Shown: positions 1 to 64,000 of the stretch, piece by piece
Layout of the letters: each line of letters begins with the position of its first letter
How positions within the stretch are numbered: position 1 is the stretch's first letter
Source: Methylopila sp. M107
GTDB taxonomy: Bacteria > Pseudomonadota > Alphaproteobacteria > Rhizobiales > Methylopilaceae
DNA: 64,000 nt
Reading direction: 5' to 3'
NCBI RefSeq assembly: GCF_000384475.1
Contig: NZ_ARWB01000001.1
Span: 2,026,176 to 2,090,175, forward strand
The notes under the pieces: model-generated
Database searches by the model: none
The model's input: the letters and a program-made list of their open reading frames with translations, nothing else
Told to the model about the DNA's origin: nothing
Program-made: the position numbers and the translations under genes

Positions 1-285
1 CATCCCGGTCGGCGTATCGCGAAACAGGTTCACGACGTCGAGAGCGGCGGCGACGTCGCCGAGCGCGGGCGTCAGCCGCTCGACGAGCCGGGCGCCGGCC
101 TCGGTCGGCGTGACGCTGCGGGTGGTCCGGTTGAGCAGCCGGACGCCGAGCCGGCCTTCGAGACGGCGCACGGCTTCGCTGAGCGCCGAAGCGGAAACGT
201 TGCGCGCCGTCGCCGCGCCGCGAAACCCCCGCGCCTCGGCGACGGCGACGAAGGCGTCGAGATCGGACAGATCCGGCAGGTTCAT
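1..285 (-). CDS. LysR-family transcriptional regulator, N-terminal part
   Basis: Only the first 95 codons lie in the window; the gene runs off the left edge. Residues 1-65 form a typical LysR winged helix-turn-helix, with FVAVAEARGF, the recognition region SASALSEAVRRLEGRLGVRLLNR and the RSVTPTEAG wing. The start is the ATG whose complement ends at 285. It is divergent from the aldo/keto reductase, 99 bp away, so it probably controls that gene (inference from LysR organisation). The effector-binding domain is outside the window, so no ligand can be suggested. Confidence 0.92.
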   Translation of the reverse strand, partial: MNLPDLSDLDAFVAVAEARGFRGAATARNVSASALSEAVRRLEGRLGVRLLNRTTRSVTPTEAGARLVERLTPALGDVAAALDVVNLFRDTPTGM

Positions 286-305
286 TGTGCGGAATTCCTG
301 ACGCC

Positions 306-367
306 TCGTTCGAACCAAGCCCGATTATCGCACAAAAACCGACGCGCTATCTCCTCGGCTCGAACGA
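306..367. promoter_or_regulatory. Divergent LysR/reductase promoter region with inverted 8-mers
   Basis: The 8-mer TCGTTCGA at 306-313 recurs inverted as TCGAACGA at 360-367, between the two divergent start codons. A paired dyad in such a spacer is what a LysR regulator usually binds. No -35/-10 pair could be assigned with confidence. The operator role is inferred from position only. Confidence 0.35.
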
Positions 368-384
368 AGCGACAGGAGATCGAA

Positions 385-1377
385 ATGGAAAAGCGCAGGC
401 TCGGAAAGACAGGACCCGAAGTATCGGCGATCGCGCTCGGCTGCATGGGCATGTCTGGCATGTACGGCCCCTCGGATCGCGCCGAGAGCGTCGCGACCAT
501 CCACGCGGCGCTCGACGCCGGCGTCACCCTGCTCGACACCGGCGACTTCTACGGCATGGGCCACAACGAGCTGCTGATCGCGGAGGCGCTGAAGGGCGCG
601 CCGCGCGACGCCTACCAGCTCAGCGTCAAGTTCGGCGCGCTGCGCGATCCGTCCGGCGGATGGATCGGCTTCGACGGCCGGCCCGAGGCGGTCAAGACCT
701 CGCTCGCCTATACGCTGGTCCGCCTTGGCGTCGACCATATCGATGTGTACCGCCCCGCCCGGCTTGATCCGAACGTGCCGGTCGAGGAGACGATCGGCGC
801 GATCGCAGAGCTCGTGAAGGCCGGCTATGTCGGCCATATCGGCCTGTCCGAAGTCGGGCCCGAGACGATCCGCCGAGCGGCGGCCGTCCATCCGATCGTG
901 GATCTCCAGATCGAGTACTCGCTGATCTCGCGGGCCGTGGAGGACGAGGTCCTGCCGGCGCTGCGCGAATTCGGGATCGCGACGACTGCCTATGGCGTGC
1001 TGTCGCGCGGCCTGATCAGCGGACACTGGACCAAGCCCGACATGGCGAAAGGCGATTTCCGCGCCATGAGCCCGCGCTTTCAGGACGGCAATGCGGAACG
1101 CAACCTCGCTTTGGTGGATGCTTTGCGGAAGGTCGCCGACGGCAAGGGCGTCACAGTCGCGCAGATCGCCATCGCCTGGGCGCTGGCGCAGGGCGCGGAC
1201 ATCGTGCCGGTGATCGGGGCCCGCCGCCGAGATCGGCTGACCGAAGCCCTCGGCGCGCTCGACGTGAAGCTGTCGGGCGACGACCTCGCCGCGATCGAGC
1301 GCGCCATGCCGAAGGGATCGGCCGCCGGCGAGCGTTATCCGGAGCACCAGATGGCCATGCTGGACGGGGGACGCTAG
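385..1377 (+). CDS. Aldo/keto reductase, subgroup lacking the usual catalytic histidine
   Basis: The 330-residue TIM-barrel NADPH-dependent oxidoreductase matches the family length. The N-terminus RRLGKTGPEVSAIALGCMGM is typical of the YakC/Tas-type groups. Of the AKR tetrad, Asp51, Tyr56 (in DTGDFYGMG) and Lys82 (LSVKFG) are present. The histidine normally in Y-x-H-R-x-D is Ala125 (VYRPARLD). The C-terminal NADPH-binding segment VPVIGARRRDRLTEAL is intact. The start is supported by AGGAG 10 bases upstream. Substrate is unknown; the His-to-Ala change suggests altered chemistry within a coherent subgroup rather than decay. Probably regulated by the divergent LysR protein. Confidence 0.93.
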   Translation: MEKRRLGKTGPEVSAIALGCMGMSGMYGPSDRAESVATIHAALDAGVTLLDTGDFYGMGHNELLIAEALKGAPRDAYQLSVKFGALRDPSGGWIGFDGRPEAVKTSLAYTLVRLGVDHIDVYRPARLDPNVPVEETIGAIAELVKAGYVGHIGLSEVGPETIRRAAAVHPIVDLQIEYSLISRAVEDEVLPALREFGIATTAYGVLSRGLISGHWTKPDMAKGDFRAMSPRFQDGNAERNLALVDALRKVADGKGVTVAQIAIAWALAQGADIVPVIGARRRDRLTEALGALDVKLSGDDLAAIERAMPKGSAAGERYPEHQMAMLDGGR

Positions 1378-1404
1378 GCGGGGCCAAACGTCGTAGATCC
1401 GTTC

Positions 1405-1444
1405 AAGGTCAGGCGTTCCGCCGGGGCGCCTGATCTTGTTTTTT
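1405..1444 (+). terminator. Rho-independent terminator after the aldo/keto reductase
   Basis: TCAGGCG at 1409-1415 pairs with CGCCTGA at 1427-1433 and is followed by TCTTGTTTTTT. It lies about 30 bases after the reductase stop and separates it from the next gene pair. Confidence 0.75.
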
Positions 1445-1470
1445 CACCGGTCATCACGGACATTCGGGCG

Positions 1471-1671
1471 ATGACGAACTCACCGAAGCCGCCGCCCGCA
1501 CGCACGCAAGTCCGGACCGCAAGCGGCCGATATCAAAGCGTCGGCAAGACTTCCGAGGGCATCAACGTCCTCAAGCCTGCGACGAAGCCCACGCATTTCA
1601 CGACCGGCCAGATCCGATCGACCATCGGTAAGATTTTGACTGCTCGCACCTCCGCGATCGGATCAAAATAG
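1471..1671 (+). CDS. Small basic hypothetical protein upstream of the TIR-like gene
   Basis: The 66-residue product is rich in Lys, Arg, Thr and Ser, with a disordered, proline-rich start (SPKPPPARTQVRTASGRYQS) and one likely helix near TGQIRSTIGKIL. No known domain is recognised. It ends 30 bases before the larger TIR/NDT-like gene on the same strand, so the two probably form an operon and the small protein may be its partner or regulator. It has no clear Shine-Dalgarno sequence and its reality rests mainly on this arrangement. Confidence 0.5.
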   Translation: MTNSPKPPPARTQVRTASGRYQSVGKTSEGINVLKPATKPTHFTTGQIRSTIGKILTARTSAIGSK

Positions 1672-1701
1672 CCCAGCAATCTGGCGCGCCGACGGGCCCG
1701 A

Positions 1702-2316
1702 ATGAACGATCTCGACGCATTCATCAACTGCCCGTTCGACGGCGAATACAAGCCGATGTTCCAAGCGATCGTTTTTACGATCGTGCGTTGCGGCTTCAGG
1801 GCGCGATGCGCGTTGGAGGCGGACAACGCGGCCGACAGCCGGATCGAAAAAATCTGCCGCATCATCGCCGAATGCAGGTTCGGCGTGCATGATATTTCCA
1901 AAACGGAAGCAAGCGGAGACCCTCCGCTGCCACGTTTCAACATGCCGCTGGAACTGGGATTGTTTCTGGGCGCCCGTCGCTATGGAACCGGCCAGCAGAA
2001 GAAGAAGTCCTGCATCATATTCGATCGCGAGCGGTACAGATACCAACGGTACATTTCGGACATTTCGGGCCAGGACATCCATGCGCACGGGGGCGATGTC
2101 ACGACGCTGATCGTCGAACTGGCGGCGTGGCTTCGAACTCAGCCGCAAGGCTCCAGAATTCCGGGCGGGCAGGCCATCGCGGCGGACTACGTCGAGTTCG
2201 AGCGGCTTCTGCCGTTGATCTGCGCGGCCCGCGAACTCCAGGTCGATGAATTGCTGTTCGGCGATTTCAACGCCATCGCGACGGAGTATGTCGCCGCGCG
2301 CGCGGCGACGCGCTGA
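1702..2316 (+). CDS. TIR-like / nucleoside deoxyribosyltransferase-like protein, function unknown
   Basis: The 204-residue protein begins with a beta-strand motif, residues 7-13 FINCPFD, followed by a helix and a second strand. Then come DIS at 64-66 and the helix start NMPLELGLFLG with Glu84. This order (strand-PF-D, D-x-S, then N-x-x-x-E-L-G) is the layout of the TIR/NDT-like Rossmann folds, in which the glutamate is catalytic for N-glycosidic bond cleavage. Such proteins often act as NAD- or nucleotide-cleaving effectors in phage defence, so a defence or toxin role is possible (inference). The last 60 residues are helical and unassigned. The preceding small gene is its probable operon partner. 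Confidence 0.6.
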   Translation: MNDLDAFINCPFDGEYKPMFQAIVFTIVRCGFRARCALEADNAADSRIEKICRIIAECRFGVHDISKTEASGDPPLPRFNMPLELGLFLGARRYGTGQQKKKSCIIFDRERYRYQRYISDISGQDIHAHGGDVTTLIVELAAWLRTQPQGSRIPGGQAIAADYVEFERLLPLICAARELQVDELLFGDFNAIATEYVAARAATR

Positions 2317-2393
2317 ACCGCCTCGGCGCGCCGACGCTTGACACCCCCCGCCCCGGCCCGCATGCAGCCCGCGCCTCTGCCGGACGCATCTTC

Positions 2394-3215
2394 ATGCTCG
2401 AACTTTCCGCGATCGTCTTTCCGCACATCCCGACCGGGATACCGATCGGGCCGTTCGAGATCCGCTTCTATGCGCTCGCTTATGTGGCGGGGCTGCAGCT
2501 CGGCTGGTGGCTCGCCAAGCGCATCTGCGCCAGGGACGCGCTGTGGGGGCCGACGCCGCATCCCCAGCCGGTCGCGGTCGACGACCTGATCGTCTACATC
2601 GCGTTCGGCATCATTCTGGGCGGCCGACTCGGCTACGTCCTGTTCTACGACCTGCCGGTCTATCTCGACGCGCCGCTCGAGGCGCTGAAGATCTGGCGCG
2701 GCGGCATGAGCTTCCATGGCGGCCTCGTCGGGGCCGCGGTCGGCGTGGTGCTGTTCGCGCGCGTCCGGTCGCTGCCGCGGCTGCCGATCCTCGACCTCGC
2801 CGCTGCGGTCGCGCCGATCGGCCTGTTCTTCGGCCGCGTCGCGAACTTCATCAATGGCGAGCTGTTCGGGCGCGTGACGGACGTCCCCTGGGGGGTGATC
2901 TTCCCCTATGGCGGTCCGGAGCCGCGCCATCCGAGCCAGCTCTATCAGGCGGCGCTCGAGGGCGTCGCGCTGTTCGTCCTGGTGCAACTGCTGGTGCGGG
3001 GCGGCGCGCTCAAGCGGCCGGGGCTCGTCGCTGGCCTGTTCGCGGCGGGCTACGGCGTCGCCCGGATCATCGGCGAGCTGTTCCGCCAGCCGGACCCGCA
3101 GCTCGGCTTCCTCGCCGGCGGGCTCACCATGGGCATGGTGCTGTCGCTGCCGATGATCGCGCTCGGGCTCGGGCTGGCCGCCTACGCGCTGAAGCGCCGC
3201 GCGCTCGCCGAATGA
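2394..3215 (+). CDS. lgt: Prolipoprotein diacylglyceryl transferase
   Basis: Lgt transfers diacylglycerol from phosphatidylglycerol to the lipobox cysteine of prolipoproteins in the inner membrane, the first step of lipoprotein maturation. The 273-residue protein has about seven hydrophobic segments, the Lgt signature GRVANFINGELFGR near residue 145, the GGMSFHGG motif and HPSQLYQA. Its stop overlaps the next start (ATGA), indicating translational coupling to the MidA-type methyltransferase, an arrangement common in Hyphomicrobiales. Confidence 0.97.
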   Translation: MLELSAIVFPHIPTGIPIGPFEIRFYALAYVAGLQLGWWLAKRICARDALWGPTPHPQPVAVDDLIVYIAFGIILGGRLGYVLFYDLPVYLDAPLEALKIWRGGMSFHGGLVGAAVGVVLFARVRSLPRLPILDLAAAVAPIGLFFGRVANFINGELFGRVTDVPWGVIFPYGGPEPRHPSQLYQAALEGVALFVLVQLLVRGGALKRPGLVAGLFAAGYGVARIIGELFRQPDPQLGFLAGGLTMGMVLSLPMIALGLGLAAYALKRRALAE

Positions 3216-4324
3216 CGCCGCTCGGCCGCGTGATCGCAGACGCGATCCGCGCCGACGGGCCGATGCGGCTCGACCGCTACATGGCGCTCTGCCTCTCCCA
3301 TCCGGTCCACGGCTATTACGCGACCCGCGATCCGTTCGGCGCGCAGGGCGACTTCGTCACGGCGCCCGAGATCAGCCAGATGTTCGGGGAACTCCTGGGG
3401 CTCTGGGCCGCGGAGGTCTGGCGCCTGATGGGGGCGCCGCCTCGCATCCTGCTGGTCGAGATCGGTCCCGGACGCGGAACGCTGATGGCCGACATGTTGC
3501 GCGCGGGCCGCGTCGCGCGCGGATTCCTGAACGCGGCCGACGTCGTGCTGGTCGAGACCAGTCCAGCGCTAAGGGATGTTCAAGTCGAGACGCTTCAAAG
3601 CGCCGGCGTTCCGGTCCGCTGGGCGGGGTCGATCGAGGAGACGCTGCCGCCGCCTCGCCAAGGGGCGGAGCCTGCGCGTCCCGCCATCGTGGTCAGCAAT
3701 GAATTCTTCGACGCGCTGCCGATCCGGCAGTTCGTTCGGAACAAGGGCGGCTGGAGGGAGAAGCTCATCGGCCTCGACGATCGCGGCGCGCTCGCCTTCG
3801 GCCTGTCGGCGGAGCCCCTCGCCGGGCTCGACCTGCCCGACGCGCCCGCAGGCGCGGTGCGCGAAGTCTGCGAGGAGGCGCTCGCGGTCGCGGCCCGCAT
3901 CGGCGCGCATGTCGCGACGCATGGCGGCGCATGCCTCGCGATCGACTACGGTTACGCGGCGGGCGCCGGCGACACGCTGCAGGCGGTGAAGGCGCACGCC
4001 TTCACCGATCCGCTGGCAGAGCCCGGCGAGGCGGATCTGACCGCCCATGTCGATTTCGCAGCCCTCGCGGCCGCAGCCTCGCGGGCCGGCGCCGCGCCGA
4101 TGCGCCTCCTGTCGCAAGCCGATTTTCTGGAGCGCCTCGGCATCGCCGCGCGTGCGCGTCGCCTCGTGGAAAGCGCGGCTCCCGAGTCTCCGCTGGAGGC
4201 GGCCGCGCGGCTGACCGACCGGCGCCCGCGCGGCATGGGGGCGCTGTTCAAGGCGCTCGCCTTCGGCGATCCTCGTCTCCCGGCCCTGCCCGGCTTCGAG
4301 CGGGCCTCGGCCCCAGACGCATGA
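3212..4324 (+). CDS. Class I SAM-dependent methyltransferase, MidA/NDUFAF7 family
   Basis: The 370-residue product belongs to the COG1565/MidA group. In mitochondria this family (NDUFAF7) dimethylates an arginine of a complex I subunit; the bacterial role is assumed similar but is not shown. The family signature GDFVTAPEISQMFGELLG lies near residue 47, the SAM-binding loop LVEIGPGRGTLMADML near residue 84, and VVSNEFFDALPIRQF near residue 160. The start overlaps the lgt stop. An in-frame extension upstream runs inside lgt in another frame and is not used. Confidence 0.92.
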   Translation: MTPLGRVIADAIRADGPMRLDRYMALCLSHPVHGYYATRDPFGAQGDFVTAPEISQMFGELLGLWAAEVWRLMGAPPRILLVEIGPGRGTLMADMLRAGRVARGFLNAADVVLVETSPALRDVQVETLQSAGVPVRWAGSIEETLPPPRQGAEPARPAIVVSNEFFDALPIRQFVRNKGGWREKLIGLDDRGALAFGLSAEPLAGLDLPDAPAGAVREVCEEALAVAARIGAHVATHGGACLAIDYGYAAGAGDTLQAVKAHAFTDPLAEPGEADLTAHVDFAALAAAASRAGAAPMRLLSQADFLERLGIAARARRLVESAAPESPLEAAARLTDRRPRGMGALFKALAFGDPRLPALPGFERASAPDA

Positions 4325-4344
4325 TCGTGAAGGAGTTTTGGCCG

Positions 4345-5157
4345 ATGGACGCGTTCGCCGCCGCCGAATCGCGCGCCCCCGCGGCGCTGCCCGTCGCGGA
4401 ATCGGGGGCGCTCAGGGCGCTGCCGGGGATCGCCCACGCCTTCTTCACCCGCGAGGGCGGCGTGTCGACCGGGATCTATCGCGGCCTGAACGGCGGGCTC
4501 GGCTCGAACGACCTGCCGGAAAACGTCATCGAGAACCGGCGCCGCATGACGGCCCATCTCGGCCTCGAAGCCGGGACGCTGGTCCTGCCCTGGCAGGTGC
4601 ACTCCGCCGAGGCGGTCGTCGCGGACGCCGCATGGGAGCGGATGTCCGCGCCGCATGTCGACGGCGTCGCGACGAAGACGATCGGCGTCGCGGCCGGCGT
4701 CACCACCGCAGACTGCTGTCCGATCCTGTTCGCCGACCCGCATGCGCGCGTCGTGGCTGCGGCGCATGCCGGCTGGAAGGGCGCGATCGGCGGGGTGATT
4801 GAGGCGACCATCGCCCGCATGGAGGACCTTGGCGCGACCCGGTCCGGCATCACCGCGGCGCTCGGCCCATGCATCCGCCAGAAATCCTACGAGGTCGGCC
4901 CCGAATTCGCGGCGCGGTTCACCGCGGACGATCTCGACAACGCCCGTTGGTTCGCGCCGGGCGACAAGCCCGGCCACGCCTGGTTCGACCTCGGCGGCTA
5001 CGTAATCGCCCGCCTGAAACGCGCGGAGCTCGGCCGGGTCGACGACCTCGGCCTCGACACCTATCCCGACGAGGAGCGCTTCTTCTCCTTCCGCCGCACG
5101 ACCCACCGCGCCGAGCCGGACTACGGCCGGATGATCGCGGCGATCACGCTGACATGA
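4345..5157 (+). CDS. pgeF: Peptidoglycan editing factor PgeF (purine nucleoside phosphorylase/laccase fold)
   Basis: PgeF proteins (DUF152/YfiH) remove L-Ser-containing muropeptide errors and related members have multicopper or purine nucleosidase activity. The Zn-binding and active-site motifs are present: WQVHSA, TTADCCPILFAD, AAHAGWKGAIGGV and GPCIRQKSYEVG. The start chosen has AAGGAG at 4330-4335 with a 9-base spacer. An in-frame ATG at 4321 overlaps the previous stop but lacks a ribosome binding site. Length 270 residues is normal. It completes the lgt-MidA-pgeF operon. Confidence 0.93.
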   Translation: MDAFAAAESRAPAALPVAESGALRALPGIAHAFFTREGGVSTGIYRGLNGGLGSNDLPENVIENRRRMTAHLGLEAGTLVLPWQVHSAEAVVADAAWERMSAPHVDGVATKTIGVAAGVTTADCCPILFADPHARVVAAAHAGWKGAIGGVIEATIARMEDLGATRSGITAALGPCIRQKSYEVGPEFAARFTADDLDNARWFAPGDKPGHAWFDLGGYVIARLKRAELGRVDDLGLDTYPDEERFFSFRRTTHRAEPDYGRMIAAITLT

Positions 5158-5195
5158 GCCGGGATTCGGACGACGATCCGACCAGAGAGGGGAAG

Positions 5196-5405
5196 ATGCG
5201 TCCGTTTTGGAGCGTGTTCTTCGACGGCCCACATTCTCGTCGTGTCGAACGTCATGCGGAAAACAGCTTTGCAGGTCCCGTGACGCCGTGGCTGATCGCC
5301 CTCGCTCTCGCTGCGGTCCTTGGCCTTGTCGCAATCGATCGGTCGGGCCTCACGCCCGACTGGATAAAGCAAAGGTGTGACGCAAGGGGCGGGCTCCGCT
5401 GTTGA
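5196..5405 (+). CDS. Small single-pass membrane protein, unknown
   Basis: The 69-residue product has one predicted membrane helix (VTPWLIALALAAVLGLVAI) followed by a short tail with two cysteines. The start has GAGGGGAAG just upstream. An alternative ATG at 5154 overlaps the pgeF stop and would give 83 residues with an acidic extension. It closes the lgt-pgeF operon. No family is recognised. Confidence 0.55.
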   Translation: MRPFWSVFFDGPHSRRVERHAENSFAGPVTPWLIALALAAVLGLVAIDRSGLTPDWIKQRCDARGGLRC

Positions 5406-5584
5406 GGTCGGATCTGACCTGACGGGCCCGTCCTTAACCCAAATGTGACACAAGGCGGCAGGACGCCCGATGGGCCCGCCTCATCGGTTGAGGCTGTCTG
5501 GAATCGCTGTTAAGAGCCGGACCGCCTCACGGCCCCGCGATCTGCCCGCGCGGGGGCCGAACGTCCCAGGGACGCGATACGCTC

Positions 5585-6517
<933 letters not shown>

Positions 6518-6524
6518 AGGCGCC

Positions 6525-6935
6525 ATGAGCGAGCGCGACGCGACCGAAACCATCCGCATCGCCGCCGCCCTGCTTCTCGGCCCTGACGGCCGCGCGCTTC
6601 TCGTCCGCAAGCACGGGACCACGGCCTTCATGCAGCCCGGCGGCAAGATCGAGCCGGGCGAGACGCCGGTCGACGCGCTCGCGCGGGAACTCCACGAGGA
6701 ACTTGCCGTAAGCCTGCCCGAGGGCGCATCCCGTCATCTCGGACGCTTCTCCGCGCCGGCCGCGAACGAGCCCGGCCGCCGGGTCGAGGCGGACGTCTTT
6801 CGGGTGGACTGGCACGGTCTCGTCGCGCCTGCGGCCGAAATAGCGGAGGCGCGTTGGGTCGATCCGGCTTCGCCCGGCGACATCGAGCTTGCGCCCCTCA
6901 CCCGCTCCCACGTCCTGCCGCTGGCGGTCCGATGA
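6525..6935 (+). CDS. Nudix hydrolase
   Basis: The 136-residue single-domain protein carries the Nudix box GGKIEPGETPVDALARELHEEL, with the metal-binding glutamates in the RELHEEL segment. Nudix enzymes hydrolyse nucleoside diphosphates linked to another moiety; the substrate cannot be predicted. It starts 8 bases after prs, so co-transcription is likely, and its stop overlaps the next start by ATGA. Confidence 0.9.
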   Translation: MSERDATETIRIAAALLLGPDGRALLVRKHGTTAFMQPGGKIEPGETPVDALARELHEELAVSLPEGASRHLGRFSAPAANEPGRRVEADVFRVDWHGLVAPAAEIAEARWVDPASPGDIELAPLTRSHVLPLAVR

Positions 6936-7276
6936 CCGATCTGTGCCTGCAGGTCCATCCTCACCGCGCGCCCGGCCTCGATCTCGCAGCGCTTCGCGCG
7001 GCCTGCGGGCAGGTCGCGGCCTCGCCGATCGTGTCCCGCTACAAGGAGATCGCAGGCGAGGACGGCCATCCATACGTGAATTTCATGTTCGCCACGGAGA
7101 CGCCCGGCGCGCTCTGGCGCGCGCTGAAAGACCGCCTCTACGGCGACCACGATCTCGGTCCTGAACTGTCAGGCGCCGCGATGGCGATGTGCGAGGGCGA
7201 CAACGGCTGGGACGACTACCTGCTGCTCGCCCATTACGACCCGAGCGTTCCGCTCTCCGAACCGCCAACCCGTTGA
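6932..7276 (+). CDS. Hypothetical protein coupled to the Nudix gene
   Basis: The soluble 114-residue product is acidic towards its C-terminus, with no signal peptide or membrane segment. Start overlap with the preceding stop (ATGA) indicates translational coupling. It contains short conserved-looking stretches such as SRYKEIAGEDGHPYVNFMF and NGWDDYLLLAHYD, but no domain I can name. It is the last gene of the prs operon before a repeat-filled gap. Confidence 0.7.
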   Translation: MTDLCLQVHPHRAPGLDLAALRAACGQVAASPIVSRYKEIAGEDGHPYVNFMFATETPGALWRALKDRLYGDHDLGPELSGAAMAMCEGDNGWDDYLLLAHYDPSVPLSEPPTR

Positions 7277-7307
7277 TCCGCTTGCGCCAGTGATCGATTG
7301 AGGCGTC

Positions 7308-7408
7308 CGTCATCCCGGCCGTCAGGGCCGGGATCCAGACACGCCAGCGTCGCATACATCACTGCAACTGTTGAGTTTCTGGATTCCGGGCCTCCGCCCG
7401 GAATGACG
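7308..7408. repeat. Family A paired palindromic repeat
   Basis: Two hairpins, CGTCATCCCGGCC...GGGCCGGGAT and ATTCCGGGCC...CCCGGAATGACG, face each other across about 45 bases. The unit recurs at many intergenic places in this window. It follows the last gene of the prs operon and may act as a transcript end. Confidence 0.75.
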
Positions 7409-7577
7409 CTGATAACGGCGAGGAAGGCACTCGTTCAAGTCGCGACACGGCTCTGACCGCCGCACGCCTGCGCCGGATCGAAAAAGATTCGTCGTCGACT
7501 GTCGGTTCGCGCCTCGCCTGCTCGTCATCTCTTCGACGAGGCTGATCGAGCCTCCCCCCGCAGAAGGAAACAGACCC

Positions 7578-7937
7578 ATGCGCGTGATCGTCCTGGTAAA
7601 GGCCACCGAAGAAAGCGAATCCGGCAAGATGCCCTCGATCGAGCTGCTCGAGGCGATGGGCGCGTTCAATCAGGAGCTGATAGCGGCCGGGATCATGCAG
7701 GCGGGCGAGGGCCTGAAGCCCTCCTCGAAGGGCAAGCGCATCGCGTTCGACGGGCCGGGCCGCACCGTGATCGACGGCCCGTTCGCCGAGACCAAGGAAC
7801 TGGTCGCGGGCTTCTGGCTCTGGCAGGTCAAGGATCTGGACGAGGCGGTCGCCTGGGTGAAGCGCTGCCCGAACCCGATGAGCGGCCCGAGCGAGATCGA
7901 GATCCGGCCGCTCTACGAAGCCGCCGACTTCGCCTGA
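7578..7937 (+). CDS. YciI/DGPF-domain protein
   Basis: The 119-residue member of the YCII-related family has the characteristic IDGPFAETKELVAGFWLWQV motif, from which the DGPF name comes. The fold is a dimeric alpha/beta ferredoxin-like barrel; the biochemical role is unknown. Relatives are often encoded beside ECF sigma factors, but none is seen here. The preceding AGAAGGAAA is a good ribosome binding site. Confidence 0.92.
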   Translation: MRVIVLVKATEESESGKMPSIELLEAMGAFNQELIAAGIMQAGEGLKPSSKGKRIAFDGPGRTVIDGPFAETKELVAGFWLWQVKDLDEAVAWVKRCPNPMSGPSEIEIRPLYEAADFA

Positions 7938-8013
7938 CGGAGAAGCGGGACGGCGCGTCGTTCCGGCCTATATCCGCGTTGAGGAGACGTCTCAGCGCGG
8001 AAGGATCAAGCCG

Positions 8014-9264
8014 ATGTCGCCGTCAAACGGAGCGCGACGCGCCGCGGTAGCCGCGGCGATCGCGACGATCGCTTCTACGGGCGCGGCGCGCCCGGCTCTG
8101 GCCGAGCCCGACGCCAAAATCGTCGAGCGCGCGCAGGGCTACAAGCAGCCGGCCCTCGACTTCCTGAAAAGGATGGTCGACCAGGATTCCGGCAGCGGCG
8201 ACGAGGCCGGGCTCGTCAAGGTCGCGGATCTCGCGATCGCGGAGCTGACCGCGCTCGGCGCCAAGGTTGAGACGCAGGCCCCCGCCGAAGGCGGCAAGGG
8301 CAAGAACGTCATCGCGACGCTCGAAGGCTCGGGCGGCGCCAAGATCCTGATGATGGCGCATCTCGACACGGTGTTCCGTGAAGGCGACGCCGCCAAGCGC
8401 CCGTTCCGGATCGACGGCGCCCGCGCCTACGGCCCCGGCGTCATGGACGACAAGGGCGGGATCGCGATCGGGACGTATGCGCTGAAGATTTTGAAGAACC
8501 TCGACTTCAAGGGGTTTGGACGCATCACCCTGCTGCTGAACTCGAGCGAGGAGATCGGCTCGCCCGGCGCGCGGAAGCTGATCGAGGAGCAGGCCAAGGC
8601 CCATGACCTCGTTCTGAACCTCGAACCCGGCCGCGCCGCGGACGGGCTCGTCATCTCGCGCAAGGGGTCCGGCAAGGCGATCGTCACCGTGAAGGGCAAG
8701 TCGTCCCATGCAGGCGTCGCGCCCGAGAAGGGGCGCAACGCCGCCACCGAGCTCGCGCATCAGACGCTGCAGGTCGGCAAGCTCGGCGACAAGGAGAAGG
8801 GCACGACCGTCAACGTCACGGTGCTGAAGGCCGGCACGGCGGCGAACATCATTCCCGAGGACGCCGAGGCGACCGCCGACGTGCGCGTCGCGGTCACGGA
8901 AGAGTTCGACCGGGTCGAGCGCGACCTGAAGACGGCGGCGGAGACCAAGCTCGTTCCCGAAACGGTCGTGACGACGCGGCTCGAACGCAACTTTCCGCCG
9001 ATGGCCAAGAACCCGGCGACCGACGGCCTCGCCGAGAAAGCGCAGGCGATTTATGGCGAACTCGGCAAGAAGCTGACGCTCGAAAGCTCGGGCGGCGCGG
9101 CCGACGCCTCGATCGCGGCGGGCGTGGGAACGCCGACCATCGACGGGCTTGGCGTCGTCGGCGGCGAGATCCACACGCCGACCGAGTACGCCGAGGTCGA
9201 GAGCGTCGTGCCGCGGCTTTATTTGCTGACGCGACTCGTGATGGAGGTCGGCGCAGGGAAGTGA
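8014..9264 (+). CDS. Secreted M20-family metallopeptidase (glutamate carboxypeptidase-like)
   Basis: Residues 1-30 form a signal peptide ending near ALA-EPD, so export to the periplasm is expected. The M20 zinc ligands are visible in AHLDTVF, GVMDDKGGIAIG, NSSEEIGS, NLEPGR and GEIHTPTEY, in the order of carboxypeptidase G2. The dimerisation domain SSHAGVAPEKGRNA lies between. Such enzymes remove C-terminal glutamate from peptides or folates; the actual substrate is unknown. Length 416 residues is normal. The gene appears monocistronic, followed by a family A repeat. Confidence 0.93.
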   Translation: MSPSNGARRAAVAAAIATIASTGAARPALAEPDAKIVERAQGYKQPALDFLKRMVDQDSGSGDEAGLVKVADLAIAELTALGAKVETQAPAEGGKGKNVIATLEGSGGAKILMMAHLDTVFREGDAAKRPFRIDGARAYGPGVMDDKGGIAIGTYALKILKNLDFKGFGRITLLLNSSEEIGSPGARKLIEEQAKAHDLVLNLEPGRAADGLVISRKGSGKAIVTVKGKSSHAGVAPEKGRNAATELAHQTLQVGKLGDKEKGTTVNVTVLKAGTAANIIPEDAEATADVRVAVTEEFDRVERDLKTAAETKLVPETVVTTRLERNFPPMAKNPATDGLAEKAQAIYGELGKKLTLESSGGAADASIAAGVGTPTIDGLGVVGGEIHTPTEYAEVESVVPRLYLLTRLVMEVGAGK

Positions 9265-9296
9265 GGGCTTGGCGGCTCAAGCCGGAGAAACGCCGC

Positions 9297-9394
9297 CGTC
9301 ATCCCGGGCTTGGCCCGGGATCCAGAACCGCTTCCGCGTCAATGGATTATGAAACGTCGCGTTTCTGGACCCCGGCCCTCCGGCCGGGGTGACG
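9297..9394. repeat. Family A paired palindromic repeat
   Basis: Hairpins CGTCATCCCGGG...CCCGGGAT and CCCCGGCC...GGCCGGGGTGACG are separated by about 40 bases, with the same architecture as the copy at 7308. It fills the space between two convergent genes. Confidence 0.75.
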
Positions 9395-9449
9395 GTTGAG
9401 CTTTGGTCGGCGACAATCCGCTGGATATCCGCGCGGACAGCCGCGCCCC

Positions 9450-10472
9450 TCACGCCGTCCGGAACTCCCGGAACGAGATCAGCCGCTGGCCGGCCTCGTC
9501 CCAAAGCGTCAGCGGCACGCATTTGATGCTTTCGAGCAGCGTCAGCCGCCCGATCGTGCGCAGCTCGGGAAAATCCCTGAGCACCTCGGGAAGCCGATAG
9601 AACGGGATCTTGCTCGACAGGTGATGGACGTGGTGGACGCCGATATTGGCGGTGAGCCAGCGCAGCCATTCCGGCAGATGGTAGTACGAGCTGCCATGGA
9701 GCGCGGCGTGGGAGGAATCCCAGCTGCTGCCGTCGCGCCAATGCGTGCCCTCGAACTGGTGCTGCACGAAGAACAGCCAGACGCCGATCGACGCCGCGAG
9801 CAGCACGATCGGGGTCTGGATCATGAAGAACTCGCGGACGCCGACGACCCACGCCATCAGCGCGCTGACGCAAAAGATCGCGAGGTTGGTCGTCATGGTA
9901 CTGATCCAGAGCTCGCGCCCCTTGAACATGAAGCCGGCCGGCACGCGGCCCTGCAGCACGAACACATAGGCCGGCCCCAGCCCGAACATCACGATCGGGT
10001 TGCGATAGAGCCGGTAGCGCAGCCGTCCCCATGCGGACCGCGCGCGATATTCCTCCACGGTCAGCGTATCGATGTCGCCGGTGCCGCGATGGTCGAGATT
10101 TCCGGACGTCGCATGATGGATCGCGTGACTGCGGCGCCAGTGGTCGTAATCGGTCAGCGTCAGCACGCCGAGCGCGCGGCCGACCCAGTCGTTCGCGGCG
10201 CGCGCGCCGAAGAAGGCGCCGTGCCCGCAATCGTGCTGCACCATGAAGAGACGGACCAGCAGCCCCGCCGCCGGCGCGATCAGCAGCAGGTAGGCCCATG
10301 TCTGCTCATAGGCGATCGCGACCGCCATCGCGGCCCAGACGAAGGCGTAGAGCGCGAGCGTGAGGCCGAGCTCGAACACGCTGCGCCCGGCGTTCGGCTG
10401 CTGATAGGCGCGCAGCGACTTCCTGAGCTCTCTGGCGTCCGGCAGAACCCGCTGGCCGTCGTCGACCGTCAT
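9450..10472 (-). CDS. Membrane fatty acid desaturase
   Basis: The 340-residue protein has the three histidine clusters of the membrane diiron desaturase/hydroxylase family: His80-His84 (HDCGH), His116-His120 (HAIHH) and His280-His284 (HHVHH). Four to six hydrophobic helices flank them. It probably introduces a double bond in a membrane acyl chain, similar to DesA-type delta-12 or delta-9 enzymes; regioselectivity cannot be read from sequence. The gene stands alone, with 196 bases containing a TTTTTT tract between its start and the next gene. Confidence 0.9.
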   Translation of the reverse strand: MTVDDGQRVLPDARELRKSLRAYQQPNAGRSVFELGLTLALYAFVWAAMAVAIAYEQTWAYLLLIAPAAGLLVRLFMVQHDCGHGAFFGARAANDWVGRALGVLTLTDYDHWRRSHAIHHATSGNLDHRGTGDIDTLTVEEYRARSAWGRLRYRLYRNPIVMFGLGPAYVFVLQGRVPAGFMFKGRELWISTMTTNLAIFCVSALMAWVVGVREFFMIQTPIVLLAASIGVWLFFVQHQFEGTHWRDGSSWDSSHAALHGSSYYHLPEWLRWLTANIGVHHVHHLSSKIPFYRLPEVLRDFPELRTIGRLTLLESIKCVPLTLWDEAGQRLISFREFRTA

Positions 10473-10668
10473 GGCGCACTCGCTTTCTGCGGCGCGCGGC
10501 GCGGCCAGCGTTGAGTTTTTTCGAAGTCTTCGAGAAACGCCGATCGTCCGGCTCGCCCCTCGACGCGTCGGCCGCGCGTTATTCGCGGAAGACGCCTGCC
10601 CATAGCATCTTCTTGAGGTCTAATCCCGCGGATGTCGAATTTATGGCGGCGCGTATCCGCACATTTCG

Positions 10669-11490
10669 TCAGAAGGCGTAGCGCAGAAGGCGGCCTGTCC
10701 TCAGAAGCGCGGGGACGACGCTCCAGACGGCCAGCGCCAGGCGGGCGTGATCCGGCAATGTGGCGAGCGATTCGGACGAATAGCCGAGCGTCTCCTCGAC
10801 GAGTTCGAGGCCCGCGACGTCGCGTTCGAGCGAAGTTGCGTAATCGAGGCTCCAGGTCAGATCGGCCCCGGTCGAGCTGACGGCAGGGGTCGACGCGATC
10901 AGGCGGACGCCCGCGCCGCTATAGGCGTCGAAGCAGATCTCCCCACCGTCGAAATGAGCGACCAGACGGTTCAGCAGCGGAACGACCTCGCCGGCCGGCA
11001 GATAGGGCAGAACGCCCTCGGCGATGACGAGCGTCGGACGATCCCTCGGGATTCCGGCCAGCCAGTCGCCCGCGATGACGCATGACGCGATCAGCGTGCA
11101 GCCGTCGCGTTCCGGATAGAGGCGCCGGCGCAGCGCGATGCTCACCGGCATGTCGAGATCGAACCATGCGACGTCCGCAGAGGGTCCGACCCGGAAGACG
11201 CGGCTGTCGAAGCCGCAGCCGAGGTTCAGCACGCACGCGTTCGGATGCTCTTCGATGAAGCGCCGGCAGCGCTCGTCGAACCAGCGGGCCCGCACCGCGA
11301 GGCCCGTCACGCTGCCCGGCGGCATTTCGAGCGGGGCTCCGTCGAGATCGAGGCGGGCCATCGCCTCGGCGGCGTAGCGATCCTTGAGGATCGACGGGCG
11401 CGATGCGCTCTCCACGGCCTTGGCGTGGAGCGTTATGAGCGAAGTTCTCGGAGCGCCTGAAAGCTCCGCGACGTCGATCAGCTGAGCCAT
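10669..11490 (-). CDS. Class I SAM-dependent methyltransferase, TcmP/LCMT-like
   Basis: The 273-residue product has the SAM-binding motif VLNLGCGFDSRVFRV and the downstream motif LVIAEGVLPYLPAGEV, typical of the leucine carboxyl methyltransferase/TcmP (PPM) family. Members methylate carboxyl or hydroxyl groups of small molecules or proteins; substrate unknown. The start MAQLIDV is chosen because upstream codons overlap the neighbouring gene. It starts 14 bases after the conserved small gene on the same strand, so the two are probably one operon. Confidence 0.88.
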   Translation of the reverse strand: MAQLIDVAELSGAPRTSLITLHAKAVESASRPSILKDRYAAEAMARLDLDGAPLEMPPGSVTGLAVRARWFDERCRRFIEEHPNACVLNLGCGFDSRVFRVGPSADVAWFDLDMPVSIALRRRLYPERDGCTLIASCVIAGDWLAGIPRDRPTLVIAEGVLPYLPAGEVVPLLNRLVAHFDGGEICFDAYSGAGVRLIASTPAVSSTGADLTWSLDYATSLERDVAGLELVEETLGYSSESLATLPDHARLALAVWSVVPALLRTGRLLRYAF

Positions 11491-11503
11491 CGGCTTCTGT
11501 TCG

Positions 11504-11752
11504 TCAGTGGTTCGACAACCGAACCGCGTTCGCCTGCACGATGTTGCGATAGTCTTCGACGACCTCGTCGAACGAAACACCGGCCATTATACGCATGCCG
11601 TTGGTTCCGGCGGCGATGATTTTTTCGGAGCACATCAGAAGCAATTCGTCGAATGCGCCCTGCCCGCCCAGCGCGATCTTGCCGAGCCGGAGCCCGACGA
11701 CGTGTTGGCTTTCGGCGGCGAGCATCGTGATGTCGCAAAACGTGTTCAGCAT
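11504..11752 (-). CDS. Conserved 82-residue alphaproteobacterial protein, phasin-like in character
   Basis: The start has an excellent ribosome binding site, AGGAGG with a 7-base spacer. The product is almost entirely helical and amphipathic (AAESQHVVGLRLGKIALGG, ending in IVQANAVRLS), a pattern resembling short phasins. No formal domain assignment can be made. It lies upstream of the TcmP-like methyltransferase in the same orientation. Confidence 0.7.
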   Translation of the reverse strand: MLNTFCDITMLAAESQHVVGLRLGKIALGGQGAFDELLLMCSEKIIAAGTNGMRIMAGVSFDEVVEDYRNIVQANAVRLSNH

Positions 11753-12063
11753 GGCGGAGCCTCCTGAGGGAGTCGCATCATGGCATGTTGCGCTGCACAA
11801 TTCTATGATGCATTGCAAAATAACCCGGTCGACCGCCGCCCGAGCGGACCCCGCTGCGCCGTCGGGCTTTCAGCCGCCGGACCGCGGCGCGCTCCTCGGA
11901 GGCGGCGTCGCCCGTCGTTTTCGAGGGCCGCCCTCGCCTCTGCGTTGCGCAACGACGGCGTTTCGGCTATGCCGCACGCGCGTCGCGTCCCACACCCCTG
12001 GAGGGGTTCGCGGCGGAAAGCCGCTCGAGGTCGGGCGGCTCTTTCTTTTCGGAGACTTAAACG
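11753..12063 (+). promoter_or_regulatory. Divergent promoter region and candidate attenuator leader of rplY
   Basis: This gene-free stretch separates the 82-residue gene from rplY. A perfect 12-base palindrome CGTTGCGCAACG lies at 11943-11954. Just before rplY, GCGGC at 12010-12014 can pair with GCCGC at 12020-12024. Alternatively AGCCGC at 12019-12024 can pair with GCGGCT at 12035-12040, which is directly followed by CTTTCTTTTC. Two mutually exclusive hairpins, one terminator-like, suggest attenuation of rplY; this is inference. Confidence 0.4.
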
Positions 12064-12777
12064 ATGTCCGCTCCCAAGGCCCTGAAGGCCGAGACGCGCG
12101 AGAAGGCCGGCAAGGGGGCCGCCCGCGCTCTCCGTCGTGAAGGCAAGATTCCGGCCGTGATTTACGGCGGCAAGAAGCCCCCCGTCGGCATCGCGCTCGA
12201 CGGTCATTCCATGTTCAAGCTGCTGCACGCCGGCGGCTTCAAGACCACCGTGTTCGAGATCGACACCGGCAAGGGCAAGGAGCGCGTGATCCCGCGCGAC
12301 TACCAGCGCGACCCGGTGAAGGACACGCTGATCCATGTCGACTTCTACCGCGTCACCGCGTCGTCGGTGGTCGAGGTCGAGGTTCCGGTGCACTTCCTCA
12401 ACGAGGAAGAGGCCCCCGGCCTCGTCCGTGGCGGCGTGCTGAACGTGGTTCGCCACACCGTCGAGGTGAAGGCCGGCGTCGACAACCTGCCGGATTCGAT
12501 CGAGGTCGACCTCAAGGGTCTCGAGATCGGCGACATCGTGCACGGCTCCGCCGTCAAGCTGCCGAAGGGCGTCGAATTCGTCGCGGACAACCTCGAAGAG
12601 TTCACGATCGCCACGATCGCGGCTCCGACGGTCGTCGCCGAGGAGCAGGCTGAAGAGCAGGCTGAGGTCGAGGCCGAGAAGGCCGCCGAGGAAGCCGGCG
12701 AGACCACCGAGGAAGAGGCCGCCGAGGGCGACGCTTCCGAGGGCGAGGCCGCGGACGAGAAGAAGTCCGAGGACTGA
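12064..12777 (+). CDS. rplY: 50S ribosomal protein bL25 (long Ctc/TL5 form)
   Basis: Binds 5S rRNA in the large subunit. The 237-residue product is the long form: an N-terminal RNA-binding L25 domain (residues 1-95, KGAARALRREGKIPAVIYGG), a C-terminal beta domain (about 96-190) and an acidic tail of Glu/Ala-rich repeats after residue 195, common in alphaproteobacteria. It is followed 24 bases later by pth, a conserved pairing. Confidence 0.97.
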   Translation: MSAPKALKAETREKAGKGAARALRREGKIPAVIYGGKKPPVGIALDGHSMFKLLHAGGFKTTVFEIDTGKGKERVIPRDYQRDPVKDTLIHVDFYRVTASSVVEVEVPVHFLNEEEAPGLVRGGVLNVVRHTVEVKAGVDNLPDSIEVDLKGLEIGDIVHGSAVKLPKGVEFVADNLEEFTIATIAAPTVVAEEQAEEQAEVEAEKAAEEAGETTEEEAAEGDASEGEAADEKKSED

Positions 12778-12801
12778 TCTCGGCTGCTGGAGCTGGACGC
12801 G

Positions 12802-13425
12802 ATGCTGCTCCTGGTCGGGCTCGGCAATCCGGGCCCGAAATACGAGAAGAACCGGCACAATATCGGCTTCATGGCCGTCGACCGGATCGCCGCCCGTCAT
12901 GGCTTTTCGCCATGGCGGGCGCGTTTTCAGGGCGCGGTCGCCGAAGGCTCGCTGGGCGGCGTGAAGACGCTGCTGCTGAAGCCCGGCACGTTCATGAACG
13001 AGAGCGGCCGTTCGGTCGCCGAAGCCGCGCGCTTCTTCAAGATCGCGCTCGGCGACATCGTCGCTTTTCATGATGAGCTCGACCTTTCGCCCGGCAAGCT
13101 TCGGGTGAAGACCGGCGGCGGCAACGCCGGCCATAACGGCCTGCGCTCGATCACCGCGCATATGGGCAACGACTACAAGCGGGTTCGGCTCGGCATCGGC
13201 CATCCAGGGCGCGACGCCGTTCTCTCTTACGTGCTCAATGACTTCGGCAAGGGCGAGATGGAGTGGGTCGACGTGCTGACCGACGTGATCGCCGACGGGG
13301 CCGACCTGCTCGCCAAGGGCGAGGACAACAGTTTTCAGAACAAGGCGCACCTGCGAATGGACGCGGCGGGCTTCGGCGAGGTGATGCGGCTCGGCGAGAA
13401 GAAAGAGAAGGCGGGCGGCGGATGA
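12802..13425 (+). CDS. pth: Peptidyl-tRNA hydrolase
   Basis: Releases tRNA from prematurely dissociated peptidyl-tRNA. The 207-residue protein starts with [21 protein letters not shown], which carries the catalytic His of the NRHNIGF motif. The second signature region [13 protein letters not shown] and [27 protein letters not shown] are intact. It is co-oriented with rplY, and its stop overlaps the following small gene by ATGA, so the two are probably coupled. Confidence 0.97.
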
Positions 13426-13649
13426 AACGATTGGTGATCGATCTCGACGCTGACCTCGCTCACTGGGTCGACGAAACGGCCGCGCGCAACGGCGTCGCGC
13501 CAGAAGAACTCATCGAATTGCTTGTCAAAATGGAAAGTGGTCGTGGCGAGCGCGCTCGCGATGGCCGGAAGATCGGTTTCAGGGCCGGAATGTATCGCGG
13601 TGCCTCCACCCTCCTGGTCGACGATCGATCCAATACGGGGACTGAGTGA
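13422..13649 (+). CDS. Small ribbon-helix-helix-like protein between pth and ychF
   Basis: The 75-residue protein begins [22 protein letters not shown], followed by [10 protein letters not shown]. This beta-strand then two-helix order resembles ribbon-helix-helix (antitoxin-type) DNA-binding domains. The C-terminal 30 residues are basic and unstructured. The start overlaps the pth stop and its own stop abuts the ychF start, so it lies squarely within a housekeeping operon. No toxin partner is adjacent. The RHH assignment is tentative. Confidence 0.6.
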
Positions 13650-14747
13650 ATGGGCTTCAAATGCGGCATCGTCGGCCTGCCGAACGTCGGCAAGTCGACG
13701 CTTTTCAACGCGCTCACGCAGACCGCCGCCGCCCAGGCCGCGAACTACCCGTTCTGCACCATCGAGCCGAATGTCGGCGAGGTCGCGGTGCCGGACAGCC
13801 GTCTCGACGCGCTCTCCTCGATCGCGAAGTCCGCGCAGATCATCCCGACGCGGCTGACCTTCGTCGACATCGCGGGGCTGGTGCGCGGAGCCTCCAAGGG
13901 CGAAGGTCTCGGCAACCAGTTCCTCGCGCATATCCGCGAGGTCGACGCCATCGCCTATGTGCTGCGCTGCTTCGAGGATGACGACATCACCCATGTCGAG
14001 GGCAAGATCGACCCGCTCTCCGACGCCGAGACGGTCGAGACCGAGCTGATGATCGCGGACCTCGAAAGCCTCGAGAAGCGCGCGGTCGGGCTCGAAAAGC
14101 GCGCCCGCGGCGGCGACAAGGAAGCAAAAGAACAGATCGAGCTCGTCAACCGCGTGCTGCCGCTGCTCCGCGACGGCAAGCCGGCCCGCCTCGCCAAGGT
14201 CGCCGACGACGAGCGCGCCGCCTTCGACGCGCTGAACCTCCTCACCTCAAAGCCCGTGCTCTATGTCGCCAATGTCGACGAGGGGTCTGCGGCGGAAGGC
14301 AATGAATTCTCCGCCAGGGTGGTGGCTCGCGCTAAGGAAGAGGGCGCGGTGGCGGTCGTCATCTCGGCCAAGATCGAGAGCGAGATCGCGACCCTGCCGC
14401 AGGAAGAACGCACCGAATATCTCGACGCGCTCGGCCTGCACGAGACCGGGCTCGACCGGCTGATCAACGCCGGCTACGGCCTGCTCGGGCTCGTCACCTA
14501 CTTCACCGTCGGCCCGAAGGAAGCCCGCGCCTGGACGATCGAGAAGGGCACCAAGGCCCCGCAGGCGGCCGGCGTGATCCACTCCGACTTCGAGAAGGGC
14601 TTTATTCGCTCCGAGACCATCGCCTATGCGGACTATGTCGCGCTGAAGGGCGAGAACGGCGCGAAGGAAGCCGGCAAGATGCGGCTTGAAGGCAAGGACT
14701 ATGTCGTCGCCGACGGCGACGTGCTGCACTTCCGCTTCGCGAATTGA
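13650..14747 (+). CDS. ychF: Redox-regulated ATPase/GTPase YchF
   Basis: A ribosome-associated Obg-family P-loop protein that prefers ATP. Visible motifs are G1 GLPNVGKST, the effector segment NYPFCTIEPNVG, G3 DIAGLV and a NVDE segment in place of NKxD. A coiled-coil insertion is followed by the C-terminal TGS domain ending VADGDVLHFRFAN. At 365 residues it has full length. The start codon follows the previous stop directly. Confidence 0.97.
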   Translation: MGFKCGIVGLPNVGKSTLFNALTQTAAAQAANYPFCTIEPNVGEVAVPDSRLDALSSIAKSAQIIPTRLTFVDIAGLVRGASKGEGLGNQFLAHIREVDAIAYVLRCFEDDDITHVEGKIDPLSDAETVETELMIADLESLEKRAVGLEKRARGGDKEAKEQIELVNRVLPLLRDGKPARLAKVADDERAAFDALNLLTSKPVLYVANVDEGSAAEGNEFSARVVARAKEEGAVAVVISAKIESEIATLPQEERTEYLDALGLHETGLDRLINAGYGLLGLVTYFTVGPKEARAWTIEKGTKAPQAAGVIHSDFEKGFIRSETIAYADYVALKGENGAKEAGKMRLEGKDYVVADGDVLHFRFAN

Positions 14748-14908
14748 GGGTCGGGGACGGCGCTGCACGCATCCGGGCGCCCACCGAAAGGTGGGCTCCC
14801 CAGCGCGGGGAATGTGGTGGATGCCAAGCCGTCAAGTTCCCTGTGCCGTGAAGTCGCCCGTTGCGGCCGCGCGCGTAGCCAACTGATGCGACGAGAAGCA
14901 ATCCGACG

Positions 14909-15370
14909 ATGACCCAGCCGCTCTACACATTCGAGGACTTCCGCCCCGGCGACGTCGCCGAATATGGCGGGCTCGTCGTCGATCGCGACGAGATGGTCGA
15001 GTTCGCGAAAGAGTACGATCCGCAGCCGATGCACGTCTCGGAGAAGGCGGCGCACGGCTCCATGCTCGGCGAGCTGATCGGCTCTGGCTGGTACACGACG
15101 GGCCTGCTCATGCGCATGAACTGCGACGCCTTTCTGATCGACTCCACCTCGATGGGCGCGCCTGGCGTCGACAGCGTCGAATGGCGCCAGCCGGTCCGCG
15201 CCGGAGATCGTCTGCGGGTCCGCCGCGAGGTGATTTCGGCCCGCCGGTCGCTGTCGAGATCGGACGTCGGCATCGTGAAGTTCGTCTTCGACGTGCTGAA
15301 CCAGCACGACGCGGTAGTGATGCGGCAGGTCGGCTCGATCATGTTCGGCCGCAGGCGCGAGGCGGCCTGA
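14909..15370 (+). CDS. MaoC-like hotdog dehydratase, first of a pair
   Basis: The 153-residue single hotdog protein has the hydratase-type motif YDPQPMHVSEKAA, with the Asp and His expected at the active site, and a following GELIGSGWYT segment. MaoC proteins hydrate enoyl-CoA or related thioesters. It overlaps the next gene by TGATG, and the two similar subunits may form a heterodimer (inference). The preceding 161-base gap carries a hairpin GCCCACCGAAAGGTGGGC that may end the ychF transcript. Confidence 0.9.
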   Translation: MTQPLYTFEDFRPGDVAEYGGLVVDRDEMVEFAKEYDPQPMHVSEKAAHGSMLGELIGSGWYTTGLLMRMNCDAFLIDSTSMGAPGVDSVEWRQPVRAGDRLRVRREVISARRSLSRSDVGIVKFVFDVLNQHDAVVMRQVGSIMFGRRREAA

Positions 15371-15843
15371 TGTATCTGGAAGATTATGAGATCGGCGCGA
15401 AGGCCGAGATCGGCTCGCACCTGTTCACGGCCGAGGAGATCGTCCGCTTCGCGCAGGAGTTCGATCCCCAGCCGTTCCACCTCAGCGAGGCGGCCGGGCT
15501 CGCCGGTCCCTTCAAGGGGCTCGCCGCCTCCGGCTGGCAGACCTGCGCGGTCTGGATGAAGCTGATGGTCGCGTACCAGATCCGCACCGCGAAGGAGCGC
15601 ATGGCGGCGGGGCTGTCGGTCGGCCGCTCGGGTCCCTCCCCCGGCTTCACGGACCTGCGCTGGCGCGTCCCCGTCATGGCCGGCGACACGCTCACTTATT
15701 TCGCCGAGGTGCTGGAGACGCGGGTGAGCAAGAGCCGTCCCGGCTGGGGCGTGCTGACGGGGCTCAACACCGCGGTCAACCAGCACGGCGTCGAGGCGTT
15801 CCGCTTCACGAGCGCGGTGTTCTTCGAGACACGGCCGGTCTGA
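15370..15843 (+). CDS. MaoC-like hotdog dehydratase, second of a pair
   Basis: The 157-residue hotdog protein is similar to its neighbour, with FDPQPFHLSEAAG and GLAASGWQT at the active-site helix. Start overlap TGATG shows translational coupling. Paired MaoC genes of this type are common in Hyphomicrobiales. Substrate is unknown; an acyl-CoA or an acyl-ACP intermediate is likely by family. Confidence 0.9.
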   Translation: MYLEDYEIGAKAEIGSHLFTAEEIVRFAQEFDPQPFHLSEAAGLAGPFKGLAASGWQTCAVWMKLMVAYQIRTAKERMAAGLSVGRSGPSPGFTDLRWRVPVMAGDTLTYFAEVLETRVSKSRPGWGVLTGLNTAVNQHGVEAFRFTSAVFFETRPV

Positions 15844-15854
15844 ACCGGCGCCCT

Positions 15855-16006
15855 TGTCCCGGCCGGGGAGCCGGGACCCAGACGCGCCGACGAGCCCGAA
15901 AAAAGCTCGTCATGCCCCGGCTCGTCCGGGGCATCCCGACCTCCTAGCGCGCCGCGCGCTCGATGATCGGCCCTGGATCCCCCGGACAAGCCGGGGGATG
16001 ACGGGT
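15855..16006. repeat. Family A repeat cluster
   Basis: Several hairpins lie in tandem: GTCCCGGCC...GCCGGGAC, then CGTCATGCCCCGG...CCGGGGCAT, then ATCCCCCGG...CCGGGGGATGACG. They sit between the convergent MaoC and mtnP genes. Confidence 0.7.
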
Positions 16007-16030
16007 TGGAACGGCATCGCGAAAACTGAA

Positions 16031-16070
16031 CGCGCCCTTGTCTCGGCTCTTCGGCCGGGACAAGGGCGCG
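16031..16070. terminator. Long hairpin between convergent genes
   Basis: CGCGCCCTTGTCTCGG pairs with CCGGGACAAGGGCGCG, with only one mismatch, around a short loop. It sits directly after the mtnP stop on the minus strand and is likely a bidirectional transcript end for the MaoC pair and mtnP. There is no T-run on the plus strand. Confidence 0.55.
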
Positions 16071-16075
16071 GCGTT

Positions 16076-16954
16076 TCACGCGGCGCCCAGCACCCGTCCC
16101 GCCACCGCGTCGAGCTTCTTCAGCAGCGCCGGGTCGCGATGTTCCGGCGCGGTCACCAGCGCGAAATCGAGCGCGCGATCGGAGCCGATCGGGCACGGCT
16201 CGTGCTCGGCCGGAAACTCGGCCGCGAACCGCGCGAGCAGCCGGCGCGCCTTGTCGCCGTTGTCGCGCATCACGGCGAGAATCTCGGCCACTCCCACCCC
16301 GTCCTCGTGCGGGCGCCACGCGTCGTAGTCGGTGACCATGGCGACCGTCGCATAGCTGAGCTCCGCTTCACGGGCGAGCTTGGCCTCCGGCATGTTGGTC
16401 ATGCCGACAACGGACGCCCCCATCGCCTTGTAGGCGACAGATTCCGCACGGGTCGAGAACTGCGGCCCCTCCATGCACACATATGTCCCGCCGAGGACAT
16501 GCGGCACGCCCTCTTGCGCCGCCGCCTTCGCGAGCCGCGCGAGGAGGTTCGGGGCTACCGGATCCGAGAAGGAGACATGCGCCACGCAGCCCGCCCCGAA
16601 GAACGAGGTCTTGCGCCCGAAGGTGCGGTCGACGAACTGGTCGACCAGCACGAAGGTCCCCGGCGGCAGGTCCTCGCGATAGGAGCCGCAGGCCGAGATC
16701 GAGATCAGGTCGGTGACGCCGGCGCGCTTCAGCACGTCGATGTTGGCGCGGTAGTTGATGTCGGAGGGGCTGAACCGGTGCCCCGCCCCGTGGCGCGGCA
16801 GGAACACGACGCGCGTGCCCCCGATCGCGCCCTGGATGGGGTTCGCGGACGGCTCTCCCCACGGACTTTCGATCCGGAGCTCCTCCACGTCCGTCAGAAG
16901 CGACAGGTCGTAGACGCCCGACCCGCCGATCACCCCAAGCGTCGCCCGCGCCAT
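16076..16954 (-). CDS. mtnP: S-methyl-5'-thioadenosine phosphorylase
   Basis: Cleaves methylthioadenosine, the by-product of polyamine and homoserine-lactone synthesis, to adenine and methylthioribose 1-phosphate. Phosphate- and ribose-binding motifs RHGAGHRFSPSDINYRANI, SACGSYRE and EGPQFSTRAES are present, followed by GMTNMPEAKLAREAELSYATV. Length 292 residues is typical. It lies downstream of the cytochrome bc1 operon but is separated from it by a terminator. Confidence 0.95.
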   Translation of the reverse strand: MARATLGVIGGSGVYDLSLLTDVEELRIESPWGEPSANPIQGAIGGTRVVFLPRHGAGHRFSPSDINYRANIDVLKRAGVTDLISISACGSYREDLPPGTFVLVDQFVDRTFGRKTSFFGAGCVAHVSFSDPVAPNLLARLAKAAAQEGVPHVLGGTYVCMEGPQFSTRAESVAYKAMGASVVGMTNMPEAKLAREAELSYATVAMVTDYDAWRPHEDGVGVAEILAVMRDNGDKARRLLARFAAEFPAEHEPCPIGSDRALDFALVTAPEHRDPALLKKLDAVAGRVLGAA

Positions 16955-16977
16955 GCTTTTTTGCCCCCGAAACGAAA

Positions 16978-17001
16978 ATGGCGGGCCGCTGGGCCCGCCA
17001 T
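16978..17001 (-). terminator. Terminator of the cytochrome bc1 operon
   Basis: Reading the minus strand, ATGGCGGGC pairs with GCCCGCCAT around a short loop and is followed by TTTCGTTTC. It lies about 27 bases beyond the cytochrome c1 stop and upstream of mtnP. Confidence 0.75.
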
Positions 17002-17027
17002 CGGATATCAGATCGCGCCCCGCGGCG

Positions 17028-17954
17028 TCAGGCCGTATCGGGCTTCCAGCCGCGCCAGACGGACTTCTTGGTGAAGTAGAGCAGCCCCGCGAACACGATC
17101 AGGAAGAACATCACCGTCAGGCCGAGCTGCTTGCGGGCCATCAGGTGCGGCTCGGCCGCCCAGGTCATGAACGCCGTGATGTCGCGCGAGTACTGGTCGA
17201 CGGTCGTGGGCGTGCCGTCGGTGTAGTCCACCTGGCCGTCCGACAGCGGCTTCGCCATCGCGATCCAGTGGTTGGGGAAGTACTTGTTGTAGTGCAGCCC
17301 CGGACGCGGCGGCTTCTCGCCATGCGCGGGCTCCTCGTAGCCGTTCAGCAGCGCGTGGATGTAGTCCTGCCCGTGCTCCTGATACTGGCCGAAGATGTCG
17401 ACCAGGAACCACGGAAAGCCCCGCTCATAGGTGCGGGCTTTCGCGAGCGTGGAAAAATCCGGCGGATAGGCCCCGCCGTTCACCGCGCGGGCCGCCTCCT
17501 CGTTCGGGAACGGGCTCGGGAAGTAGTCGGACAGACGGCCCGCCCGCTCCGGGAACTCGCCCTTGTCGTCCGGCTGCAGGTCCTTGACCTTGTACTCGGC
17601 CGCGATCGTCTTGGCCTGGTCCTCGGTGAAGGCGAGGCCGCCCTTGTCCGCGAGGTTGCGGAACGCGACCATCGACAGCGCGTGGCAGCTCGAGCAGACC
17701 TCCTTGTAGATCTTGAAGCCGCGCTGGAGCTGCGCCGGCTCGTAATGGCCGAGCGGTCCCCAGAACGACCAGCTCTCGCGCGGCGGGTGCACGGCGCCTT
17801 CGGCGGCGCGCGCGCGGTCCATATCGGCGGCGAGCAGGCCGAGGCCGACCCCGAGAATGAGAGCAACGGAGCGGAACGCCCTGGCGGCGGAGGTCGTCAT
17901 GGCGGAGGTCGTCATGGCGGCGGCCTTCGGTCTGATGCGTGTGAGGACGGTCAT
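17028..17954 (-). CDS. petC: Cytochrome c1 of the bc1 complex
   Basis: The haem-binding subunit of ubiquinol:cytochrome c reductase. The haem motif Cys87-x-x-Cys90-His91 (CSSCH) follows a signal peptide ending near ARA-AEG (residue 51). A C-terminal anchor helix ([18 protein letters not shown]) holds it to the inner membrane. The likely axial methionine lies in IAMAKPL. The start overlaps the petB stop (ATGA). The signal region contains an in-frame duplication [10 protein letters not shown] from a 15-base tandem repeat, so ATG codons further in are possible alternative starts. Confidence 0.95.
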
Positions 17955-19225
17955 CCGCGCGTCTCCGGCGCAGCCGCGGCCGTGGCGCGCGCGCCGCCAT
18001 AGGACGAGCCCAGCACCGAGTCGGCGATCGACGCCGGCAGCGGCCTCGTCTTCTCGAAGGTTCCGAGCAGCGGCAGGATCACGAGGAAGTATGCGAAATA
18101 GTAGACCGTCGCGAAGCGCGACAGGGTGACGTAGGGCTCCGCCGCCGGCTTCGAGCCGAGCCAGCCGAGGAAGATCACGTCGAGGATGAACAGCGCGAAG
18201 AACAGCTGGAACGCCGGCCGGTAGTTGCCGGAGCGGACCTTCGAGCGGTCGAGCCAGGGCAGCACGAACAGCACCGCGATCGCGCCGAACATCATCAGCA
18301 CGCCGCCGAGCTTGGACGGGATGGCGCGCAGGATCGCGTAGAACGGCAGGAAGTACCATTCGGGCACGATATGCGCCGGCGTCACCAGCGGGTTCGCCTT
18401 GATGTAGTTGTCGGCGTGGCCGAGGTAGTTCGGGATGAAGAACACGAAATAGGCGAAGAAGATCAGGAAGACCGTGAGCCCGACGCCGTCCTTCAGGGTG
18501 GCGTAGGGCGTGAACGGCACCGTGTCCTTGCGGATGTCCTTCACCTCGACGCCGGTCGGATTGTTCTGGCCGACCTGATGCAGCGCCCAGATGTGCAGGC
18601 CGACGATGCCGGCGATCACGAAGGGCAGGAGATAATGCAGCGCGAAGAAATGCTTGAGCGTCGCGTCGTCGACCGAGAAGCCGCCCCACAGCCACGTCAC
18701 GATGGTCGGGCCGACCACGGGGATCGCCGAGAACAGGTTGGTGATGACTGTCGCGCCCCAGAACGACATCTGCCCCCAGGGCAGCACGTAGCCCATGAAG
18801 GCGGTCGCCATCATCAAGAGGAAGATCAGCACGCCGAGGATCCAGAGCACCTCGCGCGGCGCCTTGTAGGAGCCGTAATACATGCCGCGCGCGATGTGGA
18901 TGTAGACCGCGATGAAGAACATCGAGGCGCCGTTGGCGTGCAGATAGCGCAGCAGCCAGCCGTAATTGACGTCGCGCATGGTCTTCTCGACCGACTCGAA
19001 CGCCTTGGTGGCGTCCGGCACGTAATGCATCACGAGCGTGACGCCGGTCAGGATCTGGGCGACCAGCATGAAGGTCAGGATGCCGCCGAAGGTCCACAGA
19101 TAGTTCAGGTTGCGCGGCACCGGATAGGCGATCGCGCTCGAATGCACGAGGCCGACGATCGGCAAGCGATCCTCGAGCCACTTGGCGACGCCGCCGGTCG
19201 GCCGATACGTCGAATGTCCCTGCAT
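17951..19225 (-). CDS. petB: Cytochrome b of the bc1 complex
   Basis: The 424-residue, eight-helix core subunit carries two b haems and the quinone sites. The Qo-site PEWY motif is visible in [12 protein letters not shown], along with haem-ligand histidines in [16 protein letters not shown] and [17 protein letters not shown]. The N-terminus and length match alphaproteobacterial cytochrome b, not the split b6 form. It is the middle gene of the operon, 49 bases after petA. Confidence 0.97.
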
Positions 19226-19274
19226 GAAGGAAGCCTCTCATGCCGGCGGCGTCCCCTTTTGGAGACGCGTTCGG

Positions 19275-19838
19275 TCAGCCGATCTTGATTTTTGCGTCGC
19301 CTTCGAAGGCGAAGGGTGGGATGTGCAGGTTTTCCGGCGCGGGTCCCCGCCGGATGCGGCCTGCGGCGTCGTAATGCGAGCCGTGGCACGGGCAGAGCCA
19401 GCCGCCGAAATCGCCGGCGTTCGCGAGCGGAATGCAGCCGAGATGGGTGCAGACGCCGACCACGACCAGCCAGTTTTCCTTGTCCTTGGCGGCGCGGTTC
19501 GGGTCGGTCGCCTCGGCGTCGGAGGGCAGGTTCTCGTTGCGGGCGCTCTTGTCGGGGAGCTGGCTGAGCCCGACCTTCTTGGCCTCTTCGACCTGCGCCT
19601 TGGTGCGGTTCCAGATGAACACCGGCTTGCCGCGCCACTTGACCGAAATCACCTGGCCTTCGGAGATCTGGCTGAGATCGACCTCGGTCGAGCCGAGCGC
19701 GAGCGAGGCGGCGTCCGGATTCATCTGCGCGATGAAGGGCCAAGCGAGGAACGCGCCGCCCCATGCGGCGGCGGCTCCGGTGGCGAGATACAGGAAATCG
19801 CGCCGGCCTGGGTCGTGAGCGTCGTCGGTCGCAGTCAC
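19275..19838 (-). CDS. petA: Rieske iron-sulfur subunit of the bc1 complex
   Basis: The 187-residue Rieske protein has cluster ligands in CTHLGC (Cys130, His132, Cys135) and CPCHGS (Cys149, Cys151, His152). The N-terminal twin-arginine segment GRRDFLYLATGAAAAWGG is the Tat-type signal anchor used by this family. It is the first gene of petABC and its promoter must lie in the 208-base spacer shared with trmL. Confidence 0.97.
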   Translation of the reverse strand: MTATDDAHDPGRRDFLYLATGAAAAWGGAFLAWPFIAQMNPDAASLALGSTEVDLSQISEGQVISVKWRGKPVFIWNRTKAQVEEAKKVGLSQLPDKSARNENLPSDAEATDPNRAAKDKENWLVVVGVCTHLGCIPLANAGDFGGWLCPCHGSHYDAAGRIRRGPAPENLHIPPFAFEGDAKIKIG

Positions 19839-20046
19839 TTTTCGGTCTCCCGCCCGCAGCTACGCTTTCCGGCCGAGAGCGGATCGCAGACCCGCACGGG
19901 CCCGTCCCGGCTACATTCGAAATGGAATGGCTCTCAGGACTTAGGCTATGTGCCATGCGGTTCGCGCATGGCCAACCCCCGCTGGTGGACCACGACACCT
20001 TGTCGCATGAATTTTCCTATGGCTCGATAATTATTGCGGTGCAACA

Positions 20047-20520
20047 TTGCGGCTAGCGCTGTTCCAGCCGGACATCCCGCAGAACGCCGGGACGCTCATG
20101 CGTCTCGCAGCCTGCATGAACGTCGCCGTCGACATCATTGAGCCCGCTGGGTTTCCGGTGTCGGACCGTGCTTTCCGCAGGGCGGGGCTCGACTATCTCG
20201 ACCATGTCGAGATCATCCGCCACGCCTCCTTCGCGGCTTTCGACGAATCGCGCCGCAGCGCAGGGCGGCGGCTCGTGCTGCTGACCACGAGGGCTTCCGA
20301 ACTCCATCACGAGGCGGCGTTTCGCGCCGACGACGTGCTGATGATCGGGCGGGAATCCTCCGGCGCGCCCGACGCCGTGCACGGGGCCGCAGATCTCAGG
20401 GTGCGCATTCCCATCCGCGCGGAACTGCGTTCGCTCAACGTCGCGGTCGCGGCGGCGGTCGTGCTGGGCGAGGCGCTGCGGCAGACCGGGGGATTTCCCT
20501 CAGGACCGATCGGGGTCTAG
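20047..20520 (+). CDS. trmL: tRNA (cytidine(34)-2'-O)-methyltransferase
   Basis: A SPOUT-class trefoil-knot enzyme that modifies the wobble base of tRNA-Leu. The 157-residue protein begins [22 protein letters not shown] and ends with the knot motifs [10 protein letters not shown] and [23 protein letters not shown]. The only in-frame start that fits is TTG, directly after an AT-rich promoter region facing petA. The spacing to hemF is 29 bases, so the two may be co-transcribed. Confidence 0.92.
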
Positions 20521-20549
20521 AGGGAGCGCCGACGCTCAGGAGTTTTTCC

Positions 20550-21431
20550 ATGTCCCTCCCGCCGGCCGACATCGAGGCCCGCAAGGCCGCCGCCCGCGCC
20601 TGGTTCGAGACTTTGCGCGACCGCATCCACGCCGCCCTCGAGGCGATCGAGGACGAGGCGGGGGGCGAGGCGCCGGCGGGTCGGTTCGCCCGCACGCCCT
20701 GGTCGCGGACCGACCATGCCGGCGGCGACGGCGGCGGCGGCGTCATGGGGATTCTCAAGGGTCGGGTGTTCGAGAAGGCGGGCGTTCACGTCTCGACCGT
20801 CCATGGCGAGTTCGCGCCGGAATTCCGCAAAGACATTCCGGGCGCGATGGAGGCGCCGGGCTTCTGGGCGTCGGGCGTCTCGGTGATCGTCCATCCCTGG
20901 AGCCCGCACGTGCCCACCGTCCACATGAACACGCGCTTCGTCGTCACCTCGAAAGCCTGGCTCGGCGGCGGAGGCGACCTGACGCCGGTGCTCGACCGCA
21001 GGCGAAACCAGGACGACCCGGACTCGGTCGCGTTCCACGACGCCTTCCGTCGCGCCTGCGAGGCCCATGCGGTCGCGGACTACCCCCGCTTCAAGAGCTG
21101 GTGCGACGAGTACTTTTTCCTGAAGCACCGCAACGAGCCGCGCGGAATCGGCGGCATCTTCTACGACTGGCTGGACACCGGCGACTTCGACGCCGACTTC
21201 GCCTTCACGCGCGCGGTCGGCGAGGCGTTTCTGGAGGTCTATCCGAAGATTGTCCGCCGCAATCTCAACATTGCATGGACCGAAGCGGACCGCGCCGAGC
21301 AGCTCGTCCGCCGCGGACGCTATGTCGAGTTCAATCTGCTGCACGATCGCGGCACGATCTTCGGGCTGAAGACCGGCGGAAACGTCGCGTCGATCCTCTC
21401 CTCGCTGCCCCCGCACGCCGCCTGGCCATAG
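20550..21431 (+). CDS. hemF: Oxygen-dependent coproporphyrinogen III oxidase
   Basis: Converts coproporphyrinogen III to protoporphyrinogen IX in haem synthesis under aerobic conditions. The 293-residue protein has [23 protein letters not shown] and [14 protein letters not shown], the family signatures. It is located downstream of trmL and upstream of the IS110 element, whose insertion does not touch it. Confidence 0.96.
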
Positions 21432-21511
21432 GGCCGGATCGGCGGGCCATATCGGGCATGGGACGGCGGGCGCGTTCGGCCACGCGACGCGACGGCGACG
21501 GCCGATCGCCA

Positions 21512-21592
21512 CGTCATTCCGGCCGAAGGGCTGGAATCCAGAAACACGAACGCAATGAGATAGTTGCGGGGATGATTGTGGGTCTGGATTCC
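21512..21592. repeat. Left half of a family A palindromic repeat, interrupted by IS110
   Basis: The left arm CGTCATTCCGGCC...GGCTGGAATCCAGA is complete. Joining the sequence ending GGTCTGGATTCC here to GGCCCTTCGG at 22712 restores a perfect family A right arm, so the mobile element sits inside the repeat. Confidence 0.75.
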
Positions 21593-21598
21593 TGTGTG

Positions 21599-21718
21599 TC
21601 TCGCCTATGGCATTGTGTTGGCGGGCGAGAGACCGTTGGATTCCTGATCGCTTGAGATCGCGGCAGCCGGCTCGGTCCTCGCCCGCCTGTACAAACCCAA
21701 CCTGAACAGTTGACCGAG
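21599..21718 (+). ncRNA. Candidate bridge RNA of the IS110 element
   Basis: IS110 transposases use a structured RNA encoded in the non-coding end, with one loop pairing to the target and one to the donor ends. Here TCTCGCC (21599-21605) pairs with GGCGAGA (21624-21630), and CTCGGTC (21671-21677) pairs with GACCGAG (21712-21718). Between the two stems, GGATTCC at 21638-21644 equals the left side of the actual target. The loop of the second stem contains CCTGTA and ACAGTTG, resembling the two element ends (CCTGTG and ACAGTTGCC). Boundaries are approximate; structure and role are inferred. Confidence 0.5.
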
Positions 21719-21756
21719 GCCGCGCCAACGGACCTCGCATCACAGGGATAGGCGCG

Positions 21757-22698
21757 ATGATCATAACCCCTGGCTTCATCGGTTGCGACGTCTCCAAAGC
21801 TCATCTCGACATTTTCGACGGCGGCCTCGGCCGGCCTGAACGCATCCCGAACTGCGCGGAGGCGATCGCGGCGCTCTGCGAACGCTGGCGGTCGCGCGAG
21901 GTCTTCGCTCTGTTCGAAGCCACCGGACGCTACGATGCGGGCCTGCGGCTCGCGCTCGACGCGGCGGGCATTCCTTACGCCCGCGTCAACCCGGCCCATG
22001 CCCGCGCCTTCGCGCGCGCCAAGGGACGGCTCGCCAAAACCGACGCGATCGACGCTGAAAGCCTGGCCGCCATGGCCATGACGCTGAGGCCCGATCCCAG
22101 CCCCGCCCGCAGTGCGGTCCGCGACCGCCTGGCGGCGCTCGGCGGTCGCCGCGACCAGCTAGTCGCCGATCGCGCCCGCGAGAAAGCGCGGCGCGAAGCG
22201 CTCGACGAGCCCGCCGTGGCGGACGACATCGCCGCCCATCTCGACTTCCTCGATGGCCGCATCAAAGCGCTCGAGGCCGCGATCGCGGCGCTCGTCGCGG
22301 CCGAGGCCGAGCTGGCCCAGGACCAAGCGCTACTGCGTTCGATTCCGGGCTTCGGGCCGATCGCGACCACCGTCATGCTCTCAGTCATGCCGGAGCTCGG
22401 CCGCCGCGACCCGAAGGCCATCGCGGCGCTCGCGGGCCTCGCCCCGATCAATCGTGACAGCGGCGCGTTCCGCGGCAAGCGCGCGATCGGCGGCGGACGG
22501 CGGCGCGTGCGACGGGCGCTCTACATGGCCGCGCTCGCGGCGATCAAGACCAGGCAGCGCTTCGCCGACATCTACAAAGCCATGATCGCCAAGGGAAAAC
22601 CGCCCAAGGTCGCGATCATCGCCATCGCCCGGAAGCTCCTCGTTGTCGCAAACGCAGTCCTGCGAGATCAGACACCCTTCAAAGCAGAACACGCCTGA
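21757..22698 (+). CDS. IS110-family transposase
   Basis: The 313-residue protein has the N-terminal RuvC-like DEDD domain, with Asp11 (GCDVSK), Glu54 (FEATGRYD) and Asp96/Asp99 (KTDAIDAESLA). The C-terminal Tnp_20 domain carries IPGFGPIATTVML and the conserved Ser235 in DSGAFRGKR. All key residues are present, so it should be active. The only copy in the window. Confidence 0.96.
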   Translation: MIITPGFIGCDVSKAHLDIFDGGLGRPERIPNCAEAIAALCERWRSREVFALFEATGRYDAGLRLALDAAGIPYARVNPAHARAFARAKGRLAKTDAIDAESLAAMAMTLRPDPSPARSAVRDRLAALGGRRDQLVADRAREKARREALDEPAVADDIAAHLDFLDGRIKALEAAIAALVAAEAELAQDQALLRSIPGFGPIATTVMLSVMPELGRRDPKAIAALAGLAPINRDSGAFRGKRAIGGGRRRVRRALYMAALAAIKTRQRFADIYKAMIAKGKPPKVAIIAIARKLLVVANAVLRDQTPFKAEHA

Positions 22699-22709
22699 AA
22701 ACACAGTTG

Positions 22710-22732
22710 CCGGCCCTTCGGCCGGAATGACG
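22710..22732. repeat. Right half of the interrupted family A repeat
   Basis: CCGGCCCTTCGGCCGGAATGACG is the right arm of the repeat whose left part ends at 21592. The pairing arms GGCC...GGCC around TTCG are intact. Confidence 0.7.
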
Positions 22733-22819
22733 CCTCAGATTGAACCGGCCATGGTCGACGCCTCGCAAGTCCGGACCGCATGGCCGACCGGCCGCATCGG
22801 CGGGCCATAGCCCGTCGCC

Positions 22820-24058
22820 CTATCGGCCGCGCGGCAGGACCGTCTCGACGATCGCCTCGATCTCGTCCTTCGCGTCCGGAAACCCCGCCGCGACCCATGC
22901 GGCTTCGATCGCCCTCAGCGCGGCGCCGATCGCGGGTCCTTCCGCGACGCCCCGCGCCTTGATGGTCGCCGCCGTCACCGGCGGCTTCGGGACGCTCCAG
23001 CGTTCCGGCAGCGTGAGCATCGCGCTCCAGGCGCCGTCATCCGCAGCGGCGCCCGAACCCGCCCAGGCGAGCCTGACGCGGTCGGCATAGGCGTGGGCGC
23101 CGAGACGGTGGAGCGCGACCCTGGCGCCCTGCTCGCCGATCTCGGGGCGAAGCGGCGGCGTCAGGTCGCCGATCGCGGCGAGCCTTGCGCTTTCGGCGTT
23201 CGAGAGTCTCAGCCGCGCCTTCAGACGCTCGGCGTCCTCGCGCGTCGCCTGCAGCAGGGCGCTGAGCCTCAGCAGCGCGTCCGGCGCCGCGCCGTCGAGC
23301 GCGGCGAGGCGCGCCAGCCGGGACACACGGGGAACGCCGCCGACCAGCGGCGCGAACAGCCCCGCCCCCGCCATGGCGGCGACGGTCTCGGGCGCGCGCG
23401 CCGCGACCAGCAGCTTCAGGAGCTCCGCCCGGACCCGCTCGGCGGAGAGCCGCCGCAGCCCCTCCCGCTCGGCGACGGCGGCCGAGAAGCCCTCCGCGTC
23501 CAGCGGTCCGGCGCCGAAGCGGGCGTGGAACCGGAAGAACCGCAGCGTGCGCAGGAAATCCTCGCGGATGCGTTCGCGCGCCGAACCGATGAAGCGCACC
23601 TTTCCGGCGCGCAGATCCGCGATCCCGCCGACCGTGTCGTGCACGGTCCCGCGCCGGTCGAGGGTGAGCCCGTTGATGGTGAGGTCGCGCCGCTGCGCGT
23701 CCTCCGCCCAGTCGCGCGTGAAGGCGACGACGGCGCGGCGCCCGTCGGTCTCGACGTCGCGGCGGAGCGTCGTCACCTCGAACGGCTCGCCCTCCACGAC
23801 GACCGTCACCGTGCCATGGTCGACTCCCGTCGGCACAGCCTTCCAGCCGGCGGCTTCCGCGCGGCGCGTCGTCTCGTCGGGCGTCGCGGTGGTGGCGATG
23901 TCGATCTCGCCCACCGCGATCCCGAGCAGGGCGTCGCGCACCGCCCCGCCCGTCACCCGCGCCTCCTCGCCGTCGCTGTCGAACGCGGCGAGCAGATTTG
24001 CGAGCGGTCGCCGCTTCAGCCAGTCGGCGTCGGCGAGCCGGACGGCCGCCGCGGTCAT
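22820..24058 (-). CDS. CCA tRNA nucleotidyltransferase / poly(A) polymerase family protein
   Basis: The 412-residue class II nucleotidyltransferase has the glycine-rich motif VTGGAVRDALLG, the catalytic GEIDIATTATP with the D-x-D type acidic pair, RRDLTINGL and RRLSAERVRAELLKLL. It adds or repairs the 3'-CCA end of tRNAs, although some members of this family are poly(A) polymerases. It is the last gene of a four-gene block (DUF1285, CoA pyrophosphatase, DUF6111, cca) whose order is conserved in Hyphomicrobiales. Its start overlaps the DUF6111 stop by four bases. Confidence 0.93.
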   Translation of the reverse strand: MTAAAVRLADADWLKRRPLANLLAAFDSDGEEARVTGGAVRDALLGIAVGEIDIATTATPDETTRRAEAAGWKAVPTGVDHGTVTVVVEGEPFEVTTLRRDVETDGRRAVVAFTRDWAEDAQRRDLTINGLTLDRRGTVHDTVGGIADLRAGKVRFIGSARERIREDFLRTLRFFRFHARFGAGPLDAEGFSAAVAEREGLRRLSAERVRAELLKLLVAARAPETVAAMAGAGLFAPLVGGVPRVSRLARLAALDGAAPDALLRLSALLQATREDAERLKARLRLSNAESARLAAIGDLTPPLRPEIGEQGARVALHRLGAHAYADRVRLAWAGSGAAADDGAWSAMLTLPERWSVPKPPVTAATIKARGVAEGPAIGAALRAIEAAWVAAGFPDAKDEIEAIVETVLPRGR

Positions 24059-24330
24059 TTCCTGTCGGGCTCGGTGATGCGTCCCGGCACGAACACGCCG
24101 TTCTCCATGTGGGCCGGGACATACATCGACTTGGAGGAGCCGCCGCCCGTCAGCGCGAGAAGCGCGAGGCTGCCGAGCGTCAGCGCGACCGCTGCGCCGA
24201 CCAGCCAGACCAGCGGCACGCCGCGCCAGTGCTCCGGCGCGCGCCAGCCCCGTTTGGTGAAGTGCAGCCAGACCGCATAGGCCGCGAACGGCAGCAGGAA
24301 CAGCAGCAGCTGGAACGCGAAACGGCTCAT
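24055..24330 (-). CDS. DUF6111-family small membrane protein
   Basis: The 91-residue product has two hydrophobic segments (FQLLLFLLPFAAYAVWL and VWLVGAAVALTLGSLALLAL) and a polar C-terminus ending VPAHMENGVFVPGRI, a pattern of the DUF6111 family found between CoA pyrophosphatase and cca genes in this order. Function is unknown. It overlaps cca by four bases. Confidence 0.8.
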   Translation of the reverse strand: MSRFAFQLLLFLLPFAAYAVWLHFTKRGWRAPEHWRGVPLVWLVGAAVALTLGSLALLALTGGGSSKSMYVPAHMENGVFVPGRITEPDRK

Positions 24331-24360
24331 TCTTCGAAAGACCTCATCGGGCCGAAACTG

Positions 24361-24993
24361 TCACGGCGCGTAGAGCCTGTCATACAGGTTCCGGAGCACG
24401 CCTGCGGTCACACCCCAGATATGTCGGTCCCGCCAGGGCATGTGCAGCACCTCGCGAAGCCCGCCGTTCCACTCGCGCATCTCGACCCGGTGGTTTTCCC
24501 CGCGCATCAGGAAGTCGAGCGGCGCCTCGAAGGCGTCCGCGACCTCGCCGGGCGAGAGGGTGAGCCGGTAGGCCGGGTCGATCTCCGCCACCACGCCGAC
24601 GATGCCGAAGCCGGAATTGGTGACGTAGAGGTCGAGATAGCCGAGCGGCTTCACGAGCCTCGCGTCGAGCCCGACCTCCTCATGCGCCTCGCGCAATGCT
24701 GTCGCGAGCGGGGACGCGTCCTGCGGCTCGCTCTTGCCGCCCGGGAAGGAGATCTGGCCGGCATGGACCGGCAGGTCCTTGGCGCGCTGGGTGAACAGCA
24801 GCGTCGGCTCCTCGCGGGCCACGATCCCGACGAGGACCGCCGCCGAGCGAGGGACCCGATCCGGCGCGAGCAGCGCGAACTCGCCGATCGGCACGGTTTC
24901 CGGGTCGTCCGGGTCCGGCGGCGCGGAGAGCAGGCGGGTTGAAGCGCGCGCGCGGAAGTCGGCGAGCGAGAGGGGCGAGATGACGTCGGTCAT
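24361..24993 (-). CDS. CoA pyrophosphatase (Nudix)
   Basis: The 210-residue protein has the Nudix box GGKSEPQDASPLATALREAHEEVGL, in the NudL/Nudt7-type context QISFPGG that marks CoA diphosphatases. It cleaves CoA or acyl-CoA to 4'-phosphopantetheine and 3',5'-ADP. It is separated from DUF1285 by a repeat-filled gap of about 330 bases, so the operon may be interrupted there. Confidence 0.92.
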   Translation of the reverse strand: MTDVISPLSLADFRARASTRLLSAPPDPDDPETVPIGEFALLAPDRVPRSAAVLVGIVAREEPTLLFTQRAKDLPVHAGQISFPGGKSEPQDASPLATALREAHEEVGLDARLVKPLGYLDLYVTNSGFGIVGVVAEIDPAYRLTLSPGEVADAFEAPLDFLMRGENHRVEMREWNGGLREVLHMPWRDRHIWGVTAGVLRNLYDRLYAP

Positions 24994-24995
24994 GT

Positions 24996-25139
24996 GTTCC
25001 CCTCCCCCTTGCGGGGAGGGGTTAGGGGTGGGGGTGGCGCCGGATAAAGCGCTTCCGTTCGGCGTAGAGCGGCTTCGTTCGGGGAGCTATGTTCTGACCC
25101 ACCCCCACCCCTAACCCCTCCCCGCAAGGGGGAGGGGGA
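24996..25139. repeat. Family B nested inverted repeat
   Basis: CCCTCCCCCTTGCGGGGAGG followed by GTTAGGGGTGGGGGTG is mirrored by CACCCCCACCCCTAAC and CCTCCCCGCAAGGGGGAGGG about 60 bases later. Each side has its own hairpin and the two sides pair with each other. No gene is present in this stretch. Confidence 0.75.
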
Positions 25140-25194
25140 AGACGAACCGCGCGCCTTTGCTTTCGCCCTCCTACAAGCGAGCGCCGACGCCGAT

Positions 25195-25310
25195 CGCCCC
25201 CTTCTCCCGCGTGCGGGAGAAGGTGAGGATGAGGGGGCCTCAAAGCGTCCAGCCCGATCCGGAAGTCCCCTCACCCCAACCCTCTCCCACAAGGGGAGAG
25301 GGGGACGGAA
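25195..25310. repeat. Family B inverted repeat, variant
   Basis: CGCCCCCTTCTCCCGCGTGC with GGGAGAAGGTGAGGATGAGG is mirrored by CCCTCACCCCAACCCTCTCC and AAGGGGAGAGGGG. It is another nested hairpin unit of the same type, filling the space before DUF1285. Confidence 0.7.
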
Positions 25311-25327
25311 ACGTCGCGCTGCAAAAC

Positions 25328-25948
25328 TCAATGCGCCGCCTCGCCCATCTCGAAGAACGCCCCGCCGGACCAGACGCCCAATACCCCGTCCCGCTCCTCG
25401 GCGAGCTCGACGAGGTCGAACACCGCAGATCGCGCAACAAGCGCCCAGAGATCGCCGCGGATCTTCACGTAAGGCTTGAAGCCGCCGCCCTGCCCTTCCT
25501 CGAACCGGAGCGGGTGGTCGGGGCCGGCGTCGACCGCCTCGTCGACATTGGTGCGGAACCGGATGTTCCGCGCCTCCCCTTCCCCCTCGCTCGCCATCTC
25601 GACAGCCACGAACGGCGCGTCCTCGACCGTGATCGAGAGCTTTTCCACCGGCGTCACAAGGACAAAACCGTCCGGGTCGCGGCGGAGCACGGTGGAAAAC
25701 AGCTTCACCAGCGCCGGACGGCCGATCGGCGATCCGAGATAGGTCCAGCTTCCGTCCGCCCTGATCACGATGTCGATGGCGCCGCAGTGCTCCGGATTCC
25801 ACAGATGCACCGGCGCGGCCCCGCGCGACGACGCGGCCTTGGCGGCCTCGGCAAGCGCCTTCATCCGGGCGGAGCCCTTGGCGACCTTGTCCTCATCGTC
25901 GGCGATCACGACTTGCGGCGCTCCGGTCCCGGCGTTTCGCGGGGCCAT
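25328..25948 (-). CDS. DUF1285 domain-containing protein
   Basis: The 206-residue protein contains the DUF1285 fold region GAIDIVIRADGSWTYLGSPIGRPALVKLFSTVLRRDPDG, which in solved structures forms a two-domain beta-rich protein of unknown function. Residues 1-40 are less ordered. The start has AAAGGGG just upstream. It is the first gene of the DUF1285-Nudix-DUF6111-cca block and is divergent from the MoxR gene, sharing a 203-base spacer. Confidence 0.92.
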   Translation of the reverse strand: MAPRNAGTGAPQVVIADDEDKVAKGSARMKALAEAAKAASSRGAAPVHLWNPEHCGAIDIVIRADGSWTYLGSPIGRPALVKLFSTVLRRDPDGFVLVTPVEKLSITVEDAPFVAVEMASEGEGEARNIRFRTNVDEAVDAGPDHPLRFEEGQGGGFKPYVKIRGDLWALVARSAVFDLVELAEERDGVLGVWSGGAFFEMGEAAH

Positions 25949-26151
25949 GGTCTCGCCCCTTTCGCCGCGTTGCGTAAACTTAAGGCGCCACGGACCGGGG
26001 GATAAGGGGCATGGCGCCGGACCTCCGGAACCCACGGTTCGGCCCGAGGGTTGCATTGCGGCTCTGCAAGTCGTCCGATGGGCAAACCCGTCCGATGGAC
26101 GCTCCGTTGCGTAAGCCGCCTTCGCGAAGCGGCGGTTGAGGAGACATCTGA

Positions 26152-27156
<1,005 letters not shown>

Positions 27157-27161
27157 CCGGG

Positions 27162-28073
27162 ATGGCGGTTCGCGCCGGGCTGATCGAAGGCGACGAGGCG
27201 CGGATTGGTCCGCGCCACGAGGAGGCCGCGCTCGGCCTCGCCTCCGCGCTGCCGCGCCTGCTGGTCGCCGCCCGCCGCGCTTCCGCCACTGTCGTCCACG
27301 GCCTGCATGGGCGCCGTCGCTCCGGCGTCGGCGAGAATTTCTGGCAGTTCCGCCGTTTCACCGACGGCGACGCCACGACTCGGATCGACTGGCGCAAATC
27401 CGCCCGCGACGAGCACGTCTATATCCGCGAGCAGGAATGGGAGGCGGCCCACACCGTCTGGCTCTGGATCGACCGCTCCCGATCCATGAACTTCAAATCG
27501 AGCCTGTCCGAGACGTCGAAACTCGAGCGCGCCGTCGTGCTGGGCCTTGCGCTCGCCGACGTGCTGGTGCGCGGCGGCGAGCGTGTCGGCCTGCTGGGTC
27601 TCACGCGCCCGACAGCGAGCCGGCTCGCGCTCGACAAGCTCGCCCAGGCGCTCGCCTTCGCGGGCGAGGATTCGAGCCACCTGCCCTCCGCCTCGGCCCC
27701 GATCGCGCGGCTCGCGGAGGCCGTGCTGATCGGCGACCTGCTGGCTCCGGAAGAGGAGATCGCGGCCGCGGTCTCGAACCTCGCGGGACGCGGCGGGCGC
27801 GGGCACATGGTGATGATCGTCGACCCGGTGGAGGAGACGTTTCCGTTCACTGGCCGCACCGAGTTCCTCGACCCCGACGCCGCGCTGAAGCTGGTCGCGG
27901 GCCGTGCGGAGGACTGGCGCGCCGGCTATGAGGAGCGGCTCGCCCGGCACCGCGCGAGCCTCGCCGAGATCGCGCGCCGCCACGGCTGGAGCTTTATCAT
28001 CCACCGCACCGACCGCCCCGCGACCGAACCGCTGCTCGCGCTCCACGCCCGGCTCGGCGAGGCCGACCGATGA
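27162..28073 (+). CDS. DUF58 domain-containing protein
   Basis: The 303-residue protein has the DUF58 core FRRFTDGDATTRIDWRKSAR followed by YIREQEWE, and a following VWA-like half with LWIDRSRSMNF that resembles a MIDAS motif. Five bases separate it from the MoxR gene. DUF58 proteins pair with MoxR ATPases; the complex's target is unknown here. It overlaps the next gene by four bases (ATGA). Confidence 0.93.
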   Translation: MAVRAGLIEGDEARIGPRHEEAALGLASALPRLLVAARRASATVVHGLHGRRRSGVGENFWQFRRFTDGDATTRIDWRKSARDEHVYIREQEWEAAHTVWLWIDRSRSMNFKSSLSETSKLERAVVLGLALADVLVRGGERVGLLGLTRPTASRLALDKLAQALAFAGEDSSHLPSASAPIARLAEAVLIGDLLAPEEEIAAAVSNLAGRGGRGHMVMIVDPVEETFPFTGRTEFLDPDAALKLVAGRAEDWRAGYEERLARHRASLAEIARRHGWSFIIHRTDRPATEPLLALHARLGEADR

Positions 28074-30931
28074 GCTTTCTGCCGCTCGCATTCCTGAGCC
28101 CCTGGATGCTCGGCGCGCTGATCGTGCTGCCGGGGATCTGGCTGCTGCTGCGCCTCACGCCGCCCCGGCCGAAACGCGTCGACTTCCCGCCGCTCCGCCT
28201 GCTGCTGGACGTGGTGGCGAAGCGCGAGACGCCGGTGAAGACGCCGTGGTGGCTGCTGCTGCTGCGGCTTGCGCTCGCCGCGTTGCTGATCTTCGCGCTG
28301 GCGAAACCGATCTGGAATCCGCCGCCGGCGGCGACTTCCGGCGGCGGTCCTCTGCTGGTCGTGATCGACAATGGCTGGGCCTCCGCGCCCGACTGGGCGG
28401 ACCGGGTGGCCGCCGCCGAAGGCGCGATCCTGTCGGCCGGCGACGCCGGCCGGCCGATCGCGCTGGTCGCGAGTTCCGAACCGCCGCGCGAGTTGAGCCT
28501 CGCGACCTCCGACGCCGCGATCGAGCGGCTGCGGGTGCTGTCGCCCGAACCTTTCGCGCCGGACCGGAAGCCGCTGCTTGCGCCCGTCGAGGCGTTTCTC
28601 AAGGCGAACCCGGACGCCGACGCGCTGTGGATTTCGGACGGCCTGGCGTCCGGCGAGGCCCGCGCCTTCGCCGAAGGTCTTCGCGCCGCGCTCGGCGGTC
28701 GCCAGCTGGCGCTGCGGATCAACCCGACCGGCTCCGCCCGCGCGCTCAGCGGCGCGGAAAACACGCCAGGCGCCCTCACCGTCAAGGCGCTGCGTGCCGA
28801 AGCGGCCGGGGCGGAGCCGATCCGGGTTCGCGCCTCGGACCTGCGCGGGCGGCCGCTCGCCGAGATCGACGCCGCCTTCGCGCTCGGCGCCCGCGACGCG
28901 ACCGCTTCGTTCGACATGCCGGTGGAGCTGCGCAACGACGTCGCGCGGCTCGAGATCGTCGGCGCCAAGACGGCGGGCGCCGTGCAGCTGCTCGACCAGC
29001 GCTCGAAGCGGCGTTCGATCGGGCTGGTCTCCGGCGCGACCGCCGATGTCGCCCAGCCGCTGCTGTCGCCGACCTATTACGTGGCCCGGGCCCTGAAACC
29101 GTTCGCGGACGTGCGCGAGGCCGCGGGCCAGGGCGTGGCGCAGGCCGTCGACCAGTTCATCGCCGACAAGCTGCCCGCGATCGTGCTGGCCGATGTCGGC
29201 GCGCTGCCGCGCGAGACGCAGGACAAGTTGGCTACGTGGGTCCGCGGCGGCGGCGTGCTGATCCGCTTCGCGGGGCCGAGGCTCGCGGCGGCGCCCCAGG
29301 ACGAGCTGTCTCCGGTGAGGCTCCGCCAGGGCGGCCGCATCCTCGGCGGCGCGCTGGCCTGGGAGACGCCGCAGCCGCTGTCGAGCTATTCGGCGGAAGG
29401 CCCGTTCGCGCCGCTCACCCCGCCGAAGGACGTCACCGTGACGCGTCAGGTGCTGGCCGAGCCCGACGCCGACCTGCCCGAAAAGGTCTGGGCGACGCTC
29501 GGCGACGGCACGCCGCTCGTCACCGCGGCGAGGCGCGAAAAGGGGCTGTCCGTGCTGTTCCATGTGACAGCGGATTCCCGCTGGTCGAACCTTCCGCTGT
29601 CCGGTTCGTTCGTCGACATGCTCCGACGCGTGATGGACCTCGCCGGCTCGAACCCGGCCGCAGCCGCCGACGCCGGCAAGGCCGAGGCCGGCAAGACCGA
29701 GGCCGCGAAGGGCGAGGCCGCGCAGGCGCCGTCCGGGCGGCCCGCGACGCTTCCCCCCACCCGCACGCTCGACGGGTTCGGCGCGTTCCGCAGCCCGCCC
29801 GCGACCGCGCGGCCCGCGCCCGCCGACGGGCGGCCCTCCGCGACGCCGGACAACCCGCCCGGCTTCTACGGCCCGCCCGACAGCGGGATCGCGATCAACC
29901 TGCTGGCCCCGAACGCAGCGCTCGCGCGGCTCGACCTCTCCGGCGTGGACGCATCGGTCGGTCCGGTCGTCGCGCCGGAGCCGACGCCGGTCGCGCCCTG
30001 GCTCTACGTGCTGGCGGCGCTGTTCGCGATCCTCGACAGTCTTGTCGTGTTCCTGATGGCCGGCGGCGCCGCGCTGCTCGGCCGGCGCCCCCGCGCGGCG
30101 GCGCTCGCGGTTCTGGGCGTCGGTCTGGGCGCCGCCCTGATGGCGCTCCCGGCGCCCGCAATGGCGCAGAGCGCGCCGGACAAGAAGGCGCCCTATGACG
30201 AGCGTTTCGCGCTGGAAGCGACGCTGTCGACGCGGCTCGCCTACGTCGTGACGGGCGATTTCGAGGTCGACCGCATCTCCAAGGCCGGCCTCGAGGGCCT
30301 GACCCAGACGCTCGCCGAGCGCACCGCGCTCGAGCCCGGAACGCCGATGGCGGTCGATCCCGCGAAGGACGAGCTCTCCTTCTTCCCCCTGCTCTACTGG
30401 CCCGTGGTCGACAGCGCGCCGACGCCGAGCCCCGAGACCCTGCAGCGCATCGACGCCTATATGAAGCAGGGCGGCAGCATCCTGTTCGACACGCGCGACG
30501 CGCTCACCGCCGGCGGCGGAGCCGAGAACCCGGCGCTCCGGCGCATGCTGGAGGGGCTCGACGTGCCCGCGCTCGAAAAGGCGCCGCGCGACCACGTGCT
30601 GACCAAGGCGTTCTACCTGCTCGACGATTTTCCGGGCCGCTACGCCGGCGCGCCGCTCTGGGTGGAGTCGCTTCCCCCCGCCGAAGAGGGCGAGGACCGC
30701 CCGGCGCGGGCCGGCGACGGCGTCTCTCCCGTGCTGATCACCTCGGCCGACCTCGCCGGCGCCTGGGCGGTCGGCTCCGACGGATCGCCGCTGTTCCCGA
30801 CATCCTCCGACGAGCGCCAGCGCGAGATGGCCTACCGGGTCGGCGTCAACATCGTGATGTACACGCTCACCGGCAACTACAAGGCCGATCAGGTCCATGT
30901 GCCGGCATTGCTCGAAAGGCTCGGGCAATGA
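28070..30931 (+). CDS. BatA-like membrane protein with C-terminal DUF4159
   Basis: The 953-residue product begins with a BatA-type N-terminus (residues 1-85, LSPWMLGALIVLPGIWLLLRL, then a second membrane helix near 65-80). A long periplasmic or cytoplasmic segment and an Ala/Pro-rich linker (about 530-600) follow. Two membrane helices lie near 645-700, and a DUF4159 domain covers about 705-950 (FFPLLYWPV, QGGSILFDTRDAL, GVNIVMYTLTGNYKADQVHVP). It is the third gene of the MoxR cluster and is likely part of a membrane-bound assembly or stress complex (inference). Confidence 0.93.
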   Translation: MSFLPLAFLSPWMLGALIVLPGIWLLLRLTPPRPKRVDFPPLRLLLDVVAKRETPVKTPWWLLLLRLALAALLIFALAKPIWNPPPAATSGGGPLLVVIDNGWASAPDWADRVAAAEGAILSAGDAGRPIALVASSEPPRELSLATSDAAIERLRVLSPEPFAPDRKPLLAPVEAFLKANPDADALWISDGLASGEARAFAEGLRAALGGRQLALRINPTGSARALSGAENTPGALTVKALRAEAAGAEPIRVRASDLRGRPLAEIDAAFALGARDATASFDMPVELRNDVARLEIVGAKTAGAVQLLDQRSKRRSIGLVSGATADVAQPLLSPTYYVARALKPFADVREAAGQGVAQAVDQFIADKLPAIVLADVGALPRETQDKLATWVRGGGVLIRFAGPRLAAAPQDELSPVRLRQGGRILGGALAWETPQPLSSYSAEGPFAPLTPPKDVTVTRQVLAEPDADLPEKVWATLGDGTPLVTAARREKGLSVLFHVTADSRWSNLPLSGSFVDMLRRVMDLAGSNPAAAADAGKAEAGKTEAAKGEAAQAPSGRPATLPPTRTLDGFGAFRSPPATARPAPADGRPSATPDNPPGFYGPPDSGIAINLLAPNAALARLDLSGVDASVGPVVAPEPTPVAPWLYVLAALFAILDSLVVFLMAGGAALLGRRPRAAALAVLGVGLGAALMALPAPAMAQSAPDKKAPYDERFALEATLSTRLAYVVTGDFEVDRISKAGLEGLTQTLAERTALEPGTPMAVDPAKDELSFFPLLYWPVVDSAPTPSPETLQRIDAYMKQGGSILFDTRDALTAGGGAENPALRRMLEGLDVPALEKAPRDHVLTKAFYLLDDFPGRYAGAPLWVESLPPAEEGEDRPARAGDGVSPVLITSADLAGAWAVGSDGSPLFPTSSDERQREMAYRVGVNIVMYTLTGNYKADQVHVPALLERLGQ

Positions 30932-30967
30932 GGGGGGTGTTTCTGACAGGCGGCGCCGTCGCTCTTC

Positions 30968-31106
30968 TCCCCTCCCCCTTGAGGGGAGGGGTCGGGGGTG
31001 GGGGTGACGGCGGCGCCTTTGCAGGACGCCCTCGGCCGTACGACGCCGGCCTGAAAGCGCGCCGCCGTCACCCCCACCCTTACCCTCCCCTCAAGGGGGA
31101 GGGGGT
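30968..31106. repeat. Family B nested inverted repeat
   Basis: CCCTCCCCCTTGAGGGGAGG with GTCGGGGGTGGGGGTGACGG is mirrored by CCGTCACCCCCACCC and CCCTCCCCTCAAGGGGGAGG about 100 bases later. It sits between the DUF4159 and 691-residue membrane genes and might uncouple their expression. Confidence 0.75.
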
Positions 31107-31145
31107 CAGCGGCGTCGCGACACCTTATAGCGCGGCGCATCGCCC

Positions 31146-33221
31146 ATGACCCTCGACGTCGCCTTCTCCCCCCTCGTCCCGCTCTGGGCGCTCGCAACCA
31201 TCGCGCTCGCAGGCCTCGTGGTCGCCGCGCTCTGCATTCTCGGGCGCACGCGTGGCGCGTGGCTGCGGGCGGGGGCGATCGCGTGCCTGCTGCTTGCGCT
31301 CGCGAACCCCTCCTTCACCCGCGAGGACCGCGAGCCGCTCACCAACATCCTGCCGGTCGTGGTGGATCGCTCGGGCAGCCAGTCGCTCGACGTCCGCAAG
31401 GCCCAGACCGACGAGGTGCGGAAGCAGCTCGAAGCGCGCCTGCAGGGGTTGAAGAACACGGAGATCCGCTGGATCGAGGCCGGCCAGGACGGCTCGGCCT
31501 CGGACGGCACGGAGCTGTTCGCGGCGCTCCGCAACGGGCTAGCCGACGTGCCGCCCGAGCGCGTCTCCGGCGCGATCTTCGTGACCGACGGCGTCATCCA
31601 CGACGTGCCGGCGTCAGTCCGCGACCTCGGCTTCTCCGGCCCCGTCCATGGCCTCATCACCGGCCGGCCGGACGAGCGCGACCGGCGCATCCAGCTGACC
31701 CTTGCGCCACGGTTCGGCATCGTCGGCCAAACCCAGACGGTCGGCTTCCGGGTCGAGGAGGTCGGCGCGGGCCTGGGCGGCGCCGTGCCGATCACGGTGC
31801 GCCGCGACGGCGAGGAGATCGAGCGCATCGAGGCGATCCCGGGCCAGCAGACCACGATCGACGTCCCCGTCTCGCATCCGGGCGTGAACTATATCGAGCT
31901 CGAGGCCGAGGACGCCGGCCAGGAGATCACCACGGTCAACAACCGCGCGGTCGTGCCGATCGACGGCGTGCGCGAGAAGCTGCGCGTGCTGCTGGTCTCG
32001 GGCGAGCCGCACGCCGGCGAGCGCACATGGCGCAACCTGCTCAAGGCCGACGCCTCGGTCGACCTCGTCCACTTCACGATCCTGAGGCCCCCGGAGAAGC
32101 AGGACGGCACGCCGATCAACGAGCTGTCGCTGATCGCCTTCCCGACGCGCGAGCTGTTTTCCCAGAAGATCAACGAGTTCGACCTCATCATCTTCGACCG
32201 CTATGCGCGTCAGGGCATTTTGCCGATCGTCTATTTCGACAACATCGCCCGCTATGTCCGCGAGGGCGGCGCCGTGCTGGTCGCGGGCGGGCCGGACTAT
32301 TCCGAGCCCGGTTCGCTCTACGAGACGCCGCTCGCGGCCGTCCTGCCGGCGGAGCCTATGGGCGGCGTGGTGGAGCGGCCCTTCCGGCCGGAGCTCTCCG
32401 CCGTCGGCAAGAAGCACCCCGTCACGCGGGGGCTGCCCGGCTCGGAGGCGAACCCGCCGAGCTGGGCCCCGTGGTTCCGCATGGTGGATTCGCGCCTGCG
32501 CGAGGGCGAGGCGGTGCTGCAGGGGCCGGAGGAGCGCCCGCTGCTGGTGCTGGCGCGCGAGGAGCAGGGCCGCGTCGCGCTGCTTCTCTCCGACCACGCC
32601 TGGCTCTGGGCGCGCGGCTTCGACGGCGGCGGACCGCATGTCGACCTGCTGCGGCGCCTGTCGCACTGGCTGATGAAGGAGCCCGACCTCGAGGAGGAGG
32701 CGCTGCGCGCAAAGGCCAATGGCAAGACCGTCACGTTCGAGCGCCAGACCCTGAAGGACGAGGCGCCCGCCGTCACCGTGACGCTGCCGGGCGGGACCAC
32801 GCGGGACGTGACGCTCGCGCAGGAGGAGCCGGGCCTCTGGCGCGGGACGCTGGAGACGCCGGAGCTCGGCCTGCACCGGGCGAGCGACGGCCAGTTCACG
32901 ACGCTGGTCAATGTCGGGCCGCCGAACGCCCGCGAGTTCACCGAGGTCGCCTCGACCGACAAGCGCCTCGCGGGACTTAGCGCGGCGTCCGGCGGGTCGA
33001 CGCGCCGGGTTGAGCCGGAGGCCGGCGCGGCGCTCTCCGTGCCGCGCGTGATCGCGGTCTCGGCCGGCGCCCGCGCCCATGGCTCCGATTGGATCGGCGT
33101 CCGCGCCGCGGAAGCGAGCGTCACGCGCGGCATCGGCATCCTGCCGGTCTTCGCCGGCGTCTTGGGCCTCATCCTGCTCGTCGGAGCGTTCGCCGCGACG
33201 TGGGCGCGCGAGGGACATTGA
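31146..33221 (+). CDS. Large membrane protein of the MoxR/DUF4159 cluster
   Basis: The 691-residue protein has two N-terminal helices (near 10-28 and 38-55) and one at the C-terminus (GILPVFAGVLGLILLVGAFAATW). The intervening region begins with a VWA-like strand (ILPVVVDRSGSQSL, with DRSGS where a MIDAS DxSxS would be) and contains a glutamine amidotransferase-like stretch (AVLVAGGPDYSEPG). This VWA plus class I amidotransferase-like arrangement is typical of proteins in MoxR/DUF4159 clusters. Function is unknown. A family B repeat lies on each side. Confidence 0.88.
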   Translation: MTLDVAFSPLVPLWALATIALAGLVVAALCILGRTRGAWLRAGAIACLLLALANPSFTREDREPLTNILPVVVDRSGSQSLDVRKAQTDEVRKQLEARLQGLKNTEIRWIEAGQDGSASDGTELFAALRNGLADVPPERVSGAIFVTDGVIHDVPASVRDLGFSGPVHGLITGRPDERDRRIQLTLAPRFGIVGQTQTVGFRVEEVGAGLGGAVPITVRRDGEEIERIEAIPGQQTTIDVPVSHPGVNYIELEAEDAGQEITTVNNRAVVPIDGVREKLRVLLVSGEPHAGERTWRNLLKADASVDLVHFTILRPPEKQDGTPINELSLIAFPTRELFSQKINEFDLIIFDRYARQGILPIVYFDNIARYVREGGAVLVAGGPDYSEPGSLYETPLAAVLPAEPMGGVVERPFRPELSAVGKKHPVTRGLPGSEANPPSWAPWFRMVDSRLREGEAVLQGPEERPLLVLAREEQGRVALLLSDHAWLWARGFDGGGPHVDLLRRLSHWLMKEPDLEEEALRAKANGKTVTFERQTLKDEAPAVTVTLPGGTTRDVTLAQEEPGLWRGTLETPELGLHRASDGQFTTLVNVGPPNAREFTEVASTDKRLAGLSAASGGSTRRVEPEAGAALSVPRVIAVSAGARAHGSDWIGVRAAEASVTRGIGILPVFAGVLGLILLVGAFAATWAREGH

Positions 33222-33239
33222 GCGATGGCGATGGCGTGG

Positions 33240-33421
33240 CCCCCTCCCGCTTGCGGGGAGGGGCTAGGAGACGCCGCGCTACTCCCCTCCCCCTTGAGGG
33301 GAGGGGTCGGGGGCGGGGGTGCGGGCGGCGCCCTCGACGGACAGGGTTGACCGTCCGACGCCCTTCTGAGAACACGCCGCCGTCACCCCCACCATTACCC
33401 TCCCCTCAAGGGGGAGGGGTT
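33240..33421. repeat. Family B nested inverted repeat
   Basis: It contains CCCCTCCCGCTTGCGGGGAG and CCCTCCCCCTTGAGGGGAGG, mirrored by CACCCCCACCATTACC and CCCTCCCCTCAAGGGGGAGG near 33390-33418. It lies between the cluster's last gene and marC. Confidence 0.7.
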
Positions 33422-33453
33422 CGGAAGCGTCCCGCTTTTCTTCGGACCGATCG

Positions 33454-34140
33454 ATGTCCATAACCGCCTGGTTTCTCGCGGCCTCGCAGGCCTTCCTGCT
33501 GGCGGGCTCGGCGCTGTTTTCGATCATCAACCCGCTGTCCGGCGCGCTGATCTTCACGCAGGTCACCGCCGAGCGGACGCATGCCGAGCGCGTCGTGCTG
33601 GCGCGCAAGATCGCGGTCTACGCCGAAGCCGTGATGCTCGTCTCGCTCTGGCTCGGCTCCTATGTGCTGGCCTTCTTCGGCGTCTCGCTGCCGGCGCTGA
33701 GAATCGCGGGCGGGCTCGTGGTCGCGATCAATGGCTGGCGGCTGCTGATGGCGCCCGAGCATCACGAGGAGCGCAAGCAGACCGAGGCCGATCAGGCCAA
33801 GGACATCCCCGAGGACGTCGCCTTCTTCCCGCTCACCATGCCGTTGACGACCGGCCCGGGGACGATTGCGGTCGCGATCGCGCTCGGCGCGGCGCGGCCC
33901 TCGGAAGGCGCGGCGCTCTCGGCCTTCGCGGTCGGCGTCTCGCTCGCGGCGGTCGCGAATGCGGTGGCGATCTGGCTCGCCTACAGCTGGGCCGACTGGA
34001 TCGCGAACCTGCTCGGCCCCGGCGGCGTGCGCGTCATCGGCCGGCTCGCGGCCTTCCTGCTGCTCTGCGTCGGGGTGCAGATCACGCTGAGCGGCGTGCT
34101 CGACGCGCTGCACGCGGGCGGCATCGGGGTGCCGCGGTGA
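33454..34140 (+). CDS. MarC-family integral membrane protein
   Basis: The 228-residue product has six predicted membrane helices. Family marks are FSIINPLSGALIF near the N-terminus and FFPLTMPLTTGPGTIAVAIALG in the middle. MarC/YhgN proteins are annotated as NAAT transporters but their real substrate is uncertain. No partner gene is adjacent; a large composite repeat follows. Confidence 0.92.
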   Translation: MSITAWFLAASQAFLLAGSALFSIINPLSGALIFTQVTAERTHAERVVLARKIAVYAEAVMLVSLWLGSYVLAFFGVSLPALRIAGGLVVAINGWRLLMAPEHHEERKQTEADQAKDIPEDVAFFPLTMPLTTGPGTIAVAIALGAARPSEGAALSAFAVGVSLAAVANAVAIWLAYSWADWIANLLGPGGVRVIGRLAAFLLLCVGVQITLSGVLDALHAGGIGVPR

Positions 34141-34169
34141 AGGTTTTGAGTCTGGCGCCGTCGCCTCGA

Positions 34170-34442
34170 CCGTCATGCCCACGTCTTCACGCACCAGTGT
34201 CCGGTTCGTTTTACGCAGGCGCAGATCGCCTTGACTTGGGCACGCGAGGCCCCCTCACCCGGATGACTTACAGTCATCCGACCTCTCCCCGCCGGGGAGA
34301 GGTGTAGGGACGGCGCCGTTCTTCACCTCTCCCCCGCGGGGAGAGGTCGGCGCGGAGCGACGGGTGAGGGGGTTCCCGTTCTCAGGCAATGCCTTGCGCG
34401 CACCGAGACGGAACCGGACACTCGTGAGCTGCCGCTCGGGCA
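34170..34442. repeat. Composite inverted-repeat unit, MITE-like (copy 1)
   Basis: The unit has outer inverted arms, AGTGTCCGGTTC near 34195 and GGAACCGGACACT near 34410, around nested family B hairpins (CCCCTCACCCGGATGACT, ACCTCTCCCCGCCGGGGAGA and their mirror). A closely similar unit lies at 55917-56180. With its flanks it fills the gene-free stretch 34141-34568. No coding sequence is supported. Confidence 0.65.
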
Positions 34443-34568
34443 TGACGGCGCGGATGTTTCCGTCCTTTCGCCACGACGCGACGACCCTCGATTCCGGCCC
34501 ATGGGTTGATTCGCGTCGCCAAGGTCCGTTTAAGACGTCCCGGACCCAAGATTTTGAAGGAGCCGCCG

Positions 34569-34871
34569 ATGCAGATCCGTCGCGGACTGCCGCTGCTGCG
34601 CGCCCTCGTCTGCCTGCTGTGCCTCGTCTCGCCCGGCCTCCACGCCGCCCCCGCGTCCCCTTACGCGGTCGCGTCGATCGCGACGCTGCACGCGCAGGAG
34701 AAGGAGGAAAGCTGCGGGCGCGGCAAGGCCACCAAGGATTTTGGCTGGAAGGTCGTGAGCTTCGGCGTCACGACGCTGAAGTATCTGATCGGGCTGTTCA
34801 TCATCCCGATCGGCTTCTTCCTCGTCATCATCGGCGCCGTGCTGCAGATGGTCGAAGCGCTGGTGTGTTGA
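34569..34871 (+). CDS. Small secreted or membrane protein, unknown
   Basis: The 100-residue product has an N-terminal signal-like segment (LLRALVCLLCLVSPGLHA), a conserved-looking CGRGKATKDFGWKV and a C-terminal membrane helix (LIGLFIIPIGFFLVIIGAVLQMV). The start has AAGGAG 7 bases upstream. An upstream in-frame ATG lacks a ribosome binding site. No family is recognised. Repeats flank both sides. Confidence 0.65.
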   Translation: MQIRRGLPLLRALVCLLCLVSPGLHAAPASPYAVASIATLHAQEKEESCGRGKATKDFGWKVVSFGVTTLKYLIGLFIIPIGFFLVIIGAVLQMVEALVC

Positions 34872-34935
34872 GGGCGGGCGCCGGATGTCGCAGCTGCCGT
34901 CCTCGACCACCTGGTTTTTTGGGCGGCGCCGTCTC

Positions 34936-35097
34936 CGCCCCCTCTCCCGCAAGGCGGGAGAGGGTAAGGGTGAGGGGGTTAGCGTCGAGGTTTCAGCACA
35001 AGGCGCTTCCCGGGCGGACGAGCCGTTTTCTTGAACCTGCGCGCCACATCCCCTCATCCTTACCTTCTCCCGCAGGCGGGAGAAGGGGCGGCAGCGT
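34936..35097. repeat. Family B inverted repeat with long inner spacer
   Basis: CCCCCTCTCCCGCAAGGCGG with GAGAGGGTAAGGGTGAGG is mirrored by CCCCTCATCCTTACCTTCTC and CGCAGGCGGGAGAAGGGG about 110 bases later. It separates the small gene from the convergent ABC transporter. Confidence 0.7.
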
Positions 35098-35138
35098 CCC
35101 GCCCGACCTGAATGGGTTCGACGCGCTCTCCCCTGCCC

Positions 35139-36950
35139 TCACGCCGCGAGGCCCTTGGCGATCTCGCTCGCCTGGCGCTCGAACAGCTTCCGGTAGGCGC
35201 CGTCCTCGCGCTTCAGCAGGTCGGCATGCGCCCCCTGCTCGACGATGCGGCCCTTTTCGAACACCAGGATGCGGTCCATCGCGCGCACCGTCGACAGCCG
35301 GTGCGCGATGACGATCGTGGTGCGGCCGACCATCAGCCGCTCGATCGCCTCCTGGATCAGCCCCTCCGATTCCGAATCGAGGCTCGACGTCGCCTCGTCG
35401 AGGATCAGGATCGGCGCGTCGGCCAGAAAGGCGCGCGCGATCGCGACCCGCTGGCGCTCGCCGCCGGAGAGCTTTACGCCGCGCTCGCCGACCATCGTGG
35501 CGTAGCCCTTGGGCAGGCCCGTGATGAAGCCGTGGGCGTTGGCGAGGCCCGCGGCGCGCTCGATCTCCGCCATGCTCGCGGACGGCCGGGCATAGGCGAT
35601 GTTCTCGGCGAGCGAGCGATGGAACAGGATCGGCTCCTGCGCCACCGTCGCGATGCTCGCGCGAAGGCTCGCCTGCGTCGCGTGGCCGACGTCCTGCCCG
35701 TCGATCGTCACGCGGCCGCCCGTCACGTCGTAGAGCCGCTGGATCAGCTTGACGAAGGTCGTCTTGCCCGAGCCCGACCGCCCGACGAGCCCGACACGCT
35801 CTCCGCCCGCAATCTCGACCGAAAAGTCGCTGTAGAGCGGCGTCGGGTGGCCGCCATAGTGGAAGGCGACGTCCTCGAAGGCGATGCGGCCCTTGTCGAC
35901 GCCAAGCGGCGCAGCGTCGTCCCGGTCGGCGACGCCGATCGCCTCGTCGTGCAGCTCGACGAGCTCCTGCAGGTCGTTCACGGCGCGCTGCAGGTCGGAG
36001 ACATGCATGCCGACGTCCTTCAGGTAGCCGTGGATGACGCCGAACATCACCAGCACGAAGGCCGCGTCGCCGGGGCTCGCCTGCTGCTTCCACCAGAGCC
36101 AGACGGCCGCGCCCAGCACCGCCGCGCGCAGAAGCGCGATCGCGGCGTTCTGGAACGTGATGGTCCAGACCGCGCGCATCCAGGTGCGGGTCGTGCGCCT
36201 GCTCCACTTGCCGATGGTGCGCTCGAGCAGCGCCTCCTCGCGCGTCTCGGCTCCGAAGGACTTCACCACCGCGTTGCACGTCACGGCGTCCGCGAGCGCG
36301 CCGCCCATCCGCGTGTCCCAGGCGTTGGACAGCCGCGCCGCCGGCGCGATCCACTTGAGCGCCGCGACGACGGTCGCGCCCACATAAGCGAGCGAACCGA
36401 CGGCCGCGATGGCGCCCATCGCGGGCCAATAGGCGCCGAGCACCACCGTCGCGCCGATCAGCACGAGCAGCGAGGACAGCAGCGAGGCGAGCAGCAGGTC
36501 GTTGAACTGGTCGATGGACCAGATCCCGCGCGTGATCTTGCGAACCGTCGAGCCCGCAAAGCTGTTCGCGTGCCAGTCGGTGGAAAACCGCTGCACCCGC
36601 GCGAAGGCCTCTGCGGCGACCTCGCGCATGACCTTCTGGGTCATCGCGACGATCGCGACGAAGGCGACGTGGCGGAACACGGCCATGGAGACGCCGAGCG
36701 CCACGATCGCGCCGAGCGCATGGAGCGCCGCGGTCAGCGCGGCGTCCCGGTCGGCGAGCGCGAAGGCGTCGACGAGGCGACCCGCATAAAGCGGGATGAT
36801 CACGTCGGAGAGCGTCGCGAGCGTCATCGCGCCGGCGACGAGGGCGACCCGCGCGGGCTGCCGCGCCCAATGCGCGAGGACGAAGCGCAGCACGCGCAGG
36901 AACGGGCTGGACGGGCGAGATGTGTAGTTCAACTGAAACGGCTCGGACAT
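35139..36950 (-). CDS. ABC exporter, fused permease and ATPase (half-transporter)
   Basis: The 603-residue half-transporter has an N-terminal six-helix ABC transmembrane domain (about 30-330). Its ATPase domain has Walker A VGRSGSGKTTFVKLI, signature LSGGERQRVAIARAF and Walker B ILILDEATSSLD. It acts as a homodimer. The start MSEPFQLNY is chosen over in-frame upstream ATGs because the extra 35 residues look non-coding; GTG two codons earlier is also possible. Substrate is unknown; the family includes lipid and drug exporters. Upstream is a gene-free stretch with its promoter. Confidence 0.93.
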   Translation of the reverse strand: MSEPFQLNYTSRPSSPFLRVLRFVLAHWARQPARVALVAGAMTLATLSDVIIPLYAGRLVDAFALADRDAALTAALHALGAIVALGVSMAVFRHVAFVAIVAMTQKVMREVAAEAFARVQRFSTDWHANSFAGSTVRKITRGIWSIDQFNDLLLASLLSSLLVLIGATVVLGAYWPAMGAIAAVGSLAYVGATVVAALKWIAPAARLSNAWDTRMGGALADAVTCNAVVKSFGAETREEALLERTIGKWSRRTTRTWMRAVWTITFQNAAIALLRAAVLGAAVWLWWKQQASPGDAAFVLVMFGVIHGYLKDVGMHVSDLQRAVNDLQELVELHDEAIGVADRDDAAPLGVDKGRIAFEDVAFHYGGHPTPLYSDFSVEIAGGERVGLVGRSGSGKTTFVKLIQRLYDVTGGRVTIDGQDVGHATQASLRASIATVAQEPILFHRSLAENIAYARPSASMAEIERAAGLANAHGFITGLPKGYATMVGERGVKLSGGERQRVAIARAFLADAPILILDEATSSLDSESEGLIQEAIERLMVGRTTIVIAHRLSTVRAMDRILVFEKGRIVEQGAHADLLKREDGAYRKLFERQASEIAKGLAA

Positions 36951-37301
36951 GACGGTCACCCCGCCGCCGCAAGCAGCGGACAGCGGGCTCCAAAGCTGTC
37001 GCGACATCGTCCGCGGATCGCCATTGGCGACGCGTCCGACCGCGCGAGAAAACATTAAGGACGTCGATGAAATTCAGGCGGACGGGGCGCGGAGGGCCCC
37101 GTGCGGACCCGGCCTAGCGGCGGCGGGGCCGGTGCGCTGCGCCACGGGTGGACGTGCTAACGATAACGATCATGCGTCCCTCCCCGTGCGAGCCGTTTGA
37201 AGCGCCGGAATTTACGTATTTATCCGTAGGCGATTCGGCTGACAAGCCGAAGCGAAGCGCGATCACGGCCTTGTTCCCGCGTCCGGCCGGGCCAAGGACA
37301 T
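36951..37301. other. Gene-free region upstream of the ABC exporter
   Basis: No coding sequence is supported. The region contains a GC-rich hairpin (GGGGCGCGGAGGGCCCC) and an AT-richer stretch near 37205-37225 (TTTACGTATTTATCC) that could be a promoter element. The ABC exporter promoter should lie in the left part. Confidence 0.4.
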
Positions 37302-37339
37302 CAACAGAAAACGCCGCCGACCGGTTCGGTCGGCGGCGT
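37302..37339 (-). terminator. Rho-independent terminator of the first DUF465 gene
   Basis: A perfect 12-base stem, ACGCCGCCGACC at 37311-37322 with GGTCGGCGGCGT at 37328-37339 around a GGTTC loop, is followed on the minus strand by TTTCTGTT. It lies about 30 bases after the DUF465 stop. Confidence 0.8.
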
Positions 37340-37370
37340 CTCTGAAAGGTCTTTGAATTGAACTGGCTGT

Positions 37371-37553
37371 CTAGTGCAGCGTCTGGCTGGGGGGCGCGAG
37401 ACGCACGATCTCGTCCTTTATTCGAAGCTTCTTGCGTTTAAGCGACGCAACCCTCACTTCGTCCGAGGCAGGATGCAGAAGCTCATCTTCGATTTCACGC
37501 TCGATGGCTTTGTGCTTCTTCTCAAGCTCGGCAAGATGGGACTCGATAGACAT
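37371..37553 (-). CDS. DUF465 (YdcH-like) protein
   Basis: The 60-residue helical-hairpin protein has the family signature: LAELEKKHKAIEREIEDEL, then VASLKRKKLRIKDEIVRL. DUF465 proteins are small coiled coils of unknown function, very common in Hyphomicrobiales. It has a strong terminator and is divergent from a second DUF465 gene about 340 bases away. Confidence 0.9.
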   Translation of the reverse strand: MSIESHLAELEKKHKAIEREIEDELLHPASDEVRVASLKRKKLRIKDEIVRLAPPSQTLH

Positions 37554-37890
37554 TCAGGTCGTCTCCCTCGTCTGTCTTGACGTCATGAGCATGTCACGAG
37601 CCGGACGGGCTGTCGAACCCCGATCGGCACACATTCGTTCACGCCCGCGTGCCTCCGCCATGCGCTTTCGCGGGGGCTGCGCGGCCGCGCGGGCCGCGCA
37701 TCTCGATCCTCCTCCCTGCGGAACGCACGGGGCAGGAACCGAGGCGGCCGTTTTCGTGACGGTCCCCCCGCCGGGAAGCGCGGGGCGGCGACGTCTCGCC
37801 AGTCACGTGATCGTTCGCCTGACCCGGCGCGCCGCTTGCCGCCCTTCGCCGGGGCGGCGATACTGCGGACGCAAATGGGTGGCGTTGGGC
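37554..37890. other. Gene-free spacer between two divergent DUF465 genes
   Basis: No supported coding sequence. GC-rich with several short inverted repeats and no strong hairpin-T run. It must contain the promoters of both DUF465 genes, but no element can be picked out with confidence. Confidence 0.4.
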
Positions 37891-38127
37891 ATGGACGGCG
37901 CAATGGCGGGCGGTGAGGACGAGGGGCGGACCGACGAGGTCGCCGCGCGCGACGAGCTTGCGAGGCTCCGCGAAGAGCATCGCGATCTCGACCACGCCAT
38001 CGAGGCGCTGCAGCGCATCGGCGCGGGCGACCTGCTGCAGATCCAGCGCTTCAAGAAGCGCAAGCTCGGCCTGAAGGACCGGATATCCTTCCTCGAGGAC
38101 CAGCTGACGCCCGACATCATCGCGTGA
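37891..38127 (+). CDS. DUF465 (YdcH-like) protein, second copy
   Basis: The 78-residue helical protein has the same hairpin as its neighbour (LREEHRDLDHAIEALQ, then QIQRFKKRKLGLKDRISFLED) with an acidic N-terminal extension. The start is uncertain: ATG at 37891 or 37903, neither with a strong ribosome binding site. The two divergent DUF465 copies differ in length and charge and may form a heteromer (inference). Confidence 0.8.
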   Translation: MDGAMAGGEDEGRTDEVAARDELARLREEHRDLDHAIEALQRIGAGDLLQIQRFKKRKLGLKDRISFLEDQLTPDIIA

Positions 38128-38218
38128 CGTTCCGGGCGTGATCTTTCGATATTGAACCGTCATCGCCGGGCGTGTCGCCAGCGGCGCTCTGCTGGTCGCT
38201 GAGACTGCGACGCTTCAG

Positions 38219-38315
38219 CCGTCATGCCCGGCGGAGCCGGGTATCCACGACTTCCTCAGACCACAGCGCTCTACGGCCAAGTCGTGGATACCCGCGTGAA
38301 GACGCGGGCATGACG
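38219..38315. repeat. Family A paired palindromic repeat
   Basis: CGTCATGCCCGGCGGAGCCG at the left and GCGTGAAGACGCGGGCATGA at the right form opposite hairpins, with a longer spacer that itself pairs (ATCCACGACTT with AAGTCGTGGAT). It occupies the middle of the gene-free stretch 38128-38437 before purE; nothing else is seen there. Confidence 0.75.
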
Positions 38316-38437
38316 GCTCCGGTTCAGTCCATTCCGGTCTTGCTCTAAGGCAAAAGGGCGAGGGCCGCGGCGCTTGCGCCCGCGCGCGCCCTTCCCTATC
38401 GTCCGCGCCTCCATTCCCCGTCTCACGGAGCCTGAAG

Positions 38438-38959
38438 ATGGCCGCGGACCTCCGCGCCGACGCACCCTCTGTTTCTCCGCGCGTCGCGATCGTCATGGGC
38501 AGCCAGTCCGACTGGGCGACCATGACCCATGCGGCCGAAACGCTCGAGAAGCTCGGCGTCGCCCATGAGGCGCGCATCGTCTCGGCGCATCGCACGCCCG
38601 ACCGGCTGGTCGCCTTCGCGAAGGGGGCCAAGGCCGAGGGCTTCAAGGTGGTGATCGCTGGCGCCGGCGGCGCGGCGCATCTGCCGGGCATGATCGCGGC
38701 GATGACGCCGCTCCCCGTCTTCGGCGTGCCGGTCCAGTCGCACACGCTGTCCGGCCTCGACAGCCTGCTGTCGATCGTCCAGATGCCGGCGGGCGTCCCG
38801 GTCGGCACGCTCGCGATCGGCCGCGCGGGCGCCGTCAACGCCGCGCTGCTCGCGGCCGCCGTCGTCGCGCTTTCGGATGAGGCGCTCGCCGAGCGGCTCG
38901 ACGCCTGGCGCGCCGCCCAGACGGAAAGCGTCGCCGAAATCCCCGCACACGGAGCCTGA
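38438..38959 (+). CDS. purE: 5-(carboxyamino)imidazole ribonucleotide mutase
   Basis: Class I PurE converts N5-CAIR to CAIR in de novo purine synthesis. The 173-residue protein has the motifs [25 protein letters not shown] and [15 protein letters not shown]. It is the first gene of purE-purK, 5 bases before purK. No purine riboswitch is visible. Confidence 0.96.
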
Positions 38960-38964
38960 CGCCG

Positions 38965-40053
38965 ATGGCGACAAAACCCCTCGCGCCCGGCGCCGTGATC
39001 GGCATTCTGGGCGGCGGCCAGCTCGGCCGCATGATCGCGCTCGCGGCGGCCCCGCTCGGGCTGAAGACGCATGTCTACTGCCCCGATCCCGACAGCCCCG
39101 CCTTCGAGGTGGCGACCGCCCACACGGTCGCGGCCTACGAGGACGAGGCGGCGCTCGCCGCCTTCCGCGACAAGGTCGACGTCGTCACCTACGAGTTCGA
39201 GAACGTGCCGGCCGCGACCGCGAAGGCTGTTTCGGCGAAGACGCCGCTGTTCCCGGACGCCCGCGCGCTCGAGACCACGCAGGACCGGCTGACCGAGAAG
39301 ACCTTCCTGCGCAAGCTCGGTCTTCCGGTTCCGGACTTCGCCGCCGTCGACGACCGCGACGGTCTGGCGGCCGCGCTCGCCGCCATCGGCCGGCCGGCGG
39401 TGCTGAAGACGCGCCGCTTCGGCTATGACGGCAAGGGCCAGATCCTGATCCGAGAAGGGCTCGCGGTCGATCAGGCGCTCGCCGCCATGGGCGGGCAGCC
39501 GGCGATTCTCGAGGCTTTCGTGCCGTTCCGCGCCGAATGCTCGGTGATCGCGGCGCGCGGGCGTTCGGGCGAGTTCCGCGCCTATGACGTCGTCGAGAAC
39601 CGGCACGAGAACCACATCCTGCGCTCATCCCACGTGCCCGCCGCGATCCGGCGCGAGACGGCGTCCGCCGCCTTCGAGATCGCCAAGAAGATCGCCGACG
39701 CGCTTAACTACGTCGGCGTGCTCGGCGTCGAACTGTTCGTGGTCGACGGGCCGGCGGGCGAGCGCGTGCTTGTCAACGAGATCGCGCCGCGGGTGCACAA
39801 TTCCGGCCACTGGACGATCGAGGGCGCGGCGACCAGTCAGTTCGAGCAGCATGTCCGCGCGATCGCCGGCTGGCCGCTCGGCTCCACCAAGGCGCGCGGC
39901 GAGGTGACGATGACGAACCTGCTGGGCGCCGAGGCCAACCGCTGGCGCGAGGCGCTCGCCGAAAACGGCGCCTCGCTGCACCTCTACGGCAAGGGCGACC
40001 CGAAGCCCGGCCGCAAGATGGGGCACGTCACGCGGGTGAAGACGGCGGGGTAG
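38965..40053 (+). CDS. purK: 5-(carboxyamino)imidazole ribonucleotide synthase
   Basis: ATP-grasp enzyme that makes N5-CAIR from AIR, ATP and bicarbonate. Motifs include IGILGGGQLGRMIALAAAPLG (N-terminal Rossmann), RFGYDGKGQ, ILEAFVPFRAECSVI and VNEIAPRVHNSGHWT. At 362 residues it has the usual length. It follows purE by five bases in an operon. The gene is followed by a perfect 22-base palindrome that may mark the transcript end. Confidence 0.96.
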   Translation: MATKPLAPGAVIGILGGGQLGRMIALAAAPLGLKTHVYCPDPDSPAFEVATAHTVAAYEDEAALAAFRDKVDVVTYEFENVPAATAKAVSAKTPLFPDARALETTQDRLTEKTFLRKLGLPVPDFAAVDDRDGLAAALAAIGRPAVLKTRRFGYDGKGQILIREGLAVDQALAAMGGQPAILEAFVPFRAECSVIAARGRSGEFRAYDVVENRHENHILRSSHVPAAIRRETASAAFEIAKKIADALNYVGVLGVELFVVDGPAGERVLVNEIAPRVHNSGHWTIEGAATSQFEQHVRAIAGWPLGSTKARGEVTMTNLLGAEANRWREALAENGASLHLYGKGDPKPGRKMGHVTRVKTAG

Positions 40054-40080
40054 GACCGCGGCCGCCGCCTGACGGGAAGC

Positions 40081-40102
40081 CGTCATTCCGGCCGGAATGA
40101 CG
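40081..40102. repeat. Minimal family A palindrome
   Basis: CGTCATTCCGG-CCGGAATGACG is a perfect 22-base palindrome, the basic unit from which the longer family A repeats can be built. It lies between the convergent purK and the next gene. Confidence 0.75.
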
Positions 40103-40153
40103 GGTCTGCCTGGACGGTTGGCTTCATCGACGATGGCGCTCGCCGCTTCGCGC

Positions 40154-40612
40154 TCAAGGTTGGATCGCCAGCCAGACGACACGCGCAGCGGCCGGGTCGT
40201 AGCGCGCGATCACGGCGTGTTTGACGTTTTCGCAGGTCAGGATGACGGGCCTGCCCGTCGCTTCGCCGAGGATCGACATGAACTGTGCGATCCCTTCGGC
40301 ATCGTCGCGAGATGCGACGTCGCGGGGGTCGAGATCGAACTCGATCTCCGATTCGTCGAAGAAGTGACAGTTGAGCGCCACCCGCCCCACCGTCACGGCG
40401 AGCATGGGCCTCGTCTCGCCGAACGCCGCCGCCCAATCCAGATTTTCAGGCATCGGTCCGGAACATCCGAGCGAGGTCAAGACAGGCGGCGGGTCGAGCT
40501 CGCGCAGCGCCGCCCACGCGGCTTTCCAGTGGGCGTGCGAGGTTCCAAGGACATAAATGTCCCGCAACGCTCCATCGAACGCGAACTCAGCTTTGACCCG
40601 GTTCCAATCCAT
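40154..40612 (-). CDS. Hypothetical protein
   Basis: The soluble 152-residue protein has no signal peptide or membrane segment. Conserved-looking parts are [17 protein letters not shown] and [20 protein letters not shown]-like strands near the C-terminus. No family is recognised. The start MDWNRV is chosen; an ATG seven codons earlier at 40633 is also possible and neither has a strong ribosome binding site. It is convergent with purK and divergent from rpsU. Confidence 0.6.
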
Positions 40613-40789
40613 CGCCCGACCAATCGGCTGCATGGTGCGCCGCGAGCATGGACAAGCCCCACGTCCGCTGCTAGACAATTCCCAGAGGATGGCGCCGGGC
40701 GTTTCGCACGGTCGTCGTTTTTTTGTTTTCCGGGGGTCGCGAGCGGCCGCCAGCCGCCACAGACGACAACGCACACTCCGAGGCACGAC

Positions 40790-41011
40790 GTGCAGGTTCT
40801 CGTTCGCGACAACAATGTCGACCAGGCCCTCAAGGCCCTCAAGAAGAAGATGCAGCGCGAAGGCATCTTCCGTGAAATGAAGCTCCGCGGACATTACGAG
40901 AAGCCCTCCGAGAAGCGCGCCCGCGAGAGCGCCGAGGCCGTCCGCCGCGCCCGCAAGCTCGCCCGCAAGCGCCTGCAGCGCGAAGGCCTGCTCCCTCAGA
41001 AGAAGAAGTGA
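40790..41011 (+). CDS. rpsU: 30S ribosomal protein bS21
   Basis: The 73-residue protein begins [20 protein letters not shown] and ends in a basic helix ([13 protein letters not shown]), as in alphaproteobacterial S21, which helps mRNA binding on the 30S subunit. The start is a GTG with GAGG about nine bases upstream; no ATG fits. It appears monocistronic, with a strong terminator downstream. Confidence 0.95.
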
Positions 41012-41054
41012 TTCGGCGGCCATTGCGGCCGTTTCGTTTCATTCGAGATTTTCG

Positions 41055-41085
41055 CGCCCGTCCGGACACGCCTGACGGGCGTTTT
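41055..41085 (+). terminator. Rho-independent terminator of rpsU
   Basis: CGCCCGT at 41055-41061 pairs with ACGGGCG at 41075-41081, followed directly by TTTT. It lies about 45 bases after the rpsU stop. Confidence 0.8.
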
Positions 41086-41193
41086 CGCGTTTGGCGCGGC
41101 CCCAGGCCCGAAAGCCGGCGCGGCATCGCAATCTCGCCGCATTCGGCCTGTGTCTGAAGAGCTTCCGGTTTCCCAAGCTGTAGGTGGTGTGGA

Positions 41194-42054
41194 ATGGCTC
41201 GTCCGGCGGGCATGATCGCGGTTTGGCGCCCAGGCGTTGTTCTGGCCGCCGCGCTTGCGCTCGCAGGCTGCGACACGATGGGCTCGGGCTCGCGCGACGT
41301 CGACCCGGACGTCTACGCCGCCCGCACCTCGGACCTCTCCTCGCTCTCCCAGGTGGTGAACAGCAACCCGAACGACCCGGAAGCGCTCAACATGCGCGGC
41401 TCGGCCTATGCGCGGCTCGGCCAGTACGACAACGCGATCGGCGATTTCAACCGCGCGGTCCAGATCAACGGCTCGTTCGCCAAGGCCTACGCCAACCGGG
41501 CGCTGGCCTACCGCTCGAAGGGCGACAACGGCGCGGCGCTCGCCGACTACAACCGGGCGATCGAGGCCGACGGCAATTACGGCTCGGCCTATGTGGGCCG
41601 CGGCAACCTCTACCGCATGACCGGCCGCACCGATTCCGCGCTCGCCGATTTCGACCGCGCCATCCAGGTCGACCCGAACAATGCGCAGGCCTGGCACAAT
41701 CGCGGACTGATCCATCAGAGCCAAGGCCGCCAGGAAGACGCGATCGACGACTTCACCAAGGCGACCGCGATCTCGGTGACGCAGGCGGAACCCTATATCG
41801 GCCGCGCCAACAGCTATCTCGCGCAGGGCGACTACGCGGCCGCGATCGACGACTTCAACACCGCCCGCACGCTCGCGCCGAAGAACGTCGACGCATGGCT
41901 CGGCCGCGCGCAGGCCTTCGAGAAGCGCAACGAGCTGCAGAACGCCCGCGCGAGCTACGCGCAGGTGTTGAACATCGACGCTCGCAACAAGCAGGCCCAG
42001 GAGGGCTTTTCGCGCGTCGGCGGGCAGCGCGGTACGGCGTATACGGAGAACTGA
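41194..42054 (+). CDS. TPR-repeat lipoprotein
   Basis: The 286-residue protein has a lipoprotein signal with lipobox LALAGC, so it is probably anchored to the outer membrane. At least six TPR units follow, such as YARLGQYDNAIGDFNRAVQ, YRSKGDNGAALADYNRAI and YLAQGDYAAAIDDFNTA. The protein probably serves as a scaffold. Its last 46 codons are duplicated as a fragment at 45642-45779. A hairpin GGCTTCGCCCGAAGCC follows the stop. Confidence 0.92.
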   Translation: MARPAGMIAVWRPGVVLAAALALAGCDTMGSGSRDVDPDVYAARTSDLSSLSQVVNSNPNDPEALNMRGSAYARLGQYDNAIGDFNRAVQINGSFAKAYANRALAYRSKGDNGAALADYNRAIEADGNYGSAYVGRGNLYRMTGRTDSALADFDRAIQVDPNNAQAWHNRGLIHQSQGRQEDAIDDFTKATAISVTQAEPYIGRANSYLAQGDYAAAIDDFNTARTLAPKNVDAWLGRAQAFEKRNELQNARASYAQVLNIDARNKQAQEGFSRVGGQRGTAYTEN

Positions 42055-42438
42055 GCGAGGCTTCGCCCGAAGCCCTGCCCGCGCCGTTCGCCAGAAGACG
42101 CAAGACGGCGGCGGCAATCGGTCCGGACAGCTCCACGGCGGCGCGGTGCGGGCGACGGAGGCGATGAGCTGCGCTTTGGTGGGCAGAACGTCGTGGCCCG
42201 ACGGCCGCGGCCCGTGGCAATTTCGACAGGATCGCGACAGACTCGGCGATTATCATTTCGTGATCGCTCCGCTCTGTCTCAACTGTGGGCTGTCGGATGC
42301 GAAACGACCAAGCTTTAAAACAACAACTGCCCAACCAAAAACCAAAGCGGGCCGACGCATAGCGCGCCAAAGCTCCATGCGACGCTCGCCGGATCGGAAA
42401 TAAATCCGACCGGAAAACGACACGTGGGGAAGTGCTCG
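42055..42438. other. Gene-free region between the TPR lipoprotein and tctC
   Basis: No supported gene. A perfect 7-base hairpin GGCTTCG-CC-CGAAGCC (42059-42074) follows the TPR stop. An AT-richer segment near 42300-42350 (GCTTTAAAACAACAACTGCC) may be the tctCBA promoter. Nothing indicates a riboswitch. Confidence 0.4.
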
Positions 42439-43392
42439 ATGCAAAACCTGTTGCGCGGCGCGATTTGCGCGCTCGCTTTGACTGTCGCGGTTCCGGCCGC
42501 ATCCGCCGCCAGTCTCAAGATCACGGCGCCCGCAGCGCCCGGCGGCGGCTGGGATCAGACGGCGCGCGCCATGCAGATGGTTCTGCAGACAGAGAAGCTC
42601 GCGACCGGCGTGCAGGTCGAGAACGTTCCAGGCGCAGGCGGCACCATCGGCCTCGCGCAGTTCGCGCTGCGCTCGAAGGGCGATCCCAACGCTCTGATCG
42701 TCGGCGGCTTCGTCATGGTCGGCGCCATCATCACCAACAAGGCGCCCGTGACGCTCGACCAGGTGACGCCGATCGCGCGGCTCACCGGCGAGTATGAGGC
42801 GATCGTCGTCAACGCGGATTCGCCGGTGAAAAGCATCGCGGACATCGTGACGATGCTGAAGGCCAATCCGGGTTCCGTGTCGTGGGGCGGCGGTTCCGCG
42901 GGCGGCACGGACCACATCACGGCTGGGCTGATCGCGAAAGCGGCCGGCGTCGATCCGACGAAGGTCAACTACATCGCCTATTCGGGCGGCGGCGAATCCA
43001 TGGCGGCGATCCTCGGCGGCAAGACCACCGTCGGCGTCGCGGGCTACGGGGAGTTCGACTCCCAGGTGAAGGCCGGCAAGCTCCGCGTTCTCGCGATTTC
43101 GGCGCCCGAGCGCGTCGCCGGGATCGACGCCCCGACGCTGAAGGAGAGCGGGCTCGACGTCGTGATCCAGAACTGGCGCATGGTGGCCGCGCCCGCGGGC
43201 CTGAAGCCGGACAAGAAGGCGGAGCTCGTCAAGACCATCGCCGCGATGGCGAAATCCCAGGCCTGGCAGGACCAGCTCAAGGCGAAGGGCTGGACCGACA
43301 CCTTCCTCGAGGGCGACGCTTTCGAGGCTCAGCTCAAGTCCGACATCGCCAAGACCGAAGCGATCCTCAAAGAGATCGGTCTCGCCAAATGA
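42439..43392 (+). CDS. Tripartite tricarboxylate transporter substrate-binding protein (TctC-type)
   Basis: Periplasmic binding protein of a TTT system. The 317-residue product has a signal peptide (LLRGAICALALTVAVPAASA) and the TctC fold motifs APAAPGGGWDQTARAMQM, ENVPGAGGTIGLAQF and WGGGSAGGTDHITAGLIA. The start ATG is chosen over a GTG five codons earlier. It is the first gene of tctC-tctB-tctA, coupled to tctB by ATGA. The substrate is a di- or tricarboxylate by family; specificity unknown. Confidence 0.95.
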   Translation: MQNLLRGAICALALTVAVPAASAASLKITAPAAPGGGWDQTARAMQMVLQTEKLATGVQVENVPGAGGTIGLAQFALRSKGDPNALIVGGFVMVGAIITNKAPVTLDQVTPIARLTGEYEAIVVNADSPVKSIADIVTMLKANPGSVSWGGGSAGGTDHITAGLIAKAAGVDPTKVNYIAYSGGGESMAAILGGKTTVGVAGYGEFDSQVKAGKLRVLAISAPERVAGIDAPTLKESGLDVVIQNWRMVAAPAGLKPDKKAELVKTIAAMAKSQAWQDQLKAKGWTDTFLEGDAFEAQLKSDIAKTEAILKEIGLAK

Positions 43393-43967
43393 CCGGCGAG
43401 GCCTCGGCGGGCCGACGGTTCGGCCCGATCGCGATGGCCGTGGGCATGCTCGCGATCGCCGCGGTGGTGGCGGTCGAGGCGAAACGGCTGTCGGCGGTGA
43501 CGCTCTACGGCGGCGACATCGGTCCCGCCGTGTTTCCGTGGATCATCGCGGCCGGTCTCGCCGTTCTCGGCGTGGTGAACCTGCTCTCGGCGCTCAAGGC
43601 CAGGGCCGCGGAGGGCGCCCCTGTCGAGGTCGCCCCCGTGCTCTGGGTGGTCGGCGGCCTCGCCGCGCAGATCCTGCTGCTGATCCCGGCGAGCAGCTGG
43701 CTGTCGGCCCTCTCGGGCGTCTTCGGCTTCGACCCGGAGGCGGCGGGCGCGAAGCTGCCGTTCAACGCCGACCTCTCGGCGGGCTTCGCGATCGCGACGG
43801 GCGTCCTGTTCGGGCTCTCCGCGCGCGGCTTCGGCGGCAAGCCGCTCTGGCTCACGATCCCGATCGGGATCGTGGCGTCGCTCGCGATCTACCTGGTCTT
43901 CGCGAAGGGGCTGGACCTGTCGCTGCCGGTGGGGCCGATCGAGAACCTGTTCTCGTCCGGCGGATAA
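43389..43967 (+). CDS. Tripartite tricarboxylate transporter small membrane subunit (TctB-type)
   Basis: The 192-residue protein has about five hydrophobic segments (IAMAVGMLAIAAVVAVEA, PAVFPWIIAAGLAVLGVVNLL and others), as in TctB. Start overlaps the tctC stop. It works with the large TctA permease, encoded 145 bases later. Confidence 0.9.
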   Translation: MTGEASAGRRFGPIAMAVGMLAIAAVVAVEAKRLSAVTLYGGDIGPAVFPWIIAAGLAVLGVVNLLSALKARAAEGAPVEVAPVLWVVGGLAAQILLLIPASSWLSALSGVFGFDPEAAGAKLPFNADLSAGFAIATGVLFGLSARGFGGKPLWLTIPIGIVASLAIYLVFAKGLDLSLPVGPIENLFSSGG

Positions 43968-43996
43968 CGGCCATGCGAGAGCCACGAACCGGCGGC

Positions 43997-44014
43997 GCGC
44001 CCCTCGCGGGGCGC
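43997..44014 (+). other. Stable hairpin between tctB and tctA
   Basis: GCGCCCC pairs perfectly with GGGGCGC around TCGC, inside the 145-base tctB-tctA gap. With no T-run it is not a terminator; it may protect or process the transcript (inference). Confidence 0.4.
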
Positions 44015-44112
44015 CTGCGCATCGCATCTTCCATCCAAAATTCAAACCGTGAACGGCCGGAGCCGGTCTGCGGGGCGGTTCGTTTCCGAATTCCGGCCGG
44101 GGGGCCCGCGTA

Positions 44113-45618
44113 ATGGAAAGCTTCGTCGCACTCGGCCAAGGCATCGCGGTCGCGCTGCAGCCGGGCAACCTGCTCTATGCCCTGATCGGCGTTACGCTCG
44201 GCACCGCGGTCGGCGTGCTTCCCGGCATCGGGCCGGCGCTCACCATCGCGCTGCTGCTGCCGGTCACGTTCCAGCTCGACCCCGGGGGGTCGCTGATCAT
44301 GTTCGCCGGAATCTACTACGGCGGCATGTATGGCGGCTCGACCTCGTCGATCCTGCTCAACACGCCGGGCGAGAGCGCGTCGATCATCACCTCGCTCGAG
44401 GGCAACAAGATGGCCCGCGCCGGGCGCGGCGGCCCGGCGCTGGCGACCTCGGCCATCGGCTCGTTCGTCGCCGGCGCGCTCGCGACGCTCGGCCTCGCGC
44501 TGGTCGCGCCGCTGGTGGTGAAGGTTGCGCTCGCCTTCGGACCGGAGGACTACTTCGCCCTCATGGTGCTCGCCTTCACGACGGTCTCGGCCGCCTTCGG
44601 CGACTCGGCGCAACGCGGACTGGCGAGCCTGTTTCTCGGTCTGTCGCTCGGGCTCATCGGCATCGACCTGCAATCCGGCCAGGCGCGCCTCGCCTTCGGC
44701 GTGCCGGACCTGCTCGACGGCATCGAGGTGACGACCGCCGCGGTCGCGCTGTTCGCCATTGGCGAGACGCTGTTCGTCGTGTCGCAAGGGGCGGCGAACG
44801 CCGACAAGGTCGAGCCGGTGCGCGGCTCCATCTGGATGACCATCGAGGACTGGAAGCGGTCGTGGAAGCCGTGGCTGCGCGGCACGGCTCTCGGCTTCCC
44901 GTTCGGCGCCCTGCCGGCGGGCGGCGCCGAGATCCCGACCTTCATCAGCTACGCGATCGAAAAGAGGCTCTCCAAGAAACCCGAGGAGTTCGGCCACGGC
45001 GCGATCGAGGGCGTCGCGGGTCCGGAGGCGGCGAACAACGCCTCGGCGGCCGGCACGCTGGTGCCGCTGCTGACGCTCGGCCTGCCGACCTCGGCGACCG
45101 CCGCGATCATGCTGGCGGGCTTCCAGCAGTACAATCTGCAGCCCGGCCCGCTGCTGTTCGCGAACAATCCGGAGATCGTCTGGGGCCTGATCGCGAGCCT
45201 GTTCATCGCGAACGTCATGCTGATCGTGCTGAACCTGCCGCTGGTCGGCCTGTGGGTGCGCCTGCTGTCGATCCCGCGGCCGTGGCTCTACGGCGGCATC
45301 CTGGCCTTCGCGACGCTCGGCACGCTCGGCGCCAACCCTTCCGTGGTCGAGCTGACGATGCTGCTCTGTCTCGGCGTGCTGGGCTTCCTGCTGAGGATCT
45401 TCGGCTTTCCGATCGCGCCGGTGGTCATCGGCCTGATCCTCGGACCGCTCGCCGAACAGCAGCTTCGCCGGGCGCTCTCGATCAGCCAGGGCGATCCGAT
45501 GGTGTTCCTCACCTCGCCGCTCTCCGCCACGCTGCTCGCGCTCGCGGCCGCGGCCATCATCCTCCCGATCGTGCTGAAGACCCGCCAGAGGGGCCTCACC
45601 TTCGGCGAGGACGACTGA
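44113..45618 (+). CDS. Tripartite tricarboxylate transporter large permease (TctA-type)
   Basis: The 501-residue integral membrane protein has about twelve helices. The TctA hallmark regions are [24 protein letters not shown] near residue 35, [20 protein letters not shown] near 75 and the later repeat [18 protein letters not shown]. Two inverted halves are expected. It completes the tctCBA set that imports carboxylates with ion gradients. Confidence 0.95.
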
Positions 45619-45641
45619 CCCTCGGCGCGCCTCGCGAGACG

Positions 45642-45779
45642 TTCACGAGGCGCAACAAGCTGCGGAACGCCCGCGCCAGCTGCGCCCAGGCGCTGAACAT
45701 CGACGGCCGCAACAAGCCGGCCCAGGACGGTTTTTCGCGCGTCGGCGGGCAGCGGGGCGCGAGCTTTACGGAGAATTGA
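45642..45779 (+). pseudogene. Truncated copy of the TPR lipoprotein 3' end
   Basis: This stretch translates as a near copy of the TPR lipoprotein C-terminus (NKLRNARASCAQALNIDGRN, then FSRVGGQRGASFTEN and a stop). The corresponding part of the intact gene is 41917-42054. By eye about 85 percent of bases match over some 130 positions. No start codon or signal is present, so it is a gene remnant. It lies just downstream of tctA, so the tct genes are bracketed by direct copies. Confidence 0.75.
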
Positions 45780-45884
45780 GGGGGTGCTGCAGAGCCGGGC
45801 TTCGGAGCGAACGTTTTTGCCTCTACCTCCTGTTGCAACGGCAAATCGTTTAGCTAGCCTCGCCTGATTGGCGGGGCGGACACG

Positions 45885-48686
45885 ATGTCGGAACCAATCA
45901 CTCTGGCGGCGATCGCCATGATGGCGCTCAGTGGCGTGATCGGAAACCGCTCGGACAGTTTCCTTTGCGATCGTGCGGGCCGACTTTGGGCGCATCTCAG
46001 GGACGGCCGTTCGGAACCCGCCAACCATGACGTTCTCAAAGCAGTGCGGCGCTCGCAGCTTCTCGCGCTGAAGCTGACGATCAAGGCTTACGATCGACTG
46101 CCTCATCCCTCGATCCGCAATCCGGGCGGCTTTTCCTATGAGGATATCTCCACCCCGCTTTCCGAATGGGCGGGCAAGTCGATCGCGTGGGGCGAAATCA
46201 CTACGGTCGACAATCCCGACCGATTGAACGAGGTCATCACGAGCGTCTCGCAGGTCTTCGTCGTGCCGACGCCGACTGAAGGCCCAGCGGGCGATCGGCA
46301 TCGCGCGCTGCGCCGGCTCGCTGAGGATTGGACGCTCGACGAAGCAAGACGGCATGCCCCGAACGCCGTTGATTGGGATCGCTTCGCCGCGCTCGTCCGC
46401 GGCGAGCGCCCGAGACCCCTGGCCGGCGCGGACAGCGACGAGACGCCGTTCGTCGGCTGGTGGGCGCTTTTCAAGGTTTTCTTCGCCGAGGAGATAAAGC
46501 GCGATGACCGCGTCAGTCGGATTCTGACGCAGCAGGGCGTCGCCTCGATCCTCGAACTTCAGACCGAACTGGCCGAGGATGTCCGCCAGCTTCAGTCCGG
46601 GCTCGAAGATGTCGTGGTCCAGTTGAATGACGCCTTGGCGCTTATCCGCTCGATGGCGGCCGAACTCGCTGTGATCACCAAGCTCGTCAGCAAACTCGAC
46701 GAGCAATCGAGCAGAGCCGTCGAGCTGCTCCTGGACCGCGACCGGGCGCGTCTTCTTAGGCTCATCGAGCGGCCCGAGCAGAAATGGGACTCCTGGCAGC
46801 GCCATGTCAAACCGATCGCCATCGTCGGCCGGGGGCAAGAACTCGCGTCATTGGCGTCCTTCACCGCGTGTCCTGACCAGTTCAGCTGGCAAGTCATCTA
46901 CGGGCCGCACGCGATCGGAAAATCGCGGATCGCGCTGGAATGGCTGAAGTCGATCCGCTCGCTTGAGACCGGATGGATTCTGGGGTTTGCACCAGAACGG
47001 CCCGCCGATCTCCAGTACTTGGCGCGGCTGTCTCCACCGGGCCCAATAGCGCTTGTCGTCGACGACGCGGGATCGTTCGGCGAAGCCTTATGGGAGTTCA
47101 TGTACGATCTCTTGCGCCGCTGGACCAAGCACCCCGTCCGCATTCTCCTGATCGGGTACTCCGACCTGTGGCCCCTCCCCGGCCGTCCTCCCGAACGGAA
47201 GGATCGCATCGGCGCGGCGAAATGGCGGTTGGCTGAATCCGCCCCGGCGGCGACGCCTGACATGACCTCGCCCGCACGCGGCGCGGTGACCGAGGGGTCA
47301 TCGGGAGCGACGTCGGAGCGCTTGAGAGAACAAATTCGCGGCATTCAGATTTTGCCGCTAGACGAGACGGTTCAGCGGGAGCTTCTCGCCGCGGCCGTCG
47401 AGACGGCCGGAACGGAATCGCCTGACCTGGATGTCGGCGACGCATTGCGGGGCGCGCAAGGTCGGCCCGCCATTCTCCTGCTTGCGGCCAACCATCCGAA
47501 CGACTGGCAGGACTATCTCCGCGACTACGCGGCTGGGTTGGTCTCGCGCGCGGCAACTCACTTGGGCGCGGACTGTGACGACGGCGCAAAACTCTTGGCT
47601 CTTGCGGCTCTCGCGGGCCCTATTCCGGACGAAGTCCGCGCGCGGGTCGCTCCGAACGCAAGGCCGCCGCGCCGACTGGTCGAAATCTTCGGAGAAACCG
47701 AGCACCGCCTGAGCCGAGAAATTCCCCGTATCGAACCCGATCTGATCGGTCAGCATGTCGCCATCGCCGCGTTCTTGACGCTGTCCTTTGGCGACCGCGT
47801 AGAACTTGCCAGCCAGATCGCAGCGGCCAACCCGCCGAGATTCACGGAGCAGGTCACCGCGCTTTGGTCTCAGGAGAACAGATTTACGAGCTCGTGCGAT
47901 TTTGGCTCGGACACAGACAGTTATGAAACCTCTCTGGCGGAGTTACTTCAGCTCTTATCCGAAGCGGCGGCGCCAAAGCGCCAGAGATACATCTATTCTC
48001 CAAATTCTTCACTGACAAAGACCCTGAATTCTGCCCTATTCGATATTTTGATACAAACAAACAAAACCGATTTGGTTAGCAGCAGAAAAATAATTGAATG
48101 CATAGTCGACAATTCACACACGGATTCCGTCTTACGGTTGTTCCAATTCATTCTCGATGATAATGATTTTGATGAATCAAATAGAGTATATTGGCACTCT
48201 TTGCTGCACGGATATGTCCTTCGTGACTTTACGATATCCAATCGACATCCGGACAATCCGGTCGATTGCTCCGGCCTCCTCGCGTCCCTGACCTCCGACT
48301 TGCCGATGGGCCGCATCCACGCGGCGTTCGAAATCTCGGAATGGGCGCGCGATAACCCGGCCAATCCAAGGCAAGTCGCGTTCGACTTCGACGCCATTGC
48401 GGACGCGCTGATCGCGATGATCTCAAGCAGTCGACTGTCCGAACAAATCTCCGCAGCGTTCGCACTGAAATGGCTTGCCTCGGACGTGACCGGCCGGCCC
48501 GGCGAAGATCGTATCAGGCCGCAGGACTGGGACGCCGTCACCGTGAAGTTGGGTGAAGCTCAAGCACCTCCGGAACTGAGCCTGCAACTGCTCCAGACGT
48601 TGAGTTCGGCGCGCCAGTTATCTTTCAGATTGAAGGATATCACCGCTTGGTTGCCGGTCGAAACGCGATCCATGCCGTCAAACTAG
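45885..48686 (+). CDS. Large P-loop NTPase, candidate STAND-type defence protein
   Basis: The 933-residue protein has Walker A GPHAIGKS (340-347) preceded by VGRGQELASLASF, Walker B-like LVVDDAG (390-396) and a sensor-like ILLIGYSD (420-427), the layout of STAND ATPases. Residues 1-210 form an unassigned N-terminal domain starting with a hydrophobic stretch (ITLAAIAMMALSGVIG), followed by a coiled coil (about 220-300). The C-terminal half is helical and may contain HEAT-like repeats. A block around 700-785 is encoded by much AT-richer DNA than its neighbours, suggesting transfer. It is followed 10 bases later by a HEAT-like partner gene. Function is unknown. Confidence 0.75.
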   Translation: MSEPITLAAIAMMALSGVIGNRSDSFLCDRAGRLWAHLRDGRSEPANHDVLKAVRRSQLLALKLTIKAYDRLPHPSIRNPGGFSYEDISTPLSEWAGKSIAWGEITTVDNPDRLNEVITSVSQVFVVPTPTEGPAGDRHRALRRLAEDWTLDEARRHAPNAVDWDRFAALVRGERPRPLAGADSDETPFVGWWALFKVFFAEEIKRDDRVSRILTQQGVASILELQTELAEDVRQLQSGLEDVVVQLNDALALIRSMAAELAVITKLVSKLDEQSSRAVELLLDRDRARLLRLIERPEQKWDSWQRHVKPIAIVGRGQELASLASFTACPDQFSWQVIYGPHAIGKSRIALEWLKSIRSLETGWILGFAPERPADLQYLARLSPPGPIALVVDDAGSFGEALWEFMYDLLRRWTKHPVRILLIGYSDLWPLPGRPPERKDRIGAAKWRLAESAPAATPDMTSPARGAVTEGSSGATSERLREQIRGIQILPLDETVQRELLAAAVETAGTESPDLDVGDALRGAQGRPAILLLAANHPNDWQDYLRDYAAGLVSRAATHLGADCDDGAKLLALAALAGPIPDEVRARVAPNARPPRRLVEIFGETEHRLSREIPRIEPDLIGQHVAIAAFLTLSFGDRVELASQIAAANPPRFTEQVTALWSQENRFTSSCDFGSDTDSYETSLAELLQLLSEAAAPKRQRYIYSPNSSLTKTLNSALFDILIQTNKTDLVSSRKIIECIVDNSHTDSVLRLFQFILDDNDFDESNRVYWHSLLHGYVLRDFTISNRHPDNPVDCSGLLASLTSDLPMGRIHAAFEISEWARDNPANPRQVAFDFDAIADALIAMISSSRLSEQISAAFALKWLASDVTGRPGEDRIRPQDWDAVTVKLGEAQAPPELSLQLLQTLSSARQLSFRLKDITAWLPVETRSMPSN

Positions 48687-48696
48687 GGGGGCGTCC

Positions 48697-49389
48697 ATGA
48701 TTGCAGCATCGGAAGTCGTCGTCGAGAGACTGCATGAACTCGCTTCGATGCAAAAGGGCGATGATTTTGTTCGTATCACCTCTGCGACTTGCGTTCTCAA
48801 GATGGGTCATTGGAACCCCGCCTACGACTCCTTGTTCGAGGATCAGCTTTTTGGCTCCAGATGGACTTTGAAGGCGCGACTCCAGTTCATCGGCAGACTG
48901 AGCACGCTGCCTGACGGCTTGGGGCTCCCGTTGCTTACTGAAGTCGTCAAGCGAGGCGGCCCCAAAGAAGCTTACCTAGCGATCGCCGCGCTCACGCGGA
49001 CCGGCGCGATCGAAGCGCTCGGTGCTCTAAGGAACGAGCTCCGAAGGATGGGTCTCGAAGCAATCATTGACGAGACGCGCGCATATGTCGACGGCTCAAA
49101 TTGGACCGGAAGCGCCGCAACGCAACTGCGCAATGAACTCAAGAAGATTTACATCAGCTCAAGCGGGGAACTGATTCAGAAGCTCAAGGCCAAAGACAGC
49201 ACCGGGAGATGGGCCTACTACTTCGTTTTGGTGGAGAAGGAATTGGAAGCCGACTTCTTGGCGGCGATCAAGGGTAACGGCGAAGTCGATCTGGAAATTT
49301 ATGGGCAAGTCATCGCGTCATGTTACGGCGAGGCGCCGACAGACGAAGTGATCAAGTTTCTCAACGACGAGTACGGCTTCGTGGTTTGA
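48697..49389 (+). CDS. HEAT-like partner of the P-loop NTPase
   Basis: The soluble 230-residue protein is mostly helical, with paired helices such as LPLLTEVVKRGGPKEAYLAI and LTRTGAIEALGALRNELR that resemble HEAT units. No catalytic motif is seen. It starts 10 bases after the NTPase gene and probably shares its transcript. Base composition is also lower in GC than the housekeeping genes. A strong hairpin follows. Function is unknown; a partner or specificity subunit is the simplest reading. Confidence 0.7.
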   Translation: MIAASEVVVERLHELASMQKGDDFVRITSATCVLKMGHWNPAYDSLFEDQLFGSRWTLKARLQFIGRLSTLPDGLGLPLLTEVVKRGGPKEAYLAIAALTRTGAIEALGALRNELRRMGLEAIIDETRAYVDGSNWTGSAATQLRNELKKIYISSSGELIQKLKAKDSTGRWAYYFVLVEKELEADFLAAIKGNGEVDLEIYGQVIASCYGEAPTDEVIKFLNDEYGFVV

Positions 49390-49398
49390 GCATGGGGA

Positions 49399-49440
49399 CG
49401 AGGCTCCCTTCCCCGCAAATTCGCGGGAGAGGGAGCCTCG
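49399..49440. terminator. Strong hairpin between convergent genes
   Basis: CGAGGCTCCCT at 49399-49409 pairs perfectly with AGGGAGCCTCG at 49430-49440, with an inner CCCGC/GCGGG stem. It sits between the NTPase operon and thiC, whose genes converge here, and probably ends both transcripts. Confidence 0.65.
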
Positions 49441-49449
49441 AAGTACGCC

Positions 49450-51515
<2,066 letters not shown>

Positions 51516-51550
51516 GCGGAGGTTAGAAGCGATCGAGACGGGTGTCGAGG

Positions 51551-52060
51551 CTATTTGGAACCGGTTTCTCTATCGGCCTGCTCGCGCATCACGTCGAGAA
51601 GAGGCTCGAGATCAAGCGGCTCCTTCACAAGAAAGAGCTCCACGGCGAAAGGGCAGGCCAAGGGGCTTGCATCCAGCCTCTCATGATACCGAGCGAGCTC
51701 AATCTTCGCTTTGACCCGCGCATACTTCCATGTGTCGTCAAGATCGAGCCGCGCGAGCATCGACGGGCTCATGGCTTTGAGCGCTTCGCGCTGAAAACCG
51801 AATATCTCATCTTCCCATTTGCCGCGTAGCATCGGATCCGGATTTGAGGCGGCCTTCATCAGGTGGATGAAAATCTGAACCAGGCAGCTTTCGAACGCTC
51901 GAAACTCGGTCCGCCCCACGCTCTCAATCTCCTCGGCGACGTTCTCCAAGTCGAGTTCGTTCGGCAGCCCTTGTCCGACGCCCTTGAGGCCGCGCAGCAG
52001 TTCGGCCTGGCGTTCTGACCAAAGCAGGATGTCGGTCTCGTAGTCGGCGACGTCGCTCAT
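51551..52060 (-). CDS. DUF29 domain-containing protein
   Basis: The 169-residue helical protein begins with the DUF29 motif YETDILLWSERQAELLRGL and DLENVAEEIESVGRTEFRAFES. DUF29 proteins are frequent in alphaproteobacteria and cyanobacteria; function unknown. The start has AGGAG with a 7-base spacer. It is co-oriented with thiC but separated by the riboswitch, so not in its transcript. Confidence 0.92.
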   Translation of the reverse strand: MSDVADYETDILLWSERQAELLRGLKGVGQGLPNELDLENVAEEIESVGRTEFRAFESCLVQIFIHLMKAASNPDPMLRGKWEDEIFGFQREALKAMSPSMLARLDLDDTWKYARVKAKIELARYHERLDASPLACPFAVELFLVKEPLDLEPLLDVMREQADRETGSK

Positions 52061-52165
52061 CGGGCGCTCCTGCGAGCCAAGGTCGCGCAAGGCGGCGCAA
52101 TTTTCAACGTGCGGCGCAGGCGCGTCGGTGGGCGCGAGCTTGCGGCGGGAAATCGCCGCTGCGGC

Positions 52166-52378
52166 TCAGGGCGTCGTGTCTTCGCTCGCCGACAGGGCCT
52201 GAATGTCGCCGGCGCCCGCCAGAAGCCGGTCCCTGATCGCGCCATAGATCGAGCGGTCCAGCATGTCGCTTCGCCGGAACTGCTCGCGCACCGACGCGCA
52301 CGCCTCGCGCTCCGCCCGGCACTCTTCGATCAACGCAGCGACGCGGTCCCACTCCCTCAAGTCACCGGCGTCCGTCAT
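52166..52378 (-). CDS. Small helical hypothetical protein
   Basis: The 70-residue charged product is mainly one long helix (DLREWDRVAALIEECRAERE) with a second after residue 38. The start has GGAGG with a 9-base spacer, which supports translation. No family is recognised. It is upstream of the DUF29 gene on the same strand with a 105-base gap. Confidence 0.6.
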   Translation of the reverse strand: MTDAGDLREWDRVAALIEECRAEREACASVREQFRRSDMLDRSIYGAIRDRLLAGAGDIQALSASEDTTP

Positions 52379-52530
52379 GGATCTCGCCTCCAGCTGACAG
52401 CCTATGGCTTGAGATTCTTAGCGCGCGCCGCCGCTGTGAAAAGTTCTTTTGCCTGTACGATCATATGTTTACGCTATCGTGGCGCTGATCGCGCAGACAG
52501 CTCTGCCGTATCACCATACCTTTGGCCGGC

Positions 52531-53208
52531 TTAGCCCATGGCCCAGTCGAGCGGGGCCGGCAGGCGGTCGGCCGCATAGTCGACATGGAGGACGCGGCGG
52601 CGCCTGGCGGAGCGCGAGCGCGCCGACGCATGCAGCGCCAGCAATCGCATGGCGAGCACGTCGCCGGCCTCCCCCGTCGCAAGCAGGCGCGGAGCGGAGC
52701 GCGCCAGCGCCGCAGCCTCGCCGGCCGGGACCCGCCCCGCCGCATGCGAGCCGAGCGCGATTTCGACCGGACCCTGATCCGTCCCGCACGGGTCGAGGAA
52801 CAGGCGAAGCGTCAGCATGGACCCGAGCAGCGCGACCGGCGGTTCGACATGAACGACCCCGTCCTTGACGCTCCACGGACCGAACCCGTCGACCTCGGCC
52901 CGCTCTGCGACCGCGATCGTGCGGTCCTGATGCCAGGGGACCATCCAGTTGGTCGCGGCCGTTTTGTCGAAGCGGACGATGCGGACCGGCCGCATGACGC
53001 AGCCCGTGAGCGCCGCCGCGAGCCGGCCGAGAGCGCCCTCCGGGGCGACCAGTCGGCCGGTCGTCGAGTCCTGCGAGGCGCCGCGCGTCCCGGGACCGCC
53101 GCCGGGCATGGAGAACTCAGCCGCGACGGCTTCGACGTCGTCTGTCGGGATCGCGCCGCGCACGACGCAGGCCCCGTCGGCCGCGAGGGCGGCCGCCGCG
53201 GTCGTCAC
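52531..53208 (-). CDS. Phytanoyl-CoA dioxygenase (PhyH)-family protein
   Basis: The 225-residue product resembles the PhyH non-haem Fe(II)/2-oxoglutarate oxygenases. The iron-binding H-x-D is in VPWHQDRTIAV and the distal histidine is likely in LALHASARSRS, with the 2-oxoglutarate-binding arginine in RRRVLHVDYA. The start is a GTG whose first bases overlap the stop of the next gene upstream (GTGA), so translation is coupled. Substrate unknown. Confidence 0.85.
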   Translation of the reverse strand: MTTAAAALAADGACVVRGAIPTDDVEAVAAEFSMPGGGPGTRGASQDSTTGRLVAPEGALGRLAAALTGCVMRPVRIVRFDKTAATNWMVPWHQDRTIAVAERAEVDGFGPWSVKDGVVHVEPPVALLGSMLTLRLFLDPCGTDQGPVEIALGSHAAGRVPAGEAAALARSAPRLLATGEAGDVLAMRLLALHASARSRSARRRRVLHVDYAADRLPAPLDWAMG

Positions 53209-53705
53209 CTGGCGCCGTCGCCCGCGGCCGTCTCGACCGGCGGGATCGTCGCGTCGGCTGAGATGCGCGGCAGGCCGGTCGTGTTGATCCAGCCGCCGCA
53301 GTCGCAGGCGTTGGGGTCGCCCGCGGTAGAGGCCTTTTCGCCGTCGAACGTCACCGTGACGCGGCAAACCTGGTCGCCCTGCGCCGCAGTCGATTGCGCG
53401 ACGAGCTGTTTGCCGTCCCACGCGCCGAGGCCGTCGAACTCGCAGCCGCTCGAGGCGCCCCAAAAACTCATCCAGACACGGATCTTATCGCCCGCAGGCG
53501 CGACGACCGCCCCGCTGAACGCCTTCGGCGGCGCGCAGGTCCAGACTTCGTCGTCATTGCGGGAGCAGTTGGCGTCGTCCCAGCCGCCATAGGCGCCGAA
53601 CAGCGCCTTGGGCGGCGCGTCGGCCAGCGCAGGCGCAGACAGCGCGGCGAGGCCGATCACAGTCGCGAGACGCAAGATGGACGCGACCGCCCCGCCCCGC
53701 GTCAA
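53205..53705 (-). CDS. Secreted hypothetical protein coupled to the PhyH gene
   Basis: The 166-residue product has a signal peptide (LRLATVIGLAALSAPALADA) and six cysteines in the mature part, suggesting disulfides in the periplasm. Its start is unclear: no ATG fits and the TTG at 53705 is the best guess, with another TTG at 53675. It overlaps the PhyH gene by four bases. No domain is recognised; the fold may be beta-rich. Confidence 0.6.
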   Translation of the reverse strand: MTRGGAVASILRLATVIGLAALSAPALADAPPKALFGAYGGWDDANCSRNDDEVWTCAPPKAFSGAVVAPAGDKIRVWMSFWGASSGCEFDGLGAWDGKQLVAQSTAAQGDQVCRVTVTFDGEKASTAGDPNACDCGGWINTTGLPRISADATIPPVETAAGDGAR

Positions 53706-53755
53706 GGACGCGCGCGGATCGATCGCTGCGTCTCTCGCGGGGCCGGCCAGCGTCG

Positions 53756-54049
53756 TCAGCGAAGCAGGAAGTAGAGACCGACGGTCACGACGGCCGCGAC
53801 CGCGATCGGGGCGATCGAGCCCTTCTCGCTCATGCCGGCGATCGTGCCGGTCACGAGCGCGAGCACGACGCCCAGCGCGCAAAGACCCCAGGCGCCCGTG
53901 ACGCCGCCGATCGCGAGCGAGATGACGATGAGGACGATCGCGGCGGTCGCGACCTTCGACAGCTTCATCACCATCGCATAGGTGGCTTCGTGCTCGGCGT
54001 AGTCGTTGCCGGCGGCGGTCGCGTATTCGGGGGCGGAGTGCTCGGCCAT
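53756..54049 (-). CDS. aa3-type cytochrome c oxidase subunit IV
   Basis: The 97-residue product matches the alphaproteobacterial COX IV family. Its N-terminus HEATYAMVMKLSKVATAAIV precedes the transmembrane helix. A second and third hydrophobic segment suggest up to three helices, longer than the usual single-helix form. The main oxidase genes are not in the window. Its role is to stabilise the aa3 complex. Confidence 0.8.
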   Translation of the reverse strand: MAEHSAPEYATAAGNDYAEHEATYAMVMKLSKVATAAIVLIVISLAIGGVTGAWGLCALGVVLALVTGTIAGMSEKGSIAPIAVAAVVTVGLYFLLR

Positions 54050-54158
54050 GCGGCGCTTCCTCGGCTGGAAAAGGGCGTCATCCGGCATGTAGCGGAATCG
54101 GTCGAACCGGGCAATTCCCCCCAAAGGTCTTGGCGTTCCGAAGAACCGCGCCGCGTCC

Positions 54159-54806
54159 TCAGTCCTCTGGCCGGCGCCGGTCCGCCATCGCCTCGAGCTC
54201 TTCGAGCGAGGCGCGCGGATTCCGCGCGAGCATCTCTTCCGCGGCGCGCATCTCGCGCCTCATGTCCATCTGGCCGTAGCGTTCCGGGCGCACGACCATT
54301 TCGAGACCGTCCGGGCGAAGGCTCATCATGCAGGTCTCGCCCTTGGCCGGGTCGCAGGGCGATTCAGTCGCGACCTCCCATTTGGGTCCGCCGAGATAGA
54401 CCGCGTAGTACATCACCTTCGCCTTGAACTGGCCGACCCCGAGCGCGACCAGGGCGTCGTGGAACATGCGGTGCGTCTCCTTCCACGAGCGCCGCATGCT
54501 GCCGCAGTACTGGTCGTGGAGCGCCGCCGCCTTGACATAGGCCTCGTCCCACGGGCCGCCGATGACGCCTTGCGCCCAGTCCGGGATCGAGGCGCCGTCG
54601 GTGACGCCGCCGGCCTCCGCGCGCCAGACGCGGCCCGCGTCGTCCTTGAAGACGAGCTCGGATTTCAGAATGCAGGAACGCTTGGCCTTGCAGACGTCCG
54701 GCGTGAAGGCGAGATCGCCGGAAAACTGCGCGCCGGCCGGCGTCGCCGCGAGCAGGACGGCGGCGAAGAGGCAGCGTCTGACAGTGTCGATCGCGAGTGC
54801 GCGCAT
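54159..54806 (-). CDS. DUF1353 domain-containing exported protein
   Basis: The 215-residue protein has a signal peptide (RRCLFAAVLLAATPAGAQ) and the DUF1353 motifs TDGASIPDWAQGVIGGPW and AAALHDQYCG. Two cysteine pairs are possible. DUF1353 members include phage-related proteins, but nothing else here suggests a prophage. Function is unknown. Confidence 0.88.
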   Translation of the reverse strand: MRALAIDTVRRCLFAAVLLAATPAGAQFSGDLAFTPDVCKAKRSCILKSELVFKDDAGRVWRAEAGGVTDGASIPDWAQGVIGGPWDEAYVKAAALHDQYCGSMRRSWKETHRMFHDALVALGVGQFKAKVMYYAVYLGGPKWEVATESPCDPAKGETCMMSLRPDGLEMVVRPERYGQMDMRREMRAAEEMLARNPRASLEELEAMADRRRPED

Positions 54807-54902
54807 TCGATGAGCCGCTCCGGCGTCTGTCCCGGAACAGGATAGGACGCTCGCACGGCGCGCTCCAGCGGCGCAGGACTGTCGAAGCTAGGCCCAGCCC
54901 GC

Positions 54903-55841
54903 TCAGGCGGCGAGGCCGCGCGCGCAGCGGCGGGCTTCGCTCTCGACCGCGGCCTTGCGTCGGCCGGGGGGCATCCGGGCGCCGTTGCGCACCATCGCGA
55001 TCGCGGTCCAGATCCGGATCTCGAACGCCGACCGCCCGCTGGCGGCCGTGTAGGCCGCGACATAGGCGTCGACCAGCGCCCGCCGGTAGCGCAGGTGCAG
55101 CCAGGCCGGCGTCGTCGCGCCGAACCGCGCCGACAGCACCGTCATGCAGGTCTGGGCGACGTCCGCGGTCATGGGTCCGCGGCCGGAGCGTCCCCAGTCG
55201 AGCACCACCAGCTCGCCGTCGCGGCAATGCACGTTCGCGGGCGCGAGGTCGCCATGGCCGAAACCGACCTCCGATCCCCTGATGATTTCGGCCAGCCGCT
55301 CGATCGTCGAGCGCGGCAGGAAGGGCCGCAGCACGGCGGTGGGGTCCGGACCGAGGGGAAGCCGCCAGCGCCTGTGGGGTTGTGCGGGAACCCGGTGGAT
55401 GTCGGCGTGCACGGCCGCGAGGCGGCGCATCAGCCCGGCGGCGGCGTGCGGGCGCGCGCGCAGCAGCGACGCGAGCGGGACGCCGGGTTCGAACGAGCCG
55501 ACGATGAAGCGCTCAGGCCCCTCGACCGACAGCCGCTCGACCGTCCAGGTGGGCACGCCATGGGACCGCGCCGCGGCCGCGCCCCGAAACTCCTGTTCGA
55601 GATGGGCGTCGGGCGCGTCGTCCAGAAACACCTTGGCGACCTTCCCGCCAGGGAGCCCGTAGATCACGCCCTTTTCGCCGCGGCCGAGCTCCACGCCGGT
55701 CGCGGCGATCGCGCCGGCCGCGCCCGGCCCGGACCACAGATCGCCGGGCCGGACATCGCCGTCCTGCCCCCCGCCAGCCGGCCAGCCGTTCAAACTCAAG
55801 GCGTACAACTCTACCCGGCCTCCTCCAATCGAGAATGTCAA
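54903..55841 (-). CDS. Aminoglycoside phosphotransferase-like kinase
   Basis: The 312-residue protein kinase-like (APH/choline kinase) fold has the catalytic loop GHGDLAPANVHCRDG and the metal motif VVLDWGRSGRGP. An N-terminal ATP-binding half includes the lysine in GGKVAKVFLDD. The first 40 residues are weakly supported and a later start is possible. Substrate is unknown; the family includes small-molecule and sugar kinases. An AT-rich promoter-like stretch lies upstream. Confidence 0.85.
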   Translation of the reverse strand: MTFSIGGGRVELYALSLNGWPAGGGQDGDVRPGDLWSGPGAAGAIAATGVELGRGEKGVIYGLPGGKVAKVFLDDAPDAHLEQEFRGAAAARSHGVPTWTVERLSVEGPERFIVGSFEPGVPLASLLRARPHAAAGLMRRLAAVHADIHRVPAQPHRRWRLPLGPDPTAVLRPFLPRSTIERLAEIIRGSEVGFGHGDLAPANVHCRDGELVVLDWGRSGRGPMTADVAQTCMTVLSARFGATTPAWLHLRYRRALVDAYVAAYTAASGRSAFEIRIWTAIAMVRNGARMPPGRRKAAVESEARRCARGLAA

Positions 55842-55916
55842 GTAAGTTTATCGTATTTATATATTAGCTGGCAACCGGCAGCTTCAGGCCTTTCCGCTTC
55901 AGGCAGGACCACCGCC

Positions 55917-56180
55917 GTCATGACCGGGCGTGATGCACGAGTTTTCCGGTTCATTTTCGTTGGCGCAGATCGCCTTAACCTGAGCTCGCGAGGCCCCCTC
56001 ACCCGGATGACTTTCAGTCATCCGACCTCTCCCCGCCGGGGAGAGGTCAAGGGGCGGCGCAGCTTCTTCACCTCTCCCCGGCGGGGAGAGGTCGGCGCGA
56101 AGCGCCGGGTGAGGGGGCTTCCGTTCTCCAGCGATGACTTGCGCAGGCCGAGGCGGAACCGACACTCGTAGTCGTGATGC
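55917..56180. repeat. Composite inverted-repeat unit, MITE-like (copy 2)
   Basis: It shares outer arms (GTTTTCCGGTTCATTTTCGT; GGCGGAACCGACACTCGTA) and nested hairpins (CCCCTCACCCGGATGACTTT, ACCTCTCCCCGCCGGGGAGA) with the unit at 34170-34442. Together with the following family A repeat it fills the gene-free stretch 55842-56406. An AT-rich segment at 55838-55865 is the likely promoter of the phosphotransferase. Confidence 0.65.
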
Positions 56181-56234
56181 GGATATCCATCCCACTTGGG
56201 CCATGTGGGCGCGGCGGCGAGGGTCAATCTCAAC

Positions 56235-56325
56235 CGTCATGCCCGCCTTTGCGGGCATCCACGACTTGAGCGTAAAGCCCTACCCCTCAGGACGTCGCGG
56301 ATACCCGGCTCCGCCGGGCATGACT
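56235..56325. repeat. Family A paired palindromic repeat
   Basis: CGTCATGCCCGCCTTTGCGG and the mirrored CCCGGCTCCGCCGGGCATGA form opposing hairpins. The left arm lies right after the MITE-like unit. Confidence 0.75.
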
Positions 56326-56406
56326 GTCGAGACGTCGCGCTGCCGATTCCACAGTCGGCGCTTGTGGGATCAAGTCCGACGATGACGGTCCCTAGCCGTC
56401 CAGGCT

Positions 56407-57771
56407 CTAAGGCTCGAGCCCGACCGCCCTCAGCGCGGCCGACTGGCGCGTCGCGACGCGCTCGACGGAAAACTCCGCCATCGCATCGCGGAACAGCTGC
56501 GAGAAGTTGAGCTCGGCCGCGAGGTGCAGGAACACGCCGCCGAGGCCGATCGCCGCGCGGTCCATGAACACGAACTCGCGCGGCACGGTGATCGGCCCCT
56601 TGGTCTTCAGCTCCTGCGCGACCTGGAACGCCTGTTTGCGGCCGTACTCGCCGGGCGACACCCCGTCCGCGATGGTGCGCACCCGGTCGTCGAGCAGCGG
56701 CCCGTAGATGAAGCGCGCCCAGATGTTCAGCACGTCGATCAGCTCGCGCTTCAATCCCCTGAAGCCCCAGACCTCGTAGGCGTGGACGACGCGCGCGTCG
56801 TCGCCGTCGCGCAGGCCCTCATAGAGGTCGACCACGCCGCCGACGAAGCTCGGCGGGAAGATCCTCACGCAGCCATAGTCGAGCAGGTTGATGCCTTGCG
56901 GCTCGCCGCCTTCGAGAAAAGCCGCGTAGTTGCCGAGATGCGGGTCGCCATGGATCACGCCATGGCTCGAGAACGGCCCCCACCACGCCTTGAACATCGC
57001 GACCGCGAGCCGGTTCCTGACCTCGAGCGGCGCGGTCTTGAACTCGAGCAGCTTTCGGCCCTCGAGCCAGTCGAGCGTCAGCAGCCGTCCGGTCGAGAGC
57101 TCCGGATGGACGGCCGGCACGCGCACCTGCGGCGTGTCCGCCAGCATCAATCCGTAGAGCGCGGCGTGCTTCGCCTCGCGGCGATAGTCGAGCTCCTCGC
57201 GGATGCGGGCGCCGATCTCCTGCACGATCTGGCTGGTGTCGATCGAGGGATCGAACCGCCTCCGGATGTCGAACAGCAGGCGGAGCTGGCCGAGGTCGGC
57301 CTCCACGGCGGACGCCATGTCGGGATATTGCAGCTTCACCGCGACGGCTCGGCCGCCATGGGTCGTCGCGCGGTGGACCTGGCCGAGCGAGGCGGCTGCG
57401 GCCGGCTCCTTCTCGAACGACCCGAACTTCTCAGCCCAATCCGGGCCGAGCTCCGCCGCCATGCGGCGGCGGACAAAACCCGCCCCCATCGGCGGCGCGT
57501 CGGACTGGAGCTGCGCGAGTTCGGTGGCGTATTCGGGCGGCAGCGCGTCCGGGATGGTCGCGAGCAGCTGCGCGACCTTCATCAAGGGCCCCTTCAGCCC
57601 GCCGAGCGCGGCCGCGAGGTCCGCGGCGCGCTGGTCGCGGCCCGCGGCGCGGCCGATCGACTGCGCATAGGCGATCCGCGCCGCGACCCCGCCGACATTG
57701 GCGCCGACGCGGGCGTAGCGCCCGACGCGGGCGGAGAGGCGGTTTCGTTCGATGTCGCGATTGTCTGCCAT
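56407..57771 (-). CDS. ABC1/UbiB-family atypical kinase
   Basis: The 454-residue protein has the ABC1/UbiB kinase-like core: RAVAVKLQYPDMASAVEADL (lysine), HGDPHLGNY (catalytic) and LLDYG (metal). Members support ubiquinone synthesis or handling and may bind lipids. No ubiquinone biosynthesis gene is adjacent. An N-terminal segment (LGGLKGPLMKVAQLLATIPD) is typical of the family. Length is normal. Confidence 0.92.
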   Translation of the reverse strand: MADNRDIERNRLSARVGRYARVGANVGGVAARIAYAQSIGRAAGRDQRAADLAAALGGLKGPLMKVAQLLATIPDALPPEYATELAQLQSDAPPMGAGFVRRRMAAELGPDWAEKFGSFEKEPAAAASLGQVHRATTHGGRAVAVKLQYPDMASAVEADLGQLRLLFDIRRRFDPSIDTSQIVQEIGARIREELDYRREAKHAALYGLMLADTPQVRVPAVHPELSTGRLLTLDWLEGRKLLEFKTAPLEVRNRLAVAMFKAWWGPFSSHGVIHGDPHLGNYAAFLEGGEPQGINLLDYGCVRIFPPSFVGGVVDLYEGLRDGDDARVVHAYEVWGFRGLKRELIDVLNIWARFIYGPLLDDRVRTIADGVSPGEYGRKQAFQVAQELKTKGPITVPREFVFMDRAAIGLGGVFLHLAAELNFSQLFRDAMAEFSVERVATRQSAALRAVGLEP

Positions 57772-57838
57772 GGCGCGCTTTACGTCGTGCGCCCGCCCGC
57801 GGTTGACCAGTGCGCGCGACGAAACGCCGGGCGCACTG

Positions 57839-58405
57839 TCAATTCGTCTTCGAGATCATGCCGACGAGGCGCGGCCGCGCGAAGCTGACCCCGGTATGGG
57901 TCCGCTTGCTCACGCCGAACATCGCGAAGGTCGGCGTGTAGGTCGCACGGGTCTCCGCGATGATCGCCGAGCCGCCGACCGGGATCGACACCGGATAGCC
58001 GAGAGCCGGAATGTCGCTGCTCTTCAGCGCCGCGAACGTCCCGGTCGGATAGGACCAGTCCACCTTGAGCTCGAGCAGCGACACGCGGCTGACGCTGGTC
58101 ACGCGGATCTCCGGCGTGTCGTTCGACTTCGCGACGTTCAAGGCGAGGCTGTTCATGAGGTCGAGGAAGGTCGTGTCGACCGTCTGCTTGCGGCCGACGG
58201 AATCGGCGATGACATAGGCCGCGCGCTCGACGCGGGCGCGGTCGCGCGTGGCGTCGAAATAGAACGTCGCGCCGAGCAGCATCAGCACCATGATCGGGGC
58301 GATCAGAGCGAACTCGATCGCCGCAACGCCATGCGCGTCGCGCGCGAACCGCGCCCCGCGCGTGCGGATCGCATGGAGCGCGCGTCCGGTCCGGGTTTCG
58401 CTCAT
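57839..58405 (-). CDS. TadE/TadG-type pilus assembly protein
   Basis: The 188-residue protein has the TadE-like N-terminus (GVAAIEFALIAPIMVLMLLG), a single membrane helix after a short basic lead. It overlaps the upstream gene by ATGA. It is one of three in a row, the minor pseudopilin set of Tad/Flp pilus systems; secretion ATPase and Flp pilin genes are outside the window. Confidence 0.9.
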   Translation of the reverse strand: MSETRTGRALHAIRTRGARFARDAHGVAAIEFALIAPIMVLMLLGATFYFDATRDRARVERAAYVIADSVGRKQTVDTTFLDLMNSLALNVAKSNDTPEIRVTSVSRVSLLELKVDWSYPTGTFAALKSSDIPALGYPVSIPVGGSAIIAETRATYTPTFAMFGVSKRTHTGVSFARPRLVGMISKTN

Positions 58406-58929
58406 GGCTCGTTCGTGTAGGTCGTGACGGCGATGATGCTGTAGTCGCCGTTCGAGTTGCGCTTCAGTCCATAGGTTTCGGCGACGAGCGGCACGAAGGG
58501 ATCGACCGTCAGGCAAGCGCGCACATACACAAGCTCCGACAGGCCGCCGGCCGAATACTTCACCGTCGGTTTCGGAACCGACTTGGTGACGCAGGCGACG
58601 TCGGCGGTCGGAATGTCGGCCTTCGCCTTCACCACCGTCATCTCGATCGTCAGCCGGTTCACGCAGTCGCCGAGGCTCAGGATGGTCTTGCCGCAGATCT
58701 GGGTCTTCAGCGCGGTCGCGTCGGTGGCGGCGCCGGCCGACCCGAGGCGGATCGGTCGGGTCGCGAGATCCGCCGCGCGTTCGAGCAGCATCGTCTTGTA
58801 CATCACGCCGCCGGCGTCGAACGTCGTGATGATGAGGCCGAACAGCAGCGGCCCGATCATCGCGAACTCGACCGCGACCGAACCGGAGCGGGAACGACGC
58901 AATCGCGCAATCGCATGGACGAGACCCAT
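58402..58929 (-). CDS. TadE/TadG-type pilus assembly protein
   Basis: The 175-residue protein has the same type of N-terminal helix (GSVAVEFAMIGPLLFGLIITTF) with Glu at the conserved position. Four cysteines occur later. The stop overlaps the next start (ATGA). It follows the VWA-containing TadG-type gene by 11 bases, so the three probably form one operon. Confidence 0.9.
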   Translation of the reverse strand: MGLVHAIARLRRSRSGSVAVEFAMIGPLLFGLIITTFDAGGVMYKTMLLERAADLATRPIRLGSAGAATDATALKTQICGKTILSLGDCVNRLTIEMTVVKAKADIPTADVACVTKSVPKPTVKYSAGGLSELVYVRACLTVDPFVPLVAETYGLKRNSNGDYSIIAVTTYTNEP

Positions 58930-58940
58930 CGCCCGCGCCG

Positions 58941-60284
58941 TCAGTTGGTCAGGCGCAGCGGCGAGATCGTCCGCGCGATGTCGTCGAACACCTTCGAGAT
59001 GTCGGACGTCGAGGCGAGGTAATATTTGGTCGGCGAGGACGCGCAGTTGAGCAGCGCGTTCTGGATGGTCGCAGTCTTCGCGACCTCGGTGCCGAAGCCG
59101 ATCGTGAAGATCGTGACGCCCTTGGCCTTCGCGCCGGTGCAGACCTCCGACAGCAGCTTGAACGCCGCCGCCTCGGTCTGGATCGCGCCCGTCGCCGGTT
59201 TCTTGTCCACGAAGGTCGGCGTTGTCTTGTCGGTCGGGCGGCTCTGTGGATAGACCGCGCCGTCCGTCATCAGCACGATGAACTTGATCGTCGTCGGTTC
59301 GTCGAAGGCGGCGGGCCGGTCGGTGAAGGCGTTCGGATAGAGCGAGGGATCCGACGCCCTCGCGTTCTTCAGCTTCGGCTTGAAGTCGCCGTCGAGCAGG
59401 TGATAGGCCCACTTCATCGCGATCTGCGTGCCGGTGCCGTCGTACATCTTCAGGCTGTCGATCCTGTTCTTCAGCATCGTCGCGTCGTTCGACAGATAGA
59501 CGATCGACGTTCCGTCGTCTGGATTTTGCGCATATTCATATCCGGTGACCGGATACTGCGTTCCAAAATACTGGACCTGGTCGATAGTCGAAAAATCGGG
59601 TATCGCGATGTTAATGTTGCCGTTCGAGTCGGCATAGGTCGTGTCGCGATAGTCAAAATTGTACGACAGGTCATGACGCTTCTTGGCGTAGGACGAGCCG
59701 ACCAGCGAGTTGAACATCGTCGCGCCGACATTCGTCTGGCCCGCGAAAGGGATCAGATTGACGGAGGTGAAATCCTTGGTGTCGGTCGTCAGCACCTTGT
59801 CGATGAACGACTTCGCCGCGGGCTTCATCGCGTCGATGCGCCCTTCGAGCCTCATCGAGCCCGACAGGTCGAGCACCAGCGACAGCTCCATGTTCTTGAC
59901 GGCTTCCTCGGCGCGGCCCGTGACCGCCACCCTGAGGGTGTTGAGCTTGAAGATCCGAAGGAACGCGGTCGGCACTTCCTTGGTGGCGGTCGCCGTGACC
60001 ACGCGCGAATTGAGCTTGTGGTCGTCGGTGACCTGGATCGAATAGCCGGTGACGCCGGCGGCCGCGAAGTATTGCGGAACGATCGTCGCGGCCGGCAGCG
60101 TCTGCTTCAGCCCCGCCGCCGCGATGATGCCGGCGTCGAGCGCGGCCTGCGCGCGGGCGCGCTCGCGCTCCTGCGCCATCATGTCGACGCCGCCGCCCGC
60201 CACAAGGATGAACGGGACCGTCATCAGCGCGAATATGATCGAAGCGTTGCCCCGGCGATCCCGGAGAATACGGCGACGGAACAT
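58941..60284 (-). CDS. TadG-type protein with VWA domain
   Basis: The 447-residue product has the TadE-like N-terminus (NASIIFALMTVPFILVAGG) and a VWA domain with the MIDAS motif Asp139-x-Ser141-x-Ser143 (LDLSGSM). Further metal or adhesion-type residues lie in FIVLMTDGAVY. TadG-type proteins act at the cell surface in pilus function or adhesion. It is the first gene of the three-gene set; its promoter must lie in the AT-rich 201-base region upstream. Confidence 0.93.
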   Translation of the reverse strand: MFRRRILRDRRGNASIIFALMTVPFILVAGGGVDMMAQERERARAQAALDAGIIAAAGLKQTLPAATIVPQYFAAAGVTGYSIQVTDDHKLNSRVVTATATKEVPTAFLRIFKLNTLRVAVTGRAEEAVKNMELSLVLDLSGSMRLEGRIDAMKPAAKSFIDKVLTTDTKDFTSVNLIPFAGQTNVGATMFNSLVGSSYAKKRHDLSYNFDYRDTTYADSNGNINIAIPDFSTIDQVQYFGTQYPVTGYEYAQNPDDGTSIVYLSNDATMLKNRIDSLKMYDGTGTQIAMKWAYHLLDGDFKPKLKNARASDPSLYPNAFTDRPAAFDEPTTIKFIVLMTDGAVYPQSRPTDKTTPTFVDKKPATGAIQTEAAAFKLLSEVCTGAKAKGVTIFTIGFGTEVAKTATIQNALLNCASSPTKYYLASTSDISKVFDDIARTISPLRLTN

Positions 60285-60485
60285 CAGCCTTGCAAATCCG
60301 TGTTAGCGAAAACAGTCCGGATCCAAGGGGTAATCCATAGCCAGTAAACAATGGGTGAGCGCCACATGGCGGCACAACCGTGCAACCCATTCCGCGTTGT
60401 AAAATTTGTTATTTCATATCAACGCGTTACAGGCGACGCACGACGCCGCCTGCTGGAGCTGCACTGACTTTTTCGTGGTAGCGGC
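60285..60485 (-). promoter_or_regulatory. AT-rich upstream region of the Tad minor-pilin genes
   Basis: This stretch is clearly richer in A and T than the surroundings, for example AAAATTTGTTATTTCAT near 60400, and is the likely promoter zone of the tad genes on the minus strand. No specific element is assigned. It also holds the downstream end of the tctC-type gene. Confidence 0.4.
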
Positions 60486-61466
60486 TTACGGCGACGGGAT
60501 CTTCCCCTCGTCCACCACCTGCTTCCAGCGCGCGATCTCCTTGGCCTGGAACGCCTCCGCCTCGTCGCCGGTGTTGGCCACCACCTCGAAGCCGGTCTTG
60601 GCGAAGGCCTTGACCACGTTTTCGGTCTTCAGCGCCTTGATCAGCGCGGCCTCGATCTTCGCCTTGATGGCGGGATCGAGCCCCTTCGGCGCGCCGAACG
60701 CCTGCCAGGAATAGACCACCATGCCCTCATAGCCGAGTTCCTTCAGCGTCGGGACGTCCGGCAGCATCGGGTCGCGCGCGTCGCTCGTCACCGCGAGCGC
60801 CTTCACCTTGCCGGTGGTGATGTGCGGATAGATGTTGCCGAGGTTCTGGAACGACACGTCGACCTGGCCGCCGACGAGGTCCGTGATGGCCGGGCCGCCG
60901 CCCTTGTAGGGGATGTGGTTCCCGCTCGTTCCGGTCTTCTGCCAGAACAGTTCGGCGGTGAGGTGGTCGGACGAGCCGGAGCCCGAACTTGGGAACGTTA
61001 CGGTTCCCGGATTGGCCTTGAGGTAGTCGACCAGTTCCTTGACGCTGTTCGCCGGAAACTCCTTGCGCGTGACCAGCACGTTCGGCGTGCGGACCGCTAT
61101 GGTCAGCATGTCGAAGTCCTTCGCCGCGTCGTAGTTCAGGTTCTTGAACAGCGCCGGATTGATCGACCAGACGGAGATCGGGGCGCAGAGCAGCGTGTAG
61201 CCGTCCGGGTCCGCCCGCGACACGGCCGAGGCGCCGGTGTTGCCGGTCGCGCCCGCCCGGTTTTCGATGACGACGTTGCCGCCGAGGTTCTTCTCGAGCT
61301 CGACCTGCGAGACGCGCGCCGCCTGGTCCGACGCGCCGCCGGGCGGGAACGGCACGACGATCGTGACGGGCCGATCCGGATAGGCGGCCAGGGCCGGGAC
61401 CGCAAAGGTCGGAACCGCGAGCGCCGCGATCGCGACGGCGGCCGTCAAAGTTCGAATGATGCGCAT
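60486..61466 (-). CDS. TctC-type tripartite tricarboxylate transporter binding protein
   Basis: The 326-residue periplasmic binding protein has a signal peptide (TAAVAIAALAVPTFAVPALA). TctC/Bug motifs follow: ITIVVPFPPGGASDQAAR-like start, ENRAGATGNTGASAVSRADPDG and VTFPSSGSGSSDHLTAELF. No TctAB genes are adjacent, so it is an orphan. It is divergent from a LysR regulator and close to a sugar-acid dehydratase, suggesting sugar-acid uptake (inference). Confidence 0.93.
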   Translation of the reverse strand: MRIIRTLTAAVAIAALAVPTFAVPALAAYPDRPVTIVVPFPPGGASDQAARVSQVELEKNLGGNVVIENRAGATGNTGASAVSRADPDGYTLLCAPISVWSINPALFKNLNYDAAKDFDMLTIAVRTPNVLVTRKEFPANSVKELVDYLKANPGTVTFPSSGSGSSDHLTAELFWQKTGTSGNHIPYKGGGPAITDLVGGQVDVSFQNLGNIYPHITTGKVKALAVTSDARDPMLPDVPTLKELGYEGMVVYSWQAFGAPKGLDPAIKAKIEAALIKALKTENVVKAFAKTGFEVVANTGDEAEAFQAKEIARWKQVVDEGKIPSP

Positions 61467-61576
61467 CTGGGCGCTCCTCCTCGTTCAGCGTTTCCTCACG
61501 CGGCCGTTCTTCTCGGGGCCGTCGTTCTTGAAGGTCACGCTAGCCGCGCCAGCGATGCCGGTCTAAACCAGAACGG

Positions 61577-61590
61577 GCATCATCCGATGC
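61577..61590. promoter_or_regulatory. Candidate LysR operator
   Basis: The inverted repeat GCATC-ATCC-GATGC, with flanking AACGG/CCGTT extending it, lies between the divergent tctC-type and LysR genes, about 30 bases before the LysR start. Position and symmetry fit a LysR binding site; this is inferred. Confidence 0.4.
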
Positions 61591-61618
61591 CGTTTCTATA
61601 TCGATCGAGCGCGCGGCC

Positions 61619-62509
61619 ATGTTCGAGTTCAACCATCTCCGCTGCTTCGTGGCGGTCGCAGAAGAGCTGCATTTCGGGCGCGCGGCGAAGCGGCTGAACA
61701 TGACGCAGCCGCCGCTCAGCCGGCAGATCCAGCTGCTCGAACATCTGCTCGACGCAAAACTGTTCGACCGCTCGAACCGGCGCGTGGTGCTTACGCCCTC
61801 CGGCCGCGCCTTCCTGCCCGAAGCGCGCCGCCTGCTGCAGCTCGCGGAGGGCGCCGCGATGTCGATCCGGCGGATCGGCACCGGCGACGCCGGCACGGTG
61901 ACGATCGGTTTTACGGCGGCTTCCGGCTACGACTTCCTGCCGCGCGTGGTGCGGGAGCTGCGCGAACGCCTCAACGGCGTCGACGTCATCCTGCGCGAGG
62001 CGGTGACGTCGGCGCAGCTCGACGCGCTGGCGTCTGGGCGGCTCGACATCGCGCTGGTGCGCCCGCCGGTGCGACGCGCGACATTCCGCTCAAAGATCGT
62101 GATGCGCGAGCCGATGATGCTGGCGCTTGCGGACGGCCATCGCCTGACTGCGCGGGACGCTGTGGCCCTGAGCGAACTCGAGGGCGAGCCAGTGATCTCC
62201 TATTCGCCGTTCGAGGCGCGCTACTTCCACGACCTCGTGCTCGGCCAGTTCGGCGCCGCGGGCGTTCAGCCCGCGATCACCCAGCATGTCAGCCAGATCC
62301 ACTCGGTGCTGGCGCTGGTCCGGATCGGGCTCGGCCTCGCGCTGGTGCCCGAAGCCGCCCAGCAGCTCCGCTTCGAGGGCGTCGCCTACCGGCCGATCAC
62401 GGGGCCGGGCGAAGGGGTGGCGCAGCTCTCGGCGGTGTGGCGGGAGGACGGCGAGAACCCCGCCGCCGAGCGCGCGCTGGAGGTGCTGCTGGAGCATGCG
62501 CCGGCGTGA
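61619..62509 (+). CDS. LysR-family transcriptional regulator
   Basis: The 296-residue protein has the LysR helix-turn-helix (FEFNHLRCFVAVAEELHFGR and LNMTQPPLSRQIQLLE) followed by a periplasmic-binding-like effector domain from about residue 90. It is of normal length. Being divergent from the orphan TctC-type gene and beside the dehydratase suggests control of sugar-acid use. Confidence 0.95.
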   Translation: MFEFNHLRCFVAVAEELHFGRAAKRLNMTQPPLSRQIQLLEHLLDAKLFDRSNRRVVLTPSGRAFLPEARRLLQLAEGAAMSIRRIGTGDAGTVTIGFTAASGYDFLPRVVRELRERLNGVDVILREAVTSAQLDALASGRLDIALVRPPVRRATFRSKIVMREPMMLALADGHRLTARDAVALSELEGEPVISYSPFEARYFHDLVLGQFGAAGVQPAITQHVSQIHSVLALVRIGLGLALVPEAAQQLRFEGVAYRPITGPGEGVAQLSAVWREDGENPAAERALEVLLEHAPA

Positions 62510-62531
62510 GGCGCGGGTTTGTCGCCCACGC

Positions 62532-62610
62532 CGTCATGCCCGGACTTGATCCGGGCATCCATCTCTTCGCGAATGTGATGGATCGCCGGGTCAAGCCCGG
62601 CGATCACGGC
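62532..62610. repeat. Family A palindromic repeat
   Basis: CGTCATGCCCGGACTTGATC followed by CCGGGCATCC and the mirrored CGCCGGGTCAAGCCCGGCGA form paired hairpins between convergent LysR and dehydratase genes. It may act as a transcript end for both. Confidence 0.7.
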
Positions 62611-62622
62611 CGAGGTATTCCC

Positions 62623-63822
62623 TCACATCCGCTTTCCAGCCTCGTGCGTGTCCACGGTCCACGCCCGCGCCTGCTCGGAAATCGTGAAGCCAAGGCCAGG
62701 CCGGTTCGGCACGATCATGCGGCCGTCCTTGATCTCCAGCGTCTCGTTGAACAGCGGCTCCAACCAGTCGAAGTGCTCCACCCACGGCTCGCGCGGGTAA
62801 GCCGCGCAGAGGTGGAGGTGGATCTCCATCGCGAAATGCGGCGCCATCTTCAGTCCCTTGAAGTCCGCCATCGCGGTGATCTTCAGGAACTGGGTGATGC
62901 CGCCGACGCGGCCGGCGTCCGGCTGGATGAAGTCGACAGAGTCGTTGCGGATCAGCTCGTAATGCTCGGCGACGGAGGTCAGCATCTCGCCGGTCGCGAT
63001 CGGGGTGTCGAGCGCGGCGGCGAGCTGGGCGTGGCCGGCGGCGTCATAGGCGTCGAGCGGCTCCTCGATCCAGAACAGGTTCATGGGCTCGAGCGCCCGG
63101 CCGACGCGCATCGCGGTCGGACGGTCCCACTGCTGGTTGGCGTCGACCGCCACGGGGAACGCGTCGCCCAGAAGCTTGCGGACGGCTTCGACGCGCTTGA
63201 GGTCGACCATCGGGTCGGGCTGGCCGACCTTGATCTTCACGCCGCCGATGCCGCGTTCTTTGAGCGCCGCGCAGCTTTCCAGCACCTCCTCGATCGGCGA
63301 CGACAGGAAGCCGCCGGAGGTGTTGTAAGCGAGCACGCTGTCGCGATGGGCGCCGAGCAGCTTTGCGAGCGGCAGGTCGGCGCGCTTGGCCTTGAGGTCC
63401 CAGAGCGCGATATCCATGGCGGCGATCGCCTGCGTCGCGAGCCCGGAGCGCCCGACCGAGGCGCCGGCCCAGCAGAGCTTTTCCCAGATGCGGGCGATGT
63501 CGTTCGGATCCTCGCCGATCAGCTCGCCCGAAATCTCCTTGGCGTGGGCGAACATGCCGGGGCCCCCGGCGCGCTTGGAATAGGAGAAGCCGTGGCCGAA
63601 ATGGCCGTTCGCGGTCTCGATCTCGCAGAACAGGATCGCGACTTCCGTCAGCGGCTTCTGCCGGCCGGTGAGCACCTTGGCGTCGCTGATCGGGCGCTTG
63701 AGCGGCAGGAAGGCGAGCGAGAGCTTGACCCAGGCGATCCGGTCGCTGGTCGCCTCGCCGACCGCGAGACCGCCCTGCAGGGCCATGGGCTGGATGGTGC
63801 GGGGGGCTTCGGTCGTGGACAT
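62623..63822 (-). CDS. Enolase-superfamily sugar-acid dehydratase (talarate/galactarate type)
   Basis: The 399-residue protein has the mandelate racemase-subgroup layout: K-x-K at Lys196/Lys198 (GVKIKVG), Asp227 (VAVDANQQW), Glu253 (WIEEPLD), Glu279 (ATGEM) and His329 (MAPHFAMEIHLH). The capping domain has GHGFSYSKRAGG, as in L-talarate/galactarate dehydratases. It would convert a hexarate to a keto-deoxy acid. The exact substrate is inferred from family. Confidence 0.88.
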   Translation of the reverse strand: MSTTEAPRTIQPMALQGGLAVGEATSDRIAWVKLSLAFLPLKRPISDAKVLTGRQKPLTEVAILFCEIETANGHFGHGFSYSKRAGGPGMFAHAKEISGELIGEDPNDIARIWEKLCWAGASVGRSGLATQAIAAMDIALWDLKAKRADLPLAKLLGAHRDSVLAYNTSGGFLSSPIEEVLESCAALKERGIGGVKIKVGQPDPMVDLKRVEAVRKLLGDAFPVAVDANQQWDRPTAMRVGRALEPMNLFWIEEPLDAYDAAGHAQLAAALDTPIATGEMLTSVAEHYELIRNDSVDFIQPDAGRVGGITQFLKITAMADFKGLKMAPHFAMEIHLHLCAAYPREPWVEHFDWLEPLFNETLEIKDGRMIVPNRPGLGFTISEQARAWTVDTHEAGKRM

Positions 63823-63868
63823 GTGCGCTTCTCCCTATGGGCCCGCCGTCGCTTGGTTCGCACTCAGC

Positions 63869-63964
63869 CGTCATGCCCGCGCGGCAGCGCGGGTATCCAC
63901 GACTTGCTGGACCCCCGCGCTGCACGACCGAAGTCGTGGATACCCGGCTTCGCCGGGCATGACG
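63869..63964. repeat. Family A paired palindromic repeat
   Basis: CGTCATGCCCGCGCGGCAGC at the left and CCCGGCTTCGCCGGGCATGA at the right form opposing hairpins. Inner arms ATCCACGACTT and AAGTCGTGGAT pair as in the copy at 38219. It lies upstream of the dehydratase near the window end. Confidence 0.75.
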
Positions 63965-64000
63965 GGCATCGCAGTTGAACCGGTGAGCGAGAGGACCTTC

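Follow-up and report, generated by a model that had tools for sequence, protein, structure and literature searches.

An IS110-family insertion sequence with a predicted bridge RNA whose guides match palindromic repeats of its host genome

The window analysed here is a 64,000-nt stretch of the genome of Methylopila sp. M107 (G000; one contig of 4,453,493 bp), and it carries an IS110-family element inserted into a paired palindromic repeat (Table 1). The left flank ends in ...GGTCTGGATTCC (21581-21592), the element termini read TGTGTGTC...ACACAGTTGCC, and the right flank continues as GGCCCTTCGGCCGGAATGACG. It had been proposed that the insertion point can be read exactly, and this was borne out: joining 21592 to 22712 yields TCTGGATTCCGGCCCTTCGGCCGGAATGACG, in which the stem ATTCCGGCC/GGCCGGAAT is perfect. 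The restored hairpin, ATTCCGGCC-CTTC-GGCCGGAAT, is preceded by an inverted partner. Since CC is found at either end of the element and a single time when the target is restored, the core is CC, and the element length of 1119 bp counts one core copy. A CT core was considered and rejected, because CC is the sole dinucleotide common to both junctions, the circle, and the target. Elsewhere in the window we observed direct-repeat pairs unrelated to the element and 82-87% identical (30952-31119 and 33267-33434; 41912-42055 and 45637-45780; 34191-34416 and 55935-56161).

Table 1 Features of the element and its insertion site (window positions).
Feature	Positions	Strand	Basis or content
Left part of interrupted paired palindromic repeat	21513..21592	.	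Inverted partner hairpin (CATTCCGGCCGAAGGGCTGGAATCCAGA), then left target CTGGATT and core CC
Left core dinucleotide CC	21591..21592	.	Sole sequence common to both junctions and restored target
IS110-family element	21593..22711	+	Four genome copies
Left non-coding end, predicted bridge RNA, 164 nt	21593..21756	+	Homologue alignment, compensatory pairs, covariance model, fold z -3.8
Possible -10 box CATTGT	21611..21616	+	Suggested by IS621 and by homologues with equal layout
Target-binding stem-loop of predicted bridge RNA	21621..21686	+	Several stem pairs changed on both sides with pairing kept
Left target guide (LTG) TTGGATTCC	21636..21644	+	9/9 with target CTGGATTCC, one G:U
Right target guide (RTG) CAGCCGG	21664..21670	+	5/7 with CCGGCCC; GCCGG exact
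Donor-binding stem-loop of predicted bridge RNA	21701..21752	+	Homologue alignment, stem pairs
Left donor guide (LDG) ACAGTTG	21706..21712	+	Identical to element right end before core
Right donor guide (RDG) CACAGG	21741..21746	+	Reverse complement of CC/TGTG, element left end
IS110 transposase/recombinase, 313 aa	21757..22698	+	Pfam PF01548 and PF02371; catalytic D11, E54, D96, D99, S235
Right non-coding end, 13 nt	22699..22711	+	Holds left donor ACAGTTG and right core CC (22710-22711)
Right part of interrupted palindrome	22712..22732	.	GGCCCTTCGGCCGGAATGACG

The original assignment to IS110 was confirmed by the single open reading frame of the element, which contains both IS110 domains with 63.2 bits for PF01548 (cut-off 29) and 72.6 bits for PF02371 (cut-off 21.3). 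Residues 7-311 align with ISCro4 (structure 9t56; E 6e-32), which matches better in sequence than any other IS110 recombinase of solved structure, and with IS621 (E 5e-29), these two being the closest solved structures. The catalytic residues listed in Table 1 line up with the IS621 motifs EATG, KTDxxDA, and SG; by analogy with that protein, the recombinase would be loaded with its RNA and would cleave DNA through a DEDD/Ser active site. The layout is that of the IS110 group, with the longer non-coding end (164 nt) upstream of the transposase gene (tnp) and 13 nt downstream, and reading the element ends by eye revealed no 11-13 bp subterminal inverted repeat. In IS1111 elements, the long non-coding region lies downstream of tnp and is accompanied by subterminal inverted repeats.

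The interrupted repeat belongs to an abundant class in the host genome, as counted by pattern searches. The arm CTGGATTCCGG has 54 copies across 4.45 Mb and none in the reversed-sequence control, and several of these arms form inverted pairs ~52 bp apart. The repeats resemble REP/BIME elements in being palindromic, numerous, and often arranged as inverted pairs, and they are intergenic at the four occupied sites described below. Of the four arm variants counted, TGGATTCCGG has 68 exact copies, TGGATCCCGG 55, and TGGGTCCCGG 82, the last being the most abundant in the genome and one that the resident guide does not match. The target of the window element is TCTGGATTCCGGCCC, and an uninterrupted site would have the form TCTGGATTCCGGCC.

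Four near-identical copies of the element are present in G000, and mapping them placed 4/4 at the same guide-matched palindrome arm, TCTGGATTCC|GGCCC (element at the bar), within paired palindromic repeats. The copies differ at a single base, element position 299, where the window copy has G (21891) and the other three have C. This change is synonymous in an Arg codon (frame read by eye), and the near-identity suggests a recent spread. The flanks beyond the repeat are unrelated at all 4 loci, so the insertions are independent. The near-identity could also be read as the product of homologous recombination or segmental duplication between repeats, but we find that account barely conceivable: the unique flanks differ at every copy, which refutes the spread of a shared segment, and insertion occurred at one exact base with CC at both ends. 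Under random insertion, finding 4/4 copies at CTGGATTCCGG-type sites has p ~4e-21. When the four counted arm variants (68+55+82+13) are taken as equally usable, finding 4/4 at TGGATTCCGG has p ~0.01. None of the four copies (0/4) lies in the TGGATCCCGG (55) or TGGGTCCCGG (82) arms of G000, and these 137 sister arms are one or two bases off the occupied arm.

No Pfam-recognised gene is interrupted by any of the four copies. One lies between convergent genes for coproporphyrinogen oxidase and a polyA polymerase-type protein, a second between convergent genes for a NAD-binding protein and UvrC, and the remaining two each lie beside one recognisable gene (GST; SufB/D). The idea that such repeats offer safe landing sites would fit the position of all four copies outside the Pfam-recognised flanking genes. 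Searches of same-genus and same-family genomes found no homologue at E 1e-60, and no relatives of the element were found in viral contigs.

The left end of the element was expected to carry a match to the target side between two stems, and we located this match, (T)TGGATTCC, inside a target-binding stem-loop. The LTG TTGGATTCC matches the left target, and GCCGG of the RTG pairs with CCGGC of the right target; the window RTG pairs at 5/7 positions only, and most relatives pair at 7. A second stem-loop had been said to resemble both element ends, and it indeed holds an LDG that equals the right end ACAGTTGCC (which reads ACAGTTG-CC) and an RDG that is the reverse complement of the left end CC|TGTG. 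The original prediction had the left target guide and a rough donor loop; the RTG GCCGG and both donor guides are present as well. Both RTG and RDG carry a GG that matches the CC core. The two bases after the window LDG are AC and not CC, so core pairing is imperfect there, and likewise in relatives. Bases at the core position after the LDG (column of window 21706-21714) vary among relatives as AC, AT, AA, CA, and CG, and the pairing between LDG and core therefore seems relaxed.

The structure of this left end was examined by folding, alignment, and covariance modelling. Its fold is more stable (-75.6 kcal/mol) than that of shuffled sequences (-59.9 +/- 4.1 kcal/mol; z -3.8). In an alignment of 11 elements, the target stem shows compensatory changes and the donor loop is conserved; 11/35 consensus pairs are double changes in which pairing is kept. 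A bridge-RNA covariance model, built from homologue RNAs and the window sequence, gave the window left end 153.6 bits, a score for a sequence that sits in the training set. The covariance search proposed earlier thereby had a clear outcome: the model matched exactly the four copies in G000, together with further elements in other genomes, and since nothing else was matched in G000, this genome has no orphan bridge RNA. An Rfam 15 scan of the region gave no bridge-RNA match, and its sole match was weak and irrelevant. It is well supported that the 164-nt left end reads as a predicted IS621-type bridge RNA with all four guides.

A junction promoter with right end meeting left end in the circular form has been described for IS621 (PMC11208158). 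TTGCCT is found at the equivalent place in 11/11 circle junctions of our elements, 17 nt before weak -10 boxes (CATTGT in the window). By analogy with the IS621 layout, this sequence would act as a -35 box formed only in the circle, and by the same analogy the element would form circles and the bridge RNA would be transcribed.

The decisive comparison was that of guides with insertion sites, for which we used 11 related elements, with boundaries and guides taken at fixed alignment columns. Homologues (~40-60% identity) came from same-order and same-class genomes, one metagenome-assembled genome, and plasmids. The LTG pairs its own target at 8-9/9 positions in the 10 elements with a full left target; in the remaining element (L016), 6 target bases are on the contig and all are matched. 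The RTG pairs its own target at 5-7/7 positions in 11/11 elements. Permuting the targets gave p 5e-6 (left) and 5.5e-5 (right), or 4e-5 (left) and 1.3e-4 (right) with one representative per distinct guide, values in which the relatedness of elements is not modelled. The LTG and left target read, respectively, TTGGATCCC/ATGGATCCC in G393, TTGGGTCCC/ATGGGTCCC in G241, TTGGGCCCC/GTGGGCCCC in G213, TTGGTCCCC/CTGGTCCCC in G378, TGTGCACCC/CGTGCACCC in G135, AAGCAATCC/AAGCAATCC in G621, and TCGGAATCC/CCGGAATCC in A. tumefaciens. On the right, RTG and target read GAGCCGG/CCGGCTC in G393, G213, and G159, and AGACCGG/CCGGTCT in G241. In this way, the original proposal that the target loop matches the host's own repeats extends to the homologues, in which guides track insertion sites.

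Twelve copies outside the 11-element set (from G121, G213, G130, and G391) also showed LTG matches of 8-9/9, with RTG matches of 6-7/7 in the nine for which the right end was found. Copies within G213 and within G121 share guides, so these are not twelve independent guides. Two sister elements in G213 differ in their guides (TTGGGCCCC/GAGCCGG vs TTAGGCCCC/GACCCGG); the second, at ATAGGCCCC|GGGTC, forms 8 and 7 pairs with its own site, and 7 and 6 with the site of the first. On the donor side, LDG and right end change together in wider homologues (CAGTTG, CAGTCG, CCGTTG, CAGTCA, and CGGTTG, by inspection); from L018, L021, L026, and comparably distant homologues, only the donor ends were taken. 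Two distant CC elements (L226 in G348 and L228 in G080) have guides off the simple rule and were left uncounted.

A different role for this DNA would be regulatory: the left end might act mainly as a leader or as an antisense target of the transposase mRNA, and not as a guide. In ISPpu9, itself a REP-inserting element, tnp is reported to be regulated by small RNAs and by a structured 5'-UTR (PMC8450116). Such a role does not predict covariation with an external target or with the element ends, and regulatory and guide roles can coexist; as the principal explanation, we hold it to be most improbable.

Four guide-matched motifs were each counted in eight genomes, and every one reached its highest count in the genome where the resident element has the matching guide. 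TGGATTCCGG occurs 68 times in G000 and 5-16 times in the other genomes; TGGATCCCGG occurs 213 times in G393 and 2-55 times in the others; TGGGTCCCGG occurs 143 times in G241, 82 in G000, and 4-21 elsewhere. TGGGCCCCGG occurs 201 times in G213 and 6-44 elsewhere, with a reversed control in G213 that is itself high (78).

Another reading is that the recombinase recognises the shape or sequence of the hairpin, and that the guide match arose incidentally, through common ancestry or the capture of flanking repeat sequence. This would be consistent with all G000 targets being palindrome arms, and REP-specific insertion was long credited to the protein (PMC1525189). Nonetheless, we judge it very unlikely. 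None of the G000 copies chose a sister arm one or two bases different, guides vary with targets at fixed alignment columns, and some guide-fitting targets are unlike the GGRNYCC arm (e.g., GTGCACCC in G135). The RTG also changes apart from the LTG: L016 has the LTG of the window element, yet its RTG is GATCGGG, facing the target CCCGATC.

Three relatives deserve description in their own right. L230 (G391:C1, near 3346775-3346929, - strand) is a 118-bp mini-element without transposase. It consists of a left end with target-binding loop and LDG that runs straight into CC and the remainder of a palindrome; it looks as if the ACAGTTGCC of the guide served as the right end. Its site, CTGGATCCC|GGGTC, matches its own guides. 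To the left of L168 (G135:C21, around 17635-18738) lies a piece of the left end of this same element, with the guide GTGTGCACCC as its last part, so L168 may have inserted into DNA encoding its own LTG; what flanks it on the right does not continue that RNA. In L214 (G121:C1:4089279), the left flank GAGATCGTTGGATCCC is similar to the guide region seen in a related G393-type element, and this is possibly another insertion into a guide.

We propose, with a probability of about 0.93, that the window element is an autonomous insertion sequence of the IS110 family with an IS621-like mode of action, its bridge RNA guiding it into host repeats. Read from the DNA itself, the boundaries, the 4/4 guide-matched insertions, the four guide matches, the covariation of target and donor guides, and the RNA structure all argue for this. 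The target-binding loop would pair with CTGGATT-CC-GGC of the host repeats (bottom strand for the LTG, top strand for the RTG), and at the circle junction the donor-binding loop would pair with ACAGTTG-CC-TGTG. Strand exchange by the recombinase would take place at the common core CC, and the element would enter the left arm of the repeat hairpin without loss of sequence.

The core is CC in 11/11 elements. In a tree (ignoring the mis-framed row L223, end branch 5), 13 CC rows group together with support of 99/99, and a second CC group falls within the CT elements. In IS621 orthologues, the CT core is highly conserved; its second T hardly ever varies, and the protein backbone reads it (PMC11208158). 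The clade departs from this IS621-type core. Cores other than CT function experimentally, though less efficiently, and improve with a 7-bp right guide (PMC11208160), so CC is a variant and not grounds for exclusion; many elements of the CC clade pair 7 bp on the right. We would give even odds to a broader proposal, that an alphaproteobacterial clade has fixed a CC core disfavoured by the IS621 structure, with target loops repeatedly rewritten to the exact consensus of the host's REP-like repeat. If true, this would amount to coevolution of guide and repeat giving many intergenic landing sites.

Earlier work has reported concordance between guide and target as well as natural redirection (PMC11208160, PMC11187229), and insertion into REP sequences is known for IS621 and several IS110-type elements including ISRm19 (PMC1525189, PMC11208160). 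With REP-guided IS110 elements already known (IS621, ISPpu9/10, ISRm19), what appears distinctive is the natural CC core across a clade and guides that follow the host repeat variant; the clear guide-repeat match and the CC core are the added value. Beyond the IS621 group, the elements put the bridge-RNA model to a clean test in nature: across about a dozen hosts, the target guides of both sides have changed along with insertion sites, and in one genome the element distinguishes repeat arms one or two bases apart. The match between guide and host repeat makes target switching on entering a new host testable, and recombinases that naturally use a CC core and a 7-bp right guide are candidate tools for bridge editing where the core is not CT.

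Among known systems, IS621 of E. coli (PMC11208160, PMC11208158) shares with the window element a RuvC-DEDD and Tnp-Ser recombinase, a left-end RNA with target and donor loops bearing LTG, RTG, LDG, and RDG in equal order, a 9-nt LTG that includes the 2-bp core, and natural targets in REP palindromes; a junction promoter may be common to both as well. It differs in its core (CT vs CC), in a recombinase that is only distantly similar, in right-guide pairing (4 bp vs up to 7 bp in many relatives of the window element), in the length of its RNA (177 nt vs a 164-nt left end), and in its host repeats. ISRm19 of Sinorhizobium meliloti is, by its published description, an alphaproteobacterial IS110 element with 4/4 copies in REP (PMC1525189); we found elements ~50% identical to that of the window in S. 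medicae and A. tumefaciens. The Pseudomonas elements ISPpu9, ISPpu10, and ISPa11 (IS110/IS1111) likewise have an exact, recurrent insertion point in REP (PMC1525189) but in other hosts and other repeats, and ISPa11 is of the IS1111 type, with its non-coding region downstream (PMC11187229).

Follow-up and report, generated by a model that had tools for sequence, protein, structure and literature searches.

A recently acquired gene pair of Methylopila sp. M107 encodes a divergent STAND-type ATPase and a candidate sensor partner

In the 64,000-nucleotide stretch of the Methylopila sp. M107 genome analysed here (the window), two co-directional genes, p1 and p2, lie between a TctCBA transporter operon and the convergent gene thiC. 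The features of the locus are as follows.

45637..45780, + strand: shortened second copy of the upstream TPR gene's 3' end, adjacent to p1 (83% to 41912-42055)
45885..48686, + strand: p1, 933-residue STAND-type NTPase (ORF; family and fold comparisons)
45885..46529, + strand: p1 N-terminal helical module, residues ~1-215, proposed output or effector part (hydrophobic start; motifs NHDVLKAVRR and FFAEEIKRDD)
46506..46763, + strand: p1 predicted coiled coil or long helix, residues ~208-293 (secondary structure of the model)
46812..47759, + strand: p1 STAND NTPase with the helical/winged-helix part behind it, residues ~310-625; the family motif (L/I)EPDxxG closes it
46902..46925, + strand: Walker A GPHAIGKS, p1 residues 340-347 (invariant G340, G345, K346)
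47061..47066, + strand: Walker B aspartates D393 and D394, D-Y in the family (family alignment)
47913..48644, + strand: p1 C-terminal HEAT-like helical repeats, residues ~677-920, proposed sensor (all-helical in a low-confidence model)
48685..48691, + strand: SD-like AGGGGGG for p2, 5 nt ahead of its start (sequence)
48697..49389, + strand: p2, 230-residue partner (ORF; codon bias in the coding frame)
48697..49161, + strand: p2 HEAT-like alpha solenoid, residues 1-155 (model; alpha-solenoids lead the VIA list)
49168..49386, + strand: p2 alpha/beta tail domain, residues 158-230 (60% identity to the C-terminal end of an NTPase encoded on a Nostoc plasmid)
49399..49440, + strand: strong hairpin between p2 and the convergent thiC, probable two-way terminator (-37.2 kcal/mol, z -5.35)

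p1 and p2 are both genuine open reading frames. They occupy 45885-48686 (933 residues) and 48697-49389 (230 residues) on the + strand, 10 nucleotides apart, exactly where a preliminary description of this DNA placed them, and the intergenic sequence is AACTAGGGGGGCGTCCATG. GC at third codon positions (GC3) is 0.71 in p1 and 0.67 in p2 versus 0.87-0.94 in the TPR gene, TctC, TctA and thiC, so the lower GC reported earlier is real. The drop is most marked in p2 (GC 0.55) and towards the C-terminus of p1 (GC 0.52). Since both genes combine a coding-frame codon bias with low GC3, the lower GC belongs to coding sequence. The hairpin at 49399-49440 is GC-rich and lacks a T run.

A rival reading is that both proteins descend from one chain, split by a recent frameshift that left a damaged or dying system. 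The end of p1 and the beginning of p2 both appear to be HEAT-like helices, encoded in neighbouring frames, the p2 frame is open for 21 codons upstream of its ATG, and a Nostoc protein described below carries the tail domain fused to an NTPase in one chain. However, p2 has its own ATG and SD-like site, and the TAG stop of p1 precedes the intergenic G run; therefore, the two frames would not be fused by an indel within the run. Both frames are, moreover, intact, with codon bias of the coding type. From the arrangement of the stop and the SD-like site, a frameshift origin was rated unlikely.

The pair has been recently and horizontally acquired, as the preliminary description had supposed. It is absent from all 12 congeners compared, its codon usage is foreign and the interval between the TPR gene and thiC is variable; absence from congeners and atypical composition mark it as mobile or accessory. 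The TPR gene and thiC are adjacent in G001 (0.6 kb apart) and G005 (0.23 kb), whereas other genes separate them in G007, G008, G010 and G012 (1.5-2.3 kb) and in G009 and G011 (15 kb). Among the genomes of the genus compared, only that of Methylopila sp. M107 holds TctCBA and p1-p2 within this interval. In four further members of the family p2 was not found, and p1 gave only a marginal, partial match in G013 (E 5e-4). The searches yielded no close homologue of the complete pair, and its occurrence in a single genome is not that of a core operon conserved in all relatives. Scans of genome contigs gave no match to p1 or p2, and p1 had none in plasmids, phages or viral contigs.

A 144-nt direct repeat (41912-42055 and 45637-45780) places its second copy between the TctCBA operon and p1. 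This repeat of the TPR gene suggests a scar of stepwise insertion by recombination. No tRNA att site was found in the 64-kb window, and the flanking ORFs showed no integrase.

The NTPase of p1 is a divergent STAND-type ATPase of the Cdc6/Orc type with Walker A and B motifs. The Walker A motif GPHAIGKS singled out earlier lies at residues 340-347, and the LVVDDAG strand proposed as Walker B-like is centred on D393/D394. An alignment of 11 family sequences revealed an invariant GxxxxGK(S/T)R, the Walker B aspartate, an arginine past the next strand and a late EPDxxG, the invariant residues being G340, G345, K346, R348, D393, R419, P618, D619 and G622. Pfam produced only sub-threshold matches to AAA_16 and nSTAND_NTPase5 (each E about 1e-3), p1 reaching 19 bits against a curated cut-off of 34 for the latter (PF25199). 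Profile search and structure prediction both indicate a STAND ATPase. When a profile of the p1 family was compared with PDB sequences, the top match was the plant NLR ZAR1 (E 7e-4). The AlphaFold model of p1 has a mean pLDDT of 47 and is trustworthy only at residues ~317-425 (pLDDT 65-82), being poor outside the ATPase because closer relatives were not found. Its top Foldseek matches include SAMD9, EfAvs5 and Apaf-1, together with clamp-loader/Cdc6 AAA+ proteins. VIA-align gave Z values of about 13 to Cdc6/ORC (13.4 to ORC1, 3.0 Å over 139 residues), and its list also includes Avs5 and the NRC2 resistosome; identity in the structural matches of p1 was below 20%. p1 is assigned to the STAND ATPases because of its invariant GxxxxGKSR and D393, the ZAR1 profile match and the model matches to Cdc6/ORC, Avs5 and Apaf-1. 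The STAND type suggested at the outset is thus supported, and the family is of this type rather than a known housekeeping one.

In the low-confidence model, the NTPase is flanked by helical parts on each side. A long helix or coiled coil is predicted at residues 208-293, where the preliminary description had a coiled coil. The module ahead of it is all-helical in the same model, and its first hydrophobic stretch, 19 residues long, averages 1.6 on the Kyte-Doolittle scale, a borderline value for a membrane helix. Its motifs are collinear in three relatives (L063, L065 and L015), ahead of their NTPases, with weak single-sequence scores, and a profile of the module gave only two further matches, both marginal. 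We propose that the module stands in the effector position and may act like the helical N-termini of CC-NLRs. At the position of the p1 C-terminal helices, relatives carry repeats; the order effector, NTPase, repeats is clear in these relatives, and from them the same order, claimed for p1 at the outset, seems likely for p1.

Members of the p1 family were found in 20 of 347 genomes of the order, its own genome included (E<=1e-6). The relatives, obtained by searching alphaproteobacterial genomes, are distant and align over the coiled coil and the NTPase. Their N-terminal modules include TIR_2 (L067, L069), an HTH-Mrr_cat nuclease (L068) and a DUF676 esterase (L003), with pentapeptide-like repeats, read by eye only, in L011; their C-termini hold Ank, TPR or Sel1 repeats. 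The group L068 to L074 is further removed, its kinship to p1 being via the ATPase alone. Mobility genes lie beside several relatives: a relaxase (L016, L060), ParB/ArdC/integrase (L018) and an IS110 transposase (L065). Effector exchange together with mobility is a pattern typical of conflict systems (PMC8195603; PMC12931631), and, judged from sequence, the p1 family shows it.

Two further observations concern these relatives. In L003 (1-2757, - strand), the DUF676 serine esterase is fused ahead of the p1-family STAND NTPase, possibly as a lipase-type effector. The small proteins that adjoin five relatives and carry repeated ExWxxxGxxHRxxGPA motifs are homologous to one another (L016:7652-8311, L024:7178-7798, L066:9545-10126, L059:5633-6133 and L060:9984-10529); four of the five are co-directional and 53-80 bp upstream, forming a recurrent two-gene unit. 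p1 is without this partner.

p1 might be a regulatory protein, with p2 as its modulator, rather than part of a defence system. MalT, a STAND-type transcription regulator, is among the Foldseek matches of the p1 model (8bob), and the genes around the pair are metabolic. STAND proteins do include regulators (PMC8195603). On the other hand, searches of p1 and p2 revealed no DNA-binding domain, TIR, Mrr and esterase modules occur in relatives, and recent acquisition and the patchy spread of the p1 family speak against regulation, which we regard as decidedly improbable.

The second protein was described at first as HEAT-like, which holds for about its first 155 residues. The p2 model (mean pLDDT 69) has helix pairs at residues 3-155 and a separate beta-beta-alpha-beta-alpha domain at 158-226, so that residues 158-230 fall outside that description. 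The model gave no significant Foldseek match, and VIA Z values were at most 6.6, mostly over the solenoid, as is ordinary for helical repeats. The separate, mobile tail had been overlooked, as had its presence at the end of another STAND-like NTPase. Over 78 residues, the tail shares 60% identity with the C-terminus of WP_114085885.1 (tblastn E 2e-23), scoring 100 bits against a maximum of 26 for 500 shuffled tails. WP_114085885.1 has 1,050 residues and is encoded on the mobilizable Nostoc plasmid pNsp_l; it shows sub-threshold matches to HTH and NB-ARC-like NTPases and, by eye, TPR-like repeats. Its NTPase is of a different subfamily, with a match to the p1 family profile confined to the P-loop region. 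Because this domain forms the C-terminal end of a STAND-like NTPase in Nostoc, we take p2 most plausibly to be a sensor end that has become detached from a STAND protein, a reading drawn from one close relative and several distant ones.

The tail is unnamed in Pfam, NCBIfam, PHROGs and PADLOC. It occurs by itself, as a small protein, on a Runella plasmid with caspase genes nearby and in two alphaproteobacterial genomes (G169, G363). Stand-alone loci include L032:7637-7897, L033:8417-8761, L034:8264-8509, L035:7766-8041 and others in G169 and G363. One 1.9-Mb genome holds seven copies and another three, some of them adjoining housekeeping genes.

That the tail also occurs alone would suit a p2 gene that is independent instead of a sensor part, and whose product might, for instance, inhibit p1 or protect the cell from it. 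The ExWxxxGxxHRxxGPA proteins beside five p1 relatives are unrelated to p2 and show that the p1 family repeatedly has small partners of other kinds. Nevertheless, a solenoid followed by a tail is what other STAND proteins have in one chain at the sensor end, and we consider an independent p2 rather doubtful.

The N-terminal module of p1 might likewise be an adaptor, bringing in an effector from another locus. Such adaptor (EAD) use is common in STAND-type systems (PMC8195603), and no enzyme motif was recognised at the p1 N-terminus. An EAD-type pairing of the same domain was, however, not found in this genome: the p2 tail is present in a single copy, and the profile search lists no second copy of the N-terminal module. 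The adaptor reading is, in our estimate, unlikely.

The preliminary description could not assign the pair to a named system, and no named defence family matches in the libraries searched. PHROGs, NCBIfam and PADLOC gave nothing useful, the PADLOC Avs models yielded 0 families for p1 at E<=1, and Pfam gave no SIR2 domain in p1. Weak matches to IcmG, LicD, WGR_XIII, Sirohm_synth_C and, for the tail profile, a nitroreductase were judged to be chance. No known defence genes were recognised beside the pair, its neighbours being TctCBA and thiC.

We favour the reading of the pair as a horizontally acquired NLR-like (STAND) conflict system, with a probability of roughly 55%, its anti-phage role being suggested by the architecture and the relatives; on the same grounds, defence is the most likely role. 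p1 would be a switch kept closed by ADP. Its C-terminal HEAT-like repeats, completed by p2 bound to p1, would meet a foreign ligand, phage being the presumed trigger, upon which nucleotide exchange by the NTPase would lead to oligomerisation of p1. The N-terminal helical modules, gathered in this way, would act on the cell and stop or kill it once infected. Their target would most likely be the membrane, given the hydrophobic helix at the start of the module. p2 would supply a separately translated sensor end, made of a solenoid and a transferable alpha/beta recognition or docking domain. More tentatively, the pair could represent a two-polypeptide NLR-like receptor in which a second gene, bearing a transferable recognition domain, completes the sensor in trans, making sensor ends exchangeable between unrelated STAND switches, and whose helical, membrane-acting output domain is common to a small undescribed STAND branch; we see this as possible, though doubtful.

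The pair adds a probable immune-type switch without a named match in the four family libraries searched. p1 marks an alphaproteobacterial STAND branch with TIR, nuclease and esterase modules in its members. The p2 tail appears to be a mobile domain, passed from the sensor end of one switch to that of another, unrelated one, and offers a handle for locating further systems; if p2 truly completes the sensor, the exchange of sensor ends between genes becomes testable.

An NLR-like STAND switch is a known kind, and the partner p2 is undescribed. Avs5 (AVAST type 5, SIR2-STAND-TPR; PMC12931631), among the best structural matches to p1, has the arrangement proposed for p1, a STAND ATPase in the middle with the effector position on its N-terminal side and repeats on its C-terminal side. 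p1 differs from it in lacking SIR2 and any nSTAND3 or PADLOC model match, and in having HEAT-like repeats and a second gene. The plant and animal NLRs ZAR1, NRC2 and Apaf-1 share with p1 an NB-ARC/Cdc6-type NTPase and, judged from the p1 model, a helical N-terminal part with a hydrophobic start, but p1 has no LRR or WD40, and its effector part is unrelated by sequence. Of the nSTAND NTPase families described by Kaur et al. 2021 (PMC8195603), nSTAND_NTPase5 includes L068 above its cut-off (41 bits), whereas p1 and the other relatives remain just below. The DY/DD Walker B and EPDxxG motifs, of which we found no description, set p1 apart from these families. WP_114085885.1, an HTH-NTPase-TPR-tail protein, shares with p2 the C-terminal tail of ~75 residues; it differs from the pair in its NTPase subfamily, in having TPR where the pair has HEAT and in uniting in one chain what the pair divides between two.
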